NCBI RefSeq assembly: GCF_011927665.1
Contig: NZ_JAATJA010000001.1
Span: 725,019-789,018, forward strand
Length of the DNA: 64,000 bases
DNA from: Desulfobaculum xiamenense
GTDB lineage: Bacteria; Desulfobacterota; Desulfovibrionia; Desulfovibrionales; Desulfovibrionaceae
Reading direction: 5' to 3'
The notes below the pieces were generated by a model. The model did no database searches, had not been told where the DNA came from, and was given only the letters and a program-made list of their open reading frames with translations. Positions 1 through 64,000 of this stretch are shown here, piece after piece (the first letter of the stretch is position 1; the number at the start of each line of letters is the position of its first letter). Both the position numbers and the translations under genes were made by a program.

Positions 1-202
1 CCGGCGTGTCGATTCCCTGCGCGGCGGATGCGCCGGGCAGGGTTTCTGCCGCTGCGGGCAGCATGCTCTGGCGCAGCGGCGCGCGCTCCCACGTCAGTCC
101 CTCGGGATGATGGATATTGAAGAAATGCGCACAGGCGACCGATACGGCCACCAGAAATGCCATCTCGTACAGCACGGTAAGACGGGGGGAAAGAAGTCGC
201 AT
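1..202 (-). CDS. Membrane-anchored or secreted protein, N-terminal part only (runs off left edge)
   Basis: Reading leftwards from an ATG at 202, 67 codons stay open to the window edge. A GAGGT ribosome-binding site lies just upstream. The product begins MRLLSPRLTVLYEMAFLVAV, a short basic start followed by one hydrophobic segment, so it is probably a signal anchor or signal peptide. An Ala/Pro-rich stretch follows. The gene is divergent from the rhodanese/di-iron gene at 394, and the two share an intergenic region with a perfect palindrome. It could be an exported rhodanese or thiol protein working with that neighbour, but no domain is visible in the part present. The start is well supported and the function is unknown. 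Confidence 0.6.
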   Translation of the reverse strand, partial: MRLLSPRLTVLYEMAFLVAVSVACAHFFNIHHPEGLTWERAPLRQSMLPAAAETLPGASAAQGIDTP

Positions 203-316
203 TGCACCTCGCTTTTCCGGACCGATGCCCGGCAGTGGTCGAACCGGGAAATTCTGCGACAGCGGGCGGTTATCATCAAGCCTTTTTTGGGCGCGAAACG
301 GACAGCACACCTCGCT

Positions 317-331
317 TGCCAAATATTGGCA
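317..331. promoter_or_regulatory. 15-bp palindrome in divergent promoter region
   Basis: TGCCAAATATTGGCA reads TGCCAA, three bases, then TTGGCA, a perfect inverted repeat. It sits between the divergent starts at 202 (minus) and 394 (plus), where a dimeric repressor or activator could control both genes. No known regulator is assigned. Confidence 0.45.
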
Positions 332-393
332 CGAAATGCACGCCCATGCTATGTTTCACCATGCTCATCAAACTTCTGAACGGAATGCGTAAA

Positions 394-1230
394 ATGAGAA
401 CCGGATACAGGGACCTGACCGCCGACGAAGTTCGCGCGTTCATCAAGTCGCGCAGGCAAGGCACCTATACCCTGCTCGATGTCCGGCAGGACTGGGAATA
501 CGAGGAGGAACACATCCCCGGTTCCTTTCACATCCCTCTGCCGGAACTTTCCGACCGTCTGCACGAAATTCCCCGCGACAAGCCCGCCATCGCCTACTGC
601 CGCTCCGGCGGGCGCAGCTCCGCCGCGGCGGCCATGCTGCGCGACAACAAGGTGGCCGAGGTCTACAACCTCACGGATGGCATGTCCGGATGGCGTGGGG
701 AGGCGGCCGTCGGCCCGGGATCGGCCGGGTTGCTCGCCTTTTCGGGGGACGAATCGACGGCGGAAGTCGTGGCGCTGGCCTGCCGCATGGAGGTGCAGCT
801 GGGCGACTTCTACCGAACCATGGCCAAGACGGCCACGGTGGACGATGTGCGGGATTTGCTCGAAAAACTGGCCGATTTTGAGGACAGGCACCAGACGTGG
901 CTCTTGACGATCTACCAGAAGCTGACGGGCGAAGCGCTCGACCCGGCGCTACTGACCGCCAGCGCGCAGGATGAAGGCGCCGCCATGCTCGAAGGCGGCC
1001 TGACTGCGGAGGAATTCATACGGCGCAACACACCGGCCCTCGACACGCCCACGGGTGTGATCGAGGCGGGGATGATGTTCGAGGCACAGGCGCTGGACCT
1101 CTACACGCGCTATGCGGCGCGCTCCGCAAACGAAGCCTCGCGCGCCCTGCTCTACAAGATGGCCGACGAGGAAAAACGCCACCTCAAGGCGCTGGGAACG
1201 CTGCTCGACAAGGTTGCGCGCAAAGACTGA
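394..1230 (+). CDS. Rhodanese / rubrerythrin-like di-iron fusion protein
   Basis: This 278-residue protein has two domains. The N-terminal rhodanese domain (about residues 5-105) carries the active-site loop CRSGGRSS with Cys69, which would hold a persulfide. The C-terminal part (about 125-278) is a ferritin-like four-helix domain with a complete carboxylate di-iron ligand set: Glu133, E163-x-x-H166, Glu230 and E260-x-x-H263. The pairing suggests sulfur transfer coupled to peroxide or oxygen defence in a sulfide-rich anaerobe; that coupling is inference. In-frame ATGs also lie at 361 and 385. I chose 394 because the recognisable domain begins there, but no strong ribosome-binding site decides between them. 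There is no C-terminal rubredoxin, unlike classical rubrerythrin. Confidence 0.85.
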   Translation: MRTGYRDLTADEVRAFIKSRRQGTYTLLDVRQDWEYEEEHIPGSFHIPLPELSDRLHEIPRDKPAIAYCRSGGRSSAAAAMLRDNKVAEVYNLTDGMSGWRGEAAVGPGSAGLLAFSGDESTAEVVALACRMEVQLGDFYRTMAKTATVDDVRDLLEKLADFEDRHQTWLLTIYQKLTGEALDPALLTASAQDEGAAMLEGGLTAEEFIRRNTPALDTPTGVIEAGMMFEAQALDLYTRYAARSANEASRALLYKMADEEKRHLKALGTLLDKVARKD

Positions 1231-1251
1231 AACCGGCGCGACGACGCGGGA

Positions 1252-1752
1252 TCAGGCGGTCGCCACCGCTCCGGCCATTGCCATCTGCCGCACGACGACA
1301 TGATGGAACGGACGGATAAGATTGAAATAGATAGGCCCCGTCCAATTCCGGTAGCGAATGAACGTGGCGACGTGGAATCTGTTGCGACCATTCCCCAGCG
1401 GTTCCATGGCGACGGCGAGATATGCGGTCAGAGGCTTGTCCGTCACTTCCCCGATCCAGAACAGCCCGGACTGCGCGGCGACCGTCGTGAAGAACATCAG
1501 CTTATCCCCGGGCAGAAGCGTGAGATCCTCGGCGCGGAAGACGGTGCCGTCGAAGCCGGAATGCCCCATCCCGAGCGCACGGGCGAACACGCCGCGCACG
1601 GCGTACAGGCTACGGAGCCACCCCGGGGAATACGACATCATTCCCGCGATGAATTCCGCCAGCTCCACCTCGCCCTCAACGACCTTCACGTCTACATGAT
1701 CGGCCTGTTTAAAGAGGTGATCAATCTCGGAGACGCCACGCAGATGTTCCAT
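1252..1752 (-). CDS. DUF2867 family protein
   Basis: The 166-residue product matches the DUF2867 pattern: SYSPGWLRSLYAVRGV near the N terminus, a central GDKLMFF region, and the ending RNWTGPIYFNLIRPFHHVVVR. Members occur alone or fused to SDR-type epimerases, and their biochemical role is not established. A GGGAGGGCGAG ribosome-binding site precedes the ATG. The gene starts 22 nt after tlyA, so the two are probably co-transcribed. It ends convergently with the rhodanese fusion gene, 21 nt apart, with no obvious terminator between them. Confidence 0.75.
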   Translation of the reverse strand: MEHLRGVSEIDHLFKQADHVDVKVVEGEVELAEFIAGMMSYSPGWLRSLYAVRGVFARALGMGHSGFDGTVFRAEDLTLLPGDKLMFFTTVAAQSGLFWIGEVTDKPLTAYLAVAMEPLGNGRNRFHVATFIRYRNWTGPIYFNLIRPFHHVVVRQMAMAGAVATA

Positions 1753-1774
1753 CTCGCCCTCCCGGATTCGAATT

Positions 1775-2539
1775 TCAGGACCTCTGTTCCTCCGGACGCC
1801 GCAAATAGATGATGTATTCCTGATTGCCCTTGGGCCCCTTGATGCGCGAGGGGATGACGCCGATAAACTCCATGCCGTGCTCGTTCACGAGATAGTGAAC
1901 CACCATGTCCACGGTCTGCTGACGCAGATTTTCGTCGCGCACGACACCTTTGTCCGTCTGCCCCGGAGCGACCTCGAACTGCGGCTTGACCAGCGCGGCG
2001 ACCTCGCCGCCGGGCTTCAGGAAACGCAGGCTCGGCTCCATGACCTTGGTCAGCGAAATGAAGGACACGTCAGCCACGATCATGTCCACCTGTTCCGGCA
2101 ACAGATCGTCCGGCGCAAGGCGCATGTTCGTGCGCTCAAGGTTCACGACGCGGGGATCGTTGCGCAGTCGCGAATCGAGCTGGCCGTAGCCGACGTCCAC
2201 CGCGTACACCCGGCTCGCCCCATGCTGGAGCAGGCAGTCCGTGAAGCCGCCCGTGGACGCGCCGACATCAAGGGCGACCTTGCCCTCGCACGACAGGCCG
2301 AAATGCTCGATGGCAGTGAGCAGCTTGTACGCCCCGCGCGAAACGAAACGCTCCACTCCCTTGAGCGACAGCTCGTCATCCTGCGAAAGCTGCTGTCCCG
2401 GCTTGGTCACGGGTTCGCGACAGCCCACCCGCTCCACGAAAACCTGCCCGGCCATGATGAGCCGCTCGGCTTTTTCCTTGCTTTCCACCAGTCCCTGCTC
2501 ATAGAGCAACTGGTCCGCCCGTATCCTATTTTTCGCCAT
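1775..2539 (-). CDS. tlyA: TlyA family rRNA (cytidine-2'-O)-methyltransferase
   Basis: This 254-residue protein has an S4 RNA-binding domain (about residues 5-65, starting RIRADQLLYEQGLVESKEKA) followed by an FtsJ/RrmJ-type SAM-dependent methyltransferase fold. The SAM-binding loop DVGASTGGFTDCLL lies near residues 91-104, and DMIVADVSFISLTKV is the following core strand. TlyA proteins 2'-O-methylate rRNA cytidines and are often annotated as hemolysin A, a historic name. Length and domain order are normal for the family. It is followed closely by the DUF2867 gene and divergent from the sensor kinase. Confidence 0.92.
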   Translation of the reverse strand: MAKNRIRADQLLYEQGLVESKEKAERLIMAGQVFVERVGCREPVTKPGQQLSQDDELSLKGVERFVSRGAYKLLTAIEHFGLSCEGKVALDVGASTGGFTDCLLQHGASRVYAVDVGYGQLDSRLRNDPRVVNLERTNMRLAPDDLLPEQVDMIVADVSFISLTKVMEPSLRFLKPGGEVAALVKPQFEVAPGQTDKGVVRDENLRQQTVDMVVHYLVNEHGMEFIGVIPSRIKGPKGNQEYIIYLRRPEEQRS

Positions 2540-2645
2540 ACGCTCTCACTTTCTGTAAATTCTCTGCGACCGGGCTCACATGTCACAGACGGCGCCGTAG
2601 GGCAAGCGAGCGTATCGAAATATCGAGCCATGATGCACACTTTTG

Positions 2646-2679
2646 TTGCCTTGCATCGCCCGGTGCATTTACAATGCAC
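2646..2679 (+). promoter_or_regulatory. Candidate sigma-70 promoter with overlapping palindrome
   Basis: TTGCCT (2646-2651) and TACAAT (2670-2675) are separated by 18 bp, giving a moderate sigma-70 promoter about 80 nt upstream of the sensor kinase start. The palindrome GTGCATTTACAATGCAC (2663-2679; arms GTGCAT and ATGCAC) covers the -10 box, so a bound regulator would block initiation. Both elements are read directly from sequence. Their function is inferred. Confidence 0.4.
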
Positions 2680-2759
2680 GAGAGCTGGAGTCTGCGGACC
2701 GATGATGAAATAGCGTACAACTGCAAACAGGATCACGCGCAACTCATCGCCAACACTAC

Positions 2760-5726
2760 ATGAACATGGGCATATGCATCAAGAAAAGTCTCACCAACGA
2801 CATAAAGCGGCGCATGCTCGCGCTCGCGGTCATATCCGCCACGCTCACGGCGGCCCTCTGGATACACAGCGAGTATCGCTCCTTCAGCGATGAAATCGGA
2901 CAACTCCGTTCAGTCTACCTCGACAGCCGAAAGGAAAAGCTGCGCGAGGAACTGGGCAACGTGCTCGATTACATCGGCTACATGAAGAGCACCACCGATG
3001 AACGCCTGCGGGAGTCCATCCGCTCGCGCGTTTACGAGGCCCACGCCATTGCCACGCACATCGTCGACACCTTCGGCGCGGACACGCCCCGCGAACGCCT
3101 CGAATCCCTTGTCCGCGAAGCCCTGCGCCCCATCTCCTTCAACAATGGGAGAGGATACTTCTTTGCTGGAGATTTCAGCGGCGTCGAACAACTCTTCCCA
3201 CCCAACCAGAAATACGAACAGCGCTATCTGCTCGATCTGCGCGACACCGAGGGCCGCCTCGTCATACGTGATGTCATAGACATATGCAGGACCAACGGCG
3301 AGGGCTTCTACGAATATCACTGGCCCAAACCCGGAATCCCCGATTCGAGCTTTCCCAAGATCGCCTACGTCAAAACATTCGCGCCATTCGGCTGGTTCAT
3401 CGGCACCGGCGAGTATCTCGATGACGTCGAGAGGGACATCAAGGCCGAAGTGCTCTCTCGCCTCGGCCATATCCGCTTCGAAAAAAGTGGGTACATCTTC
3501 GTCGTACACCGGGACGGCACCATGCTCGCCAACGGCCTGCAACCGGAACTCGTCGGCCAACCGGTGCCGGACAACACCGCCCCCGGATCGCCAAGCCTGA
3601 TGCAACTCGGCCAAGAGGCCGCAGCCCAGCCTGGGGGCGGGTTCATGACCTACATGTGGCGCAAGCCGGGGTCCGACGAGCAGCATCCGAAGATGAGCCA
3701 CATCCGGCCCGTCGATGAATGGGACTGGATGGTCGGCGCGGGTGTCTACCTCGATGAAATCGACCAGACCATCGGCCAGATGCGCTCCAGCCTCATAAGC
3801 GACATCCGGGACCGGCTCCTGCGTATCGGGGCGCTTCTCGCCCTGCTCATCGTCGGCATTTCGCTTTCCACACGGCTTATGACCGCACAGATCAACCGCA
3901 GCTTCACGGCCTTCTCATCGTTCTTCGACAAGGCAGCCAAGGGAGCCGCGCACATCGACCCAGGCGCGCTGGAATTCGATGAATTCGCAGCCCTCGCCGA
4001 ACCGGCAAACCGCATGATCCGCGAGCGCGACATGGCGCAGGAAAAGCTCCAGCAGGCGCGCGACACCCTCGAAATCCACGTGCGCGAAAAGACGGCCGAA
4101 CTCGTCACCGCCAACGACACCCTGCGGCGGCGCGAGGAACTGCTGCGCGTCACCTTCAACTCCACGGGCGACGCCATCCTCGTCCTCGACCAGACGGGGA
4201 ACATCGTGGATACGAACCCGCAGTTCGCCACCATGTGGGGTATTCCGGAAAGGATGGGGCTTGACGACAGCGCCAGCGTCTTCGCCCTCATGGCGGAGCA
4301 GGTGCAGGCTCCCGACACCCTGCGCGAGGGTTTCGCCCTCCTCGCTCCGGATTCCGTACGTTTCGACGAACTGGCCTGCCGCGACGGGCGCACCATAGAG
4401 CGCTACGCCTACCCCCTCGTGCGTGACGGGCATGTCATGGGCAGAGTCTTCAACTTCCGCGACATCACCGAACGCGTGAACTCCCAACGCGAGGTACAGA
4501 GCCTGCGCTCGCTCCTTGGCAACATCGTCGATTCCATGCCCTCCATCCTCATCGCCGTGGACAGACTGGGCCGGGTGACACAGTGGAACCGCGCGGCAGC
4601 GGAACGCACGGGGATTTCCGCCACGAAGGCCCAACGCCGACCGCTCGAAGAGGTCTTCCACATCCTTGGAGACGACTGTCAGGCCGTACACAAGGCCATG
4701 CGCGACGCGGAGCCGCAGTTCGCGACAAGGATTCCCCGGCTTGTAGAGGGCGAAAAACGATTCTTCGACCTCACCGTCTACCCGCTGGGCGCCCAGACCG
4801 TGGAGGGCGCCGTCATGCGGCTGGACGACGTGACCAGCCGCGTCCACATTGAGGACATGATGATCCAGACGGAAAAGATGATGTCCGTCGGCGGCCTTGC
4901 GGCGGGAATGGCCCACGAGATCAACAATCCCCTCGGCGCGGTGCTTCAGGCCAGCCAGAACATCACACGCCGTCTCTCGCCAGACATGCCCGCGAACAAG
5001 ACCGTCGCCGACGAGTTGGGGCTGGACCTCACGCTGGTGCACGAATACATGCAGCGCAGAAAGATATCCACGTACATAGAAGGCATTCAGGAAGCAGGCA
5101 ACCGCGCCGCCGTCATCGTCCGGAACATGCTGGACTTCAGCCGCAAGAGCGAAACGACCAGAACGCCCCACAACATCGGCATGCTCCTCGACCGCGCGGC
5201 GGAACTCGCCTCCAAGGATTACGACCTCAAGAAGAAATACGATTTCAAGCAGATAGAAATCGTACGTGAATACGATCCCGACACGCCGATCATCGCCGTC
5301 AACGGCACGGAACTGGAGCAGGTGTTTCTGAACCTGCTCAAAAACGCCGGACAGGCCATGGCCGAAAAGGACTACGCGGGGCAGACACCGCGCATCACCC
5401 TGCGCACGGCCCCAGAGAACGGAAAGGTTCGTATCGAAATCGAAGACAACGGGCCGGGTATCCGCCTCGAATCGCACAAGCGCATCTTCGAGCCGTTCTT
5501 CACTACCAAGGGCGTCGGCTTCGGCACGGGACTCGGGCTTTCCGTGTCGTACTTCATCATCACACGCAATCACGGCGGCGAGTTCCGCGTGGATTCGGAA
5601 CCCGGCGAGTGGACACGCTTCACCATCCACCTGCCGCCGCTCAAGCCGCATCACGACGAAACACAGCCCGACGCCTCGGACAGCACGCCGGAACCGTACA
5701 ACGGCACAAAAAAGGGGGAGTCCTAG
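2760..5726 (+). CDS. Cache-PAS-PAS hybrid-less sensor histidine kinase
   Basis: This 988-residue membrane kinase has a first membrane segment near residues 18-36 and a large periplasmic region (about 40-350) resembling tandem Cache modules. The motifs FNNGRGYFFA and FEKSGYIFVVHRDG each begin one module. A second membrane segment (about 355-372) is followed by a coiled linker, two PAS-like domains (about 460-570 and 582-700) and a kinase core. The H-box GLAAGMAHEINNPLGAV has phospho-acceptor His719. The N-box NLLKNAGQAM (Asn862), EDNGPGI and GTGLGLS complete the ATP lid. No receiver domain is fused and no response regulator gene is adjacent, so its partner is encoded elsewhere. Cache modules usually bind small organic ligands. 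An ATG at 2766 is an alternative start. Confidence 0.9.
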   Translation: MNMGICIKKSLTNDIKRRMLALAVISATLTAALWIHSEYRSFSDEIGQLRSVYLDSRKEKLREELGNVLDYIGYMKSTTDERLRESIRSRVYEAHAIATHIVDTFGADTPRERLESLVREALRPISFNNGRGYFFAGDFSGVEQLFPPNQKYEQRYLLDLRDTEGRLVIRDVIDICRTNGEGFYEYHWPKPGIPDSSFPKIAYVKTFAPFGWFIGTGEYLDDVERDIKAEVLSRLGHIRFEKSGYIFVVHRDGTMLANGLQPELVGQPVPDNTAPGSPSLMQLGQEAAAQPGGGFMTYMWRKPGSDEQHPKMSHIRPVDEWDWMVGAGVYLDEIDQTIGQMRSSLISDIRDRLLRIGALLALLIVGISLSTRLMTAQINRSFTAFSSFFDKAAKGAAHIDPGALEFDEFAALAEPANRMIRERDMAQEKLQQARDTLEIHVREKTAELVTANDTLRRREELLRVTFNSTGDAILVLDQTGNIVDTNPQFATMWGIPERMGLDDSASVFALMAEQVQAPDTLREGFALLAPDSVRFDELACRDGRTIERYAYPLVRDGHVMGRVFNFRDITERVNSQREVQSLRSLLGNIVDSMPSILIAVDRLGRVTQWNRAAAERTGISATKAQRRPLEEVFHILGDDCQAVHKAMRDAEPQFATRIPRLVEGEKRFFDLTVYPLGAQTVEGAVMRLDDVTSRVHIEDMMIQTEKMMSVGGLAAGMAHEINNPLGAVLQASQNITRRLSPDMPANKTVADELGLDLTLVHEYMQRRKISTYIEGIQEAGNRAAVIVRNMLDFSRKSETTRTPHNIGMLLDRAAELASKDYDLKKKYDFKQIEIVREYDPDTPIIAVNGTELEQVFLNLLKNAGQAMAEKDYAGQTPRITLRTAPENGKVRIEIEDNGPGIRLESHKRIFEPFFTTKGVGFGTGLGLSVSYFIITRNHGGEFRVDSEPGEWTRFTIHLPPLKPHHDETQPDASDSTPEPYNGTKKGES

Positions 5727-5737
5727 GACTCCCCCTT
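5712..5737. terminator. Perfect-palindrome bidirectional terminator
   Basis: A 26-bp perfect palindrome with arms AAGGGGGAGTCCT and its complement sits between the convergent sensor kinase and thrC genes. The kinase stop codon TAG (5724-5726) lies at its centre. A-rich sequence on the left and T-rich on the right suit termination from either side. Confidence 0.7.
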
Positions 5738-5761
5738 CATCATTGGCGATTGAATACGAAA

Positions 5762-7213
5762 CTAGCGGGCTTTGAGGCCGAGACGTTCGACGACGCTCTG
5801 CGCGCAGGCCACGGTGTACTCCGCCGGAGCGAGGCGCTCCTTCTCGGCGGCTTCGATGACCAGTTCCGGGCGATTGGAGCGCGCCGGATCGGGCGTGATG
5901 CCATAGGACTGTGGGAAGGTGTTCTCGAAGTACATGTCCTGAAAGCCGATGAACTTGAGCATGTGCGCCGTGGCGTCGAGCACCGCCGTCTCCTCTGCGT
6001 CGATGAGCCGAAGCTCGCGGGCGCGGATGAGGCCGGCAAGGCATTCGCCGCCCTGCGTGCAGGAGATGTGGCCGTGGCGGTTGGCCAGCAGCATGCCCTC
6101 GATGATGGCCTGCTCGGTGACCTGCACCACCTGGAAACTTCCGGGACCGGCAATGGCCTCGTAGCGCTCGGCAAAGTGCCGCACGCGCGGGAAGGACACG
6201 GGATTGCCGATCATCGCGGCCTGCGCCACGCTCGGCTCCACGGTCACGGGGTGCCACTCGCGCTCTTGCGGCTGCGCGGCGTAATAGCGATACACGGGGT
6301 CGGCATGGTGGGACTGCACGCCGAACACGCGGGGCAGCGCCGTAATGATGCCGAGTTCGAACATCTTGAGGAAGCCGCTCATGATCGCGGTGATGTTGCC
6401 CGCGTTGCCGATGGGCACGAAGATGGCCTTGCCCGCGAGATCCCAGTCGTACCACTGGGCGACCTCGAAGGCGTAGGACTCCTGACCGAGGATGCGCCAC
6501 GCGTTCTTGGAATTGAGTAGCGCCACCTGATAGTTGTCCGCCAGATGCTCGACCACCTTCATGCAGTCGTCGAACACTCCGGGCACTTCGAGCACCACGG
6601 CACCGCTGCCCAGCGGCTGGGCCAACTGCTGCGGAGTCACCTTGCCCTGCGGCAGGATGACGGCGGACTTGATGCGTCCGTCCGCGTAGGAGGCATACAG
6701 CGCGGCGGCTGCGGAGGTATCGCCCGTGGAGGCGCACACCGCGAGAATCTCGTCCAGATTGCGCGTCCGGATGAGGTGGTTCAGGAAGCTGAAGGCGCAG
6801 GCCATGCCCCGGTCCTTGAAGGAGGCGCTGGGGTTCTGGCCGTCGTTCTTGAAGGCCATGCGCTGCCCGCCAAGCTGGGCGGACAGGCGATTGCTGGAGC
6901 TGATGATGGGCGTGTTGCCCTCGCCGAGGTAGACGATGTCCGCCTCGTCCATGACCGGAGCCATCAGCTCATAGAAACGGAAGATGCCGCGCAGGGCGTC
7001 GCTCTTGGCACCGGCGCGGGTGTCGAACACCGTACGCCACTCTTCGCCAGAGCGCTCGCGCAGGGTATCGAAGCCCGCATCGCGCAGCAGGAAAACGCCG
7101 CCGCAATTCGGGCAGGTATAGTGCAATTCCTCGGTGCCGTAGCGTGCGCCGCAGCCGAGGCAGAAGTATTCCATGCGGCCCCTGTAAGCGGGAAACGCGT
7201 TCATCTCTGGCAT
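5762..7213 (-). CDS. thrC: Threonine synthase
   Basis: Threonine synthase converts O-phosphohomoserine to threonine with PLP. The 483-residue protein opens with a zinc-ribbon-like segment (CLGCGARYGTEE...CPNCGG) seen in one branch of the family. SASFKDRGM follows, with the PLP-binding lysine, then GNAGNITA for phosphate binding. I chose the ATG at 7213 because AAGGATGG lies a few bases upstream; the frame is open further upstream but that part overlaps the DUF456 gene and has no homologous look. It is the last gene of the minus-strand run, 40 nt after DUF456, and ends at the shared terminator. Confidence 0.93.
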   Translation of the reverse strand: MPEMNAFPAYRGRMEYFCLGCGARYGTEELHYTCPNCGGVFLLRDAGFDTLRERSGEEWRTVFDTRAGAKSDALRGIFRFYELMAPVMDEADIVYLGEGNTPIISSSNRLSAQLGGQRMAFKNDGQNPSASFKDRGMACAFSFLNHLIRTRNLDEILAVCASTGDTSAAAALYASYADGRIKSAVILPQGKVTPQQLAQPLGSGAVVLEVPGVFDDCMKVVEHLADNYQVALLNSKNAWRILGQESYAFEVAQWYDWDLAGKAIFVPIGNAGNITAIMSGFLKMFELGIITALPRVFGVQSHHADPVYRYYAAQPQEREWHPVTVEPSVAQAAMIGNPVSFPRVRHFAERYEAIAGPGSFQVVQVTEQAIIEGMLLANRHGHISCTQGGECLAGLIRARELRLIDAEETAVLDATAHMLKFIGFQDMYFENTFPQSYGITPDPARSNRPELVIEAAEKERLAPAEYTVACAQSVVERLGLKAR

Positions 7214-7253
7214 CGTTCCATCCTTGTGCGATAAAATGGTGCTTGGCGGGGCG

Positions 7254-7769
7254 TTACGCGCCCCACACGCTTCCGGCCGCCATGGTTGCCATGACCACGC
7301 CGATACCCACCTTGGCCACAAGGCCGAGGAAGGTCCCGTACATTGCGCCCATGGCCGCCGTGCGGGCCTCTTCGAATGTGCGGCCCTGAATGCGCTCGAC
7401 GGCAAGGCAGCCGCCGAACGCGCCGAGCAGTGCGCCGGGCAGCGCACCGATGCCGAACAGGAACCCGGCACCGACAATGGCACCGGCAATGGCACCGAGC
7501 ACGCCGCCCCAGTTGCCCTTGGAGGATGCGCCATACTGCTTGGCACCCTTGAGCCGGATCACGAATTCCAGCCCCTCGCCAGCCAGCGCCAGAAGCGCCA
7601 ACCCGCCGAAACCGATCCACGTCAGCGCCATGTCCGGATGCGTCGCCTTCCACAGCGCCACCAGTCCCAGCACCACCCAGTTGGCGGGCAGGGAAAAGAC
7701 GTGCAGAACCAGCGCACCAAAACAGGCGAGCACGAAAAGAACGGTCAGGATGCCACTCACGTATTCCAC
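7254..7769 (-). CDS. DUF456 family membrane protein
   Basis: This 171-residue integral membrane protein begins with GTG. Hydrophobic helices alternate with a Gly/Ala-rich repeat-like region (GVLGAIAGAIVGAGFLFGIG and GALPGALLGAFGGCLA), which is the DUF456 signature. FSLPANWVVLG near residue 26 is also typical. No biochemical role is established for the family. The GTG overlaps the paaK stop as TAGTG, so translation is probably coupled. A function linked to phenylacetate or threonine metabolism is not implied. Confidence 0.8.
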   Translation of the reverse strand: MEYVSGILTVLFVLACFGALVLHVFSLPANWVVLGLVALWKATHPDMALTWIGFGGLALLALAGEGLEFVIRLKGAKQYGASSKGNWGGVLGAIAGAIVGAGFLFGIGALPGALLGAFGGCLAVERIQGRTFEEARTAAMGAMYGTFLGLVAKVGIGVVMATMAAGSVWGA

Positions 7770-9061
7770 TAGAACTGCTTCCTCAAATCGATCACGCGCT
7801 TGGCCTTGCCCTCGCTCTTGGGCAGGGTGTTGGCTTCCACGAGCTCGACCTTGGGCGTGAGCAGAATCTCGTAGCGCAGTGCGGTCTGGATGCGCTCGCG
7901 CAGGGCGTTGAGGGCGCGCATGTCCTCAATGAAGAACTCTTCCTTGATCTCGACCTTCACGCGCATGAGGTCGATGTGGCCGTCGTTGTCCAGCTCGATG
8001 AGGTAATTCTGGCCCACCTCGGGCATGGCCATCAGCACCTGCTCGATCTGCATCGGGTAGATGTTCACGCCCTTGAGGATCATCATGTCGTCCGCGCGGC
8101 CGAGGATGCGGTCAATGCGGCGGTGCTTGCGTCCGCAGGGGCATTCGCCCGGCAGGAAGCGGCACAGGTCGCGGGTGCGGTAACGGATTATGGGCATGCC
8201 CTCGCGCAGAAGCGACGTCATGACGATCTCGCCGATCTCGCCCTCCTTCACCGGTTCGAGCGTCTCGGGATCGAGAATCTCGATGAGGTAGGCGTCTTCC
8301 CAGACGTGCATGCCCTTCTGCTCAAGACACTCGAACGCGACGCCCGGTCCGTTCATCTCGGACAGGCCGTAGGAGTTGTAGGCCTTGATGCCGAGGGCGT
8401 CCTCGATCTTGCGACGGCTTTCCTCGGTGTGCGGCTCCGCACCGACGAGCGCCACGCGCAGGGCAAGGTCGCGCCGGGGGTCGATGCCGGACTTGGTCAG
8501 CGCCTCGGCGAAGTACAGCGCGTAGGACGGGATGATGTGGATGGCCGTGGTCCGGAAATCCTTCATCAGCTTGATCTGACGCGCCGTGTTGCCCGCGCCG
8601 GACGGAATGGTGAGGCAGCCGAGGCGCTCCGCGCCGTAGTGGATGCCCAGACCGCCGGTGAACAGGCCATAGCCACTCATATTCTGAAACACGTCGCCGG
8701 GGCGAATGCCGATCATATGCATGCAGCGGGCCATAAGGTCCGCCCATGAATTGAGATCGTTCTGCGTGTAGTAGACGGCCGTGGGATTGCCGGTGGTGCC
8801 GCTGGAGACGTGCAGCCGGACGAACTGGTCGTGGGGAACGGTCAGCAGTCCATCGGGATAGCTGGCGCGCAGGTCGTTCTTCGTGGTCAGCGGCAGGCGA
8901 CGAATGTCGTCGACGCTGCGAATGTCAGCAGGGTCGATGCCACCGAGGCTCTCTGCATAGAAGCGCGAGCGCGCGGCGCGCTCGACCACATTGCGAAGTC
9001 GTACAACCTGAATCCGTTCAATTTCCTCACGAGAGTAAGTCTCGGCCTTATCGAAGTACAC
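7769..9061 (-). CDS. paaK: Phenylacetate-CoA ligase family protein
   Basis: This 430-residue AMP-forming ligase carries the adenylate-forming motifs HVSSGTTGNPTAV (phosphate-binding loop), NSYGLSEMNGPG and TRDLCRFLPGECPCGR. The C-terminal GRADDMMILKGVNIYPMQIE is typical of PaaK. It would activate phenylacetate or a related aryl acid to its CoA thioester; in sulfate reducers it may salvage aromatic acids from amino acids. I chose a GTG start at 9061: CTGGAG precedes it, VYFDKAE matches the usual N terminus, and the ATG at 9145 would run into dnaB. The last base of its stop codon is shared with the next gene. Confidence 0.88.
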   Translation of the reverse strand: MYFDKAETYSREEIERIQVVRLRNVVERAARSRFYAESLGGIDPADIRSVDDIRRLPLTTKNDLRASYPDGLLTVPHDQFVRLHVSSGTTGNPTAVYYTQNDLNSWADLMARCMHMIGIRPGDVFQNMSGYGLFTGGLGIHYGAERLGCLTIPSGAGNTARQIKLMKDFRTTAIHIIPSYALYFAEALTKSGIDPRRDLALRVALVGAEPHTEESRRKIEDALGIKAYNSYGLSEMNGPGVAFECLEQKGMHVWEDAYLIEILDPETLEPVKEGEIGEIVMTSLLREGMPIIRYRTRDLCRFLPGECPCGRKHRRIDRILGRADDMMILKGVNIYPMQIEQVLMAMPEVGQNYLIELDNDGHIDLMRVKVEIKEEFFIEDMRALNALRERIQTALRYEILLTPKVELVEANTLPKSEGKAKRVIDLRKQF

Positions 9062-9104
9062 GTGTGGCTCCAGATGCAGTTGAGGGTGACCGGCGCAAGG
9101 CGCG

Positions 9105-10571
9105 TCAGGAATTGGAGTATTCGGAAGGTTCCGCAGCCATGGCAAGATTTTCGAACGCAGTGTGCTCCTTGAGGAACGTCAGCTCCACCACTCCGGTGGG
9201 ACCGTTTCGGTGCTTGCCGATGATGACTTCGGCAATGCCCTTCTTGGGGTTGTCGTCGCTCGTGTTGTAGACCTCGTCGCGGTACAGGAAGACGATCATG
9301 TCGGCGTCCTGCTCGATAGCGCCGGATTCGCGAAGGTCCGAAAGCTTCGGGCGCTTGTCCGTGCGTTCCTCGACCTTTCGGTTGAGCTGCGAAAGCGCGA
9401 TGACGGGGACCTGGATTTCCTTGGCCAGCGCCTTGAGCGTCCGCGAGATTTCGGAGATTTCCTGTTCGCGAGAGTCGATGGTGCGCCCGGCCCGCATAAG
9501 CTGAAGGTAGTCCACGATGACCAGCCCGAGGCCCTTTTCGGCCTTGAGGCGACGGCAACGCGCACGCAGTTCCAGCGTGCTGATGGCGGGGGTGTCGTCG
9601 ATGTAGATCGGCGCAGCGGACATATCCTCCGCGGCGTCGTACAGGCGCGCCCATGCCTCGTCGTCGATGAAGCCGCGGCGCATGTCGGCGAGGTTGACCC
9701 GCGCCTTGGTGCACAGCATACGCATCATCAGCTGGTCCATGCCCATTTCGAGCGAGAACACGGCCGTCGGCGTCCCATAGTCGGACGCGGCGCGCAGGCC
9801 GATGTTCAGCGCGAAGGACGTCTTGCCCATGGCGGGACGGCCAGCGATGATGATGAGGTCGGTCGCTTGAAGACCGGCCGTGAGTTCATCGAACTTGTAG
9901 TAGCCGGTGGGAACGCCGGTGACGATTTCCTTTCGGCTGTAGAGTTCCTGCAGCTTCTCGAAGACCTGATTCACCAGTTCCTTGGAAGCGACGAAGGTCT
10001 TGTTGGAGCGCTGCTCGGAAATGGCGAAGATGGACTGCTCGGACTCGTCGAGCAGCGCATCGACATCGTTCGCGCCATCGAAGCAGTTTTCGATGATGTC
10101 CGATGCCACACCGATCAGCTGGCGCTGGATGGAGCGGTTGCGGACGATCTTGGCGTGGAACAGGGCATTGGAGGTGCTCACCGTGGAATCGGCCAGTTCC
10201 GCCAGATAGACGGGGCCGCCCACATCGTCGAGCTTGCCCATGCTGCGCAGCTCTTCAGCGACGGTCAGCAGGTCCATGGGGACGGACTTGCGGAAGCACT
10301 CCTGAAAGGCCCTGTAGATGATGCGATGGGCTGGCGAGTAGAAATCGTCCTCGCCGAGGACGTCCACGAGGTCGTGGAACACGTTGGACTTCAAAAAAAC
10401 GCCCCCCAGAACCGCCTGTTCGGCTTCGAGGTTGTGGGGGGGAACTTTTCGCAGCATATCGCCGGAGGCCCTATCAAGGGCCTCGGCGACAGCGGAACCC
10501 CCGGTCCCCTGCGGGGACCGGGAGCGATCTTTTCTAGGCCTGTTCAGACTCGTCGGCCTGTCCTGCGTCAT
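9105..10571 (-). CDS. dnaB: Replicative DNA helicase DnaB
   Basis: DnaB is the hexameric 5'-3' helicase of the replication fork. From the ATG at 10571 it has 488 residues. The N-terminal collar begins around VPPHNLEAEQAVLGG, and the RecA-like domain carries Walker A GRPAMGKTSFA, Walker B LGLVIVDYLQLM and the arginine-finger region near QLNRKVEERTDKRP. The first 38 codons overlap the end of rplI by 38 nt. They contain AGG four times plus AGA, CCT and AGT, unlike neighbouring genes, and encode a basic tail over two strong hairpins. A shorter form from the ATG at 10457 (450 residues) is therefore a real alternative, though neither start has a good ribosome-binding site. Confidence 0.93.
   Translation of the reverse strand: MTQDRPTSLNRPRKDRSRSPQGTGGSAVAEALDRASGDMLRKVPPHNLEAEQAVLGGVFLKSNVFHDLVDVLGEDDFYSPAHRIIYRAFQECFRKSVPMDLLTVAEELRSMGKLDDVGGPVYLAELADSTVSTSNALFHAKIVRNRSIQRQLIGVASDIIENCFDGANDVDALLDESEQSIFAISEQRSNKTFVASKELVNQVFEKLQELYSRKEIVTGVPTGYYKFDELTAGLQATDLIIIAGRPAMGKTSFALNIGLRAASDYGTPTAVFSLEMGMDQLMMRMLCTKARVNLADMRRGFIDDEAWARLYDAAEDMSAAPIYIDDTPAISTLELRARCRRLKAEKGLGLVIVDYLQLMRAGRTIDSREQEISEISRTLKALAKEIQVPVIALSQLNRKVEERTDKRPKLSDLRESGAIEQDADMIVFLYRDEVYNTSDDNPKKGIAEVIIGKHRNGPTGVVELTFLKEHTAFENLAMAAEPSEYSNS
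10465..10522 (-). promoter_or_regulatory. Two tandem perfect hairpins at the rplI-dnaB junction
   Basis: The first hairpin has a 10-bp perfect stem CCCGGTCCCC/GGGGACCGGG with a 3-nt loop (10500-10522). The second has an 8-bp perfect stem GAGGCCCT/AGGGCCTC with a 4-nt loop (10465-10484). They begin 11 nt after the rplI stop and end 8 nt before the alternative dnaB ATG. No U-tract follows either one, so simple intrinsic termination is unlikely. RNA processing, partial termination or translational control of dnaB would fit. Confidence 0.5.
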
Positions 10572-11127
10572 TGCTTACAGCTTCTTCTTCGGCCGCCTTG
10601 GCGGTAGCCTCGGCCTCAGCTTCAAGTTTCAGTTCCAGGGCAGCCTCGGCCTCCTCGGAGGTGATGGGCTGGCCTTCGACCCAGTCGTGACGCACAACGC
10701 TCACGGTCAGTTCGCACTGCACATCAGGATGCAGCTTGACGGGCACGGAGTACACGCCAAGGGAACGGATCGGATCGCCGAGAATAATCTTTTTCTTGTC
10801 GACTTCCAAGCCCATTTCAGCAAGGGCTTCGCCGATGTGGGAGTTGGTGACGGAGCCGTAGAGGCGGTCGCCGTCGCCCACGCGAACGCGCAGGACGAGC
10901 TTGGCCTCTTCCAGCTTCTTGCCCATCTCCTCGGCCTCGAAGCGGATCTTGTCCATCTTTTCCTGCAGCTTCTTGCGCTCCAGCTCAAAAACCTTGGCGT
11001 TCGCCTCGGTAGCCAGCATGGCAAGACCCTGGGGCAGGAGATAGTTACGGCCATAGCCGGGCTTCACTTTGACGATGTCGCCCAGACGGCCGAGATTGTC
11101 GATATCTGCTCGAAGAATGAGTTTCAT
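10534..11127 (-). CDS. rplI: 50S ribosomal protein L9
   Basis: L9 binds 23S rRNA near the L1 stalk. The N-terminal domain MKLILRADIDNLGRLGDIVK with VKPGYGRNYLLPQGLA is canonical, followed by the long connecting helix and a C-terminal domain. At 197 residues it is about 45 longer than the usual 150. The extra is an acidic, Ala/Glu-rich low-complexity tail (from about residue 155), common in related sulfate reducers. It lies 15 nt after rpsR in the standard rpsF-rpsR-rplI order, and its last 38 nt overlap the longer dnaB reading frame. Confidence 0.96.
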   Translation of the reverse strand: MKLILRADIDNLGRLGDIVKVKPGYGRNYLLPQGLAMLATEANAKVFELERKKLQEKMDKIRFEAEEMGKKLEEAKLVLRVRVGDGDRLYGSVTNSHIGEALAEMGLEVDKKKIILGDPIRSLGVYSVPVKLHPDVQCELTVSVVRHDWVEGQPITSEEAEAALELKLEAEAEATAKAAEEEAVSNDAGQADESEQA

Positions 11128-11142
11128 TGGTGCAAGCCTCCC

Positions 11143-11403
11143 CTAGAGCGTCCTTTTCTTCACCACGGTGCTATGCACAGCGGTGTAGTACAGAAGGGCC
11201 ATCTGCCTGGCGCGCTTGATCGCCACGGTGAGGCGGCGCTGATGCTTTGCGCAGGTACCGGTGATGCGACGGGGGATGATCTTGCCGCGCTCGGTGATGA
11301 AATCCCTCAGAATGTCGACACGCTTGTAATCGATGGGGAGGTCCTTGTCGGCGCAGAAACGACAGAACTTCTTCCGCGGAGTGAATTTTTTACGGAAAGC
11401 CAT
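11143..11403 (-). CDS. rpsR: 30S ribosomal protein S18
   Basis: The 86-residue S18 contains [20 protein letters not shown] and the conserved core [17 protein letters not shown]. It binds the 30S platform together with S6. Its ATG follows the rpsF TAA directly with no intervening base, so the two are translationally coupled, as suits a heterodimer made in equal amounts. Cys17 and Cys52 are present, but no complete zinc motif is evident. Confidence 0.97.
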
Positions 11404-11715
11404 TTATGCAACCTCCTCGGCTTCGGCCTCTTCGCCAAGGCGAACGGTGACGAACTTGTAGATGCCGTCGGTGATACGAATGTTGCGCTCAAGCTCGGCA
11501 ACGAGCTGACCGGGAGCAGTGTACTCCAGGCGCACATAGTAGCCGCGGGTCTTCTTCTTCACGGGGTACGCAAGATCGCGCAGGCCCCAGTCGTCAACCA
11601 GATCCACAACGCCGCCCTCACGGGTGATGACGCCGGTCAGGTTGTCGAGGATCGTCTGGCGCTCCTCGGCTGCGAACTCGGGGGAGAGCAGCAGCAAAGT
11701 CTCGAACTTTCTCAT
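11404..11715 (-). CDS. rpsF: 30S ribosomal protein S6
   Basis: The 103-residue S6 begins MRKFETLLLLSPEF and contains the RGYYVRLEY strand typical of the family. An excellent AGGAGGAAC ribosome-binding site fixes the ATG at 11715; the frame is open upstream but that part is leader. The acidic C-terminal tail EEAEAEEVA is usual. It is the first gene of the ribosomal set and lies 86 nt downstream of alr, with a promoter candidate and a hairpin in its leader. Confidence 0.96.
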   Translation of the reverse strand: MRKFETLLLLSPEFAAEERQTILDNLTGVITREGGVVDLVDDWGLRDLAYPVKKKTRGYYVRLEYTAPGQLVAELERNIRITDGIYKFVTVRLGEEAEAEEVA

Positions 11716-11741
11716 AAGTTCCTCCTCATGGTCTATTGGCC

Positions 11742-11759
11742 CTTGCCGCCAATGGCAAG
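11742..11759 (-). promoter_or_regulatory. Hairpin in rpsF leader
   Basis: CTTGCC and GGCAAG form a 6-bp stem around a 6-nt loop, 27-44 nt upstream of the rpsF start. Many bacteria carry an S6:S18-binding leader that represses this operon. I do not see the full conserved CCG-containing bulge of that motif, so assignment to it is tentative. Confidence 0.3.
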
Positions 11760-11778
11760 AGCAAGGCAAAACGCAGTC

Positions 11779-11805
11779 ATTATTCCAAGCCCCCCGGCCT
11801 GTCAA
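11779..11805 (-). promoter_or_regulatory. Candidate promoter of the rpsF operon
   Basis: A perfect TTGACA (11805 down to 11800) overlaps the alr TGA stop. AATAAT (11784-11779) follows after 15 bp, or a slightly offset AT-rich -10 after 16-17 bp. It would supply independent transcription of the ribosomal genes with a leader of about 60 nt. Confidence 0.5.
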
Positions 11806-12923
11806 GCAAACCTGCGGGGATTCTGGCCCAGAAGGCACAATACCTCATAACTGATGGTTCCGCACCAGTCGGCAACCTCCTCGGCGCGGATGGCACCCGC
11901 ACCGGGTCCGCCAAGCAGCCAAACGTCGTCGCCGGGCTTCACGCCGGGCAGTTCCGTCACGTCGAGGGCCGACATCTGCATGCACACGCGCCCAACCAAC
12001 GGCACGCGCGTGCCGCCGATATTCGCGAAACCGCGATTGGACAGCGCACGCGGGAAGTTGTCCGAGTAGCCCGCGGCAATGATGGCCACGCGCATGTCGC
12101 ACGGAGCCACAAAGGTGCGCCCGTAGTTCACGGACTGCCCCGTCTTCAGTTCGTGGACCTGATACACGCGGCTACGGACTTCCATGGCGGGCGCGAAATC
12201 CGCGCCGAGTTCCGCCATGTCCGTGCCCCAGAACACGTTGCAGCCGTACAGGCTGATGCCGGGACGCTGCGCGTCATGCCGCAACTCGGGATAGGCCAGA
12301 AGCGCCGCCGAGTTGGCGAGATTGGCCTCGAAGGCATATCCCGCACGGCGCAGCACGTCCACGGCGTTCGCGAATCTGCGGCCCTGCTCCAGCACGTAGT
12401 CGCGCTCCTCGGGCATGTCCGCCGTGGCCAGATGCGAGCACACCATGCTCACCTCCACGCCGGACATATCCGCCAGCGCCTCGGCCAGCGCAGGGGCGTC
12501 CTCGGGCACGAAGCCGAGCCGGCCCATGCCGGTATCGAGCTTCAGGGCGATGGGCACGCGCATGCCGAGCCGCCGTCCGGTCTCGTCCATGCGCCGCAAC
12601 TGCTCCATGCGCCCCGTGAAGGGCACGATGCGCTCGCGGGCGGCCAATTCGAAATCCGTATCGAGTTGCGCGCCCAGAAGCGACATCACTCGCCCGGAGT
12701 AGCCGTCGGCCCTGATGCGGGCGGCCTCCTCCACGGTTCCTGCGCCAAGGGTATGCGCACCGGCGCGGTCGAGGGCACGCGCCGTTTCCAGCAGGCCATG
12801 CCCGTAGGCGTCGGCCTTGATCACCGCGCAGGCATGTCCGCCAATGGCTTCCAGCCTGCGCCAATTTTCAGCTATTCTTTCAGGATAGACAATGGTTTCC
12901 AGATGATTGTAGGCGATGGTCAT
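11802..12923 (-). CDS. alr: Alanine racemase
   Basis: Alanine racemase makes D-alanine for peptidoglycan. The 373-residue protein has the PLP-lysine motif VIKADAYGHG (Lys36) in the N-terminal barrel. VNYGRTF in the C-terminal half carries the second catalytic Tyr, and GRVCMQMSALDVTELP is also conserved. Length is normal. It is the first gene of the minus-strand run and divergent from lptD, with about 180 bp between the two start codons. A strong promoter candidate for the ribosomal genes overlaps its stop codon. ddl, which uses its product, is at 54143 and not linked. Confidence 0.94.
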   Translation of the reverse strand: MTIAYNHLETIVYPERIAENWRRLEAIGGHACAVIKADAYGHGLLETARALDRAGAHTLGAGTVEEAARIRADGYSGRVMSLLGAQLDTDFELAARERIVPFTGRMEQLRRMDETGRRLGMRVPIALKLDTGMGRLGFVPEDAPALAEALADMSGVEVSMVCSHLATADMPEERDYVLEQGRRFANAVDVLRRAGYAFEANLANSAALLAYPELRHDAQRPGISLYGCNVFWGTDMAELGADFAPAMEVRSRVYQVHELKTGQSVNYGRTFVAPCDMRVAIIAAGYSDNFPRALSNRGFANIGGTRVPLVGRVCMQMSALDVTELPGVKPGDDVWLLGGPGAGAIRAEEVADWCGTISYEVLCLLGQNPRRFA

Positions 12924-13100
12924 TGCATCCTCACCGGTTATTCGGACACGTCCGGAACGTCCCCGGACCGGGAGGTTCTATAAGGAATTTCCGTCGTTAT
13001 GCCTACTGTTCATTTACCGTAACATATGGTACGTGCCCCGAAGTCGCACCGGCAGCCGCAACGGCCAATCCCAACAGTACCCTATAACGCACGGACGATC

Positions 13101-15458
13101 ATGACCGCAATGATCCGCACGCCGCTCCATCGCACGACCGGCCTCGTACCGGCCCTTCTGGCTGTGATCGCGACGGCGCTTTTCTTCGCCGCCGCACGTC
13201 CCGCCCTTGCTGGCGGAGACATCCTTTCGGACCACCTCGCCGCAAGCGCCACACAGGACGCCGAAGCATGGCAGCTCAGCGCCGACTCCATGGCCGCCGA
13301 GCACGACCCCGAAATCATCGAGGCATCCGGCAACGTGGTGCTCTCGCAGGGCAAGCGCACCCTGCGCGCGGACTTCGCGCGCTACTACCGCAAGACGGGC
13401 TGGGTGTACCTGAAGGGCAACGTCGAAGCCATGTGGACGAAGGACCGCCTCACCGCTGACGAGGCCGAGTTCGACCTCAAATCCCGCGTGGGCTGGCTCA
13501 AGAACGGCTATGTCTTCATCGACGACGCCCACCTCTACTTCTCCGGAAGACACATCGAGAAGCACGAGGGCGACACCTACACCTTCCGCTCGGCCACCGT
13601 CACCTCCTGCGACGATCCGTCCGAAGCATGGTCCATTGACATGGACGAGGGCGAGGTGACCATCGAGGGCTACGCATGGCTCAAGCGCACCGCCTTCAAG
13701 GTGGGCGACACCTCCCTTCTGGCCACGCCCTTCATGGTCCTGCCTGCCAAGGTCAAGCGCCAGAGCGGTCTGCTCATCCCCGAGATCGGCGTCAGCTCGC
13801 GCAACGGCTTCTACATCAACCAGCCCATCTACTGGGCCATCGACGAAGAGCGCGACGCGACCTTCTACGAGAATTTCCTCGCCAATCGCGGCCTGCGTCA
13901 GGGCATCGAGTACCGCAACACGCCGGACTCGGACTCCAAGAGCGTCTGGCAGGCGGACTGGCTACACGACAGCATCCGCGCCAACTCCGAATCCGACGAG
14001 GACTCCCAGTTCGACGATGACGGACTCATCCGCCCCAACCGCAACCGCTACTGGTTCCGCAGCAAGTTCAACGGCCACCTGCCCGACCCGCAGTGGAAGG
14101 TGAAGCTCGACATCGACTACGCCTCGGACCAGAACTACCTGCGCGAATTCAAATCCGGCCTGTCCGGCTTCGACCGCGCCAAGGACCTGTTCCTCGACGA
14201 ATTCGGCCGCGACATCGCTGATGCCGACTCGCTGGAACGCACCACCACGCTGCTCGTCTCCCGCTCGTGGGACCGCTTCGGCGTGGCCGGACGCATGCAG
14301 TACACCCAGAACCTCAGCTACATGAACGACAACCTCGACCCGGACGACAACCCCACCCTCCAGCGCCTGCCCGAACTTTCGGCCTACGTATGGAAGGACC
14401 GCATCGTCCCCGACCTGCCCGTCGAATTCATGATGGATTCCACGGTGGGCTACAACTGGCGCGCCAAGGGCGACTCCGGCGGCCGTGTCGAGGTCGACCC
14501 CACCGTGAGCGTGCCCTTCTTCCTCGGCCCTGTGTCCGTGATTCCCTCCGCCGGAATGCACGAGACACTCTACATCGAGGACGATTTCGAAAACGAGAAC
14601 ACCGACGCCGAGACCGGCCGCATGCGGCACCTGCCCAGCGTCAACGTGGCCACCTTCACGGAATTCTCCCGCGTATTCGACCTCGACACCGCAGCCCTTC
14701 CCGCCACGGCGGAGAACGCTGGCGAATCCCGTTGGCAGCGCATCCGCCACGCCATCCAGCCCCGCGTGGACTTCGACTGGACGCCCTACGTCGGCCAGAC
14801 CGAAAATCCCTACTTCGACGAGACGGACCGCCTCGACGCGCGAAACGAGATCACCTACTCGCTGACCAACGTCCTCGACCGCAGGCGCGTAACCATCACC
14901 CCGCGCGGCGAAGGCGACGACACGACCTACGCCCCCGTGGTGGACTACCTCGACTTCCTGCGGCTGCGCCTCGAACAGAGCTACGACCGCCGCGAGGCCA
15001 CCCGCGAGGATGAACTCGACACCTACGAACGCCGTCCGTTCTCGGACTTCCTCGCCGAAGCCGTGCTGCGCTACAACAACTACGTGAGCTGGACCAGCCG
15101 CACTCTCGTCTCGCCCTACCTCGGCGACATGACCGAGCACGAGCACTTCGTGACCCTCGAACTTCCTGAAACGCTGCGCGTGAACTTCGGCGTGGACTTC
15201 CAGGAAGCCCTCGACGAGTACAAGCGGCAGGACCGCGAGCGCATCCGCCAACTCAAGCTCGGCGTGGACTGGGCCATCAACCGCCACTGGGCGCTTGGCA
15301 TGCTCTACCGCACCGACATCGAAAACGCCACGGACCTCGAAAAGACCCTGCGCCTGATGTACACGCACCAGTGCTACGGCTTCGAGGTGCTCCTCACCAC
15401 CACGGACGACGAGGCCCGCGTGGAGGCCCGCGTGTCCCTGCTTGGGCTGACCATGTAG
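13101..15458 (+). CDS. lptD: LPS-assembly protein LptD
   Basis: LptD is the outer-membrane beta-barrel that inserts LPS at the cell surface with LptE. The 785-residue product has a signal peptide (hydrophobic LVPALLAVIATALFFAAARP cut near ALAGG). An OstA/LptA-like jellyroll follows (about 45-200: LSADSMAAEHDPEIIEASGN, YLKGNVEAMW), then a long barrel domain rich in aromatic strand repeats ending RVEARVSLLGLTM. I take the ATG at 13101; the frame is open from 13026 but that part looks non-coding, and an ATG at 13110 is also possible. It is monocistronic, with a strong terminator behind it. Confidence 0.92.
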   Translation: MTAMIRTPLHRTTGLVPALLAVIATALFFAAARPALAGGDILSDHLAASATQDAEAWQLSADSMAAEHDPEIIEASGNVVLSQGKRTLRADFARYYRKTGWVYLKGNVEAMWTKDRLTADEAEFDLKSRVGWLKNGYVFIDDAHLYFSGRHIEKHEGDTYTFRSATVTSCDDPSEAWSIDMDEGEVTIEGYAWLKRTAFKVGDTSLLATPFMVLPAKVKRQSGLLIPEIGVSSRNGFYINQPIYWAIDEERDATFYENFLANRGLRQGIEYRNTPDSDSKSVWQADWLHDSIRANSESDEDSQFDDDGLIRPNRNRYWFRSKFNGHLPDPQWKVKLDIDYASDQNYLREFKSGLSGFDRAKDLFLDEFGRDIADADSLERTTTLLVSRSWDRFGVAGRMQYTQNLSYMNDNLDPDDNPTLQRLPELSAYVWKDRIVPDLPVEFMMDSTVGYNWRAKGDSGGRVEVDPTVSVPFFLGPVSVIPSAGMHETLYIEDDFENENTDAETGRMRHLPSVNVATFTEFSRVFDLDTAALPATAENAGESRWQRIRHAIQPRVDFDWTPYVGQTENPYFDETDRLDARNEITYSLTNVLDRRRVTITPRGEGDDTTYAPVVDYLDFLRLRLEQSYDRREATREDELDTYERRPFSDFLAEAVLRYNNYVSWTSRTLVSPYLGDMTEHEHFVTLELPETLRVNFGVDFQEALDEYKRQDRERIRQLKLGVDWAINRHWALGMLYRTDIENATDLEKTLRLMYTHQCYGFEVLLTTTDDEARVEARVSLLGLTM

Positions 15459-15481
15459 CCAAAGCGACCACCGAAATGCGC

Positions 15482-15516
15482 AAAGGCGCGGAAGCCACGG
15501 CTTCCGCGCCTTTTTT
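15482..15516 (+). terminator. Intrinsic terminator after lptD
   Basis: A 13-bp stem (AAAGGCGCGGAAG and its complement) with a 6-nt loop runs into six T residues. It separates lptD from mutL. Confidence 0.9.
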
Positions 15517-15602
15517 CGCGCCAAATCTTGCCCTGCCTGCCTGCCGCCAGCGCGCCACCACCAACAGTGGCAAGCCGCCCGCCTTTGCTGTACAACCTCC
15601 TC

Positions 15603-17555
15603 ATGAGTCAGAACACTTCCCCGCAGACACAACGCCCCATCCGCATCCTCTCGCCCGAACTGCAAAACCAGATCGCGGCGGGCGAAGTCGTCGAACGCCC
15701 GGCCAGCGTCCTCAAGGAACTTGCCGAAAATAGCCTCGACGCCGGAGCCGAAAGCATCTCCATCGCCATCGAACAGGGCGGACAGGGACTCATAGACATT
15801 CAGGACGACGGCTGGGGCATGGCCCCGGACGAAATGGAGCTGGCCCTCACGCGCCACGCCACCAGCAAGGTCACCGATTTTCATGAGCTGAACACCATCC
15901 GCAGCTTCGGCTTCCGGGGCGAGGCGCTGCCGTCCATCGCCTCGGTCTCGCGCATGCGCATCTCGTCCATCGCGCGCGGAGCGGACACAGGCGCGTTCAT
16001 CGACGTGGACGCCGGGCGCGTCACGGACCGTGGACCTGCGGCACTGCGCGCCGGTACGCGCATCGAAATCCGCGACCTGTTCGCCAACGTCCCGGCCCGG
16101 CTGAAATTTCTCAAGGCCCCCACCACGGAGACCCGGCGTTGTCAGGAGGCATTCTTTCGCCTTGCCCTCACCCGGCTCGACGTGCGCATGACCCTGACCG
16201 TGGGCGGCCGCAAGGTCTACGCCTTCACGCCAGGGCAAGATATCTCCAAACGGCTGTGCGCGGCGTGGCCCCCGGCCGTGACCGATGGGCTCATTCCCTT
16301 CGATCACGAGCAGGACGGCTACCGCGCCCACGGCGTGACAGGAAGCCCCCGCGCCGCGCAGGCCCGCGCCGACAGACTGCTCTTCTACGTCAACAACCGC
16401 CCCGTCACGGACAAGGTGCTCATGCGCGCCGTGCGCGAGGCCTACTCCGGCAGAATCCTCACCCGCGAATATCCGCAGGCCGTGGTCTTCCTCGAAATGC
16501 CGCCCGAGCACGTGGACGCGAACGTCCACCCGGCCAAGACGGAAGTCCGCTTTCGCGACGAGCACGCCGTCTTTTCCGTCATCCGCCGGGCCATCCTGTC
16601 CGCGCTGGATCATGCGGATGCCGCCAGCGCCGCCATGCCCGCCGGGCACGGAACATTTTCGCCGGAATCCGTCGGCTCGTCGGCCATGGACGCCATGGAT
16701 GAGTTGCCCTCGTCCTTCGGCACCCCGCGCCCGGCAGCGTCCTTCGGCTCCGGCGCGCCCGCAGCCTCACGGCCTTCCGGAACCGGCAGCACCGCTGCAT
16801 CGGGATTCGACGCCCGCCCCGGCTTCGCGACCTACCACGAGTATCGCCGCGTCACGGAACGCGAGAACCTGCTGGACATCAAGCCGGACCCGACACGTAG
16901 CGCGGCGACCACGTTTTGCGAACCCGAAGCGGGACATGCAGTCGAGATGGGCACGCCGGCACCGACGCCCTTCGCCGCCGCGACGGCCGTCCCGGCACGG
17001 ACGGCGGATGGTGGCGAATATCTCGGCCAGCTCGCGAACACTTACCTCATCATCCGCCACGCGGACGGCACTCTCGCGCTGGTGGACCAGCACGCCGCAC
17101 ACGAGCGGGTGCTCTTCCACACCTTCGAGAAGGCAGGGGAACGCGGCGATTCGCAGCCCCTCGCGCTGCCCATCGAACTCTCGCTGCACCCGGCGGAAGT
17201 CCCACTGCTGGAAGAGATATGGGGCGACCTTTTGCGGCTGGGCTTCTCCATGGAGCGCCCCTCGGAGACCGTGCTCGCCGTCACGGCCATTCCGGCGCTT
17301 CTGACCGCCGCCAAGGCGCGCGACTACCTGCGCTCCGCCTTGAGCGAGCAATCGCGAGGCATCCGCAGCCTGTGGGCCATGCTCTCGTGCAAGGCCGCCG
17401 TGAAGGCCAACCAGCCGCTGGCGCGGGACGAGGCACTGGCCCTTCTGTCCGCATGGTGCGACACTCCGGATAGGGACTACTGCCCGCACGGACGCCCCAT
17501 CCGCGTTTCGTGGAGCATCGGAGAGCTGGAGCGTCTGTTCAAGCGCAAGGCATAG
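15603..17555 (+). CDS. mutL: DNA mismatch repair protein MutL
   Basis: MutL links mismatch recognition to strand removal. The 650-residue protein has the GHKL ATPase (IAAGEVVERPASVLKELAEN, DDGWGM, FRGEALPSI), a variable linker (about 345-465) and a C-terminal dimerisation/endonuclease domain. The endonuclease-type motifs SCKAAVK, CPHGRP and final FKR are present. The metal-binding motif reads DQHAAHERVLFH, so the last Glu of the usual DQHA-x2-E-x4-E is His; Asp and the first Glu are kept. I chose the ATG at 15603 because conserved sequence starts there. The frame is open further up into the terminator region. Confidence 0.95.
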   Translation: MSQNTSPQTQRPIRILSPELQNQIAAGEVVERPASVLKELAENSLDAGAESISIAIEQGGQGLIDIQDDGWGMAPDEMELALTRHATSKVTDFHELNTIRSFGFRGEALPSIASVSRMRISSIARGADTGAFIDVDAGRVTDRGPAALRAGTRIEIRDLFANVPARLKFLKAPTTETRRCQEAFFRLALTRLDVRMTLTVGGRKVYAFTPGQDISKRLCAAWPPAVTDGLIPFDHEQDGYRAHGVTGSPRAAQARADRLLFYVNNRPVTDKVLMRAVREAYSGRILTREYPQAVVFLEMPPEHVDANVHPAKTEVRFRDEHAVFSVIRRAILSALDHADAASAAMPAGHGTFSPESVGSSAMDAMDELPSSFGTPRPAASFGSGAPAASRPSGTGSTAASGFDARPGFATYHEYRRVTERENLLDIKPDPTRSAATTFCEPEAGHAVEMGTPAPTPFAAATAVPARTADGGEYLGQLANTYLIIRHADGTLALVDQHAAHERVLFHTFEKAGERGDSQPLALPIELSLHPAEVPLLEEIWGDLLRLGFSMERPSETVLAVTAIPALLTAAKARDYLRSALSEQSRGIRSLWAMLSCKAAVKANQPLARDEALALLSAWCDTPDRDYCPHGRPIRVSWSIGELERLFKRKA

Positions 17556-17604
17556 ACGCCAAAGGAGAATTGGCGGAGGCCCAACAGTCCGGTTTCGCTT
17601 GCTA

Positions 17605-17624
17605 TATCCCCCGGATAGGGGATA
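17605..17624. repeat. Inverted repeat between mutL and the following gene
   Basis: TATCCCC and GGGGATA flank six bases about 60-80 nt upstream of the gene at 17683. It could be an operator or an RNA hairpin. No U-tract follows, so it is not a clear terminator. Confidence 0.4.
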
Positions 17625-17682
17625 GTGGTTTCATACGGGGTGCGCTCACGCGCCATCATGAAGAGCCGAAAAAGGAGCCGTC

Positions 17683-18348
17683 ATGGAACTGAGGATCGAT
17701 ATCTCCGGCTACAAGAACGAAGTTGTGATCACCGCCCTGCCGAGGCGCTTCGTCCACAAGATCTACATGCACTGCCTCGGCAAGAACAATACGCCCTACT
17801 TCGCGAACAACTGCTTCAAGGGCGTCCTGTACTTCGACGAGGAGCTCGCCGGCAAATTCGCCCGTTCGCTCGACTACGAATGGAACGGATGGTGGGAGGC
17901 CAACCGCTTCTACCACCGCGCGGCCTACAGCTTCGAGGAAAGTCTCAAGGTCACCGCCTGCATCGACGGCGTACCGGAAATGGAGCTCTACACCTCCAAG
18001 CTCCACACCGTGGATAATCCGGTGCGCATGCAGTCCCTGCTGCCCGAAGTCCACAAAGACGAGGTGCTTGTGCTCATGGGCTCCGTGGACAAGGGCACCA
18101 TGTCCTACCGTCTCGACGGCATGAAGGACGAATTTTCCCCGGCACGGCTGGATGTTCGCATCGACACCTTCGCAGACTTCGGATTCGAGGAACCGCTCAT
18201 CACCGGCATGACCTACGGTAGCCGCGAGCTCGAAGCCATTGACGGCCCCAGCAAGGGACGTAGAATGATCGAACCGCTGCTCTTCTCGCAGACCGGCAAG
18301 GAACTCGACATGGGCGACTTCCCGCCCGTTGAACTGCCCGAACTGTAG
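17683..18348 (+). CDS. Protein of unknown function, 221 residues
   Basis: I do not recognise this family. The product is soluble, with no signal peptide or membrane segment, is mixed alpha/beta by composition and rich in Asp/Glu and aromatic residues (DYEWNGWWEANRFYHRA near residue 65-80). Cys31, Cys45 and Cys93 are scattered. An AAAGGAGCCGTC ribosome-binding site precedes the ATG. A PilZ-domain gene follows after 36 nt on the same strand and is probably in the same transcript, which hints at a c-di-GMP-linked or motility-related job. That link is only by position. Confidence 0.7.
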   Translation: MELRIDISGYKNEVVITALPRRFVHKIYMHCLGKNNTPYFANNCFKGVLYFDEELAGKFARSLDYEWNGWWEANRFYHRAAYSFEESLKVTACIDGVPEMELYTSKLHTVDNPVRMQSLLPEVHKDEVLVLMGSVDKGTMSYRLDGMKDEFSPARLDVRIDTFADFGFEEPLITGMTYGSRELEAIDGPSKGRRMIEPLLFSQTGKELDMGDFPPVELPEL

Positions 18349-18384
18349 AAGGGGACGATCAGCCGTCTCTCGGAGGAGGACATC

Positions 18385-18753
18385 ATGACCGGCACAGGAG
18401 ACAACCGCAGACAGGCCCACCGCTTCCTGCTCAAGATAGGCGGCGAGGAAAACACCTGCACGGCGAACCTCGCCGAGGCCGTCGTGGAGTGCGACCTGCT
18501 CGACCTGAGCACCGGCGGCCTACGCGGCAGCATCATTGTGGCGGACGGCGCAACGCCTGTCGTCGAAAAAGGACTCCGCGTGCAACTGCTCTCCCCCTCC
18601 TCCGAAACCTTCGAATTTCTCGCTGGCCGTTCGGGAGTCGTCGCTTGGACAACCCCGGACGGCCGCGAATTCGGCATCACTCTGGACGAGACGATTCCCG
18701 GCGAACTCGTGGAGTCCGCCATGTTCCACTTCACGTCCATTCTTTCGCCCTGA
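18385..18753 (+). CDS. PilZ-domain protein (likely c-di-GMP binding)
   Basis: The 122-residue protein is a single PilZ-like domain. RRQAHR near residues 8-13 gives the R-x3-R arm and DLSTGGL (about residues 41-47) the D/N-x-S-x2-G motif, which together bind c-di-GMP in this family. No output domain is attached, so it probably acts by protein contact. A GGAGGA site lies upstream of the ATG. It is the second gene after the unknown 221-residue protein and ends at a convergent terminator. Confidence 0.75.
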   Translation: MTGTGDNRRQAHRFLLKIGGEENTCTANLAEAVVECDLLDLSTGGLRGSIIVADGATPVVEKGLRVQLLSPSSETFEFLAGRSGVVAWTTPDGREFGITLDETIPGELVESAMFHFTSILSP

Positions 18754-18781
18754 CCGGGCCGCTTCCCGCGCTTCCCACTCA

Positions 18782-18816
18782 CGCTGCGTCAGGGCATCCC
18801 CCGACGCAGCGATTTC
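18782..18816. terminator. Terminator between convergent PilZ and EamA genes
   Basis: A 9-bp perfect stem CGCTGCGTC/GACGCAGCG with a 12-nt loop is followed by ATTTCATT on the plus strand. It lies in the gap between two convergent genes. Confidence 0.65.
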
Positions 18817-18849
18817 ATTCGTGCAGATCGCGACAGGTTGCGACTCACG

Positions 18850-19755
18850 CTAGGGCCGCGAGCCCTGCCGCGTGGCCAGCCATATGCCACCCAGAATCAG
18901 CACGCCGCTCAAGAAGTGCGCCCAGCACACAGGTTCCCCGAGAAACACCACGGCCTCGATTCCGCTGAACAGCGGCAGCGAGTAGTAGACAGCTCCGGCC
19001 ATGGACGGCCCTATGTGCTCCACCGCCCTGTTCCAGCACCAGAACGAAAACAGCGAAGCTCCCGCGCCGATGTAGAGCACGGCACCGACAAGCTGCCCCG
19101 TGACGTGCAACTCCACACCGCCCGCGCTCCATTCCCACGCCGCCCACGGCACCAGCATCAGCGCGCCAAGGCCAAAGGTGGTGGTCAGGAATGCACCCTG
19201 CGGCACATCGCGCGGCATGCGGCGCACGAGAATGCTGTACGCGCCGAAAAGCATGGCGGCGGCCAGCATGCCCAAATCCCCCACGGAAAGCTCCAGCGTC
19301 AGCAGACGATGCACCTGTCCCCGCGTGATCAGCACGATCACGCCGAGGACGGCAACGACCACGCCGCCAAGCCGGGTGGGCGACACCGCCTCGCCAAGGA
19401 ATATCCGGGCGAAAAGCAGGATGAACATGGGCGAGGTGGTGGCGATGAGGGACAGATTCAACGCGCTGGTATGGTGCGCGGCCATGTAGATGAGCGTGTT
19501 GAAGATGGTGACGCCCAGAAGCGCGGTGAGGGCCAGATAGCGCCAGTGCGATCGCACGGCGGTCAGCGAGCGGATGAAGGACATGCCGCCGAAGGGAAGC
19601 AGCACCACCAGTGCAGTGGTCCAGCGCAGGAGCGCGAGCGTCACGGGCGGGACGCTATCCACCAGCCCACGGGCGACGATAAAGTTTCCGGACCACACGA
19701 CGGTCGCCGCGAGAGCGAACACAATGCCAACCAGCCGATTACGGGAGCACGACAT
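18850..19755 (-). CDS. EamA/DMT-family transporter
   Basis: This 301-residue inner-membrane protein has ten predicted hydrophobic segments arranged as two EamA repeats. It opens VGIVFALAATVVWSGNFIVARGLV and ends with the family feature SLPLFSGIEAVVFLGEPV. DMT transporters export or import small metabolites such as amino acids; the substrate cannot be read from sequence. The ATG at 19755 has GAGGT at good distance; the reading frame is open further upstream without support. It follows hldD on the same strand, but a terminator-like hairpin separates the two. Confidence 0.85.
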   Translation of the reverse strand: MSCSRNRLVGIVFALAATVVWSGNFIVARGLVDSVPPVTLALLRWTTALVVLLPFGGMSFIRSLTAVRSHWRYLALTALLGVTIFNTLIYMAAHHTSALNLSLIATTSPMFILLFARIFLGEAVSPTRLGGVVVAVLGVIVLITRGQVHRLLTLELSVGDLGMLAAAMLFGAYSILVRRMPRDVPQGAFLTTTFGLGALMLVPWAAWEWSAGGVELHVTGQLVGAVLYIGAGASLFSFWCWNRAVEHIGPSMAGAVYYSLPLFSGIEAVVFLGEPVCWAHFLSGVLILGGIWLATRQGSRP

Positions 19756-19853
19756 GCCTGACCTCGGTTTTCCACCGGAATGAAAAGATTGCGGGCGCTG
19801 GCCCGAAGATGACGCTTTACCCTCACGCCAACGCGCAGGCGAAACGCCAAAGA

Positions 19854-19888
19854 CCGGGCGCAACGAAGATTCCCCACGTCGCGCCCGG
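19854..19888 (-). terminator. Probable terminator after hldD
   Basis: An 8-bp stem CCGGGCGC/GCGCCCGG with a long loop lies just after the hldD stop and runs into TCTTT on the minus strand. The weak U-tract lowers certainty. Confidence 0.5.
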
Positions 19889-19898
19889 CGGGATGTGT

Positions 19899-20870
19899 CT
19901 AGAGATACGAATCGGGAGCGGAGAGGTGGTTGCCCACGTAGTCCGCCACCGCGTCCTCAAGGGAACGGAAGGCGACCGGGCAGCCCGCTTCGCGCAGTCT
20001 GTCCATCTTCGCCTCGGTGAAGTACTGGTACTTGCCCTCAAGCGCTGCGGGCATGTCGATGTAGCGGATGTCCTCGGGTACGCCCATGGCGGAGAACACG
20101 GAGCGGGCAAGGTCATTCCACGTCCGCGCGGTGCCGGTGCCGAGGTTGAATATGCCGTTGACCTGCGGATTTTGGAGCAGCCACCACATCACGTCCACGC
20201 AGTCCTTCACGTAGACGAAATCGCGCATCTGGCCGCCGTCGGCATAGTCGGGACGTCCGGAACGGAACAGGGACATGAAGCCGTTGTCGCGAATCTGGCG
20301 GTGCGCCTTGCAGATCACGGACATCATGTCGCCCTTGTGGTATTCGTTAGGGCCGAACACGTTGAAGAACTTGAGGCTCGCCAGCGAATCAACGGCCCCG
20401 GTGCGCAGCGACCACAGGTCGAAGAGCTGCTTGGAGTAGCCGTACATATTGAGCGGACGCAGGGCCTCGATGCCGTCAGGATCGTCGTCGAAGCCGAGGC
20501 TTCCGTCGCCGTAAGTAGCGGCGGAGGAGGCGTTGATGAACCGAACATCATGCTCAAGGCAGAAGTGCGCCAGCGTCATGGTGTACCGGTAGTTGTTCTC
20601 CATGAGATAGTCGGCGTTGCGCTCGGTGGTCGAGGAGCACGCGCCCATGTGGATGATGGAATCCACATCGAAGGGCATATCCTCGTGCATGACCATTTCG
20701 AGGAACATGTCCTTGTGCACGTAGTCGACGTACGTCCTGTTGACGAGGTTCTTCCACTTGTCGCTCGTGCCGAGATCGTCGACCACGATAATGTCGGTGA
20801 CGCCCATCGAATTCAGCTTCCACACGAATGCGCTGCCGATGAACCCGGCGCCTCCGGTAACGATATGCAT
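19899..20870 (-). CDS. hldD: ADP-L-glycero-D-manno-heptose 6-epimerase
   Basis: HldD epimerises ADP-D,D-heptose to the L,D form used in the LPS inner core. The 323-residue extended SDR enzyme starts [20 protein letters not shown] with the NAD(P)-binding GxxGxxG. It also has [11 protein letters not shown] and the catalytic [23 protein letters not shown] is characteristic of HldD over other sugar epimerases. It stands apart from the other LPS genes of the window (lptD, waaA, kdsB), and is divergent from hisH. Confidence 0.95.
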
Positions 20871-21051
20871 CTATGGAATCTCCATTGTTCGGAAGAAAGT
20901 TTGCGCGGAAACACAACCCATACTATCACCCGGGCACGGGACGCAAGCCCGCAGGGACGCGCCATTTCGGGAAATCCGGCTACCGCTGACAACGGAACGC
21001 TTGTGTTGCGCGCGCATATCTACTAATGCGCATTGTTTCACGGAGGAAAAA

Positions 21052-21696
21052 ATGCTCGCAATTCTCGACTACAAAGCTGGCAACCAGACGTCCGTGCGCC
21101 GGGCGCTCGATCATCTCGGCATCGAGTGCGCCATCACCGCGGACCCGCAGATTCTCGCCGCCGCGGACGGCGTCATCTTCCCCGGCGTGGGCGCTGCCGG
21201 ACAGGCCATGAACGAGCTGACCACCACCGGACTCGACGCCGAACTGCGCCGTCTGGTGGCATCCGGCAAGCCACTGCTCGGCATCTGCGTGGGCTGCCAG
21301 ATCATGCTCGACTACTCGCAGGAAAACGACACGAAGACCCTCGGCATCATCCCCGGCGAATGCCGCCTCTTCGCCCCCGGCATGCACGAGGAGGACGGCA
21401 CCCCCGTCCACGTTCCACACATGGGCTGGAACAGCGTCACCCCGCGCGACCCGCAGGAGCGCCTGTTCCGAGGCATCGAGCCCGGCTCCGAATTCTACTA
21501 CGTGCACAGCTACTACCCCGCACCGGCCCCGGAATACGTGCTGGCCACCACCACCTACGGCATCGAGTTCTGCGCCATGCACGGACGCGAAGGCCTGTGG
21601 GCCACGCAATTCCACCCCGAAAAAAGCGGCCGACCGGGCCTGAGGCTCCTCGCCAACTTCCACGACTACTGCCTTGAGGTGAAGAATGCTCAGTAA
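21052..21696 (+). CDS. hisH: Imidazole glycerol phosphate synthase, glutaminase subunit
   Basis: HisH hydrolyses glutamine and channels ammonia to HisF in histidine synthesis. The 214-residue class-I amidotransferase has GICVGCQ with the nucleophilic Cys in the nucleophile elbow. TQFHPEKSG near the C terminus supplies the catalytic His and Glu. CGGAGG lies right before the ATG at 21052. Its end overlaps hisF by 11 nt, as expected for a heterodimer. The other his genes are not in the window, so the pathway is split in this genome. Confidence 0.94.
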
Positions 21697-22465
21697 GCGC
21701 GTGATTCCCTGCCTCGACGTGCGCGACGGCAGACTGACCAAGGGCATCCGCTTCCGCGACAACGTGGACATCGGCGACCCCGTGGAAACGGCCCGCGTCT
21801 ACTACGAGGAAGGCGCGGACGAACTCGTCTTCTACGACATCACGGCCTCGCACGAGGGCCGAGGCATCATGCTCAAGGTCGTGGAGGAAGTCGCCAAGCA
21901 GATTTTCATTCCCTTCTCCGTGGGCGGCGGCATCTCCACCGTGGCCGACATGCGCGCCGTGCTGCTGGCTGGCGCGGAAAAGGTCTCCGTCAATTCCGCC
22001 GCCGTGAAGACCCCGGACATCATCTCCGAAGGCGCGGCGGCCTTCGGCTCGCAGTGCATCGTCGTGGGCATGGACGTGCTGCGCGTGCCCGTCACCGAGT
22101 CCATCCCCTCGGGCTACGAGATCGTCATCCACGGCGGTCGCAAGCACATGGGCATCGACGCCATCGCGTGGGCCAAGCACGTCGAATCCCTTGGCGCTGG
22201 CGAGCTGTGCGTCAACTCCATCGACGCCGACGGCACCCGCGACGGCTACGAGCTGAACCTCACCCGCACCATCGCCGAGGCGGTGAACATCCCGGTCATC
22301 GCCTCCGGTGGCGCAGGCACGCCCGAACATATGGCCGACGCCATCACCGAGGGCAAGGCCTCCGCCGCGCTCATCGCCTCCATCGTGCACTACGGCGAAT
22401 ACTCCATCCGCCAGTGCAAGGAGATCATGAAAAGCCGTGGCGTGAAGGTACGCGACGTCTGGTAG
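21686..22465 (+). CDS. hisF: Imidazole glycerol phosphate synthase, cyclase subunit
   Basis: HisF is the (beta-alpha)8 cyclase that turns PRFAR plus ammonia into imidazole glycerol phosphate and AICAR. The 259-residue protein has CLDVRDGR with the catalytic Asp11 and [12 protein letters not shown] with the second catalytic Asp (about residue 180). The phosphate-binding turns GGGIST and [10 protein letters not shown] are also present. Translation is coupled to hisH. A strong terminator ends the two-gene operon. Confidence 0.96.
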
Positions 22466-22495
22466 CTCACCCCCGCACCACAGCCTCAATCACAC

Positions 22496-22528
22496 GCCCC
22501 CGGCAGCACGCGCTTCCGGGGGCTTTTT
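22496..22528 (+). terminator. Intrinsic terminator after hisF
   Basis: The 8-bp stem GCCCCCGG/CCGGGGGC with a 12-nt loop is followed by five T residues. Confidence 0.9.
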
Positions 22529-22564
22529 CGTCCGGACGCACAATGCGCCACAGCCTCTATAAAT

Positions 22565-22581
22565 GGGCGTAATATTCGCCC
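22565..22581. promoter_or_regulatory. Palindromic upstream activator site candidate
   Basis: GGGCGTAATATTCGCCC has 5-bp arms around an AT core. Its centre is about 85 bp upstream of the predicted start of transcription from the -24/-12 element, the usual place for a sigma-54 enhancer-binding activator. Confidence 0.45.
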
Positions 22582-22631
22582 GGCGCGACATCGACAAATT
22601 TTCAACACATTGGAATTACACGCTTCTCATT

Positions 22632-22648
22632 TCGGCACACTGCTTGCT
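22632..22648 (+). promoter_or_regulatory. Candidate sigma-54 (-24/-12) promoter
   Basis: TCGGCACACTGCTTGCT keeps the invariant GG (22634-22635) and GC (22646-22647) with exactly 10 bp between them. The -24 core GGCAC and the -12 core TTGCT fit the RpoN consensus. Predicted transcription would start near 22659, giving a 26-nt leader with an AAAGGAGG site. Orange-protein operons of Desulfovibrio are known to use sigma-54, which fits the gene family downstream. Confidence 0.6.
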
Positions 22649-22684
22649 CCTCTCCAAGTAAACACTTCGAAAAGGAGGATACCC

Positions 22685-23176
22685 ATGAAGTATGCTATCA
22701 GCAGCACGGGCACGACCCTCGACAGCGCGCTTGATCCGCGTTTCGGACGTTGCGCGCACTTCATCGTGTTCGACGCGGAAAGCGGCGAGCACACCGTCAT
22801 CGATAACACGGCGAACGCCACGCAGCCGCAGGGCGCGGGCATCCAGGCCGCGCAGGCCGTGGTCGGCGCAGGAGCGCAGGCCGTCGTCACCGGGCGCGTC
22901 GGCCCCAATGCGGAACAGGCGCTCACGCAGGCCGGAGTGCGCATCATCACCACCACGGCGGCCACCGTACGCGAGGCGCTCAACGAAGCGCAGAACGCCC
23001 CTGCGGAAGCGCAGCCCGCCACCTCGGCGGCACAGCAGCCCGTCGGCCCCGGCATGGGACGCGGTCTCGGCCTCGGCATGGGACGCGGACGCGGTTGTGG
23101 AATGGGTGGCGGACGCGGCATGGGCGGCGGGCGCGGTATGGGACGCGGCATGGGCGGCGGACGCGGTCGCTCCTAA
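22685..23176 (+). CDS. NifX/NifB-type dinitrogenase iron-molybdenum cofactor domain protein with Gly/Arg/Met-rich tail
   Basis: The first ~110 residues form the NifX/NafY/orange-protein fold (MKYAISSTGTTLDSALDPRF, GRCAHFIVFD, VVTGRVGPNAEQAL), which binds Fe-Mo or Mo-Cu type clusters. After an Ala/Pro linker, the last ~45 residues are repeats of GMGRG and GMGGGRG with one Cys, resembling the low-complexity DUF5320-like tails of neighbours of such genes, here fused. The ATG at 22685 follows AAAGGAGG. No nif structural genes are in the window, so a role outside nitrogenase is likely. It is monocistronic behind a -24/-12 promoter. Confidence 0.85.
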   Translation: MKYAISSTGTTLDSALDPRFGRCAHFIVFDAESGEHTVIDNTANATQPQGAGIQAAQAVVGAGAQAVVTGRVGPNAEQALTQAGVRIITTTAATVREALNEAQNAPAEAQPATSAAQQPVGPGMGRGLGLGMGRGRGCGMGGGRGMGGGRGMGRGMGGGRGRS

Positions 23177-23218
23177 TCGCGCGGCTCAATCCCGACATTA
23201 CCGGCCCATGAAAGGAAA

Positions 23219-23248
23219 AGGGCGACCCGTCACAGACAAGGTCGCCCT
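23219..23248 (-). terminator. Intrinsic terminator after rubrerythrin
   Basis: The 9-bp stem AGGGCGACC/GGTCGCCCT with a 12-nt loop is followed on the minus strand by TTTTCCTTT. It also lies behind the convergent NifX-like gene. Confidence 0.75.
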
Positions 23249-23299
23249 CGATTCTCCCAAGTCACCCCAGCATAGCTCGGGGCAATGGCTCTTTTGCGG

Positions 23300-23794
23300 C
23301 TACTCCACGAGGAAATAGGCTTCCGGCTTGGCACCGCACACGGGGCACGCCGCCTCGGGCCTGCCCTCGTGCACGTGTCCGCACACGCTACACACGTAGT
23401 AGCTCGTCTCGGGCAGTCCCGCCGGATTTTCAAGCGCCTTGCGGTACATGTTCGCATGCACCTCCTCAACGGCGTTGGCGAAGCCGAAATAGCGTTCGGC
23501 CGCGCGCTCGCCCTCGGCCTTGGCGTCCTCGATCATGGCCGGATACATTTCCTTGAACTCGTGGGTTTCGCCTGCAATGGCCGACTTCAGGTTCTCCTCG
23601 GTGGACCCCACGCCCTTCAGAAGGCGCAAATGCGCGTGGGCATGAACAGTCTCCGCTGCCGCAGCGGCCCGAAACAGCCTCGCGACCTGCGCGAGGCCCT
23701 CCTTGTCCGCCTTCTCGGCGAAGGCCAGATACCGCCTATTCGCCTGCGACTCACCGGCGAATGCCGCTTCGAGATTCTCTTTAGTCCTGCTCAT
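23300..23794 (-). CDS. rbr: Rubrerythrin
   Basis: Rubrerythrin reduces hydrogen peroxide in anaerobes. The 164-residue protein has the di-iron four-helix domain with FAGESQANRRY, ETVHAHAHL, GETHEFKEMY and EEVHANMYR supplying Glu and His ligands. A C-terminal rubredoxin-like site CSVCG...CPVCG holds one iron. It is shorter than classical Rbr (about 190), in the size class of compact rubrerythrins. An AAAGGAGTGAACG site precedes the ATG. It is monocistronic, and divergent from the 95-residue orphan gene. Confidence 0.94.
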   Translation of the reverse strand: MSRTKENLEAAFAGESQANRRYLAFAEKADKEGLAQVARLFRAAAAAETVHAHAHLRLLKGVGSTEENLKSAIAGETHEFKEMYPAMIEDAKAEGERAAERYFGFANAVEEVHANMYRKALENPAGLPETSYYVCSVCGHVHEGRPEAACPVCGAKPEAYFLVE

Positions 23795-23835
23795 CGTTCA
23801 CTCCTTTGCATTTTCCATAATTGCGCACGCCCGCG

Positions 23836-23865
23836 TTGCCGGACTCCGACAACATGAGGTAGAAT
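23836..23865 (+). promoter_or_regulatory. Candidate sigma-70 promoter of the 95-residue gene
   Basis: TTGCCG (23836-23841), 18 bp, then TAGAAT (23860-23865) sit 38 nt upstream of the start codon. The -10 matches consensus at five of six positions. Confidence 0.5.
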
Positions 23866-23903
23866 CGAAATGCCACAGCCACCAACAAGCCGAGGAGGAT
23901 CGC

Positions 23904-24191
23904 ATGGACTGGTACCGCATCACCCTCAGCCTACAGGACATCGCACAGGGCGGAACGTCCCGTTTGCAGGACCGCTTCATCCGCGCATGGACGCAGCACG
24001 ACGCCCCGCGCGAGATGAGAATGTACGCGCTGCGCGAAAAGAGCCGCCCGGCCACGGTCTTCTACTTCTCGCCGGGATGCGGCGAGGTGATCCTCAAGCA
24101 CTTCCTGGACTATAATCCGTCCGCGTGCCCATCTCCAGAGGATGAGGATCTCATGCTCCTCGTAGGACATGGCGAGGAAAGAAAAGGTTAG
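23904..24191 (+). CDS. Protein of unknown function, 95 residues
   Basis: I do not recognise this gene. The soluble product contains one Cys in SPGCGE (about residue 58-63) and another in SACPSPEDED, with a compact alpha/beta composition. A consensus GAGGAGGAT ribosome-binding site and a likely promoter directly upstream argue that it is real. It is monocistronic and divergent from rubrerythrin. About 200 bp of sequence follow with no gene, only a terminator of the convergent moaC operon. Confidence 0.65.
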   Translation: MDWYRITLSLQDIAQGGTSRLQDRFIRAWTQHDAPREMRMYALREKSRPATVFYFSPGCGEVILKHFLDYNPSACPSPEDEDLMLLVGHGEERKG

Positions 24192-24330
24192 GCGCTCCGA
24201 AAACGCCCCAAGCCACGGATGCGCATCGCGTGCGCCCCGGCACCCAACCGGGCCGTGTATCCATTCCGGTCAACGTGCCGCGTCCATCCATCGGGACGTA
24301 CGCGTCCCACCATAGCCAACCCCACGACAA

Positions 24331-24365
24331 AACAAAAGACCCGCGCGGCATAGCCACGCGGGTCT
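24331..24365 (-). terminator. Intrinsic terminator after moaC
   Basis: The 9-bp stem AGACCCGCG/CGCGGGTCT (24337-24365) is followed on the minus strand by TTTTGTTTTG. The rest of the gap 24192-24393 shows no gene or RNA that I can support. Confidence 0.85.
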
Positions 24366-24393
24366 CGAAAACCATTCGGAAGGGGAATGATGC

Positions 24394-24873
24394 CTAGCGG
24401 ACGTCGTAGGTCCCGCTCTTGCCGCCGCTCTTGTGGAGCAGACGGCAGCCGGTGATCAGGATGTCCTTCTGCACGGCCTTGCACATATCGTAGACGGTGA
24501 GCGCGGCGACCTGCGCCGCGGTAAACGCCTCCATCTCCACGCCGGTCTGTCCGGCGGTGCGGGCCTCCGCCTCGATGACGATGGTCGCCGTCTCCTCCAC
24601 GGGAGTAAAGCGGACATCGACATAGCTCAGCGGAAGCGGATGACACATGGGGATGAGTTCAAAGGTCCTCTTGGCGGCGAGAATGCCCGCAATCTTGGCC
24701 GTGGTCAGCGCGTCGCCCTTGGGCAACGCATTGGCGGCCAGCAGGTCGAACGTCTCACGCGACAGGACGACGCGAGTCTCGGCAATGGCCACACGCTGGG
24801 TCTGGGCCTTGTGGCCCACATCCACCATGCGCGCGTTGCCGTCCTCATCAATATGCGAAAGCTGTGCAGTCAC
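24394..24873 (-). CDS. moaC: Cyclic pyranopterin monophosphate synthase
   Basis: MoaC works with MoaA in the first step of molybdenum/tungsten cofactor synthesis, forming cPMP. The 159-residue protein has the family signatures [24 protein letters not shown] (active-site region) and [11 protein letters not shown], whose Asp and Lys are catalytic. KSGGKSGTY closes the protein. Length is normal. It is the last gene of the DUF4340-rpoZ-dnaJ-moaC run, 6 nt after dnaJ, and is followed by a strong terminator. Mo/W cofactor is used by formate dehydrogenases of such anaerobes. Confidence 0.95.
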
Positions 24874-24879
24874 GGTCTA

Positions 24880-26007
24880 TCAGTCTCCCATGGCCTTTCC
24901 GGCGGCCTTCTTGAAGAATTTCTTGACCTTGTGGAGCGGCTTGGCCTGCTTCTCCTCCTCCAGACGAGCGAACTCGCGCAGGAGATCTTCCTGCTCGCGG
25001 GTGAGATCCTCGGGGGTCTGCACCAGCACCTGAACGAGAAGATCACCATGCTGACGTCCGCCGAGGCTCGGCATGCCGAGGTCGCGAAGGCGCAGCACCT
25101 TGCCGTTCTGCGTTCCCTTGGGAATGACCAGCTTGGACGGCTCGTCGAGAGTCGGAACCTCCACGGTGTCGCCAAGGGCGGCCTGCGGAAAGCTCAAAAC
25201 GAGCCGATACACGAGGTCCTGTCCCTGACGCTCGAAGACCTCGTCCTCCTCCACGTAGATGACCACGTAGAGGTCTCCGGGAGGCCCTCCGAATTCGCCG
25301 GGTTCGCCCTCGCCGCGCAACCTCAGACGGGAACCGTTGTCCACGCCTGCGGGAATGCGCACCGAAAGCTCGCGGATCTCTTCCACGACGCCATCGCCCT
25401 TGCAGCGGGCGCACGGCGTCTTGATGACCTGCCCGCGTCCACGACACACAGGGCACGGCATGGCGACACGGAAGAAGCCCTGCGACTGGGTCACCTGCCC
25501 GCTTCCGCCGCAATGGCGGCAGGTTTCGGGGGTGGTTCCCGCCGCGGCACCGGAGCCGCCACAGTCCGAACAGTGGGCCTTGCGCGGGATGCTCAGCTTG
25601 ATCTCATCCCCCTTGGCCGCCTGCCGGAACGTGATGTTCAGGTTGTAGCGTAGGTCCGCACCTGCGGTCGGCCGGTTGCCACGTCGCGCTCCAGTGGCAC
25701 CGAAACCGAACAGGTCGCCGAAGATGTCGCCGAAGGAGGCGAAGATGTCCTCGGAATTCGAGAATCCGCCAAAACCGGAGCCGTTCATTCCGGCATGGCC
25801 GAAACGGTCGTAGGTGGCGCGCTTGTCTGCGTTGCGCAGCACCTCGTAGGCTTCGGCAGCCTCCTTGAACTTCGCCTCGGCCTCGGGATCGTCGGGATTG
25901 CGGTCGGGGTGGAACTGGAAGGCCAGCTTGCGGTAGGCCTTCTTGATTTCATCCTCGGACGCTTCACGCGATACGCCGAGGACTTCGTAGTAATCTCTCT
26001 GGGACAT
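24880..26007 (-). CDS. dnaJ: Chaperone protein DnaJ
   Basis: DnaJ stimulates the DnaK ATPase and delivers unfolded clients. The 375-residue type-I protein has the J-domain (1-70) with the HPD motif at about residues 33-35, a Gly/Phe-rich linker, and four CxxCxGxG zinc-binding repeats (about 145-215: [32 protein letters not shown]). The C-terminal client-binding domains follow. dnaK and grpE are not adjacent. Instead it sits 3 nt after rpoZ and 6 nt before moaC. No CIRCE-type heat-shock operator was seen. Confidence 0.96.
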
Positions 26008-26010
26008 GGC

Positions 26011-26232
26011 TTACTTGTTGGCGGTCTTGACACCGACGTCGGTCAGATCTTCCTCGGAAATCACCTTGCCTGCGGCGATCTCGCGCAGAGCGGTGACGAT
26101 TTCCTTGTTCTTGCACTCAACCAGCGGTTCGTAACCCTCGCGGTACTGCTTCACGCGCTTGATGGCCATCTGCACGATCATGAAGCGGTTGTTGACCTGC
26201 TCCAGGCAGTCTTCGACGGTAATGCGTGCCAT
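26011..26232 (-). CDS. rpoZ: RNA polymerase omega subunit
   Basis: The 73-residue omega subunit helps assemble the beta' subunit. [20 protein letters not shown] and the following [11 protein letters not shown] are diagnostic, and [14 protein letters not shown] is the conserved C-terminal helix. AAGGAGACATAC fixes the ATG at 26232; the frame is open far upstream, but that overlaps the preceding gene. It lies 50 nt after the DUF4340 gene and 3 nt before dnaJ. Confidence 0.96.
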
Positions 26233-26282
26233 GTATGTCTCCTTGTTTCGCCGCGACGCCCCGTGCGTGGCGGCAGAATGTA

Positions 26283-27608
26283 CTAGGATGCCTCCCCCCT
26301 CTGCGCGGACGCGGGGAGAAGGCCTTCCAGATCGTTCAGAACTCTGTCGTTCACGGGGAAAAAATCCTCCCCGCGAGAGAGGCGAACCCAGCACTGCCCA
26401 TGCGGCAAGGCGGGATCGCGATAGAAGTCAAGCTCCAGCATGGAGCCTGCGCCCTCGAGGAGAAGCTCTACCGACAGCGCCGGAACTGCCGTTCCCGGCA
26501 GACGTTCCGGGCCGTATTCGTACTGGAGTGAAGTAAGTCGCCACAGGAGCATGTCAATACCCGCATGCTTCCAGGCGCCACTTGCATCAACCCAGCCGTT
26601 ACCGGCACGCTTCGCCCCGAATGCCCGCTCGCCGCGAAAAAGCCGCACTACCCGCACCATTCCTGGCGCGAAGTCGGCCACTCTTCTATCGACGAGCAAA
26701 AAAGCGTTTAAGTCTAGTTTACGCAGGCCGTCCCGGTCAAGCTCGAACCACAGCGGAAGCCGCGAAGATCGCACAACCGGGCCACCTTCCTCGGAAAGAT
26801 GGACCTCCAGCCTCATGCGCCCATCGCGTCCGGTTTCGAGCGATACGGCCATATCCGGCGGCGTATCCCCCGGCACGGATTCCGCGACAACAGCTCCCTG
26901 CCGCATGGCCGACACCCCGAGCAGAAACTGCTCCATCGCGCTACCCAGCACGTGCACGCCAACGAATCGGGCCGGTGTCAGAAACTCAAAACCATCGCCG
27001 ACACGCCGCGCGGACCACGTCTCTCCCGCAAGGGGAGACACCTCGATCCGTCGAACGTCGTCAACCGAGAAATCCAGCAAGCGCGAATCGCGAAACCACG
27101 CGGCCGGGCGCTGGAACATCTCGGCTCGCCAATCAGGAAAGGCATAGACGTGCCCGCCATACAGCAGGCAAAGCCCCGAGACGTCGGATCTGACCACCGC
27201 CGCGCGGTGCGCCCCGTCGAGGCTGATGTGTGCGAGCGGCGCATCCACAGCAAAGGACGAATCCAGCTCGCCGAGGGACTCCTTACGTCCCGGGCAGGCG
27301 CTCAGCAACGCATCCGCAAAGGCCTGCACACGGTCGGACGCGGCGGGAAGCGGCTCGGCGACGTCCGGAACGGACACCGTCCACGTTCCGCCCACACGTG
27401 TAAGGACATACGCGCCAGTCTCATTCTGGATGGCAATGCCATTGACGGCGTTCGGACGAACCGGCGGCCACGCTCTTTCGAGCACGACCTCCCGAAACCC
27501 GCCATCCCCGAAGAGCATCCCCACGAGGATGACCAGCCCTGCAAGGCCAATCAGAACACATTTACGCCCCAGCCCCACGGATGCCCCCTTGCCTGCGGAC
27601 TCCGACAC
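26283..27608 (-). CDS. DUF4340-like membrane-anchored protein
   Basis: The 441-residue product has one N-terminal membrane helix (about 15-35, [20 protein letters not shown]). A large, probably periplasmic region follows with repeated beta-rich blocks: [20 protein letters not shown], then [20 protein letters not shown]. This is the pattern of DUF4340 proteins, which usually accompany gliding-motility-type ABC transporters. No ABC genes are beside it here; instead it heads a run with rpoZ, dnaJ and moaC. The function is unknown and the family call is by pattern only. Confidence 0.65.
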
Positions 27609-27650
27609 CAGCGACTTGTGCAGCAGGAAACCCGATTGGGAAAAATTCTT

Positions 27651-27679
27651 TCGCTAAATCAGGCAAAAAAGCAAGTCAA
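27651..27679 (-). promoter_or_regulatory. Weak promoter candidate for the DUF4340-rpoZ-dnaJ-moaC run
   Basis: TTGACT (27679-27674) and TAGCGA (27656-27651) are 17 bp apart in an AT-rich pocket upstream of the gene at 27608. The -35 is good and the -10 poor. The rest of the gap 27609-27835 shows no other gene. Confidence 0.35.
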
Positions 27680-27835
27680 GATAAAACGCCAACCTGACAG
27701 GCGGGATTTTTCCCATTGCGGACCCCGCCGCCATGAACTATTCATGCGCTTCCGGGATTCACGGCTTTTCGCGGCCGGTTACCGCCGCGAGCACGCGCGC
27801 ATCCTGAAACTTGATTACAACGGAGCATTCCACAC

Positions 27836-28585
27836 ATGGCTCAATGGGGAAAACTCACCTACGCCCAGAAGCAGTGCCTCGGCGGCACCGGCAAACTCAT
27901 GCAGCAGGCAGGCATGCTCAGTCCCAGCGCACGGGTTGGCATCGCCGTCTCCGGCGGCGTGGACAGCTGGGTCCTGCTGAAGATACTGACTATGCGCCAG
28001 AGAATTATCCCCTTTCCGGTGGAACTCATGGCCCTGCACCTGAACCCCGGATTCGACGCCACAAGCCACGCCCCATTGGCGGCCTGGCTGCGCGAAAACG
28101 GCGTCAGCGGGCATCTCGAAGTCACGGACTACGGCCCCCGCGCCCATTCCGAGGAAAACCTGAAGCGCTCGGCCTGCTTCTACTGCGCCATGCTCCGCCG
28201 CAAGCGCCTCTTCGAGCTATGCAAGCAGTACGGGCTGACGCACCTCGCCTTTGGCCACACCGCCGACGACCTCGCGGCCACGTTCTTCATGAACATCTTC
28301 AAGACCGGCAACGTCTACGGCCTGTCCATGGCCGAGGACTTCTTCGGCGGCCAGCTCAAGGTCATCCGTCCGCTCCTTTACCTTGAAAAGAAGACCATCA
28401 TCAAGGCCGCGAAGGACTTCGGCCTTCCCGTCTGGCAGAACCCCTGCCCCTCCGCCGGAGCCACTGAGCGCTCCCGCACGCAGGAGTGGATCGAGAAGAC
28501 CTGCGGGAAGGACCGGACGATGAAGGGAAACGTTTTGAAGGCATTGCAGCGCTGGCAGCTTGACTTGACCTTGAAAATGCAATAG
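27836..28585 (+). CDS. TtcA-like PP-loop tRNA-thiolation family protein
   Basis: The 249-residue protein is an ATP pyrophosphatase of the TtcA/TilS superfamily. The PP-loop reads AVSGGVDSWVLL (about residues 37-48), and CFYCAMLRRKRLF gives the central Cys-x2-Cys pair that in TtcA holds a 4Fe-4S cluster or persulfide. LAFGHTADDLAATFFMN is the conserved second motif, and NPCPSAGATERSRT near the end adds another Cys. The expected reaction is 2-thiolation of a tRNA base, but some relatives act on other substrates, so I give no symbol. It stands alone upstream of the M23 peptidase. Confidence 0.82.
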   Translation: MAQWGKLTYAQKQCLGGTGKLMQQAGMLSPSARVGIAVSGGVDSWVLLKILTMRQRIIPFPVELMALHLNPGFDATSHAPLAAWLRENGVSGHLEVTDYGPRAHSEENLKRSACFYCAMLRRKRLFELCKQYGLTHLAFGHTADDLAATFFMNIFKTGNVYGLSMAEDFFGGQLKVIRPLLYLEKKTIIKAAKDFGLPVWQNPCPSAGATERSRTQEWIEKTCGKDRTMKGNVLKALQRWQLDLTLKMQ

Positions 28586-28658
28586 TTCTCAAGCAATTAC
28601 CGTAGAAATCCAGATCTAACCGCAACCCCGCAATATCGCGGGATCATTCCAGAAGCCC

Positions 28659-29564
28659 ATGCTTTTTCGGAAATACGACATCGTTGTTTTCAAGGAGAAC
28701 GAAGGGATCTCCAGAAAGTTCCGCCTACGAGGATGGTTCGGCATCGCTCTGGCCGGTCTTCTCTGCGCTCTTATCGCGTCGAACATCTTCTTCTGGAACT
28801 ACTTCATCAACTTCAAGGTGATGAAAAAGGAACTCGGCAACTCCGAGCAGACCGTTCAAGAACAGAAGACCCAACTCCTCGCGCTGGCCACCAAGATCAA
28901 AACCCTCGAAAAAGACCTCCTGCGAATCAGAGATTTCGATTCCAAACTCCGGGTCATGATCAACCTCGACCAGGACCGCCGCGTCAGCGAATCCCCCATC
29001 GGCGGCCCCGAATCCGCAGACTTCGCGAACAGCTACCTCCCCATGCACCGGCAGGAACTGCTCGCCCGCAAGATGCACAACTTCCTGCACCAGCTGAATA
29101 CCGAAGCCCGCCTCGAAGAGGTCCGGCAGCAAGAGCTGATGCACGTCATTCGCAGCAATCAGGATCTCTGGGCGGCAACGCCGAGCATTTGGCCCACGCA
29201 GGGCTGGGTCTCCTCGCCCTTCGGCGCGCGGACGTCCCCCTTCACCGCCAAGCGCGAATTCCACAAGGGCATCGACATTTCAGCCCCCACGGGAACGCCC
29301 ATCTACGCCCCGGCAAAGGGCGTGGTCACCTTCTCCGGCGCTGATGGCGGATACGGCCTGAGCATGATGATCGACCACGGGTCCGGCATCAAAACCCGCT
29401 ACGCGCATCTGCACTCGCTGGCCGTGAAGGCCAACAGAAAGGTCTCCCGTGGCGAGCTTATCGCCTACGTGGGCAATACGGGCCGTAGCACCGGTCCGCA
29501 CCTGCACTACGAGGTGCGGCTCAACGGGGTTCCGGTGAACCCCATGCGCTACGTGCTCAACTAG
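28659..29564 (+). CDS. M23 family metallopeptidase (LytM-type), membrane anchored
   Basis: The 301-residue protein has one membrane helix (about 28-48), a coiled coil (about 55-100) and a C-terminal LytM/M23 peptidase domain (about 185-300). Zinc-ligand motifs HKGIDIS and GPHLHYEVR are intact, so it should be an active peptidoglycan endopeptidase rather than a degenerate activator. The architecture resembles MepM/NlpD-like and CsdB-like envelope proteins of this phylum. It is monocistronic with its own terminator. Confidence 0.9.
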   Translation: MLFRKYDIVVFKENEGISRKFRLRGWFGIALAGLLCALIASNIFFWNYFINFKVMKKELGNSEQTVQEQKTQLLALATKIKTLEKDLLRIRDFDSKLRVMINLDQDRRVSESPIGGPESADFANSYLPMHRQELLARKMHNFLHQLNTEARLEEVRQQELMHVIRSNQDLWAATPSIWPTQGWVSSPFGARTSPFTAKREFHKGIDISAPTGTPIYAPAKGVVTFSGADGGYGLSMMIDHGSGIKTRYAHLHSLAVKANRKVSRGELIAYVGNTGRSTGPHLHYEVRLNGVPVNPMRYVLN

Positions 29565-29592
29565 CGTCCGCGTTTCGCCCCCTAGACATTCC

Positions 29593-29626
29593 GAAGCCCT
29601 TCTGCCCGCGCAGGAGGGCTTCTTTT
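29593..29626 (+). terminator. Intrinsic terminator after M23 peptidase
   Basis: The 8-bp stem GAAGCCCT/AGGGCTTC with a 14-nt loop is followed by four T residues. Confidence 0.85.
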
Positions 29627-29681
29627 CCATCCCCGACCGACCGACACGCGTTCCGTCAACCCCCATCGGGAGGACAGCAGC

Positions 29682-31658
29682 ATGTGCGGCATTGCCGGAT
29701 TCATGGGCGACCCACGCCCCGCAGACTTCTACACGCCCGTTCTGCAGGCGATGACGAACGCCATGCCGCATCGCGGGCCGGACAGTTCCGGCGCGTGGGC
29801 GGACCCGGCCTCCGGCATCGGCCTCTCCCATGCCCGGCTCGCCATTCTCGACCTCTCCCCGGCTGGCGCGCAGCCCATGGAATCCCCCTGCGGGCGCTTC
29901 GTCATTACCTTCAACGGCGAAATCTACAACCACCCGGCACTGCGCGCGGCCCTCGAACGCGAAGGAGACGCCCCGCCCCACGGCTGGCGCGGACACTCCG
30001 ACACGGAAACGCTTCTCGCGCTGATCTCCGCCCACGGGCTTGACGCCACGCTGCCCCGCCTCGTCGGGATGTTCGCCTTCGCCCTGTGGGACAGGGCCGA
30101 ACGCACCCTCACGCTCGTTCGCGACAGGCTCGGCATCAAGCCGCTGTATTACGGCCTGTGCGGATCGGCATTCCTGTTCGGCTCCACCCCGTCCGCCCTG
30201 CGCCAACACCCGCAATGGACCGGCGAACTGGACCGCGAGGTGCTGGCCCTATACATGCGCTTTCTTCACATCCCGGAGCCGCACTGCATCTTTCAGGGAA
30301 TCCGCAAGCTCCCGCCCGGCGCGACGCTCACCATAACTCCCGCCGACGTCGCCGTGCGACGCATCCCCGAACCCGCCCGCTACTGGGACGTACGGACCAT
30401 GGCCCTACGGGGCATGGCCGCGCCCTTCGCCGGAAACCTCGACGACGCGACGGATCGCCTCCAGACGCTGATCGACGACGCCGTGGGCCTGCGCATGCTG
30501 GCGGACGTCCCTCTCGGCGCGTTCCTGTCCGGCGGCATCGACTCCACGGCCGTCGTGGCCGCCATGCAGCGCATCGGCAGCCGTCCGGCCCGGACCTTCA
30601 CCATCGGCTTCGACGCCAAGGGCTATGACGAGGCCACACATGCCCGCGAGGTAGCGAAGCGACTGGGCACGGAGCATACGGAACTGCGCCTCTCCCCGGA
30701 TGACGCGCTGGATGTCATCCCGCTTTTGCCCCGGCATTTCGACGAACCCTTCGCCGACGTCTCGCAGATTCCCACGCTCATCGTCTCGCGCCTCGCGCGG
30801 GAGCATGTCACCGTGGCGCTCTCCGGCGACGGCGGCGATGAACTCTTCGGCGGCTATTCGCGTCATCTCTTCGGTCCACGGCTATGGAACGCGCAGCGAC
30901 GCATTCCGCTCCCGCTGCGCCGCGCCATGTCGGCCATGCTCAAGGGTACGGCTGGACGCATGCTCGCGGATGCTTACGAGCGCGCGGAAAATCTCCTCGC
31001 CCCCGCCCAGCGCCACGCCATCTTCCGCGACAAGCTCCTCAAGGTCGCCTCGGCCCTGTCCGCCCGCGACAGAGCACAATTCCACGGCCTGCTTGTGTCC
31101 TGCTGGAACGGCGGGCAGTCACCTGTCAGGGGTGCCGACTTCCCGGAATCGACCTTTGAGCGCCCGGAAACGTGGCCGCCCAACGAGGATTTCGCAGAGT
31201 GGATGATGACCATGGATATGACGACCTACCTCCCCGGCGACATTCTGACCAAGGTGGACCGGGCGAGCATGGCCGTCTCGCTCGAAGCGCGCGTGCCGCT
31301 CCTCGACCACCGCATCTGCGAATTCGCCCTGAGCCTTCCCGCATCCATGAAAATCGCCGACGGCAAAGGCAAGCTCCCGCTACGCCGACTTCTCGCCCGC
31401 CATCTGCCGCCGGAGCTCATGGACCGCCCCAAACAGGGCTTCTCTGTTCCCATCGACTCGTGGCTGCGCGGCCCCTTGCGCCCATGGGCGGAGGAACTTC
31501 TGGACGTGCGCGCCCTGCGCGAGGACGGCTGGCTGGACCCGGACCCCATCCGCAGAAAATGGCGCGAACACCTTGCCGGAAAGTTCAACTGGCAGTATCA
31601 CTTATGGGCAGTACTCATGTTCAGGGCCTGGATCACCGAATCTGCACCGGGAGCATGA
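29682..31658 (+). CDS. asnB: AsnB-type asparagine synthase / glutamine amidotransferase
   Basis: The 658-residue protein starts MCGIAGFMG, so Cys2 after Met removal is the class-II glutaminase nucleophile. RHRGPDSSG-type sequence (HRGPDSSGAW), FNGEIYNH and the synthetase PP-loop LSGGIDSTAVVA (about residues 285-296) follow, with SGDGGDELFGGY downstream. It can make asparagine from aspartate, but it is the first gene of a polysaccharide cassette. There, AsnB relatives such as WbpS of Pseudomonas O-antigen loci amidate sugar acids. I favour a sugar-modifying role by context. A GGGAGGACAGCAGC site precedes the ATG. Confidence 0.88.
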   Translation: MCGIAGFMGDPRPADFYTPVLQAMTNAMPHRGPDSSGAWADPASGIGLSHARLAILDLSPAGAQPMESPCGRFVITFNGEIYNHPALRAALEREGDAPPHGWRGHSDTETLLALISAHGLDATLPRLVGMFAFALWDRAERTLTLVRDRLGIKPLYYGLCGSAFLFGSTPSALRQHPQWTGELDREVLALYMRFLHIPEPHCIFQGIRKLPPGATLTITPADVAVRRIPEPARYWDVRTMALRGMAAPFAGNLDDATDRLQTLIDDAVGLRMLADVPLGAFLSGGIDSTAVVAAMQRIGSRPARTFTIGFDAKGYDEATHAREVAKRLGTEHTELRLSPDDALDVIPLLPRHFDEPFADVSQIPTLIVSRLAREHVTVALSGDGGDELFGGYSRHLFGPRLWNAQRRIPLPLRRAMSAMLKGTAGRMLADAYERAENLLAPAQRHAIFRDKLLKVASALSARDRAQFHGLLVSCWNGGQSPVRGADFPESTFERPETWPPNEDFAEWMMTMDMTTYLPGDILTKVDRASMAVSLEARVPLLDHRICEFALSLPASMKIADGKGKLPLRRLLARHLPPELMDRPKQGFSVPIDSWLRGPLRPWAEELLDVRALREDGWLDPDPIRRKWREHLAGKFNWQYHLWAVLMFRAWITESAPGA

Positions 31659-31662
31659 ACCC

Positions 31663-32805
31663 TTGCCCAACGCCTCGATCCTCTACGTCGTCACCGAGGA
31701 CTGGTACTTCTGGAAACATCGCGTTCCGCTGGCCCGGGCCGCACGCGATGCGGGCTACCGCGTTTCCGTTGCCGCCTGCGCCGGGGAATACGCCCAGCGC
31801 ATCCGCGACGAAGGATTCACCTTCCATCCGCTGGGCATGAATCGCCGCAGCACCGGTCCCATCCAACAGCTCGCCGCAATCAGGGAGCTTGCCGCGCTCT
31901 ATCGTTGGACCCGGCCGGACATCGTCCATCACGTCGCGCTCAAGCCCATCCTGCTCGGTTGTGTGGCGGCGCGGCTGGCCCACGTAAGCCACGTGGTCAA
32001 CGCGGTCACCGGGCTCGGCTACGTCTTCGTGCGCGAAGGCCTGCGCCGCGCCATCCTGCGTACCGTCATCTCGCAGTGGCTGCGCCTTGCCCTCACCCGC
32101 CCCGAAACGCGCATCATCTTCCAGAATCCCGACGATCTCGAACTCTTCACGAGTTGCGGCATCGCTCCGTGCGAATCCTGCACGCTCATTCTCGGGTCGG
32201 GAGTGGACACCACGCTCTTCCACCCCTGTCCCGAACCCGAAGGACCGCCGGTCATCCTCTTCGCCGCCCGCATGATCTGGGACAAGGGCGCGGCAGTGCT
32301 CGTGGAGGCCGCACGCCTGATGCGACAGCGCAACGTCAAATTCCGCATCGTGCTGGCCGGAGTACCCGACAGTCACAACCCCCAGGCCATTCCGGAGGAG
32401 ACGCTTGCCGCTTGGAGCCGGGAACCGGGGGTTGAATGGATCGGCTACTGCAACGACATGCCCGGCCTACTCGCCCGCAGTCACATCGTCTGCCTGCCGA
32501 CACACTATCGCGAGGGCATCCCCCTCGCCCTCATCGAGGCCGCAGCGGCGGGAAAACCCATCGTCACCACAAACACGCCGGGGTGCAGGGAAATCGTCCG
32601 CCACGAACGCAACGGGCTTCTCGTTCCGGAGCGCGACCCCGAACGTCTGGCCGAAGCGCTGACGACACTCGTCACCTCCGCCGAAACGCGCAAGGTCATG
32701 GGCACGGCCAGCCGCGCCCTTGCCCTGAACGGCTTCTCCATCGACAGCGTCGCATCCCGCACGCTCGACCTCTACGCATCCATGCTGGAGACCGACCATG
32801 AATGA
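31663..32805 (+). CDS. Glycosyltransferase family 4
   Basis: The 380-residue enzyme has a GT-B fold. The C-terminal nucleotide-sugar domain includes FAARMIWDKGAAVLVEAARL and the E-x7-E-like LPTHYREGIPLALIEAAAAGK, typical of GT4 retaining transferases. The N-terminal DIVHHVALKPILLG and NAVTGLGYVF resemble PglA/WbpX-type enzymes that add the second sugar to a lipid-linked GalNAc/QuiNAc-type residue. No good ATG exists. I chose TTG at 31663: it lies 4 nt after the asnB stop, conserved sequence begins there, and GGGAG lies upstream. Confidence 0.85.
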   Translation: MPNASILYVVTEDWYFWKHRVPLARAARDAGYRVSVAACAGEYAQRIRDEGFTFHPLGMNRRSTGPIQQLAAIRELAALYRWTRPDIVHHVALKPILLGCVAARLAHVSHVVNAVTGLGYVFVREGLRRAILRTVISQWLRLALTRPETRIIFQNPDDLELFTSCGIAPCESCTLILGSGVDTTLFHPCPEPEGPPVILFAARMIWDKGAAVLVEAARLMRQRNVKFRIVLAGVPDSHNPQAIPEETLAAWSREPGVEWIGYCNDMPGLLARSHIVCLPTHYREGIPLALIEAAAAGKPIVTTNTPGCREIVRHERNGLLVPERDPERLAEALTTLVTSAETRKVMGTASRALALNGFSIDSVASRTLDLYASMLETDHE

Positions 32806-33805
32806 CACCCCCGGCCTCCCGATCATCTGCGTCACCGGCGCGAACGGCTTCGTCGGTCGTCATCTGCTGCGGCTGCTGACCAGCCGTGGACACACCGTGC
32901 GCGCGGCGGTGCGCCTGGCCATGGCCCCCATCCTTCCGCCAGCCGAGGACATCCACTATCAACAGAGCGCCTGCGGCAACGTGGGGCCGGACACGGACTG
33001 GAGCGCATTTCTGGAAGGGGCCGACTGTGTCGTCCATCTCGCCGCGCGCGTACACGTGATGCACGACAGCCACCCCGACCCGGAATCCGCATTCCGCGAA
33101 GTGAACGTGCTTGGCACGAAACGGCTGGCCGAACAGGCCGCCGACGCTGGCGTGCGCAGGCTGGTCTTCGTCAGCACGGCGAAGGTCAACGGCGAGGGCC
33201 GCGCCGCGCCCTACACACCCGCCGACGCCCCGGCACCGGACGATGCCTACGCGCGTTCCAAGCATCAGGCTGAGATGGCGCTTGCCGAGGTCTGCGCCCG
33301 AACGGGACTCGAATGCGTGATCGTGCGCCCGCCGCTGGTGTACGGTCCCGGCGTGGGCGCGAACTTCCTGCGGCTCATGCGCGCGGTGGACAACGGCCTG
33401 CCCCTGCCGCTGGGGGCCATCCACAACCGCCGAAGCCTGCTCTTTTCCGGTAATCTGGCCGATGTTCTCGCCACCTGCGCCGCGCATCCCAATGCGGCGG
33501 GGCACACCTTCCTTGCCAGCGATGGGGAGGACGTCTCCACGCCGGACCTCATCCGACGCATCGCCCGCGCCCTTGGCCGCAGGGCGCGGCTGTGGAACAT
33601 CCCACCCTCGCTGCTCGCCCTCGCCGCCGCTCTGACCGGACGAGGCCCGGCAATCCGCCGTCTTACCGGTTCCCTCGCCGTGGACGCATCCGCCCTGCGC
33701 GATGGCATCGGCTGGACCCCACCCTTCTCCCTCGATCAGGGACTGGCCGAAACGGCCGACTGGTTCATCCGCTCCCGCCGCATGCATCCCGGAGCGAGGC
33801 AGTGA
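32798..33805 (+). CDS. WbpV-like NAD-dependent epimerase/reductase
   Basis: The 335-residue extended SDR enzyme has the NAD(P)-binding GANGFVGRHLL, VVHLAARVHVM, FVSTAKVNGEG and the catalytic YARSK. This set, including the STAKVNGE variant, matches the WbpV/WbpP-adjacent group that reduces the 4-keto sugar made by WbpM to UDP-QuiNAc or UDP-FucNAc. The gene overlaps the GT4 gene by 8 nt and the WbpL-like gene by 4 nt. Which epimer is produced cannot be read from sequence. A UDP-glucose 4-epimerase is the alternative. Confidence 0.85.
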   Translation: MNDTPGLPIICVTGANGFVGRHLLRLLTSRGHTVRAAVRLAMAPILPPAEDIHYQQSACGNVGPDTDWSAFLEGADCVVHLAARVHVMHDSHPDPESAFREVNVLGTKRLAEQAADAGVRRLVFVSTAKVNGEGRAAPYTPADAPAPDDAYARSKHQAEMALAEVCARTGLECVIVRPPLVYGPGVGANFLRLMRAVDNGLPLPLGAIHNRRSLLFSGNLADVLATCAAHPNAAGHTFLASDGEDVSTPDLIRRIARALGRRARLWNIPPSLLALAAALTGRGPAIRRLTGSLAVDASALRDGIGWTPPFSLDQGLAETADWFIRSRRMHPGARQ

Positions 33806-34791
33806 TTCGCATCGCCGCATTCTGCGCAGTGAGCGCCGCGCTCTCCTTCGCGCTCACCCGCATCGTTCGGACCATCGCCCTTCGCCGCGCCATGATCGAC
33901 ATCCCCAACGAGCGCAGTTCCCACACCGTTCCCACGCCACGCGGGGGCGGGTTGGGCTTCGTTACCGCATTCCTCGTGCTGGGGAGCCTCGACGCGGTCA
34001 CGGGGCAATGGTTCGCTCCGCCGCAGGCCATGCGCGTCTTCGCGGTCATCATCCCGCTCGTGCTCCTCGGCCTCGCGGACGACGCATGGAACCTCCCGGC
34101 CCGCTCGCGCCTGCCCGTGCATCTGCTTCTGGGCGGGTTGACCTGCGCCCTGTTCGGCCCTGTGCCGCTGCCCTTCGCACCGGACATGGGAACGCCGGGC
34201 CTTATCGTGCAATGGGCGGTGACCATCGTGGGCACCGCCGCGCTCATCAACTTCTACAACTTCATGGACGGACTGGACGGACTCGTGGCCGGGACGGCGC
34301 TGGTCCAAATGTTCTTCCTCGCCATCCAGCTCGACCAGCCGCTGTGGCTGCTCCTTGCGGCGGGCATCGCCGGATTCCTGCCGTGGAACTGGCCCCGGGC
34401 CAGCATATTCATGGGCGACGCCGCCAGCACCACACTCGGCGCATGCGCGGCCATCGCCATCGTGGGCTGCCCCACACGCGGACTCGCCGCCGAAGCGCTG
34501 GCCGTCACGCTGCCACTGACCGTCGACGCCACCTACACCATCCTGCGCAGGCTCTCGCGCCGGGAAAACATCTTCCACGCCCACCGCAGCCACATCTACC
34601 AGCGCCTGCACAATACGGCAGGCTGGTCACACGCCAGAGTGACAACGCTCTACATCGCGCTGACCATCCTCTGCGCCCTCGCCATCACCGCATTTGCGGA
34701 TTACGGCCCCGCGACATGCATCGCCCTCTGCCTTGCACTGCTTCCGCTTGCCGAACTGCACATTCGCCGTTTCGCCTCAAAAACAAGTTGA
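33802..34791 (+). CDS. WbpL/WecA-type undecaprenyl-phosphate sugar-1-phosphate transferase
   Basis: The 329-residue integral membrane protein belongs to the MraY/WecA/WbpL family. NFYNFMDGLDGLVAG holds the catalytic Asp pair, IFMGDAAST binds the nucleotide, and the loop HAHRSHIYQRLHN is the acceptor-specificity motif of WbpL-like enzymes. It would transfer a GlcNAc-derived sugar phosphate to undecaprenyl phosphate and start an O-antigen or related glycan. GTG at 33802 overlaps the previous stop (GTGA) and has GGAGCGAGG upstream. WbpL partners WbpV and WbpM flank it. Confidence 0.9.
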   Translation: MIRIAAFCAVSAALSFALTRIVRTIALRRAMIDIPNERSSHTVPTPRGGGLGFVTAFLVLGSLDAVTGQWFAPPQAMRVFAVIIPLVLLGLADDAWNLPARSRLPVHLLLGGLTCALFGPVPLPFAPDMGTPGLIVQWAVTIVGTAALINFYNFMDGLDGLVAGTALVQMFFLAIQLDQPLWLLLAAGIAGFLPWNWPRASIFMGDAASTTLGACAAIAIVGCPTRGLAAEALAVTLPLTVDATYTILRRLSRRENIFHAHRSHIYQRLHNTAGWSHARVTTLYIALTILCALAITAFADYGPATCIALCLALLPLAELHIRRFASKTS

Positions 34792-34818
34792 CAGAATTCT
34801 TCCACTTTCTGTTACAAC
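34788..34818 (+). promoter_or_regulatory. Weak internal promoter candidate before the WbpM-like gene
   Basis: A perfect TTGACA (34788-34793) overlaps the preceding stop codon. TTACAA or TACAAC follows at 18-19 bp in an AT-rich pocket. The -10 match is poor. Confidence 0.3.
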
Positions 34819-34915
34819 AGGAGACTGGAACCAGCCCTGCCGTCCATGCCGAACGGCAACCCCAGACCGAACGCACCCGCCCGCACAGGCCCATTGAGGA
34901 CAGGAGACGGAATCG

Positions 34916-36790
34916 GTGAACAAGCGCCTGAAGTCGATCAATTTCTACGTGCTCATCGCCCTCGACGCAGGTCTCGTCAGCGTGGCCCATCTGCTGGCCT
35001 ACCTCACCCGCTTCGAATTCGACATCCCGCCCCAGCACCTGCAACAGCTCGTGGCCGTGCTGCCCATGCTCGTGCCCATCAAGCTCGTGTGCTTCCTGTC
35101 CTTCGACCTGTACAAGGGCATGTGGCGCTACACCAGCCTGCCGGAGCTCGTGGACATCGCCAAGGGCACAGCCGTGGCTTCGGTGCTTGTGCTGGCCTAC
35201 GTGGTCCTGTTCCACAACTTTCAGGGCTTCTCGCGCTCGGTCTTCATTCTCGACGCGCTCTACACCGTGGCCCTCGTGGCCGGGCTGCGCCTCGGCATCC
35301 GCATGGTCTACGGCACAGGCTTCGTCGCGCTCTCCAGCATGTTCACCCGGCGCGGACCAACCCGCCCGCGCACGCCCTGCGTGCTACTCGGCATGGGCGA
35401 AGCCGGTGAGGGCATGCTCCGCGAAAGCGTTGGCAATCCGAACTCCGACATCCGCATCGTGGCCATCTTCGACGACGACAAGAGCAGCCATGGACGCTGC
35501 ATCCACGGCGTGCCCGTCGTCGGCGCGCTCGATGCGCTCCCGGAATGGAAGCGCATCGAGAAATTCAAGACGACCGAGGCGCTCATCGCCACGCCCGCGC
35601 AAACTGGCGAGGAAATGCGCCACATGATGAAGCTGTGCGAAGATTCTGGCCTGACCTGCCGTCGCATTCCGAGCCTGTCGGAAATCGCGGCCGGGCGCGT
35701 ATCCATCAAGAACCTGCGCGACGTGAACTACCGCGACCTCCTCGGCAGGGAACCGGTAAACCTCGACGTGGAAGGCATCGCCGGATACCTGCGCGGCAAG
35801 ACGGTGCTCGTCACCGGGGCGGGCGGGTCCATCGGCTCCGAACTCTGCCGCCAGATCGCGGGCTATGGTCCTCGAAAACTCCTGCTGCTCGACGCCAGCG
35901 AATTCGCCCTTTACACGATCCAGATGGAGCTGGAGCACGAACTGCGCTTCCACGACTATGAAACGCTCCTCGGTAGCCTGTGCGACGGAAAATGGCTGCG
36001 CGACACCCTCGAAACCCATCGGCCGGACGTCATCTTCCACGCCGCCGCCTACAAGCACGTGCCCATGTTGGAGGTCAACCCGTGGCAGGCCATCTACAAC
36101 AACGTCCTCGCCACGCAGAGCCTCATCGGCCACGCCGTACGCCTCGGCGTGCCGCGCCTCCTGGTGGTCAGCACGGACAAGGCCGTACGCCCGACAAGCG
36201 TCATGGGCGCATCCAAGCGCGTAACGGAGCGCATCATGCAGTCCCACTGCGGCAACGGCACGCGGCTCATGGCCGTGCGCTTCGGCAATGTGCTGGGTTC
36301 GGCGGGGTCCGTGGTGCCGCTGTTCCGCCGCCAGATCGAATGCGGGGGACCAGTCACCGTGACGCACCCGGACGTGGTGCGCTACTTCATGACCATCGAG
36401 GAAGCCTGTCAGCTCATCCTTCAGGCCGGAAGCATGGGGGAAGGCGGGGAAATCTTCGTGCTGCGCATGGGCCGCCCGGTGCGCATCGCGGACATGGCGG
36501 CGGACCTCATCCGCCTGTCCGGCCGCGAACCGGGGCGCGACGTGGAGATACGCTTCACCGGCCTGCGCCCCGGAGAAAAGCTCTACGAGGAACTCATCAC
36601 GCAGGATGAGGGCGTGGTACCCACCGGACACAACAAGATCATGGTCCTGCGCGGGCAGACCTGCGAGAGCGCCGAACTCGCCCCGCTCATCGACGACCTC
36701 AAGGCCGCCGCCGACGCGCGCGACCATACGCTCATCCGCCAAAATCTCGTCCGCATCGTACCGGAGTACACGCCGGACGACGGCTCCTGA
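34916..36790 (+). CDS. WbpM/CapD-type UDP-GlcNAc 4,6-dehydratase
   Basis: The 624-residue inner-membrane enzyme has four N-terminal membrane helices (about 1-125) and a first Rossmann-like domain (about 155-275, ACVLLGMGEAGEG-type start). The catalytic SDR domain (about 300-600) has GAGGSIGSEL and STDKAVRPTSVMGASK, where Met replaces the usual catalytic Tyr as in WbpM. It forms UDP-4-keto-6-deoxy-GlcNAc, the precursor for the WbpV-like step. GTG start with GGACAGGAGACGG upstream. It is the last gene of the cassette, and fliR follows after 75 nt. Confidence 0.93.
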   Translation: MNKRLKSINFYVLIALDAGLVSVAHLLAYLTRFEFDIPPQHLQQLVAVLPMLVPIKLVCFLSFDLYKGMWRYTSLPELVDIAKGTAVASVLVLAYVVLFHNFQGFSRSVFILDALYTVALVAGLRLGIRMVYGTGFVALSSMFTRRGPTRPRTPCVLLGMGEAGEGMLRESVGNPNSDIRIVAIFDDDKSSHGRCIHGVPVVGALDALPEWKRIEKFKTTEALIATPAQTGEEMRHMMKLCEDSGLTCRRIPSLSEIAAGRVSIKNLRDVNYRDLLGREPVNLDVEGIAGYLRGKTVLVTGAGGSIGSELCRQIAGYGPRKLLLLDASEFALYTIQMELEHELRFHDYETLLGSLCDGKWLRDTLETHRPDVIFHAAAYKHVPMLEVNPWQAIYNNVLATQSLIGHAVRLGVPRLLVVSTDKAVRPTSVMGASKRVTERIMQSHCGNGTRLMAVRFGNVLGSAGSVVPLFRRQIECGGPVTVTHPDVVRYFMTIEEACQLILQAGSMGEGGEIFVLRMGRPVRIADMAADLIRLSGREPGRDVEIRFTGLRPGEKLYEELITQDEGVVPTGHNKIMVLRGQTCESAELAPLIDDLKAAADARDHTLIRQNLVRIVPEYTPDDGS

Positions 36791-36831
36791 TCGCGCCGCG
36801 CAAGGCCCCATGCGCACCGCCGGACGCCACT

Positions 36832-36861
36832 GTGCAAATGGTCCGCCTCTTGCACATTTGC
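36832..36861 (+). promoter_or_regulatory. Overlapping inverted repeats and possible -24/-12 element before fliR
   Basis: GTGCAA (36832-36837) pairs with TTGCAC (36850-36855), and GCAAATG (36834-36840) pairs with CATTTGC (36855-36861). Within them TGG and TTGCA keep GG-N10-GC spacing, as in sigma-54 promoters, but the -24 box is poor and transcription would start right at the fliR ATG. No ribosome-binding site precedes fliR. Confidence 0.35.
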
Positions 36862-36865
36862 GCGC

Positions 36866-37648
36866 ATGGACATCTTCGCATTCGACCCCGAATCCATCTT
36901 CAGCTTCTTCCTGACCCTCTTCCGGGTCAGCCTGATCCTGTTCGTGCTGCCCTTCTTCGGCGGAAACTCCATCCCCAACCCGGTGAAAGCGGCCCTATGC
37001 CTCGTGCTGTCGTGGGCGGTATGGCCCGCGCTGTCGTTCACGGGCGTCATGTTCCCCAAGAACATCTTTCAGATCACGCTCATGATCGCCGGGGAACTGC
37101 TCATCGGCCTCGTGCTGATGCTGGTGGTGCGCTTCCTCTTCGCGGCGGTGCAGATGGGCGGCCAGCTCATCGGCTTCCAGATGGGCTTCGCCATGATCAA
37201 CATCGTCGATCCGCTGACGGGCACCTCCGTTGTGGTCACCTCGCATTTCCTGTACATGACCACCCTGCTTACGTTTTTGACGCTCAACGGGCACCTGTAC
37301 CTGATTCAGGGTCTGGCGGACAGCTTCGCGCTGATCCCGCCGGGGGGCCTTCTGATCACGCCGGAACTGGGCGAGGGCATACTACGCATGGCGGGGCAGA
37401 TATTCGTGCTGGCCATTCGCATCGCCGCGCCGGTCATGGCCGCGCTGTTCATGGTGGACCTCGCCCTCGCGCTGGTGGGCCGCGCGGCTCCCCAGATGCA
37501 CGTGCTCATTCTGGGCTTTCCCATCAAGATCACGGTGGGCTTCTTCTTCCTTGGCATCCTCTTCACGTACCTCTCACGGCACGTGGAGGAATTCATTCAC
37601 ACCATGGGGCCGATGTTCCACACCCTGCTCAGGACGATGAGCGGATAG
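36866..37648 (+). CDS. fliR: Flagellar biosynthetic protein FliR
   Basis: FliR is a core membrane component of the flagellar type III export gate (FliPQR). The 260-residue protein has about six hydrophobic segments, opening SIFSFFLTLFRVSLILFVLP. The conserved GELLIGLVLMLVVRF and QMGFAMINIVDPLTG lie in the middle, and VGFFFLGILFTYLSRHVEEF near the end. No clear ribosome-binding site precedes the ATG. fliP and fliQ are not nearby. It heads the fliR-flhB-flhA-flhF-flhG-fliA run, and only 75 nt separate it from the glycan cassette. Confidence 0.95.
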   Translation: MDIFAFDPESIFSFFLTLFRVSLILFVLPFFGGNSIPNPVKAALCLVLSWAVWPALSFTGVMFPKNIFQITLMIAGELLIGLVLMLVVRFLFAAVQMGGQLIGFQMGFAMINIVDPLTGTSVVVTSHFLYMTTLLTFLTLNGHLYLIQGLADSFALIPPGGLLITPELGEGILRMAGQIFVLAIRIAAPVMAALFMVDLALALVGRAAPQMHVLILGFPIKITVGFFFLGILFTYLSRHVEEFIHTMGPMFHTLLRTMSG

Positions 37649-37675
37649 GCCCGATACGATACCCACGGACCGCAC

Positions 37676-38737
37676 ATGGCGAGAGATCCGAGTAAAACAG
37701 AAAAAGCCACACCGAAACGGCGCAACAAGGCCCGCGAGGAAGGCAACGTCGCCAAGAGTCAGGAACTTGGCAAGGCCACCATCCTCATGGGAGGTCTGGT
37801 GGCTCTCTACATCTTCATGGATCTCATCGCCAAGGAGATGAAGCACATCTTCGCGTGGTTCTGTGGCGAGGGGCTGCTCTTCGAGGTGAACCCGCAAAGC
37901 GTCTACGCGCTGTTCACGTCGCTTTCCGAAAGCCTCGCCCTGATGATCCTGCCCATCATGGCCGTCCTCTTGGTGGTGGCCTTCCTCACCATGCGCCTTC
38001 AGGTGGGCCAGCTGTGGACGACCAAGGTCTTCGAGCCGAAGTTCGAGAAGATATTCAACGTCTTCAGCGGCATTAAACGCCTACTCCTCGACCCCAAGGT
38101 CTTCATCCGTTTGGGCAAGAGCGTGCTTCAAGCGCTGTTCATCGGCATCGCCCCCTACATCGTCCTCAAGAGCGAGATTCCCAAGCTCGCCCCGCTGTTC
38201 TTCTCCAACGCCGAAGGTATCGCGGCCTACATCCTGACCATCGGACTCAAGATGTCCATCTATGCGCTGATCCCCATGCTCATCATCGGCATAGCGGACA
38301 CGGTGTACACGTTCTGGGACTACAACGAGAACATCAAGATGACCAAGCAGGAGATCAAGGACGAGCACAAGCAGGCCGAGGGCGACCCCATCGTCAAGGG
38401 CAAGCAGCGCGAGAAGATGATGAAGACCATGGCCGGGCGCATGCTCCAGAAGGTACCCCAGGCCGACGTGGTGGTCACCAACCCCACGCACATCGCCGTG
38501 GCCCTCAAGTACGACGCCATGGAGGCTCCGGCCCCCATGGTCCTCGCCAAGGGCGTCGATCACCTTGCGGAGAAGATCAAGCAGATCGCCCGCGAAAACA
38601 ACATTCCCATCCGCGAAAACAAGCCGCTGGCACGGGCCTTGTATAAATCGGTGGAGATTGGGGATGTCATCCCCGAGGAGCTGTACCAGGCGGTGGCCTC
38701 GATTCTGGCCCAGATATACAAACTCCGCCGTCGCTGA
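37676..38737 (+). CDS. flhB: Flagellar biosynthesis protein FlhB
   Basis: FlhB is the autocleaving substrate-specificity switch of the flagellar export apparatus. The 353-residue protein starts with a basic segment (KTEKATPKRRNKAREEGNVA), has four membrane helices, and ends in a cytoplasmic domain containing the cleavage site NPTH (in VTNPTHIAVALKYD, about residue 262-275). All features of a functional FlhB are present. It lies 27 nt after fliR and 33 nt before flhA. Confidence 0.97.
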   Translation: MARDPSKTEKATPKRRNKAREEGNVAKSQELGKATILMGGLVALYIFMDLIAKEMKHIFAWFCGEGLLFEVNPQSVYALFTSLSESLALMILPIMAVLLVVAFLTMRLQVGQLWTTKVFEPKFEKIFNVFSGIKRLLLDPKVFIRLGKSVLQALFIGIAPYIVLKSEIPKLAPLFFSNAEGIAAYILTIGLKMSIYALIPMLIIGIADTVYTFWDYNENIKMTKQEIKDEHKQAEGDPIVKGKQREKMMKTMAGRMLQKVPQADVVVTNPTHIAVALKYDAMEAPAPMVLAKGVDHLAEKIKQIARENNIPIRENKPLARALYKSVEIGDVIPEELYQAVASILAQIYKLRRR

Positions 38738-38770
38738 ACCCGAATCCGCCCGAGATAGGACGTCAATTTT

Positions 38771-40888
38771 ATGGCACAACCGACTCCGATAATGAACATG
38801 GACTACCAGCGCTTCGCCAAGCAGGGCGACATCATGCTGGCGCTCGGCGTGGTGATCATCCTGTTCGTGATGCTCATCCCACTGCCGACCATCATCCTCG
38901 ACGTGATGCTGACCTGCTCCATCTCGCTCAGTCTGGTGGTGCTCATCACGACCATGTTCATGACGTCCCCCCTCGAATTCTCCATCTTCCCCACACTGCT
39001 TCTGGTGGCCACCCTGCTGCGGCTCGCCCTCAACGTGGCGTCCACGCGTCTCATCCTGCTCCACGGCGATCAGGGCACGGACGCGGCGGGCAAGGTCATC
39101 GAATCCTTCGGCCAGTTCGTCGTCGGCGGCAACTTCGTCATCGGCGTCGTCATCTTCCTCATCCTGTTCGCGCTGAACAAGATGGTCATCGTCAACGGCA
39201 CCACGCGCATCGCCGAAGTGGCCGCGCGCTTCACCCTCGACTCCCTGCCCGGCAAGCAGATGGCCATCGAGGCCGACCTCAACGCCGGACTGATCAACGA
39301 GGAGGAAGCCACCGCCCGCCGCAACGCCATCCGCAAGGAAGCCGACTTCTACGGCGCCATGGACGGTGCGGGCAAGTTCGTTTCCGGCGACGTGAAGGCT
39401 GGCATCCTCATCACCTTCATCAACATCATCGGCGGCATCTTCATCGGCATGGCCCAGAAAGGCATGCCGTGGAGCGAGGCCGCCGAAACCTACACCCTGC
39501 TGACCATCGGCGACGGTCTGGTCTCCACCATTCCCTCGCTCATCATCTCCACCAGTTCGGGCATCATCGTCTCCCGCGCGGCCGCCGAGGCCAGAATGGG
39601 CGAGGAATTCATCGGCCAGTTGACCTTCCACTCCCGCGCGCTCAAGCTGACGAGCTTCATCCTCATCATCTTCGCGCTGGTTCCGGGCATGCCCACCATG
39701 GCCTTCCTGCTGCTGGCGGGCATCCTCTACGCCATCTCCATCATGTCCGCCCGCTACCATCAGGCCGTGGCGGAATTCGGTGGCGACCCCAAGGCTGGCG
39801 GCAAGAAGAGCGCGCAGGCCCCGGCCCTCGACACCCCCGAGGAAGTGCAGAGCCTTCTGCCCCTCGACGTGCTGGAGCTGGAGGTCGGCTACGGACTCAT
39901 CCCGCTGGTGGACGAGGACCAGAACGGCAACCTGTTGGCCCGCATCCGCTCCATCCGCCGCCAGTTCGCGCTGGACATGGGCGTGGTGGTGCCCTCGCTG
40001 CACCTGCGCGACAACCTGCAGCTGAAGCCCGGCCAGTACTCCGTGCTCATCAAGGGCAACGAGGTCGCCACCGGCGAAATCATAATCGACCACTATCTGG
40101 CCATGGACCCCGGAGACGCCAAGCACCGCATTCAGGGCATCGAAACGCAGGAACCCGCGTTCAACCTGCCCGCGCTGTGGATTCCCGAGGGCCAGAAGGA
40201 AGAGGCCATGCTTGCGGGCTACACGGTTGTGGACCCGTCCACGGTCATCGCCACGCACCTCACCGAGGTCTTCCGCCGCAACCTGCACGAGTTCCTCGGC
40301 AGGCAGGAGACGCAGGCCCTGCTGGACAATCTCTCCAAGCGCGCGCCCAAAGCCGTGGAGGATCTGGTGCCCGGCACGCTGTCCCTCGGCACGGTGCAGA
40401 AGGTGCTTCAGAACCTCGTTCGCGAGAGCGTCTCCGTGCGCGACCTGCTGACCATCGCGGAAACCATGGCCGACTTCGGCTCCAGCATAAAGGACCCGGA
40501 CCAGCTCACGGAGTACGTCCGCTCGCGCATGGCCCGCACAATCATCAAGCCCTATCTGGACAGCGAAGGCACGCTGCCCATCGTGACCATGTCCCACAAC
40601 GTGGAGCGAGCATTCACGGAAAGCCTGCGCCAGACCGAACAAGGCACCTTCCTTGCAATGGAACCCGGGTTGGCTCAGCGCATAATTCAGGAGATCAACG
40701 AGGCCGCGGAACGCGCCGTGGCGACGGACGGGCAGCCGGTGCTGCTCACCACCCCCGTCACCCGTCCGCATCTGGCACAGCTTCTGGTTCGGTTCATTCC
40801 CAACCTGCCTGTCATCTCGCAAGCTGAAATTCCTGCTGACATCAAACTCGTAACCCTCGCAAACGTGGACATCAATTATGCAGGTTAA
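38771..40888 (+). CDS. flhA: Flagellar biosynthesis protein FlhA
   Basis: FlhA is the large export-gate protein whose cytoplasmic ring docks chaperone-substrate complexes. The 705-residue protein has eight membrane segments in its first ~330 residues, with the FHIPEP-family signatures LLRLALNVASTRLILLHG and GAGKFVSGDVKAGILITFIN. The soluble FlhAc domain (about 355-705) ends LVTLANVDINYAG. Its last codons overlap flhF by 11 nt, so expression of the two is coupled. Confidence 0.97.
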   Translation: MAQPTPIMNMDYQRFAKQGDIMLALGVVIILFVMLIPLPTIILDVMLTCSISLSLVVLITTMFMTSPLEFSIFPTLLLVATLLRLALNVASTRLILLHGDQGTDAAGKVIESFGQFVVGGNFVIGVVIFLILFALNKMVIVNGTTRIAEVAARFTLDSLPGKQMAIEADLNAGLINEEEATARRNAIRKEADFYGAMDGAGKFVSGDVKAGILITFINIIGGIFIGMAQKGMPWSEAAETYTLLTIGDGLVSTIPSLIISTSSGIIVSRAAAEARMGEEFIGQLTFHSRALKLTSFILIIFALVPGMPTMAFLLLAGILYAISIMSARYHQAVAEFGGDPKAGGKKSAQAPALDTPEEVQSLLPLDVLELEVGYGLIPLVDEDQNGNLLARIRSIRRQFALDMGVVVPSLHLRDNLQLKPGQYSVLIKGNEVATGEIIIDHYLAMDPGDAKHRIQGIETQEPAFNLPALWIPEGQKEEAMLAGYTVVDPSTVIATHLTEVFRRNLHEFLGRQETQALLDNLSKRAPKAVEDLVPGTLSLGTVQKVLQNLVRESVSVRDLLTIAETMADFGSSIKDPDQLTEYVRSRMARTIIKPYLDSEGTLPIVTMSHNVERAFTESLRQTEQGTFLAMEPGLAQRIIQEINEAAERAVATDGQPVLLTTPVTRPHLAQLLVRFIPNLPVISQAEIPADIKLVTLANVDINYAG

Positions 40889-41966
40889 GACATTCCGAGG
40901 CAGAAACACTTCCGACGCGCTGCGACAGGTCAAGATCGACCTCGGCGCGGACGCCGTCATCCTCGGCACGCAGGATGTGTGCGAGGATGGCCGCAAATGG
41001 TGCGAAATCACCGCAGCGGTGGACGCTCCGAAGACAGCCCCTCGCGAGGACGACACGACCGGCATGTCGGCTCCGGTTCCCGGATGGGATGAATGGCACC
41101 GTGAATGGGACCTCATCAAGACGCACATGATGGCGCTCATCAAGCCCCAGCTCGACATGCGTAGCCTTGCCCCGCGCCAGCGCATGGCCCTTGAGCATCT
41201 GGAGAAGGAAGGCGTCTCCGAGGGCGTCAACCTCGCCATCTACGACCGCCTGCGCGAAGACCGCAACCTGTCCATCCTCGCCCCGCTTGGCGACATCGTG
41301 AAGACCCGCCCGTGGACCGTGCGCAACTGGACGCAGAGGGTCCATGTGTTGGCCGGTCCGAGCGGCAGTGGCAAAAGTTCGACACTTCTGCGCATGGCCA
41401 TGACCTGCCATGCCGCCCGTCCCGACACGCGCATCTGCGTGGCCAACGTGGACGCCACCGGCGGCAAGGGACGCCTGTATCTCAAGCATTTCGCGGAACT
41501 CTCGGGCATGGCCTACGTGGAGATCGCAAGCGCTCGGGACATGCTGGCCCTGCTTCGGGACAGCCGGAAATTTGACAGGATATTCGTGGACCTGCCCACG
41601 CTTCCCGCAGGCATGGACCTCACCCGCTATCTTTCGCTCATCGGGCTTGGCGAATGCGACGACATGGCCGTGCACATGGTCCTCTCGCCGCACTACGCCC
41701 CCGGCCAGCTGGAGCTTTTCGCACGGCGCTACAACTGCCCGAAATGCGCCTCCGTCGTCTGGACGAAGCTCGACGAAGCCTGTAACTTCGGTGCAGTGGT
41801 CAACACGGCCTACGCCACGGGGCTGCCCGTGGCCGCCCTGTCCATCGGTTCCGGCCTGCGCGGGACGCTCGTTCCGGCCGAAACCGTCATGCTCTGGAAA
41901 CTCGTTTTCAAGCGTCAGCTTCCCGAAAGCACTCTCGAGGAAAAACGTGGCAACTACGCTCATTAG
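40878..41966 (+). CDS. flhF: Flagellar biosynthesis GTPase FlhF
   Basis: FlhF is an SRP-type GTPase that sets the polar site of flagellar assembly. The 362-residue protein has the FlhF N-terminus MQVKTFRGRNTSDALRQVK, a linker, and an NG domain with Walker A GPSGSGKSSTL (about residue 160). WTKLDEACNFG near the C terminus is the G4/closing-loop region. The Walker A differs slightly from the usual GPTGVGKT but is functional in form. It overlaps flhA and flhG. Confidence 0.94.
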   Translation: MQVKTFRGRNTSDALRQVKIDLGADAVILGTQDVCEDGRKWCEITAAVDAPKTAPREDDTTGMSAPVPGWDEWHREWDLIKTHMMALIKPQLDMRSLAPRQRMALEHLEKEGVSEGVNLAIYDRLREDRNLSILAPLGDIVKTRPWTVRNWTQRVHVLAGPSGSGKSSTLLRMAMTCHAARPDTRICVANVDATGGKGRLYLKHFAELSGMAYVEIASARDMLALLRDSRKFDRIFVDLPTLPAGMDLTRYLSLIGLGECDDMAVHMVLSPHYAPGQLELFARRYNCPKCASVVWTKLDEACNFGAVVNTAYATGLPVAALSIGSGLRGTLVPAETVMLWKLVFKRQLPESTLEEKRGNYAH

Positions 41967-42807
41967 CAAACATCCCACCGGACCCGCCAAAACCGCGACG
42001 GGATTTCCGCACGTCATCTCCATCACGTCCGGCAAGGGCGGCGTGGGCAAGACCAACGTCAGTGCCAATCTGGCATACCTGCTGGCATCCATGGGCAAGC
42101 GCGTGGTCCTGCTCGACGCGGACCTCGGGCTGGCCAACGTGGACGTCATCCTCGGCCTGACGCCGCAGAAGAACATCTTCCACCTGTTCCACGAGAACGC
42201 GAAGCTCGACGACATCCTGTTCCCCACGCCCTACGGCTTCCACATCCTGCCCGCCACGTCCGGCGTCTCGGACATGCTGGAGCTCGACACCGGGCAGAAG
42301 CTCGAACTGCTGGAATCCATGGACACGCTGGAGAACAGGATAGACTACCTGCTCGTGGACACCGGCGCGGGAATCAACGACAATGTACTGTACTTCAACC
42401 TCGCCGTGCAGGAGCGCATCCTCGTCCTCACGCCGGAGCCGACCTCGCTGACCGACGCCTACGCCCTCATCAAGGTGCTCAAGGCCCAGCACGGTGTGGA
42501 ACGGTTCCGTGTGGTGGTGAACATGGCCAAGAGCATGGCCGCGGCCAAGGAAGTGTACCTGAAGCTGCACATGGCCTGCGATCAGTTCCTTTCCGGGATT
42601 TCGCTGGACCTTCTGGGCGTGCTGCCCCACGACCCCAACGTGCGGGCATCCGTGATCCGTCAGCAGCCCTTCACCAGCGTCTACCCCGAAAGCCCCGCCA
42701 GCATGGCGCTGGCGGGAGTGGCACGAAGAATCAACGCCTGGAAGGCGCCCACGCAACTCGATGGAAACATTAAGTTTTTCTGGAAAAAACTCCTCTTCCA
42801 GGACTGA
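41947..42807 (+). CDS. flhG: FlhG/FleN (MinD-like) flagellar number regulator
   Basis: FlhG is a ParA/MinD-type ATPase that antagonises FlhF and limits flagellar number. The 286-residue protein has the deviant Walker A SGKGGVGKTNVSANLAYLL, switch I-like LLDADLGLANVDVILGL, and LLVDTGAGINDN. I chose the GTG at 41947: GAGGAAAAAC is its ribosome-binding site, and it overlaps flhF by 20 nt. The long frame upstream lies inside flhF and is a shadow. Its C-terminal helix region overlaps the start of fliA by 47 nt. Confidence 0.93.
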   Translation: MATTLISKHPTGPAKTATGFPHVISITSGKGGVGKTNVSANLAYLLASMGKRVVLLDADLGLANVDVILGLTPQKNIFHLFHENAKLDDILFPTPYGFHILPATSGVSDMLELDTGQKLELLESMDTLENRIDYLLVDTGAGINDNVLYFNLAVQERILVLTPEPTSLTDAYALIKVLKAQHGVERFRVVVNMAKSMAAAKEVYLKLHMACDQFLSGISLDLLGVLPHDPNVRASVIRQQPFTSVYPESPASMALAGVARRINAWKAPTQLDGNIKFFWKKLLFQD

Positions 42808-43549
42808 GCCCTGGAAACGCCTGGAGTCCGGCGACTGCCGCTGGGACGACTTCTCGTCCCTTGAGCGTGAGTTGATCGTCCGGCACTACGCGCCCAAGAT
42901 CAAGATCTTGGCGCTCCGGCTCAAGGGGAAGCTCCCACAGCAGGTGGAACTGAACGAGTTGCTCTCTGCGGGCACACTCGGTCTCATCGAGTGCCTTGGC
43001 AAATTCAAGCCCGAACTGAACATCAAGTTCGAGACCTATGCTGAAAACCGCATCCGCGGTGCCATGCTGGACGAACTCCGCCGCATGGACTGGTTCTCGC
43101 GCGGGCTGCGCCAGCGCGTGCGCATGCTTGAGGAGGCCATCCGCAAGATCGAGAACCGCACCGGCCACCGCGCCAGCAAGGACGAGCTGAGTCAGGAGAC
43201 CGGCCTCTCGGAACGCGAGGTGGAGGCGGCGCTTGGTGCGCTCCAGAATCAGCTCTGTCTGAGCCTCGACGCCATTCAGGACCACTTCTCGCCCGACCAG
43301 AGCGCGCACATCGATAACGAACCCTACAAGACGACCGCGCTTCAGGACATCATCGACAAAATCGCCAGTCTGATAGATGAGTTGACGATGCGGGAGAAAC
43401 TGGTATTATCCCTCTACTACAGCGAAGAATTGAATATGCGGGAGACTGCCGAGGTCATGGGCATCACGGAAGGCCGCGTCTCGCAGCTCCACTCGCAGGC
43501 ACTCAAAAAACTCAAGACGAAATTCCGCGCCGCATACGGCCGGGAATAA
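42761..43549 (+). CDS. fliA: RNA polymerase sigma factor for flagellar operons (sigma-28)
   Basis: FliA directs late flagellar, motor and chemotaxis transcription. The 262-residue protein has region 2 (ELNELLSAGTLGLIECLGKF; FETYAENRIRGAML), region 3 and region 4 (LTMREKLVLSLYYSEELNMR; GITEGRVSQLHSQALKKL). The ATG at 42761 gives a 47-nt overlap with flhG. A conserved domain begins near residue 35, so a slightly later start is possible. No flgM is visible in the window. Confidence 0.95.
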   Translation: METLSFSGKNSSSRTEPWKRLESGDCRWDDFSSLERELIVRHYAPKIKILALRLKGKLPQQVELNELLSAGTLGLIECLGKFKPELNIKFETYAENRIRGAMLDELRRMDWFSRGLRQRVRMLEEAIRKIENRTGHRASKDELSQETGLSEREVEAALGALQNQLCLSLDAIQDHFSPDQSAHIDNEPYKTTALQDIIDKIASLIDELTMREKLVLSLYYSEELNMRETAEVMGITEGRVSQLHSQALKKLKTKFRAAYGRE

Positions 43550-43572
43550 CTCGCAAGAATCGGGAGACACAC

Positions 43573-43956
43573 ATGGCCATCGACAAGAACATGCGCATTC
43601 TCGTTGTGGACGACTTCTCCACCATGCGCAGGATTGTAAAGAACATCCTCCGCCAGCTCGGCTTCAACAACATCGTTGAAGCGGACGATGGCACCACGGC
43701 CTGGGACATCCTGAACAAAGACAAGATCGACTTCATCGTCTCCGACTGGAACATGCCCGAAATGCCCGGTATCGACCTGCTGCGCAAGGTCCGCGCCAGC
43801 GAGGAGTTCGCGCACATTCCCTTCCTCATGGTTACCGCCGAGGGACTTCAGGAGAACATCATCGAAGCCGTGCAGGCCAAGGTGTCCAACTACATCGTCA
43901 AGCCCTTCACCGCAGAGACCCTCAGCCAGAAAATCAACAAGATTTTCGAGGGATAG
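43573..43956 (+). CDS. cheY: Chemotaxis response regulator CheY
   Basis: The 127-residue single receiver domain has the acidic pocket VVDD, phospho-acceptor Asp in VSDWNMPEMPG (about residue 59), switch Thr in MVTAEG and Lys in VKPFT. The SDWNMP form is typical of CheY proteins that bind FliM, and this gene position after fliA is common. GGGAGACACAC precedes the ATG. It starts 23 nt after fliA. Confidence 0.95.
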   Translation: MAIDKNMRILVVDDFSTMRRIVKNILRQLGFNNIVEADDGTTAWDILNKDKIDFIVSDWNMPEMPGIDLLRKVRASEEFAHIPFLMVTAEGLQENIIEAVQAKVSNYIVKPFTAETLSQKINKIFEG

Positions 43957-43997
43957 CCACTTAATCCGCATAGCGGACGGTGGCCGGAAGGGTTGCG

Positions 43998-44708
43998 ATG
44001 ATCGATGAGCTTGAGGATCTCCTCAACGGTGACGACGCGGCAAAGGCCGAGCTCGACACCGACGAACTGAACGCCTCGCTTCCCCGTGAGTCCCAGAAGG
44101 TCGAACTCGACCTCGAAGACGCACCATTCCTCGACGAGGAAGAGGAAGAAGAGGAAGAACCACAGCCCGAGGCTGCCGCACCGGCTCCCGTCCTTGAGGA
44201 AGCCGGAGAAAAGGGCCCGGTCTGGTTCAAGAATCTGCGGATTGTCATTCCCGCTGCGGCAGCACTCCTGCTCGTCGTGGCGGGTCTTTCCGTTTGGCTG
44301 TTCATGCGCCAGCCCGCGCCGCCAGAGGCTGAACCCGAGGCCACGACCGAAGAGGTCATTCCCGCCGAGGAACAGCCCATGGCCGTACCGGAAGGCGAGA
44401 TGCAGGAATTCCTCGTCGCCTTCGAGCCGTTCTGGGTGGAGCAGCGCGACACGTCGGGCAACGTCCGCTTTCTGGTCTGCCGCTTCTCCACCGTGACCGA
44501 CGACGAGAAACTTTCCTTCGAGGTTGCCCAGAAGATGGTCATCCTGCGCGATGCGATCTTCTACTACCTCAAGAACAAAGACCTGACCTATCTGGCCGAC
44601 ACGAATAACGCCGAAGCCCTGAAGGCCGACATCCTGTCCGTGATGAACCAGTATCTCAGCACCGGTAGGATAGAGACCCTGCTCATCGAGGAATATCTGG
44701 TGAAGTAG
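43998..44708 (+). CDS. fliL: FliL-like flagellar basal body protein
   Basis: FliL stabilises stators around the motor. The 236-residue protein has an unusually long acidic cytoplasmic N-terminus (about 1-75, with a run of Glu near residue 45). One membrane helix (about 82-104, IVIPAAAALLLVVAGLSVWLF), a Pro/Glu linker and a FliL-type periplasmic domain follow (EFLVAFEPFWVEQ...VILRDAIFYYLKNKDL...LIEEYLVK). I chose ATG 43998 with GGAAGGG upstream over the GTG at 43980. Confidence 0.82.
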   Translation: MIDELEDLLNGDDAAKAELDTDELNASLPRESQKVELDLEDAPFLDEEEEEEEEPQPEAAAPAPVLEEAGEKGPVWFKNLRIVIPAAAALLLVVAGLSVWLFMRQPAPPEAEPEATTEEVIPAEEQPMAVPEGEMQEFLVAFEPFWVEQRDTSGNVRFLVCRFSTVTDDEKLSFEVAQKMVILRDAIFYYLKNKDLTYLADTNNAEALKADILSVMNQYLSTGRIETLLIEEYLVK

Positions 44709-45032
44709 ATGTCGACGAACATAAACCTCCCCGTGCTGCTGGCCCAGCTACCGCATCTGGCCAAGCTGACCAGCGCAGAGCAGACGCGCCCGGACACGCA
44801 GGCCGCGTTTTCGCAGCGTCTGGCCCGCGAGGAGGAAAAGCGCCGACAGGAATCCGTCGAGGAAGTCGAAAAGCAGGATCGGCCAAAGGCCGTAGGCGAC
44901 GAAAAGCGAAAGGACCACCGGCGCGACCAACGCATGCGCGAACGCGAACGCAAGGCCGACGAGGAAAAGGAAGACGCCCCCGCTCCGTCCAAGAGCCCGT
45001 GGTCCGGAAACATCATCAACAGGAAAATCTAG
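44709..45032 (+). CDS. Highly charged small protein in flagellar operon
   Basis: The 107-residue product starts immediately after the FliL-like stop codon. The first ~30 residues are moderately hydrophobic (NLPVLLAQLPHLAKL). The middle (about 38-92) is almost entirely Lys/Arg/Glu/Asp, probably a long helix, and the end is SPWSGNIINRKI. No known domain is visible. Position suggests a flagellar accessory role such as export or assembly; that is inference. Confidence 0.65.
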   Translation: MSTNINLPVLLAQLPHLAKLTSAEQTRPDTQAAFSQRLAREEEKRRQESVEEVEKQDRPKAVGDEKRKDHRRDQRMRERERKADEEKEDAPAPSKSPWSGNIINRKI

Positions 45033-45083
45033 CGTCCAACACGCGCATCCGCCCACTCACCCTACGACCACGGCAGCCCGACA

Positions 45084-45503
45084 ATGAACCCCACGCTCAC
45101 GCTTCTGCTCATCATGAGCATCACCGAATTTCTGCTGCTCGGCCTGCTGCTCGTCTTCTTCCTGCGCCTGCGCCGTTCCGAATCCGCGCTCAATACGCTG
45201 CAACAGAAGCAGGAATCCATCCTCGCCAAGCTCCACTTCAACGCGGAACTCGAACAGGAGTTGGTCTCCACCTTTGCGAAGCGCCAGTCTGAGTTGTCGC
45301 AGTTGGACAACCTGCTGGAAGAGCGCGCCAAGGACCTGCGCAAGCTGGTACGGCAGGCCGAGGAAATCTCCCGCTCGCCGCAGTTCCTGCGCGAAGTCAT
45401 CATCTCCGGACGCCGCAAGGGCAAGTCCCCGCAGGCACTGGCTCTGACCACCGGGCTCTCTGTGGACGAGGTCGAGCTCATCCTCGAACAGGCCGGACTC
45501 TAG
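45084..45503 (+). CDS. DUF2802-like membrane coiled-coil protein
   Basis: The 139-residue protein has an N-terminal membrane helix (about 5-27), a coiled coil (about 30-95), and a short C-terminal helix-turn-helix-like motif RRKGKSPQALALTTGLSVDE. This layout matches DUF2802 proteins, which are found in flagellar loci of other bacteria. Its molecular role is unknown. It lies 51 nt after the charged small protein and 9 nt before the next gene. Confidence 0.7.
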   Translation: MNPTLTLLLIMSITEFLLLGLLLVFFLRLRRSESALNTLQQKQESILAKLHFNAELEQELVSTFAKRQSELSQLDNLLEERAKDLRKLVRQAEEISRSPQFLREVIISGRRKGKSPQALALTTGLSVDEVELILEQAGL

Positions 45504-45512
45504 GCAAACACC

Positions 45513-46379
45513 ATGCGCATTGGCGGATATGGCGGCAACGGCTCCGGCGACGGCTCCGGACGGGACCGCAATCGCGCGGACACCTTCCGTGGTAGGCACC
45601 GCCTCGGCGAACGCCTGAGCGGACGGCTCATCGCCTACGAGCGCCCCGGCCTCGCTCGCATCGACTTTCAGGGCCTCGAACTCACCGCCCGCATCGAATC
45701 GACCCCACTGCCGCTGCCCGGACAATTCGTCCTCTTCCGCGTGTTGCGTCTCGTTCCCGAGATCGTATTGCAGGAACTCGGCGTGTCCGATGGCGGCAAC
45801 GATCCGCTTTTCGCCGCGCTGCATGCCTTCTGGGCCGCGCGCGCAACGCTGGAAAGCCGCACCCACGCCCTGCGCGCCGACATTGCCGCGCAAAACACCA
45901 CGCTTTCCGAACGTCATGACGCATGGCTCGACGGCGTCTCCCGCACGACGGACATCGGGGACGCGTGGGCGGCCATCGCCCATGCCCTTGCCGCGCTCAA
46001 CGCGCTCCTGACCTCACGTGGGCCATGGCGTGCCGACTACCAGCCGTGGCTGCTGCCCGAGGCCCTTTCCAGTGAAATCCTTCTCGACAGCGCACTCATG
46101 CGTGGCGAAGGCGGCGAAGCGGGCTTCTCTTTTTCCCTCCCCGATGAGGGGCAGTGCGAAATCCGCATCTACGCGGCTCCACCCCGTGCCACCTGCCGAC
46201 TGTCCATGGAACATCCGGCCCCGTCGCCCCGCCTCCATCAAGCCGCGCTCGACCTCGTGCCCGCTGGCCTTGCCGCAAGCGTGCTGCCACCCCAGCCGCT
46301 CCCGCAGGACGCACACGCAGGGGTGCTGGCCCGTCTGGCGCAGGGCGGCCCGGGGCACAGGCTGCGCCTTCGCGTCTAA
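45513..46379 (+). CDS. Unknown protein in flagellar operon, possibly FliK-related
   Basis: The 288-residue protein opens with a Gly/Arg/Asp-rich disordered tail (about 1-30). A small beta-rich module follows (GERLSGRLIAYERPGLARID, then PLPGQFVLFRVLRLVPEIVL) that looks like the pre-C-terminal module of FliK-type hook-length proteins. The C-terminal half is Ala/Pro-rich. I see no full FliK C-terminal domain, so the relation is tentative. It closes the flagellar block, with about 100 nt before dus. Confidence 0.6.
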   Translation: MRIGGYGGNGSGDGSGRDRNRADTFRGRHRLGERLSGRLIAYERPGLARIDFQGLELTARIESTPLPLPGQFVLFRVLRLVPEIVLQELGVSDGGNDPLFAALHAFWAARATLESRTHALRADIAAQNTTLSERHDAWLDGVSRTTDIGDAWAAIAHALAALNALLTSRGPWRADYQPWLLPEALSSEILLDSALMRGEGGEAGFSFSLPDEGQCEIRIYAAPPRATCRLSMEHPAPSPRLHQAALDLVPAGLAASVLPPQPLPQDAHAGVLARLAQGGPGHRLRLRV

Positions 46380-46479
46380 CCGCACGCGCTTGAGTTCGCG
46401 CGACCGCAATGGTAGACACCTCTTCCCGGCGACGTAACCGCTGCGGACATTTTCAGGGATATTTCACACCAGACCGGAC

Positions 46480-47469
46480 ATGAACGAAAAACGCCATCCA
46501 CTCATCGCCAAGGACAGTCCTTGGCTCGCCCCCCTTGCCGGGTTCTCGGACCTGCCCTTCCGCCTGCTGTGCCGCGAGCACGGATGCAGTGTGGCCTGCA
46601 CCGAAATGGTCAGCGCCAAGGGGCTCGTCTATGGCGGCCCCGGCACCGGCAACCTTCTCGACACCTCGCCGCAGGACACGCCGCTGGTGGTCCAGCTCTT
46701 CGGCGCGGAGCCGGAGTTCATCGAAAAGGCCATGGGCATCCTGCTCGAACGGGGCTACGAATACTTCGACCTCAACTCGGGCTGTCCGGTCAAGAAGGTG
46801 ACCAAGACCGGCGCGGGCGCGGCCCTGCACAACGATGTGGACCGCCTCGAAGCCATCGTAGCCGTCATGGCGAAGCTGGCACCGGGCCGCACGGGCGTGA
46901 AGTTCCGCCTCGGCTGGGCGGCTGGCGAGGAAAATTATCTTGAAATCGGCAAGCGCATGGAGCAGGCCGGAGCCTCGTGGCTGTCCCTGCATCCGCGCCA
47001 CGCCAAGCAGGGCTACTCCGGCACGGCCAACTGGGACGCCCTTGCGGAACTGGTTGGCGCTGTCGAGACCCCGGTCATCGCCAGCGGAGACCTCTTCACG
47101 GCCGAGGACGGCGTGCGCTGCATCGAAGAGACCGGCGTTTCCGGCGTCATGTTCGCTCGCGGCGCACTCTACGGCCCGCACATCTTCGAACGCTTCCGCG
47201 CTCTCATGCACGGCGAGACGCCCATCACGCCCGACGGCCCGGCCATTGCGGACATGATCCGCCGCCACGCCGAACTGGCGCGCGAATATTTTCAGGGTCG
47301 CAAGGCGCTGGTGAAGATGCGCACCATCGTGCCGCGCTACGTCCGCGACACACCGGGTTCGCGCATCCTGCGCTCACGCGTGGTAGCCTGCACATCGTGG
47401 GAGGAGCTGGACGAAATCGTCACGGACTTCCTGTGCCGCCAACCCGAGGATACCGACGGCGCACTCTAG
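46480..47469 (+). CDS. dus: tRNA-dihydrouridine synthase
   Basis: Dus enzymes reduce uridines in tRNA with FMN. The 329-residue protein starts with the barrel strand LAPLAGFSDLPFRLLC. NSGCPVKKVTKTGAGAALHN has the catalytic Cys, and the phosphate-binding region is VIASGDLF and GVMFARGAL. It is closest in form to DusB, but the exact class cannot be fixed, so the general symbol is used. It is followed by ispH after 28 nt. Confidence 0.92.
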   Translation: MNEKRHPLIAKDSPWLAPLAGFSDLPFRLLCREHGCSVACTEMVSAKGLVYGGPGTGNLLDTSPQDTPLVVQLFGAEPEFIEKAMGILLERGYEYFDLNSGCPVKKVTKTGAGAALHNDVDRLEAIVAVMAKLAPGRTGVKFRLGWAAGEENYLEIGKRMEQAGASWLSLHPRHAKQGYSGTANWDALAELVGAVETPVIASGDLFTAEDGVRCIEETGVSGVMFARGALYGPHIFERFRALMHGETPITPDGPAIADMIRRHAELAREYFQGRKALVKMRTIVPRYVRDTPGSRILRSRVVACTSWEELDEIVTDFLCRQPEDTDGAL

Positions 47470-47497
47470 TCCGCCGCAAGGAACGAGGAGATTCGCA

Positions 47498-48343
47498 ATG
47501 GACGTCATTCTTGCCGAAACGGCCGGATTCTGCATGGGCGTGAGCCTCGCGCTCAAGAAGCTCGATTCCACGCTGGAGGAAGCCACGGGCAACCGCATCC
47601 GCACCCTCGGCCCCATCATCCACAATCCGCAGGTGCTGGAAGCCTACGCCGCGCGCGGAGTGGACGTCATCACCACGCCCGCCGAGGCCATGCCCGGCGA
47701 CACTGTGGTCATCCGCGCCCACGGCGTGCCGCAGGAAACGGAGCGCGAGCTTCAGGCACGCGGCGTAACGGTTCACGACGCCACCTGCCCCAGGGTCAAG
47801 AAAGCACAGCTGCTCATCGCCCGCCAGACCGAGCGCGGCAGAACGCTGCTGCTGTACGGCGAGGCCGACCATCCCGAGGTGCGGGGCCTTCTGTCCTACG
47901 CAGACAAAAACGCCATCGTCTTCGAAACCCTCGATGAGCTGAAAGAACGCGTGGTTCCGGGCACGGACTATTTTCTCGCCGCGCAGACCACGCAGGACCG
48001 CAAGCTCTTCGAGAAAATCCACGAATATCTGAAACACGTTTCCACGCGCCCGCTTCCGGTGCTCGAAACCATCTGCGACGCCACGCGCATCCGACAGGAC
48101 GAAGCCATACGCATCGCCCGCGAGGTCGAGGCAATGGTGGTGGCCGGCGGACGCAACAGCGGCAACACCCGCCGCCTCGTGCAGGTGGTGCGCGATCAGG
48201 GCACGCCATGCACCCATGTCGAAACCGCCGACGAGCTCAACGCCGACGATTTCCGGGGACTCAACAGAATCGGCTTGACAGCCGGCGCTTCCACCCCCGA
48301 TAAAATCATAAGAGAGATAGTCGAAAGGCTGCAGTCTTTCTAA
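47498..48343 (+). CDS. ispH: 4-hydroxy-3-methylbut-2-enyl diphosphate reductase
   Basis: IspH makes IPP and DMAPP in the last step of the MEP isoprenoid pathway using a 4Fe-4S cluster. The 281-residue protein has AGFCMGV (Cys12), HDATCPRVKKA (Cys about 93) and ETICDATRIRQ (Cys about 191), which ligate the cluster. HGVPQE and AGASTPD are further active-site motifs. A GAGGAGATTCGCA-type site precedes the ATG. It lies downstream of dus and 41 nt before cheV. Confidence 0.95.
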   Translation: MDVILAETAGFCMGVSLALKKLDSTLEEATGNRIRTLGPIIHNPQVLEAYAARGVDVITTPAEAMPGDTVVIRAHGVPQETERELQARGVTVHDATCPRVKKAQLLIARQTERGRTLLLYGEADHPEVRGLLSYADKNAIVFETLDELKERVVPGTDYFLAAQTTQDRKLFEKIHEYLKHVSTRPLPVLETICDATRIRQDEAIRIAREVEAMVVAGGRNSGNTRRLVQVVRDQGTPCTHVETADELNADDFRGLNRIGLTAGASTPDKIIREIVERLQSF

Positions 48344-48383
48344 CACCAGCGGCCGTTCACGACGAATCGCCGAAGGAGTTCCC

Positions 48384-49340
48384 ATGGCCCAGACCAACAT
48401 TCTTCTCGAAGCGGGCACCAACGAGCTGGAAATCGTCGAGTTCTACCTCGACGAACCCGCCGTGGAGGGCAGCCACTACCAAGGCTACTACGGCGTCAAC
48501 GTCGCCAAGGTCCTCGAAATCATCCGCATGCCCCAGGTCACGGAGATGCCCGAGGTAAGCCACCCCTGCGTGCTCGGCGCGTTCAACCAGCGCTCGCACA
48601 TCATCCCGCTGGTGGACCTCTCCATGTGGCTCGGCAAGAAACGCGTGGAAAAGGAACCTCCGAAGGTCATCGTCACCGAGTTCAACAAGGTGACCACAGC
48701 TTTCCTCGTTTCCGGCGTCACGCGCATCCACCGCATCAGTTGGGAGGAGGTCGAACCGCCGAACCGTTTCGTCTCCACCCTGTCCGGCGATTCCATCACC
48801 GGCGTGGTCAAGATGGAGGATCGCATCATCTTCATCCTCGACCTCGAAAAGATCGTGGCGGACCTGAACCCGTCCCTCGGCCTGCGCCTCGACGAATCCA
48901 TCGTCTGGGAGAAGTCCGAGAACTACAAGGCCCTCGTGGCGGACGACTCCACCCTCGTGCGCGAAATGCTCAAGGACCTGTTGCAGAAGGCCGGATTCAT
49001 CGTCGAGACCGTGCACAACGGCAAGCAGGCGTGGGATCGCCTCGAACAACTGCGCAACCTCGCGACCCAGAACGGAAAACCCATCTGGGACTACGTCAAC
49101 GTCCTCGTCTCGGACATCGAAATGCCGAGCATGGACGGCCACAACCTGACCTTGCGCGTCAAGCAGGACCCGGTGCTGCGAAAGCTCCCGGTCATGCTCT
49201 TCTCCTCGCTCATCACCGACAAGCTTCGCCACAAGGGCGATTCCGTCGGCGCAGATGAACAGATATCGAAACCCGAAGTGTCGCGGCTTGCCCTGCGCGC
49301 CAAGGATCTCATCGCCAAATACATGGAAGAGTCCGAATAG
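48384..49340 (+). CDS. cheV: Chemotaxis protein CheV (CheW-receiver fusion)
   Basis: CheV couples receptors to CheA and is itself phosphorylated. The 318-residue protein has a CheW-like domain (about 15-165, with YYGVNVAKVLEIIRMPQV and GVVKMEDRIIFILDLEKI) and a receiver domain (about 180-315: VADDSTLVREM, phospho-acceptor Asp in VSDIEMPSMDG, FSSLITD, and QISKPEVSRL). The Lys of the receiver switch is kept. AAGGAGTTCCC precedes the ATG. It sits apart from the flagellar block, after ispH, with a hairpin behind it. Confidence 0.94.
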   Translation: MAQTNILLEAGTNELEIVEFYLDEPAVEGSHYQGYYGVNVAKVLEIIRMPQVTEMPEVSHPCVLGAFNQRSHIIPLVDLSMWLGKKRVEKEPPKVIVTEFNKVTTAFLVSGVTRIHRISWEEVEPPNRFVSTLSGDSITGVVKMEDRIIFILDLEKIVADLNPSLGLRLDESIVWEKSENYKALVADDSTLVREMLKDLLQKAGFIVETVHNGKQAWDRLEQLRNLATQNGKPIWDYVNVLVSDIEMPSMDGHNLTLRVKQDPVLRKLPVMLFSSLITDKLRHKGDSVGADEQISKPEVSRLALRAKDLIAKYMEESE

Positions 49341-49372
49341 GTCTCCAACGTCCCGACAACGCTTGCAAAACC

Positions 49373-49403
49373 GCATCCCGGTCCCGCCTCGGAGCCGGGA
49401 TGC
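49373..49403 (+). terminator. Hairpin between cheV and nadE
   Basis: The 9-bp stem GCATCCCGG/CCGGGATGC with a 13-nt loop lies between the genes. There is no T-run, so termination here would be weak or factor-dependent. Confidence 0.4.
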
Positions 49404-49416
49404 GTCATACCTGCGC

Positions 49417-51063
49417 ATGAAATTCGCACTGCTGCAACTGAACCCCACTGTCGGAGACATCGAGGGAAACGCCCGCCGCATCGCCGATGCGGTCCGCACC
49501 GCCGCGTCCGCCGGGGCGGACCTGTGTGTCACCCCGGAGTTGGCCCTCATGGGCTACCCCCCGCGCGACCTTCTGCTTCAGGGCGGATTCGTCAGCGCGG
49601 CGTGGGAGCGCCTCGCCGCCCTCGCCCTTGAACTCAAGGACATGCCACCGGTGCTCGTCGGCATCGCCGCCGTCAACGACTCCGGCACGGGAAAGCCGCT
49701 GCACAACTGCGCGGCGCTCCTCTACGGCGGAGAAGTGCGCGACGTCTTCCGCAAAACGCTTCTGCCCTCCTACGACGTCTTCGACGAAGACCGCTACTTC
49801 GAGCCGGGCAAAGGTCCGGACATCCTCGTCCACAAGGGCAGGCGCATCGCCGTAACCATCTGCGAGGACATCTGGAACGACTCCAACTTCTGGTCCTCAC
49901 CGCTCTACCCGAGCGACCCCCTCGAAATGATCGCCGCACGCGGCGCGGACATCGTGGTCAACCTCTCGGCCTCGCCCTTCGTCATCGGCAAGCAGCGCAT
50001 CCGGCAGGACATGCTGTCCTTCACGGCGCGCAAATACGGCATGTCCATCGTCTACGCCAATCAGATCGGCAGCAACGACGACCTCGTCTTCGCCGGGCGC
50101 AGCATGGCCTTCGGGCCGGACGGCAAGCTCTTCGCCCGCGCCAAATCCTTCGCCGAGGACATCCTCATCGTGGATACCGACGCCCGCACCGGCCGCATGG
50201 AGAACGACGACTTTTCGCCGGAAAGCGAGTCATGGCGCGCCCTCGTACTCGGTGTGCGCGACTATGCCCGCAAGTGCGGCTTCCGTAGCGCGCTGCTCGG
50301 CCTGTCCGGCGGCATCGACTCGTCCCTCGTGGCGGCCATCGCCGCCGAGGCCCTCGGCCCGGAGAACGTACTCGGCGTGCTCATGCCCTCACCGTGGTCC
50401 AGCGTCGGCAGCATCACAGACGCCGAGGAACTGGCGACCAACCTCGGCATCCGCACCCGCACCATCCCCATCAAGCGCCTCATGCGCTCCTTCGACGACG
50501 CGCTTGGCGAGGCCTTCGAAGGCCACCCCGCCGACGTCACGGAAGAGAACATACAGGCCCGCATCCGCGGAAACCTGCTCATGGCCATGTCCAACAAGTT
50601 CCGCTCGCTGCTCCTGTCCACGGGCAACAAGTCCGAATTGGCCGTGGGCTACTGCACCATCTACGGCGACATGTCCGGCGGCCTCGCCGTCATCTCCGAC
50701 GTTCCGAAAACGCTGGTCTTCGCCATGTGCCGCTGGCTGAACAGCTCGCGCGGGCGCGACATCATCCCCGCAAACGTCATTTCCAAGCCCCCGTCGGCGG
50801 AACTGCGCCCCGGACAGAAGGACGAGGACAGCCTGCCGCCCTACGAGGTGCTCGACGCCATCCTCGACCGCCTCGTTGTGCAGCGCCTGTCGCCAGACGC
50901 CATCGAGCAGGCGGGGTACGACCGCGCCACCATCGACCGCGTGCGCCATCTGCTGCGCATCGCGGAATTCAAGCGCAGGCAGGCCGCTCCGGGCATCAAG
51001 ATCACGGACCGCGCCTTCGGCACCGGCTGGCGCATGCCCCTTGCCGCACGCCTGAGCTACTGA
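49417..51063 (+). CDS. nadE: NAD+ synthase, glutamine-hydrolysing
   Basis: The 548-residue enzyme amidates deamido-NAD. It fuses an N-terminal nitrilase-type glutaminase (about 1-250: PELALMGYPPRDLL Glu, KTLLPSYDVFDE Lys, TICEDIWND Cys triad) to a C-terminal PP-loop synthetase (about 270-548: LSGGIDSSLVA, STGNKSELAVGYCTIYGD). I chose the ATG at 49417 where the conserved glutaminase strand MKFALLQLNPTVGD begins; the reading frame is open further up in the cheV tail. No strong ribosome-binding site is seen. Confidence 0.95.
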   Translation: MKFALLQLNPTVGDIEGNARRIADAVRTAASAGADLCVTPELALMGYPPRDLLLQGGFVSAAWERLAALALELKDMPPVLVGIAAVNDSGTGKPLHNCAALLYGGEVRDVFRKTLLPSYDVFDEDRYFEPGKGPDILVHKGRRIAVTICEDIWNDSNFWSSPLYPSDPLEMIAARGADIVVNLSASPFVIGKQRIRQDMLSFTARKYGMSIVYANQIGSNDDLVFAGRSMAFGPDGKLFARAKSFAEDILIVDTDARTGRMENDDFSPESESWRALVLGVRDYARKCGFRSALLGLSGGIDSSLVAAIAAEALGPENVLGVLMPSPWSSVGSITDAEELATNLGIRTRTIPIKRLMRSFDDALGEAFEGHPADVTEENIQARIRGNLLMAMSNKFRSLLLSTGNKSELAVGYCTIYGDMSGGLAVISDVPKTLVFAMCRWLNSSRGRDIIPANVISKPPSAELRPGQKDEDSLPPYEVLDAILDRLVVQRLSPDAIEQAGYDRATIDRVRHLLRIAEFKRRQAAPGIKITDRAFGTGWRMPLAARLSY

Positions 51064-51098
51064 CGCGCCGCGAGGTCGCACCGGCATATCCGAACAAA

Positions 51099-51133
51099 AA
51101 GCCCCCGGCGGAACCATGTTCCACCGGGGGCTT
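51099..51133 (-). terminator. Intrinsic terminator of hypD-hypE, also between convergent nadE
   Basis: A long stem with GCCCCCGG (51101-51108) and CCGGGGGC (51124-51131), extended by GGAAC/GTTCC-type pairs, runs into five T residues on the minus strand. Confidence 0.85.
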
Positions 51134-51155
51134 CCTATCATCGTGGGGAAGGACG

Positions 51156-52163
51156 CTAGCAGATGCGCGGAAGCTGTTCGCCTTCGAGCATGTTGAGCAG
51201 GCGCTTGCCGCCAAGCGGCGTGCGCATGATGACCTTGCCCGCGTTCTCGGCGGACACGGTGCCCACGCGGCAGGCTCCGTGACCGTTCTCGTCGGCCCGC
51301 ATGACCTCAAGGGCCTTCTCGACCTTGTCCTCGGGCAGGATGCACAGGAACTTGCCCTCGTTGGCGAGGTAGAGCGGATCGAGTCCGAGGATGGAGCAGC
51401 CCGAACGCACGCCGTCGTTCACGGGAATGAGTTCCTCTTCGAGCTGGATGCCCACGGAGGAGGACTGCGCGATCTCGTTGAGGGTGGTGGCGAGGCCGCC
51501 GCGCGTGGGATCGCGCAGGACGTGAATGTCGCCGACCTCGGTGACGAGCTTCTCGGTCAGGTGGTTCAGTGCGGCGCTGTCGCTCTCGACCTTCGTCTCA
51601 AGGGGCAGGCCCTCACGCTGGGCGAGGATGGTCAGGCCATGGTCACCCATGGTGCCGGACACCAGCACCACATCGCCGGGGCGGGCATTCTCGCCGCTGG
51701 GATATGCGTCGGTAAGCATGGTGCCGACGCCCGTGGTGTTGATGAAGATCTTGTCGGCCATGCCGCGGGGCACGACCTTGGTGTCACCGGTGACGATGTA
51801 CACGCCCGCCTTCTCGGCGGCACGGGCCATGGACGCCACGATGCGCTCCAGCACCTCGAACTCCAGCCCTTCCTCAATGAGGTAGGCGCAGGAGAGGAAG
51901 CGCGGCCTTGCGCCAAGCATGGCCACGTCGTTCACGGTGCCGTGCACAGCGAGGGAGCCGATGTCGCCGCCGGGGAAGAAAATGGGATCGACGGTGAACG
52001 TGTCGGTACTCATGGCTATGGGACCGGCGATGTCGAGGAATGCGGCGTCGTCGAGCCTATTCAGCACCGGGTTGGAGAAATGCGCCTTGAACAGCTCGCT
52101 GATGAGACGCTGGGAGGCCTTGCCTCCGCTGCCGTAGTCCAGAAGAACCTTCTTGTCGCTCAT
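51156..52163 (-). CDS. hypE: Hydrogenase expression/formation protein HypE
   Basis: HypE dehydrates a carbamoylated C-terminal Cys to thiocyanate, the cyanide donor for the [NiFe]-hydrogenase active site. The 335-residue protein has the PurM/AIRS-like fold with GDIGSLAVHGTVNDVAMLGA and RDPTRGGLATTLNEIA. It ends PRIC, the invariant terminal Cys. It lies 3 nt after hypD. HypF, HypC, HypA/B and hydrogenase structural genes are not in the window. Confidence 0.96.
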   Translation of the reverse strand: MSDKKVLLDYGSGGKASQRLISELFKAHFSNPVLNRLDDAAFLDIAGPIAMSTDTFTVDPIFFPGGDIGSLAVHGTVNDVAMLGARPRFLSCAYLIEEGLEFEVLERIVASMARAAEKAGVYIVTGDTKVVPRGMADKIFINTTGVGTMLTDAYPSGENARPGDVVLVSGTMGDHGLTILAQREGLPLETKVESDSAALNHLTEKLVTEVGDIHVLRDPTRGGLATTLNEIAQSSSVGIQLEEELIPVNDGVRSGCSILGLDPLYLANEGKFLCILPEDKVEKALEVMRADENGHGACRVGTVSAENAGKVIMRTPLGGKRLLNMLEGEQLPRIC

Positions 52164-52166
52164 GGC

Positions 52167-53258
52167 CTAGAGCTCCGTGTTGTATTTGAAGTACGCGGCG
52201 CAGGATCCCTCGGTGGAAACCATACACGGTCCCACGGGCTTGGCCGGGGTGCAGGCCTTGCCGAACAGCGGACACTTGTTGGGCGTCAGCTTGCCCCGAA
52301 GCACGTCGCCGCAGCGGCAGCCCTTGATGGGCGGCACATCCACAAGCTCAAGCCCAAGGACCTTCTTCGCGTCAAAACGCTCGTATGCCGGGGCGATCTC
52401 CAGACCGCTGCCCGGAATCATGCCGATGCCGCGCCACAGGGCGTCCGCCGGAACGAATATCTCGTTCATGATGGACATGGCCTTGGGATTGCCCTCCTCG
52501 GGCACGGCGCGGGTGTACATATTGACGACCTCGGCCCGTCCGGCATTCTTCTGGCGCACCAGTTCCAACAGCGACTGGAGAATGTCAAGCGGATCGAATC
52601 CGGTGACCACGGAGGGCAGATGAAATTCCTCGGCGAGGAAGTCGTAGGCGCGGGGGCCAATGATGGAGGTGACGTGCCCGGGCATGATGAGCGCGTCGAC
52701 CCGAAGTTCGGGGTCCGCCATCAGGGCGCGCAGCGCGGGCGGAACGAGCTTGTGGAAGGAGACCACATGGAAGTTGTCGAGCCCCGCCTTCGCGGCCATC
52801 TGGATGGTGGCGGCGACGGTGGGGGCGGTGGTCTCGAAGCCGATGCCGAGGAAGACGACCTTGGCATCGGGGTTGGCCTGCGCCAGCTTCACCGCGTCGA
52901 ACGGCGAATAGACGACGGCAACGCGCGCGCCGTCGGCCTGTGCGGCCTTGAGATTGCGGCCACCCGGTCCGGGCACCCGCATGAGGTCGCCAAAGGTGGC
53001 GACGATGACGTCATCGCGCGAAGCGAGATCGAGATACATGGCGACCTCGCTCTCGTGCGTCACGCACACGGGACATCCGGGTCCGGAGAGATGAATCACG
53101 CGGTCGGGCAGAAGCGAATGCAGGCCGCTACGGAAGATGGACACCGTATGGGTGCCGCAGACTTCCATGAAGCGCAGCTCGCCGTCGAGTTCCGCATGAA
53201 TCCGGTCCAGAAGCGAACGGCAGAGCTTCGGATCGCTGAACTTGTCGAGCACACTCAC
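52167..53258 (-). CDS. hypD: Hydrogenase expression/formation protein HypD
   Basis: HypD is an Fe-S protein that with HypC assembles Fe(CN)2CO of [NiFe]-hydrogenases. The 363-residue protein has the conserved Cys motifs FMEVCGTHTVS, GPGCPVCVT and a C-terminal cluster region GCRCGDVLRG...CPLFGKAC...GPCMVS...GSCAAY. I chose the GTG at 53258: AAAGGA lies at the right distance and VLDKFSDPKLCRSLLDRI is the normal start. The frame continues upstream without support. It is co-transcribed with hypE. Confidence 0.95.
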   Translation of the reverse strand: MSVLDKFSDPKLCRSLLDRIHAELDGELRFMEVCGTHTVSIFRSGLHSLLPDRVIHLSGPGCPVCVTHESEVAMYLDLASRDDVIVATFGDLMRVPGPGGRNLKAAQADGARVAVVYSPFDAVKLAQANPDAKVVFLGIGFETTAPTVAATIQMAAKAGLDNFHVVSFHKLVPPALRALMADPELRVDALIMPGHVTSIIGPRAYDFLAEEFHLPSVVTGFDPLDILQSLLELVRQKNAGRAEVVNMYTRAVPEEGNPKAMSIMNEIFVPADALWRGIGMIPGSGLEIAPAYERFDAKKVLGLELVDVPPIKGCRCGDVLRGKLTPNKCPLFGKACTPAKPVGPCMVSTEGSCAAYFKYNTEL

Positions 53259-53338
53259 AGTCGTATCCTTTCGCCGGTTTCCGGTCGGGTTGCAGTTCAC
53301 CCATGGCACCGGGCAGACCGGAACATGGGAGATTCCCG

Positions 53339-53354
53339 AACATTTCGAAGTGTT
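53339..53354. promoter_or_regulatory. Near-palindromic site in the hypD/HD intergenic region
   Basis: AACATTTCGAAGTGTT is a 16-bp near-palindrome centred on TTCGAA, with two mismatched positions that could form G-U pairs in RNA. It lies about 90 bp upstream of hypD, on the divergent side of the HD gene. Confidence 0.35.
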
Positions 53355-53378
53355 GCGGGAGACTCGGGGCATACTACG

Positions 53379-53415
53379 AAAGGGGCCGGAAGCACAAGCC
53401 GCCCCTTTATTTTTC
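53379..53415 (+). terminator. Orphan intrinsic terminator upstream of the HD gene
   Basis: AAAGGGGC and GCCCCTTT form an 8-bp stem around a 14-nt loop, followed by ATTTTT on the plus strand. No plus-strand gene ends in front of it, since hypD runs the other way. The remaining gap 53259-53493 has no other supported gene. It suggests an attenuator or the end of a small RNA. Confidence 0.6.
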
Positions 53416-53493
53416 CGCCGACGGCTGGTAGAAGAAGCACGCGTTCGGCATGCGCCGGACCCCACCTTCATTCCTGCAAGGACACCTGTTTTC

Positions 53494-54180
53494 ATGCGGT
53501 CATCCAATCGCCCCGACTCTTCCTGCCCCACCCGGGAGGCCTCCCGAGTCGACAGGGATTTTCCGCCCACGCCCGATGAGCTGGACATTCGCATCCCCTT
53601 CGACCCCGACGAATTCTTCGTCCCGGACGACGCGACCTGCGAACGCTACTGGGACCAGCGCGACATGCCGGAACACATCCGCAACCATTCGACCAACGTG
53701 GCGCTCATCGCCACGGCGATGGCCCGTCGCGCCGCAGAAAAAAACCTCATCCGCGGAGACGCCGCCGTACAGGCGGTACGCTCCTCGGCCCTCTTGCACG
53801 ATCTCGCCAAGATCTACTGCATCACCCACGGCGGGCATCATAGCCAGCTCGGCGCGGCATGGGTCATGGAGCACACGGGCAACCCACTCCTCGCGCAGGG
53901 CGTGCTGCACCACGTATGGTGGCCCTTCACCGTGGACCCCATCCGCCACTTCCTGCCGCTTGCCGTGCTCTACGCGGACAAGCGCGTCCGCCACGACGAG
54001 ATAGTCCCCCTTGGCGTACGCTTCTCGGACCTCTTCGAGCGCTACGGGAAGAACGACACGGCGCGCGACCGCATCGGACAGGCGCTGGCCCAATCCCAGG
54101 CCATAGAAAACTGCTTCAACGAACATCTCAAGGTAGATCTCAATGCGTGTACTTTTGATTGCGGGCGGCTGGTCGACTGA
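53494..54180 (+). CDS. HD-domain phosphohydrolase
   Basis: The 228-residue protein has an HD domain. HIRNHSTNVALIATAMARRA supplies the first His, ALLHDLAKIYC the HD pair (about residue 105-106), and HGGHHSQLGA with LHHVWWPF further metal ligands. Proteins of this type act on nucleotides or other phosphoesters; the substrate is unknown. The ATG at 53494 follows AAGGA at a rather long distance; no better start is seen. Its last 38 nt overlap ddl, so it is co-translated with the cell-wall ligase. Confidence 0.85.
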   Translation: MRSSNRPDSSCPTREASRVDRDFPPTPDELDIRIPFDPDEFFVPDDATCERYWDQRDMPEHIRNHSTNVALIATAMARRAAEKNLIRGDAAVQAVRSSALLHDLAKIYCITHGGHHSQLGAAWVMEHTGNPLLAQGVLHHVWWPFTVDPIRHFLPLAVLYADKRVRHDEIVPLGVRFSDLFERYGKNDTARDRIGQALAQSQAIENCFNEHLKVDLNACTFDCGRLVD

Positions 54181-55045
54181 ACGGGAAGTCTCCCTGTGCG
54201 GCGCCAAGGCCGTCCGCGCCGCGCTCGAACAGCTCGGGCACGACGTCACGTTTCTCGACCTTTCCGAATCCTTCGATAGCCTGATCGAAACCGCCCGTCG
54301 GCACGATTTCGCGTTCATCAATCTGCACGGCGCTCCCGGCGAGGACGGACTTGTGCAGGCCATGCTCGATACCGTGGGCTGCCCCTATCAGGGCTCCGGC
54401 CCCGCCGGTTCCTTCCTCGCGCTGAACAAGGCCGCCGCCAAGAACGTCTTCCGCGCGAACGGCATCCTCACGCCGGACTGGCAGCTCGTCACGTCCCACC
54501 CGGACGCGGACTGGAAGCCCGCCATGCCCTGCCCCCTGTTCGCCAAGCCCAACACCGGCGGATCGAGCCTCGGCATGAGCATGGTTCGAAGCGAGGAGGA
54601 ACTCGCCCCCGCCCTCGACAAGATTTTCGCCCTCGGCGAGACGGCGCTCCTCGAACCGCTGGTTCGCGGCAAGGAAGTCACCTGCTCCATCCTCGGCGAT
54701 GAAGCGCTGCCGCTCATTCTCATCGAGCCGACAGCCAAGGCCGGCTACTTCGACTATGACAATAAATACAAGCCCGGCATGGCCCGCGAAATCTGCCCCG
54801 CACCCATCGACGAGACCGTGGCGAAGAAGATCAGCACCGCCACGCTGACCGCGCACCGCTCCCTCGGCCTGTACGGCTACAGCCGTGGCGACTTCATCGT
54901 CGACGGCGACACGGCCTACCTGCTGGAGATGAACACCCTTCCCGGCATGACGCCCACGAGCCTCGTCCCGCAGGCGGCGGCGCAGGCCGGAATGGACTTC
55001 CCCGCCCTCATCGGCAGGCTCATCGAACTGGGGCTGGCACGATGA
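54143..55045 (+). CDS. ddl: D-alanine--D-alanine ligase
   Basis: Ddl makes the D-Ala-D-Ala dipeptide of peptidoglycan from the product of alr. The 300-residue ATP-grasp protein has LIAGGWSTEREVSLCGA, HGAPGEDGLVQA, KPNTGGSSLGM and the ATP/Mg loop LLEMNTLPGMTPTSLVP. Length and motifs are complete. It overlaps the HD gene by 38 nt and waaA by 4 nt (ATGA), forming a tightly coupled envelope operon. Confidence 0.95.
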   Translation: MRVLLIAGGWSTEREVSLCGAKAVRAALEQLGHDVTFLDLSESFDSLIETARRHDFAFINLHGAPGEDGLVQAMLDTVGCPYQGSGPAGSFLALNKAAAKNVFRANGILTPDWQLVTSHPDADWKPAMPCPLFAKPNTGGSSLGMSMVRSEEELAPALDKIFALGETALLEPLVRGKEVTCSILGDEALPLILIEPTAKAGYFDYDNKYKPGMAREICPAPIDETVAKKISTATLTAHRSLGLYGYSRGDFIVDGDTAYLLEMNTLPGMTPTSLVPQAAAQAGMDFPALIGRLIELGLAR

Positions 55046-56337
55046 TCGAAGCCCAGCCCCTGCGCCCCTACCCCCGTGCCACGACGCGGGCGCTGTTGGG
55101 GCTATACAATCTGGTCTGGCCGCTGGCCATGCCAGCCCTCGCGCTATCCCGGCGGATGCGCGACGGCTGGCGTGAACGTGTGCTGCTCAACGGTCCCGAG
55201 GGCCCGGTGGACATCTGGATGCAGGCCGCTTCCGCTGGTGAGGCCTACCTCGCCGAAGAGTTGCTCATGGCCCTTCCGGACGACAAGCCGCTTCGAGTGT
55301 TGGTGACCTCCGGCACGCGGCAGGGCATGGACATCCTCGCCAAGGCCTGTGAAAAGGCGGCCTCCAAGCCCATGCTGGCCACCCGGCAGGCCTTCTTCCC
55401 GCTCGACATGCCCGCGCTCATGGACATGGCCATGAAACGCTTCTCCCCGCGCCTCATGGTCATCCTCGAAACCGAACTGTGGCCCGGCCTGCTCTGGGCG
55501 GCCCGCAAAAACGAAATCCCGGCCATCATCGTCAACGGCCGCATGAGCGCGTCGAGCCTCGGCGGCTACATGGCCGCAGGAAGCTTCCTGCGCGACATCG
55601 CCCCGGAACGCGTACTCGCCATCGCAGGCACCTCGGCCAAGCGCTTCTCCCTCGTCTTCGGGTCCGACCGTGTCGAGGAAATGCAGAACATCAAGTTCGA
55701 CCGATGCCCGCTGGAAGCCGCCCAGCCCGCGCCAGACGCCCCGGTTGCCCGCATCCTCGGCAATGCCGCGCCGCTAGCCATCTTCGGCTCCGTACGCAGC
55801 AAGGAGGAGACGGAGGTCGTCCGCGCCATCGCCCGCGTGCGCGAGGCGCGCCCCGACGCGCTGACGGCCCTGTTCCCGAGGCACATGCACAGGCTCGACT
55901 TTTGGGCAAAAGCCCTGTATGAAGCCGGGTTGCCCGTTGTGCTGCGCTCGCAGCTCACCGAAACGCCACCCGCTGGGACGACCGTCCTCTGGGACGCCTT
56001 CGGAGAACTGGGCGCGGCCTACGGCTTCGCCTCGGCCGCCTTTGTCGGCGGTAGCCTGCACCCTCTGGGCGGGCAGAACTTCCTTGAACCCCTGATTCAC
56101 GGCGTCACACCCGTCATCGGTCCCCACTGGAAGAACTTCGATTGGATCGGCCGCGAGATCATCGACTGCGGCCTCGTGCACGAAGTCACCGATGCCGACG
56201 CGCTGGCGGACCAATTGATCAGAAACCTGAACCAGCCGGAACCTCGGGAATCCGTACGCGACCGCGCCACCCGCTACATAGCGGAACGCCGGGGCGGCAC
56301 GGCCCAGGCAGCGGCCTGCATAGCCAGGTATCTCTAG
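55042..56337 (+). CDS. waaA: 3-deoxy-D-manno-octulosonic acid transferase
   Basis: WaaA attaches Kdo from CMP-Kdo to lipid A. The 431-residue protein has the family motifs [17 protein letters not shown] with the catalytic Glu, [15 protein letters not shown], and the GT-B C-terminal [18 protein letters not shown]. The usual ASVGE reads ASAGE here. The ATG overlaps the ddl stop. kdsB, which makes its donor, follows after 2 nt. Confidence 0.94.
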
Positions 56338-56339
56338 AC

Positions 56340-57083
56340 ATGCCCAAACTTCCACCCTGCTACGGCATCATCCCCGCGCGGTACGGCTCGTCCCGCTTCG
56401 AGGGCAAGCCGTTGGCCGACATACTCGGCCGCCCCATGTTCTGGCACGTCTACCAGCGCGCCATCCAGTGCCCGCTGTTCGGCAAGGTCGTGGTGGCCAC
56501 GGATGACAACCGCATCTACTCCGCGGCATGCAAGTACAACATCCCGGTGGTCATGACCTCCGCGAACCATGCCAGCGGCACGGATCGCGTGCTGGAAGCC
56601 GCCGAGATGCTCTCGCTGCCCGAGGATGCCGTGGTGGCAAACATACAGGGCGACGAACCGCTTCTCGCCCCGGCCATGCTTACGGAACTGCTGGAACCCT
56701 TCGCAGATCCCGACATCCGCGTCACAACCCTCGCCACCCGGATCAGCGCCGAAGAGGCGCAAAGCCCGGATCAGGTGAAGGTTGTCTGGACCAGAAGCGG
56801 CTCGGCACTGTACTTTTCAAGAGCACCCATCCCCTTCGTCCGCGATGGCGGCGAAGGGACCTACTGGGGGCACATCGGTCTCTACGCCTTCCGCATGAGC
56901 ACGCTCCGGCGCTTCGTCGCCCTGGGACAAAGCGAGCTCGAAGGTTTGGAGAAGCTTGAGCAGCTGCGGCTGCTGGAAAACGACATTCCCATCTACGTCG
57001 TTCCCACCCAGCACCGCACGCACGGCGTGGACCGTCCCGAAGACATCGACAAAGTCATCAAAGCTTTATCGGAGAACAGTTGA
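56340..57083 (+). CDS. kdsB: 3-deoxy-manno-octulosonate cytidylyltransferase
   Basis: KdsB activates Kdo as CMP-Kdo for WaaA. The 247-residue enzyme has the signatures [25 protein letters not shown] (metal/Kdo binding) and YFSRAPIPF, with HIGLYAFR in the dimer region. The ATG at 56340 starts 2 nt after waaA. The stop overlaps the carA start (TGATG). Length is normal. Confidence 0.96.
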
Positions 57084-58213
57084 TGAAAGCCATTCTAGCC
57101 CTGGAAGACGGCACCTGGTTCGAGGGCCGCTCCTTCACCGGCCACGGCAACGCCGGAGGCGAGGCCATCTTCAACACCGGAATGACCGGCTATCAGGAGG
57201 TCCTCACCGACCCCTCCTACGCCGGACAGATGGTGTGCATGACCTATCCCCTTGTGGGCAACTACGGCGTGAACCTTGAGGATGTCGAATCCTCCAGGGT
57301 CTGGGTCGAGGCGTTCATCGTCAAGGAATGCTGCAAGGTGCCGAGCAACTGGCGCTCCGTGAAGAGCCTGCCCGACTACCTCGTCGAACACGGCGTGATG
57401 GGCATCGAGGGCATCGACACCCGCGCCCTCACCCGCCATCTGCGCCTGCATGGCGCCATGCGCGCCATCATCAGCACCGACGACGTCACCCCGCAGGAAC
57501 TCGTGGACCGCGCACGCGCGCTGCCCTCCATGGAAGGCCAGAACCTCACCGCCCGCGTCTGCCCCGCCGAACCCTACGTCTGGACGGCGCAAGGCCCGCG
57601 CTCCGTGTCCCTTGAGGACGACGGCTCCTACCGCTGGCCCGGCAACGGCCCCAAGGTCGTGGCGTACGACTTCGGCGTGAAGTGGAACATCCTGCGCCTT
57701 CTGGCCGCCGAAGGGCTGGACCTGCTGATGGTTCCCCCGAGCTTCACCGCCGAACAGGTGGACCGCCTTGCCCCGGATGCGGTATTCCTTTCCAATGGCC
57801 CCGGCGACCCCGCCACCCTCACGGATGTCGTGGCGAACGTGTCCCAGTTGGCGGACCGCTATCCGCTGGCGGGCATCTGCCTTGGCCACCAGATTCTGGG
57901 ACAGGCGCTCGGCGGCAAGACCTACAAGCTCAAGTTCGGCCACCACGGCCTGAACCACCCGGTCAAGGACCTGACCACCGGTCGCATCGAGATTTCCTCC
58001 CAGAACCACGGGTTCTGCGTGGACATCACGAGCCTCAAGGATGTGGAAATCACCCACATCAACCTGAACGACCAGACGCTTGAAGGATTCCGCCACACGA
58101 AGAAGCCCGTGCTCGCCATCCAGCATCACCCCGAGGCTGGCCCCGGCCCGCACGACAGCCAGTACTTCTTCCACCGCTTCCGCGAACTCATCAGGGAGCA
58201 TGCCGGCGTCTAA
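57083..58213 (+). CDS. carA: Carbamoyl-phosphate synthase, small (glutaminase) subunit
   Basis: CarA hydrolyses glutamine and passes ammonia to CarB for carbamoyl phosphate, a precursor of arginine and pyrimidines. The 376-residue protein has the N-terminal CarA domain ([21 protein letters not shown]) and a class-I amidotransferase domain with [10 protein letters not shown] (nucleophile Cys) and [10 protein letters not shown] (catalytic His/Glu). GGAGAACAG lies upstream; the adjacent TTG at 57080 is a less likely start. carB is not adjacent. Carbamoyl phosphate also feeds HypF, but that link is only suggestive. Confidence 0.95.
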
Positions 58214-58279
58214 CATGCTTTGCATGCGCGGCGCATTTGCCCTATACAGGATGCAAACAGCACCACTCAAGGAAACGGA

Positions 58280-59101
58280 ATGTCTACCGAACTCATCAAG
58301 GCTCGCACCCAACTGGCCGGAATATCGCGGTACCTGAAGCAGGACAAGCTGCTTCCGGCCATCGTCAGCCTGCATGACGCGCTGAACATCATCCTGCGCA
58401 CGCCGCTCATGGGGCACGAGAAAAAGGAGTTCGCGACATCCGTCGAGCAGGCGCTCTACGTCCTCAACCACGATGCCGAGTTCAAAAAGGTCTGCCCCAT
58501 CATCCTCGAATACCACGAGGGCGGAGAACGGCAGCTCCTATCGAGCCTCAAGGAACTGCTGGAGGACCTTCAGGGCACGGCCGTGGACGAGGCCAAGCAG
58601 CTTCTGGCCGCCATCGAGGAGCAGAAGGTCATCGGCCTCAAGCGCGGCGAGGAGCTCCTCGCCCGCAAGAAGTTCAAGGACGCCAAGTTCGTCTTCAACA
58701 AGCTGGTGCTCCAGTTCGCCGACGATACGGACCTGAAGACCCAGATCGCCGAAATGTTGCTCAAGGCCGAACGCCACGAGGACGCGCTGGAATTCCTGAC
58801 GCAGGCGCTCAAGGAATTCCCCGAGTCCGCGCACCTGTACAACCGGGTGGGCATGGTCCTGCGCAAGATGACGCGCTTCGAAATGTCCGAGAAGTACTAC
58901 GCCAAGGCCCTCAAGCTGGCCAAGGAAGACCCCGGCCTGTACTTCAACATCGGCAGGCTCTACATCGACTGGAAGAAGTGGGACAAGGTCGCGCGGGTTG
59001 CGGCGATGGCCGTGAAGCTGTCGCCAGATTTCACCGAAGCCCGCAAGATGCTCACCTTCGCCAAGAAAAAAATGTCCGCCGCGGCATCGAAGTCCGAATA
59101 G
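58280..59101 (+). CDS. TPR-repeat protein
   Basis: The 273-residue soluble, helical protein has tetratricopeptide repeats in its C-terminal half (about 130-260), e.g. KAERHEDALEFLTQALKEFP and LKLAKEDPGLYFNIGRLYID. The N-terminal half is a helical region of unknown fold. TPRs make protein contacts; the partner is unknown. CAAGGAAACGGA precedes the ATG at 58280. It ends the envelope/carA run and is followed by a strong terminator. Confidence 0.85.
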   Translation: MSTELIKARTQLAGISRYLKQDKLLPAIVSLHDALNIILRTPLMGHEKKEFATSVEQALYVLNHDAEFKKVCPIILEYHEGGERQLLSSLKELLEDLQGTAVDEAKQLLAAIEEQKVIGLKRGEELLARKKFKDAKFVFNKLVLQFADDTDLKTQIAEMLLKAERHEDALEFLTQALKEFPESAHLYNRVGMVLRKMTRFEMSEKYYAKALKLAKEDPGLYFNIGRLYIDWKKWDKVARVAAMAVKLSPDFTEARKMLTFAKKKMSAAASKSE

Positions 59102-59173
59102 ACTCCGGGCAGCGCGCCCATCTCCCTCGCTTTCGTCGCACTCGCCGCACATGCGGCGTTTCCCCGAAACGAC

Positions 59174-59204
59174 AAGGCCCTCGCTCCGGCGAGGGCCTTT
59201 TTTC
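59174..59204 (+). terminator. Intrinsic terminator after TPR gene
   Basis: The 11-bp stem AAGGCCCTCGC/GCGAGGGCCTT with a 4-nt loop is followed by a T-run. Confidence 0.95.
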
Positions 59205-59332
59205 TCTTCGAGGGCATGGCACCCGGCAGATTGTTCATTCGCTGAACGATGAATCCCCCCGTCATGGACGGATTTTCCGCACCGTCTCCAAAGCCGTCGA
59301 AATTCCGACAAAAACCGCCCCCGAAGCGAAAT

Positions 59333-59359
59333 GGTTATCCTACCGAAATTTCAGGTTAT
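59333..59359 (+). repeat. Direct repeat in AT-rich leader
   Basis: GGTTAT occurs at 59333-59338 and 59354-59359, exactly 21 bp apart (two helical turns), about 70-90 bp upstream of the -35 box at 59423. It may be a regulator site. The gap 59205-59494 is otherwise AT-rich and non-coding. Confidence 0.35.
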
Positions 59360-59422
59360 TCAGAGGGCGCATTTTCACCGCCGTCGGCCCAACTTCGTCA
59401 CACACCGCAATCGCTGTCTTCT

Positions 59423-59451
59423 TTGACAGTGGCGCACGCCTTGCATATAAA
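59423..59451 (+). promoter_or_regulatory. Consensus sigma-70 promoter of the neuB locus
   Basis: TTGACA (59423-59428), 17 bp, then TATAAA (59446-59451). This is the best sigma-70 match in the window. It would start transcription near 59458, about 37 nt before the winged-helix gene. Confidence 0.75.
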
Positions 59452-59494
59452 TGATAAGCTGGTGAACGATCGACACGAACCCGACGGAGACGGC

Positions 59495-60109
59495 ATGCTG
59501 CACATCAACGGCCAATTCCTGCGGCCAAGCACCGAATACCGCACCCTCGCCATCCTAGAGGAACTGGCCGAGGACAACACGCTGAGCCAATCGCAACTCG
59601 GCGAACGAACGGGCCTGTCCGGCGCGATGGTCAATCACTACCTGAAGGACCTGCGCGACAGGAACATCCTCGACGTCCGGCCCCTCAACGCCCGCAGCAA
59701 CGAATACGTCCTCACCGCACAGGGCGAGCGCCTGCGCCGCGACCTCTTCGCCGACTACTGCGCGGAGATCGTGCGCAGCTACACGGCGCTCAAGCAGCTC
59801 GTGCATCGCAAGCTCGCCGGGCTGGAGCGCGACGGCAGACGCCGCCTCGTCTTCTTCGGCGCATCGGAGACCTGCGAAATCGCCCTGTCCGCCGTGCGTG
59901 CCATGAATCTCACCGTGCTCGCGCTTCTGGACAACAACCCTGCCAAGCACGGCGAGGTGCTGGCTGGGCACACCATTTTTCCCCCGCGCGTCATCGAAAG
60001 CATCGGTTGCGACGCCATCGTCGTCACGTCCTTCGGACAGGCGGACGACATTCTCAAACAGGTGCGCCCGCTGGCCGAAACCCGAAACATCCCGGTGGTA
60101 AGACTATGA
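59495..60109 (+). CDS. Winged-helix / Rossmann-like fusion regulator of surface-sugar locus
   Basis: The 204-residue protein has an N-terminal winged helix-turn-helix (about 10-75: LSQSQLGERTGLSGAMVNHY recognition region, then LTAQGERLRRDLF). The C-terminal Rossmann-like domain (about 105-204) has FFGASETCEIALSA followed by LLDNNPAKHGEVLAGHTIFP, a pattern like the nucleotide-binding part of sugar acyltransferases and oxidoreductases. It probably senses a nucleotide sugar or cofactor and controls the operon; that is inference. ATG 59495 has GGAGACGGC upstream. ATGA overlap with neuB couples the two. Confidence 0.75.
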   Translation: MLHINGQFLRPSTEYRTLAILEELAEDNTLSQSQLGERTGLSGAMVNHYLKDLRDRNILDVRPLNARSNEYVLTAQGERLRRDLFADYCAEIVRSYTALKQLVHRKLAGLERDGRRRLVFFGASETCEIALSAVRAMNLTVLALLDNNPAKHGEVLAGHTIFPPRVIESIGCDAIVVTSFGQADDILKQVRPLAETRNIPVVRL

Positions 60110-61185
60110 GAACGGTCCCCTTCATCCGCCTGCCCCACGGCGCAGCCATCGGCCACGAGGCCCCTTGCTTCGTCATCGCCGAAATCGGCAACAACCATCA
60201 GGGCGACCTCGACATCGCCCGCGCCATGGTGCGTAGCGCCGCAGAGGCCGGTGCGGACGCGGTGAAGTTCCAGAAGCGCGACAACGCCGCGCTCTTCACC
60301 CGCGAAGGGCTGGACGCTCCCTACACCGGCCCAAACAGCTTCGGCCCCACCTACGGCGAGCACCGCCGCGCACTGGAACTCGACTTCGAACAGCTCGAAC
60401 AGCTCAAGCGGCAGGCCGAGGCACTGGGCATGGTCTTCTTCGCCTCGGCGTGGGACATGCCAAGCCTCGACGGGCTGGCCGCCATGGGCGTGGAACTGTT
60501 CAAGGTGGCCTCCGCCGACCTCGTGAACGTCCCCATGCTGCGCCGCATCGCCGCTCTGGGGCGACCGGTGCTGCTGTCCACGGGCATGAGCACCCTCGCC
60601 GAGATCGACCTCGCCGTGAACGAACTGGACCGCTCGCGCACCGTTCTGCTGCACTGCAACAGTTCCTACCCCTGCCCGCCGGAGGAGACCGCCATCCCGG
60701 TCATGAACCGCCTGCGCACGCGCTACGGCCTGCCCGTGGGCTACTCCGGGCACGAGGGCGGCATCGCGCCGAGCCTTGCGGCGGTGGCGCACGGGGCCTG
60801 CGTGGTGGAACGCCATTTCACGCTCGACCGCACCATGCGCGGCACCGACCACACCGCATCCCTCGACCCCGCAGAGTTCGCCCACCTCGTCCTCATGATT
60901 CGTGAAACCGAGGCCGCGCTTCGCATCACCGACAAGCGCGTCTTCGAGGCGGAAGCCCGTTGCGCCGCGAAATTGCGGAAGAGCATCGTCGCCGCACGAA
61001 ATCTCACCGCAGGCACGATGCTGACAGAGTCGGACATCACCGTACGCTGCCCCGGCACCGGCATTTCCCCGGCCGCGTGGGACGAGGTGATCGGGCGCGT
61101 CCTCGTGCGCGACATTGCGGCGGACGGCCAGCTTGCATGGGACGCCATGCTCGCGAAACAGCCCTTGCGGGCCGCGGCGGAATAA
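60106..61185 (+). CDS. neuB: N-acetylneuraminate/legionaminate/pseudaminate synthase (NeuB family)
   Basis: NeuB-family enzymes condense PEP with a 6-carbon amino sugar to make a nonulosonic acid. The 359-residue protein has the TIM barrel (IAEIGNNHQGDLDIARAMV, AVKFQKRD, LLSTGMSTLAEID, HCNSSYPCPPEE, GYSGHEGG, ERHFTLDRTMRGTDH) and a C-terminal SAF antifreeze-like domain (about 295-355). Which sugar is made cannot be told. The other steps (epimerase and CMP-transferase) are not in the window and may lie beyond it. Overlaps the winged-helix gene by 4 nt. Confidence 0.92.
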   Translation: MRTVPFIRLPHGAAIGHEAPCFVIAEIGNNHQGDLDIARAMVRSAAEAGADAVKFQKRDNAALFTREGLDAPYTGPNSFGPTYGEHRRALELDFEQLEQLKRQAEALGMVFFASAWDMPSLDGLAAMGVELFKVASADLVNVPMLRRIAALGRPVLLSTGMSTLAEIDLAVNELDRSRTVLLHCNSSYPCPPEETAIPVMNRLRTRYGLPVGYSGHEGGIAPSLAAVAHGACVVERHFTLDRTMRGTDHTASLDPAEFAHLVLMIRETEAALRITDKRVFEAEARCAAKLRKSIVAARNLTAGTMLTESDITVRCPGTGISPAAWDEVIGRVLVRDIAADGQLAWDAMLAKQPLRAAAE

Positions 61186-61199
61186 GAGGAATACTCGCC

Positions 61200-62150
61200 A
61201 TGCGCATCCTGATGATCGCCATCAACGACCCCGCCGGAACGGCCATCGGCTTCGCCGACGCGCTCAACCGCCTGACGGACCACTTCTGCCGCGTGGTAAC
61301 GCTGGAGACCCGCTACACCCACTCGTGGCGCAAGGACCTCCACGTCCCGGACCTCGACGAGGCAGGGCTTGAGGAACTGCACGGCGAGCTGACCAACGCG
61401 GACGTCTTCCACTTCCACATGACGGCGGACGAGCATCTGCGCCTCGGCCCCTTTCTCCCGGCCGACCACCTGCATGGCAAGACGCTGGTGCATCACCATC
61501 ACGGGCACCCGGACTTCCGGGGCAACCCCGGAAAGTATCGCGATAAATACGCCCGGCTTGGGCGCGAGAACCTGCTGGTGAGCACGCCGGACCTGCTGCG
61601 CCTGTTGCCTGAGGCCACATGGCAGCCGAACCTCGTGCCGGAAACAGCGCCCCTCTACACGCCGCTGGACGAACGCCCCTGCGGCCCCGTGCGTCTGGCC
61701 CATTCCCCCACGCGAAGGGATCTCAAGAACACGGACGATCTGCTGGACGTGCTGGCGAGCATGGACGGCAACGGGCCGCGGCTGGAACTCATCGACAACG
61801 CGCCCCACGAGGAATGCCTGCGTCGCAAGCGCCGCTGCCACATGCAGTTCGACCACATGCAGGGCTATTACGGCATGAGCAGTCTGGAAGGATTGAGTCA
61901 GGGCCTACCCACGGTGGCGGGGCTGGACGACTGGTGCGCCGCCCACATGCGCGAATTCGCGGATACGGGCGACCTGCCGTGGGTGGTGGCGCGGGGGCGC
62001 GAGGAACTGACGCGGACCATCCGCACCCTCACGGCGGACAGCGACCTGCGCGATGCCATTGGTGCACGCAGCCGCGATTTCATGGAACGCCACTGGAGCG
62101 AGCGCAAGGTGGTGGAACGGCTGTGCGGCTTCTACGACACCCTGCGCTGA
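61200..62150 (+). CDS. Glycosyltransferase (GT-B type)
   Basis: The 316-residue protein has a GT-B-like layout. An N-terminal acceptor domain contains DVFHFHMTADEHL and LVHHHHGHPDFRG, and a C-terminal domain contains LAHSPTRRDLKNTDDL and YYGMSSLEGLSQGLPTVAG, the usual donor-site end. ATG 61200 has AGAGGAA upstream. It lies 14 nt after neuB and probably transfers a sugar onto the glycan of this locus. The exact family number cannot be assigned. Confidence 0.78.
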   Translation: MRILMIAINDPAGTAIGFADALNRLTDHFCRVVTLETRYTHSWRKDLHVPDLDEAGLEELHGELTNADVFHFHMTADEHLRLGPFLPADHLHGKTLVHHHHGHPDFRGNPGKYRDKYARLGRENLLVSTPDLLRLLPEATWQPNLVPETAPLYTPLDERPCGPVRLAHSPTRRDLKNTDDLLDVLASMDGNGPRLELIDNAPHEECLRRKRRCHMQFDHMQGYYGMSSLEGLSQGLPTVAGLDDWCAAHMREFADTGDLPWVVARGREELTRTIRTLTADSDLRDAIGARSRDFMERHWSERKVVERLCGFYDTLR

Positions 62151-62161
62151 AACACTCCGCA

Positions 62162-63094
62162 ATGAAAAGCAAACTCTTTCCCACGGCCCTGCGCATCGTC
62201 ATCCCCTGCCACAACTGCGGGCAGTGGATAACCGAATGTCTGGAATCCATCGTGACACAGGATTTCGAGAACTGGACGGTCCTCGTGGCGGACGACGCCT
62301 CCACGGACGACACCACGCTGGCCGCGCAGGCGTTCCTCGACGATCCGCGCATCACCCTGCGCACGCTACCCGAACGGACGTGGCTGATGGGCAACACGCT
62401 CTCGGCGCTGGACGAGGTGGCTCCGGGCCCGGCGGACGTGGTGGCCATCGTGGACGGGGACGACAGGCTCCTGCCCGGAGCGCTGTCGGCAATATGGGAA
62501 GCCCATTCGCAGGGCTACGACGTGGTCTGGACGGACATGGACATTCAGGGCATCACCGGCTCCACAGGCGCGGCGCTCATTCCCGGCGTTCCCGTACGCC
62601 AGCAGTTGTGGTGCCTGTCGCAACTTCGAAGCTTCAAGGGCTATCTGCTCGAAGGACTCGACCGCGAGGCCGTAAACGGTGCCGATGGCCGTCCGGTCCG
62701 CGCCGGGGGCGACCTCGCGCTCTACTTTCAGCTCATCGAACGCGCCGGGATGTGGAAGACGCACTTCCTCCCCGAACGCCTCTACTGGTACCGCGTTCAC
62801 CCCGGCAACAACTGCACAGCGCTACGCGGCGAACAACTGGCCAACAACCGCCGCATCCGGGCGTTGCCACCACTTCCCGTGCAGACCAGCCATTTCGATA
62901 TCCACATCGAAGCCGATGGACTCGAAAAGCTGAGGCTTCGCGCCTTCGGCCAACGCGTCCGGGCAGAGCATCCGCTCCCCCTCTCGGTCTGCGTCCACCA
63001 TGGCGACGGCAACGGCGACGGATGGACGGCCTACGACGGACTGTGGATCGCCGAGGGCGTGTTTCTCACAAACTCGCCGATGCCCCGCTCATAA
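62162..63094 (+). CDS. Glycosyltransferase family 2
   Basis: The 310-residue GT-A enzyme has RIVIPCHNCGQWITECLESI, VADDASTDDTT and AIVDGDDRLLPGAL, the last being the nucleotide-sugar/metal DxD region. The C-terminal part contains FLPERLYWYRVHPGNN, common in surface-glycan GT2 enzymes. It follows the previous gene after 11 nt. Its last 29 nt overlap the convergent gene on the other strand. Confidence 0.85.
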   Translation: MKSKLFPTALRIVIPCHNCGQWITECLESIVTQDFENWTVLVADDASTDDTTLAAQAFLDDPRITLRTLPERTWLMGNTLSALDEVAPGPADVVAIVDGDDRLLPGALSAIWEAHSQGYDVVWTDMDIQGITGSTGAALIPGVPVRQQLWCLSQLRSFKGYLLEGLDREAVNGADGRPVRAGGDLALYFQLIERAGMWKTHFLPERLYWYRVHPGNNCTALRGEQLANNRRIRALPPLPVQTSHFDIHIEADGLEKLRLRAFGQRVRAEHPLPLSVCVHHGDGNGDGWTAYDGLWIAEGVFLTNSPMPRS

Positions 63095-64000
63095 GCCGCC
63101 CAAGCTTCAGGAAACGGGCCGTGCGCCCAGAAATGTCCCTCGCGGCCAAGGCGCGCATGAACATCGTCTCCTTGCCCTGACCGACGGCGATATCGAGCGC
63201 CAGCCGCAATTCCTCAAGCCCCGCCTCCAGCCGCATGGCCCGCAGATTCACCAGCCCCAGTTCAAGGCCGATCCGCCAATTGTCCGGCGCGTGGAGCGAC
63301 AGTTCGGACAGCACGCCTAGGCGCAATTCGTCCACGCCTTCCAGCCGCGACAGCACGGTCTCCATGCGGCTCTTGACCTCCATGTCGCCCGGCGCGGCGG
63401 AGTCGGCGGCGATGAGGCTTTCCAATGCCGCCTCGGGCAGACCTTCCACCACGTCATAACGCAGGCCGGGCCGATACAGCGCCCCCCGGCGCACGCACTC
63501 GCGCGACCACGCCAGATGCAGATCACGCGGGGACTCCGGCTTGCACCACTTCGCGCCGCATGCGTCCACCTGCCGGTACCAGAAGCTCTTGGCCATGTCC
63601 CATTCGCCGCAGGCCAGCATGCACATGCTTCCGGCAAAGTTGACGTCGAAGCTCTCGCGATGCGCTGCGGCGTCGAGGATGCCCACGCACGCCGAACGCA
63701 CCTCGTCGCGCCTGTCGATGATGGTCCGCAGCCGTAGCGCCCGTGCCAGAAGCTCCGGATCGGCGGACAGGGCATCGAGCATGGCCAACAGCTTTGCGTC
63801 GTTGCAGATGATGAATTCCGCCTCGCGCAGAATGGCGAGCGTGCGCACGAAGGCCGTCCGCGCCTCAGCCCCACTTGCGGCGCGGCCAGCGGCCTCACTG
63901 GCGATGGACAGGATGGATGCCGCACGATGCGACAGCAGGTGCTCGCGCCGGACGCGTTCCCACGCGGCGCGGGCCATGGCTTGCGCCTCGTCCCTACGGG
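63066..64000 (-). CDS. CgeB-like glycosyltransferase, C-terminal part (runs off right edge)
   Basis: The frame is open to the window edge, so the 5' end is missing. At the edge, ARAAWERVRREHLLSHRAAS is the typical last helix of the CgeB-type GT-B domain. After it, about 285 residues form an alpha-helical, TPR-like extension without a known name (GLELGLVNLRAMRLEAGLEE near the end). An internal ATG at 63977 exists but would cut the domain, so I do not take it as the start. Long glycosyltransferases with such helical tails occur in flagellar and surface glycosylation loci. Confidence 0.7.
   Translation of the reverse strand, partial: RRDEAQAMARAAWERVRREHLLSHRAASILSIASEAAGRAASGAEARTAFVRTLAILREAEFIICNDAKLLAMLDALSADPELLARALRLRTIIDRRDEVRSACVGILDAAAHRESFDVNFAGSMCMLACGEWDMAKSFWYRQVDACGAKWCKPESPRDLHLAWSRECVRRGALYRPGLRYDVVEGLPEAALESLIAADSAAPGDMEVKSRMETVLSRLEGVDELRLGVLSELSLHAPDNWRIGLELGLVNLRAMRLEAGLEELRLALDIAVGQGKETMFMRALAARDISGRTARFLKLGRLMSGASASL

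Follow-up and report, generated by a model that had tools for sequence, protein, structure and literature searches.

A winged-helix–Rossmann protein encoded with neuB in Desulfobaculum xiamenense is a candidate autorepressor associated with a conserved 21-bp palindrome

Results

Organization of the regulator–neuB locus

In the window, the 64,000-nucleotide stretch of Desulfobaculum xiamenense DNA analyzed here, a gene encoding a predicted regulator precedes neuB and two glycosyltransferase-like genes (Table 1). The regulator gene starts with the ATG at 59495 behind a GGAG at 59486–59489, and its stop codon (60107–60109) overlaps the neuB ATG at 60106 in the ATGA junction noted in the initial annotation. 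The neuB product matches PF03102 (NeuB, 257.2 bits) and SAF (46.0 bits), both over cut-off, and so shares the domains of the NeuB/PseI nonulosonate synthases, but it stays below the equivalog cut-offs of both NeuB_NnaB (324.4 of 399.65 bits) and PseI (223.6 of 340.25 bits). Nonulosonates decorate flagella, capsules, and biofilms. The two downstream glycosyltransferases are recognizable as annotated, the fourth gene from a Glycos_transf_2 match of 75 bits and the third from a weak Glyco_trans_1_2 match below cut-off (E 0.012). Neither is a fixed part of the arrangement, however. A homologue of the first occurs in 26 of 61 loci of the same bacterial family, the family 2 enzyme lies directly behind it in one other locus only (L041), and a CheV-like gene, identified by eye, follows in 21 of the 61. 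Nor is the locus self-contained, as had been proposed: no CMP-transferase is encoded within the regulator–neuB unit, and other glycan genes adjoin it. Besides a KdsB-type gene, the CMP-transferase candidates over cut-off in this genome are at C1:818772, C4:77847, and C2:14428.

Table 1 Features of the regulator–neuB locus (window coordinates)
Feature	Position	Strand	Details
Terminator-like hairpin	59174..59199	+	3' of TPR gene; 11-pair stem, then T-run
Operator-like site O2	59230..59250		ATTGTTCATTCGCTGAACGAT; PWM score 24.5
Sigma-70-type promoter	59423..59451	+	TTGACA-17-TATAAA; 11/12 match
Operator-like site O1	59450..59470		AATGATAAGCTGGTGAACGAT; PWM score 15.9; covers last two bases of -10 box and presumed transcription start
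Regulator gene	59495..60109	+	204 aa; MarR-like winged helix ~10-95, long linker helix, Rossmann domain ~113-204
neuB	60106..61185	+	NeuB/SAF sialic-acid-type synthase; ATGA overlap with regulator
GT-B-like glycosyltransferase gene	61200..62150	+	Weak family match
Family 2 glycosyltransferase gene	62162..63094	+	Glycos_transf_2 match

The consensus sigma-70 promoter reported earlier is borne out: TTGACA (59423–59428) and TATAAA (59446–59451) form the only site matching at least 11 of 12 positions with a spacing of 16–18 bp on either strand of the whole 64 kb. A consensus scanner that insists on T as the sixth base of the second hexamer consequently returned no promoter in 59000–63400. The TTGAC and TTGCATA blocks are invariant when the leader is aligned with those of three relatives. 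The leader, previously described as AT-rich, does have a GC content below that of the window, although the difference is mild (0.52–0.55 versus 0.635). The hairpin and the operator-like pair O1/O2 had not been part of the initial annotation. The hairpin is the probable upstream border of the regulator–neuB unit; hairpins of this kind are no more frequent (three found) than in shuffled sequence (mean 3.3), but the one here has 11 pairs.

The regulator joins a MarR-like winged helix to a Rossmann-type domain

The N terminus of the regulator matches HTH_24 (8.7e-10), and all family scores of its C terminus are under curated cut-offs, Methyltransf_14 (1.9e-4) slightly so and NeuD_NnaD (0.0027) far under a cut-off set for the whole protein. 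Among 31 aligned members of the regulator family, every one matches NeuD_NnaD at E ≤ 0.1, 14 match PglD_N (PF17836), from whose matches up to E 1 the window protein is absent, and 12 match the Rex profile, to which the window protein itself is weakly similar (E 0.079).

Structure prediction agrees with the annotated pairing of a winged helix and a nucleotide-binding-like domain, as judged from two single-sequence models of middling confidence (pLDDT 70 and 68). The N-terminal fold is closest to MarR-like proteins, including BpsR (Z 13.9, 86 aligned, rmsd 2.0) and MexR (Z 13.3, 83 aligned, rmsd 1.6), with CggR at Z 12.5. Because searches with the whole model were swamped by the winged helix or by poor long alignments, the C-terminal domain of ≈90 residues was folded alone (pLDDT 68), as had been suggested. 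Its matches include 3nkl (Z 11.3), PerB (4eaa; Z 11.1, 87 aligned, rmsd 2.0), VioB in a structure containing a TDP-amino sugar (Z 9.1), and gonococcal PglB (Z 9.0). Rex repressors score 9.3–11.0 among the best 50 matches, the highest of them within 1 Z of PerB, and high-ranking Foldseek matches include biliverdin reductase, 3nkl, and Rex. In these models, the Rossmann domain resembles the N-terminal sugar-nucleotide domain of PglD, NeuD, and PerB; unlike PglD_N/NeuD/PerB/VioB proteins, the window protein has no acetyltransferase part.

None of the aligned members, in sets of 31 and of 36, carries GxGxxG, the dinucleotide fingerprint of Rex. Instead, G122 and E128 are invariant (36 of 36) and D146 is present in 32 of 36; since these members have diverged (21–46 percent identical to the first alignment row), such retention suggests a kept pocket. 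The glycine loop of the regulator reads G-A-S-E-T-C-E, unlike that of PglD/NeuD-type enzymes, which have a GxxGHG-like loop and contacts with the sugar nucleotide.

The regulator is linked to neuB in its family and mostly to sugar genes beyond it

As anticipated, the two domains co-occur in related genomes. The regulator is found in 60 of 149 genomes of the same bacterial family (61 copies), and in all but one of the 61 loci the next gene is a neuB match; 42 further genomes of the phylum match over at least 150 profile columns. Thirty-eight of these 42, together with two loci from another search, make up a set of 40 distant loci. Their 38 next-gene proteins fall into overlapping categories, including 11 epimerase/dehydratase, nine NusG-like, five Polysacc_synt_2, four NeuB, and three Glycos_transf_1 proteins. 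The neighbors, which the initial annotation had proposed to check, are mostly sugar genes. Plasmid and phage collections yielded no match to the regulator. The sole match in a contig collection (L004) was rejected; by eye, it corresponds to the Rossmann region of a protein of the FkbM type, encoded close to a NeuB-like gene.

A 21-bp palindrome is conserved upstream of the regulator

Upstream of the regulator, family members conserve the palindrome ATCRTTCA-N5-TGAAYGAT. De novo motif discovery in 31 nonredundant loci of the 61 (<80 percent identity) gave a palindromic 21-mer scoring 201.3, compared with 31.6–36.5 in four shuffles that preserved single-base composition only; an unconstrained 20-mer reached 211.5 against 63.4–74.1 in shuffles, and shortening the palindrome to 18 or 20 bp gave models far below the 21-bp one (85.6 and 90.9). 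With the clade of each locus held out of training, the leader contains the best site of the locus in 53 of 61 cases. The eight exceptions include L058, L089, and L091, and the L086 leader scored 7.7. In L058, the only locus that lacks neuB, no site between −260 and +10 scores higher than 8.

O2 has the highest score of all sites in the 61 family loci and forms a conserved block in the alignment of the window leader with three relatives. Nowhere else in the 3.64-Mb genome is the pattern matched with at most one mismatch, so that a search for a wider regulon at this stringency found nothing beyond O2, which is also one of two occurrences of GTTCA-N5-TGAAC there. Another 31 places carry two mismatches, by eye in coding sequence; a reversed control pattern gave none, so that these may not all be due to chance, although that control spells stop codons. 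O1 lies 220 bp downstream of O2 and has only weak symmetry, with 10 of its 21 positions self-complementary, and its right half, TGAACGAT, is invariant in the window and the three relatives. The 59320–59490 fragment named in the initial annotation includes O1 but not O2.

Across 26 family genomes, the strict pattern occurs at 19 places versus six for the reversed control, seven of the 19 within 320 bp of a regulator gene. Three others, 0.6–0.9 kb upstream of the regulator and apparently inside acyl-CoA-ligase-like coding sequence (by eye), were taken as chance. Strong sites in many loci precede the start codon by 150–290 bp, and some of them are also 5' of the best promoter match. No helical phase was significant among 24 site spacings of 126–251 bp (Rayleigh p 0.11–0.43, periods 10.0–11.0), leaving looping unsupported by the spacing test.

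Distant homologues and MarR_EPS loci share the palindrome core

The distant homologues independently yield TGTTCA-N5-TGAACA. Found anew from 32 distant loci alone (eight of 40 omitted as near-duplicates or, for L155, a gene at a contig end), this motif scored 184.5, compared with 30.6–35.2 in six shuffles and 66.0 in 29 upstream regions of other genes. In the best-site test, which likewise omitted L155, the best site was outside the leader in 15 of 39 loci. The exact core GTTCA-N5-TGAAC occurs 37 times in the distant leaders, which total 14.8 kb, with at least one site in 26 of 40 loci, versus six times in 508 kb elsewhere. It is also present in 13 of the 18 analyzed loci that exceed the cut-off of MarR_EPS (TIGR04176), upstream of the called start in 12 of the 13, and is not found in the remaining five; just two of 61 family loci carry it.

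A further comparison covered 21 whole genomes, selected for good assembly from carriers of the regulator or MarR_EPS when the motif had already been seen in some of them. Of their 66 exact sites, 22 (in 17 genomes) lie from −320 to +60 bp of a regulator or MarR_EPS match, where 0.0075 would be expected; the reversed control occurs at 14 places in all. The other 44 are away from the regulator, and 15 of 21 inspected are inside called genes.

Discussion

Sequence shows directly which domains the protein has, that its gene is linked to neuB, and that conserved palindromes are placed at the promoter; we infer regulator binding to the palindromes, repression, looping, and the ligand. We think it probable that the protein is a dedicated autorepressor of the neuB operon that acts as a dimer on the 21-bp palindrome with its Rossmann domain as sensor. 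The MarR-like half, as a dimer, would bind ATCRTTCA-N5-TGAAYGAT; with O1 reaching into the −10 box and spanning the presumed start of the transcript and O2 upstream, binding should block RNA polymerase, possibly aided by a DNA loop between the two sites. The conserved palindrome overlapping the promoter supports such control of the regulator–neuB operon. The Rossmann domain may sense a nonulosonate-pathway metabolite, for which a nucleotide amino sugar is the likeliest candidate and one that homology makes plausible; this metabolite would shift affinity for the operator and adjust NeuB production to the supply of precursors.

A Rex-like redox repressor, in which the Rossmann domain senses NAD(H) and makes surface-sugar synthesis follow cellular redox state, would also account for the domain order, winged helix first, and for the Rex profile and structure matches described above. 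We nonetheless rejected NAD sensing and consider this reading very unlikely: the structure fits, but GxGxxG is missing, with G122 and E128 invariant instead, and the next-gene partners are mostly sugar genes. Absence of GxGxxG from the glycine loop could also mean that the domain takes no small ligand and serves oligomerization or partner binding, for instance sensing the adjacent NeuB or NusG-like protein, and the tight linkage of the partner genes fits that idea. It is the most credible of the alternatives, though still unlikely, given that the conserved G122, E128, and D146 argue for a pocket and that the partners vary by lineage while the domain stays.

Other alternatives concern the DNA site. 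Were the protein an activator whose upstream sites recruit RNA polymerase, the many loci with sites away from the −10 box would be readily explained. In the window, as in the relatives nearest to it, however, a site sits directly against the −10 box, and the promoter there is near-consensus and should not need an activator; we regard activation as quite unlikely. Finally, the palindrome was assigned to the window protein from sequence alone, and it could belong to another local regulator and merely lie near this gene. That explanation is the least probable of all: the same core accompanies the regulator gene in varied neighborhoods and also MarR_EPS genes, and the palindrome was not found at L058, the copy without neuB.

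The earlier statement that no named regulator has this architecture was too strong. Rex has the same order of winged helix and Rossmann domain. The effector domain of SorC/DeoR regulators is related to an enzyme, glucosamine-6-phosphate deaminase. According to PMC11229326, these regulators combine a (w)HTH with a Rossmann-like effector domain of ≈250 residues related to a glucosamine-6-phosphate enzyme and act on carbohydrate genes. The domain here is instead of the PglD/NeuD N-terminal type, at ≈90 residues in a protein of 204, compared with the ≈250 given there for SorC/DeoR/CggR.

Within the MarR superfamily, whose winged-helix fold the window protein shares, MarR_EPS is one of the closest comparisons. 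All 31 aligned regulators match its profile at E ≤ 0.1, with distant homologues reaching 81 bits and the window protein 25.8 against a cut-off of 88; by profile score, the window protein is thus related to MarR_EPS but not a member. The profile covers a single winged helix of 105 positions, and 15 of 18 called MarR_EPS ORFs have at most 146 residues, leaving no room for the Rossmann domain that the window protein adds. The polysaccharide or glycan setting typical of MarR_EPS is common to the window, the family, and the distant homologues. A literature search conducted mostly outside subscription journals found, among the papers listed, no operator for MarR_EPS or for this winged-helix–Rossmann protein.

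More tentatively, and with somewhat less than even confidence, we suggest that these proteins represent a phylum-wide group of surface-polysaccharide regulators in which a MarR_EPS-type winged helix gained a sensor recruited from PglD/NeuD-type enzymes that detects a nucleotide sugar belonging to the controlled pathway, with an ancient GTTCA-N5-TGAAC code shared with MarR_EPS and hard-wired to neuB in the family of the window. A sensor borrowed from a sugar-nucleotide enzyme would, if confirmed, let a pathway intermediate feed back directly on gene expression, and regulation of neuB would be a point at which nonulosonate decoration is controlled. As the palindrome predicts the target from sequence alone, the group is testable across many genomes. 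In one distant genome (G412), an exact site is located 67 bp before a GDP-mannose-dehydratase-type gene, a hint of a possible second target of the regulator.

A conserved module of regulator and neuB

To place the winged-helix/Rossmann regulator in context, we examined its homologues across the window's bacterial family and the wider phylum. Sixty of 149 family genomes carry it in 61 full-length, near-full-length or split copies; 65 match in all, the other five weakly and to the C-terminal half. Phylum-wide, 98 of 247 genomes match at E ≤ 0.001, and 45 of these, three inside the family, cover at least 150 profile columns. The two domains thus recur together in the database search, as the initial annotation had asked.

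A NeuB match begins 0–117 bases past the end of the regulator match in 60 of the 61 fetched family loci, with NeuB identities of 55–66% (the window itself, 100%). The exception, locus L058, lies in a genome (G031) with two copies of the regulator; the other, L082, is accompanied by neuB, and L058 is probably a relic left by neuB loss. L058 also lacks the palindrome described below; its relatives L076–L081, in the same neighborhood, keep neuB. Because a third-gene homologue was found in 26 of the 61 loci and a CheV-like gene (judged by eye from simple ORF calling) follows neuB in 21, the core module is the regulator plus neuB.

At 38 of 40 distant loci retrieved, the regulator is followed by a gene of at least 100 residues (one on the opposite strand), and the categories of this gene, which overlap, were GDP_Man_Dehyd (11), Epimerase (11), NusG (9), Polysacc_synt_2 (5), NeuB (4), Glycos_transf_1 (3) and UDPG_MGDP_dh (2). 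The expectation of sugar-gene neighbors holds for the most part, and the gene contexts point to a regulator of polysaccharide loci in general and of neuB in the window's family. The nine NusG-like neighbors, which we take to be of RfaH/UpxY type, suggest paired control of initiation and elongation in long polysaccharide operons.

Domain architecture

The MarR-like winged helix (residues 10–95; HTH_24, 8.7e-10) matches the folds of BpsR (Z 13.9) and MexR (Z 13.3) and is connected to the Rossmann domain by a long helix (75–113 in the structure model). In one genus (L092–L098), the protein is longer (215–250 residues), with the extra residues apparently between the two domains. Folded by itself from single sequence (pLDDT 68), the Rossmann domain resembles 3nkl, titled UDP-D-quinovosamine 4-dehydrogenase (Z 11.3), perosamine acetyltransferase (Z 11.1) and, among the matches listed, Rex repressors (Z 9.3–11.0). 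At E ≤ 0.1, the NeuD_NnaD and Methyltransf_14 profiles each match all 31 aligned family members and PglD_N matches 14. Residues G122, A123, T126, E128, D146 and G153 are invariant in these 31; G122 and E128 are likewise found in every one of 36 diverse members, and D146 in 32 of them.

The overall design is like that of Rex and SorC repressors, but the GxGxxG that defines NAD-binding Rex occurs in none of the 31 aligned or 36 diverse members, and a defining SorC feature, also tested, is absent from the regulator. The nearest named relative, MarR_EPS (TIGR04176), lacks the second domain, and the window protein falls below its score cut-off. A text search for the name MarR_EPS turned up two papers; in the part of one of them covered here, an expression study (PMC10599003), the group appears in a single line.

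A palindrome precedes the regulator gene

De novo motif discovery in the 200-bp regions upstream of the regulator gene at 31 nonredundant family loci yielded ATCaTTCA.T.A.TGAAtGAT, with a symmetry-constrained score of 201.3 versus 31.6–36.5 in four shuffles (palindromes of 18 and 20 bp score 85.6 and 90.9). An unconstrained 20-mer recovered largely the same sites (211.5 versus 63.4–74.1). When each locus was scored with its own clade left out of training, the top-scoring site lay in the leader at 53 of 61 loci.

Applied to 39 distant loci, the family motif finds its best site in the leader in 24 (1.4 expected). When motif discovery was run on 32 distant loci by themselves, it gave AaTGTTCAta.taTGAACAtT, scoring 184.5 against 30.6–35.2 in six shuffles and 66.0 for 29 upstream regions of other genes. 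The 14.8 kb of distant leaders contain 37 exact copies of the core of this motif, GTTCA-N5-TGAAC, spread over 26 of 40 loci, versus six in the remaining 508 kb; in the window's family, where the motif variant differs, this core is consequently rare (two in leaders, none in 1.05 Mb). The core is also present at 13 of 18 MarR_EPS loci: at 12 it precedes the called start (positions −9 to −327), and at the other it falls at +84, a position that may reflect a miscalled start. Across 21 genomes, 22 of 66 exact sites, from 17 genomes, lie between 320 bp before and 60 bp into a regulator or MarR_EPS match (0.0075 expected); the reversed pattern gives 14 hits overall. Near-gene sites are repeated two to three times in four genomes (Table), at a spacing that does not appear among those tallied for the family of the window. 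At G412:C1:2642580 (L232:3081), far from the regulator, a palindrome sits 67 bp ahead of a gene of the GDP-mannose-dehydratase type, a possible second target.

In the window, two putative operators, O1 and O2, precede the regulator. O2 is the closest pattern match in the entire 3.64-Mb genome, and alignment of the leader with three close relatives shows conserved blocks chiefly at O2, the promoter and O1. Paired sites 126–251 bp apart are common among relatives, with no significant helical phase in their spacings.

Features of the window and tandem sites at distant loci
Feature	Position	Strand	Remark
Terminator-like hairpin	59174–59199		Downstream of preceding TPR gene
O2, operator-like	59230–59250		220 bp upstream of O1
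Promoter TTGACA-17-TATAAA	59423–59451		Sole site with ≥11/12 matches in 64 kb
O1, operator-like	59450–59470		Covers final two bases of −10 box
Regulator, 204 residues	59495–60109		Downstream of promoter
NeuB/SAF synthase	60106–61185		ATGA overlap with regulator gene
GT-B-like protein, weakly recognized	61200–62150		Third gene
Family 2 glycosyltransferase	62162–63094		Fourth gene
Glyco_trans_1_2-type glycosyltransferase (554 residues), C-terminal part	63066–64000, continues in fetched locus L035	minus	First of glycan-gene run
Tandem GTTCA-N5-TGAAC, 48–50 bp apart	G274:C25:85479-85589		Before distant regulator gene
Tandem GTTCA-N5-TGAAC, 48–50 bp apart	G283:C1:1001263-1001326		Before distant regulator gene
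Tandem GTTCA-N5-TGAAC, 48–50 bp apart	G337:C20:252-315		Before distant regulator gene
Tandem GTTCA-N5-TGAAC, 48–50 bp apart	G389:C7:58392-58456		Before distant regulator gene

Proposed mode of regulation

The best-supported reading is that the regulator is an autorepressor of its own gene and neuB. Because the palindrome accompanies the protein across different neighborhoods and also occurs with its winged-helix relatives, we infer that the regulator binds it. Bound at O1, a dimer would overlie the presumed start of transcription for both the regulator gene and neuB. Homology and genomic context suggest that the Rossmann domain might sense a nucleotide sugar; with its altered glycine loop, it could instead bind another ligand, or none.

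Genomic surroundings

The promoter, regulator, ATGA overlap, NeuB-type synthase and two glycosyltransferases are all present where the initial annotation placed them. The leader, described there as AT-rich, does have lower GC (0.52–0.55 versus 0.635), although the AT-richness is mild. The locus had also been called self-contained, which it is not, since the unit contains no CMP-transferase and other glycan genes adjoin it. Three CMP-transferase candidates above the cut-off lie elsewhere, besides a KdsB-type gene at 56364–56984. Upstream of the unit, 54143–58213 holds ddl-, KDO transferase-, kdsB- and carbamoyl-phosphate synthase small-subunit-like genes, named by eye; of these names, only kdsB is backed by a family match. 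More glycan genes occupy the minus strand from 63066 on, with glycosyltransferases, a TylF-type methyltransferase, a radical SAM protein and an asparagine-synthase-like protein over the next ~14 kb. Farther along the same strand come another neuB, ~29 kb from the regulator, and a cytidylyltransferase, at ~34 kb.
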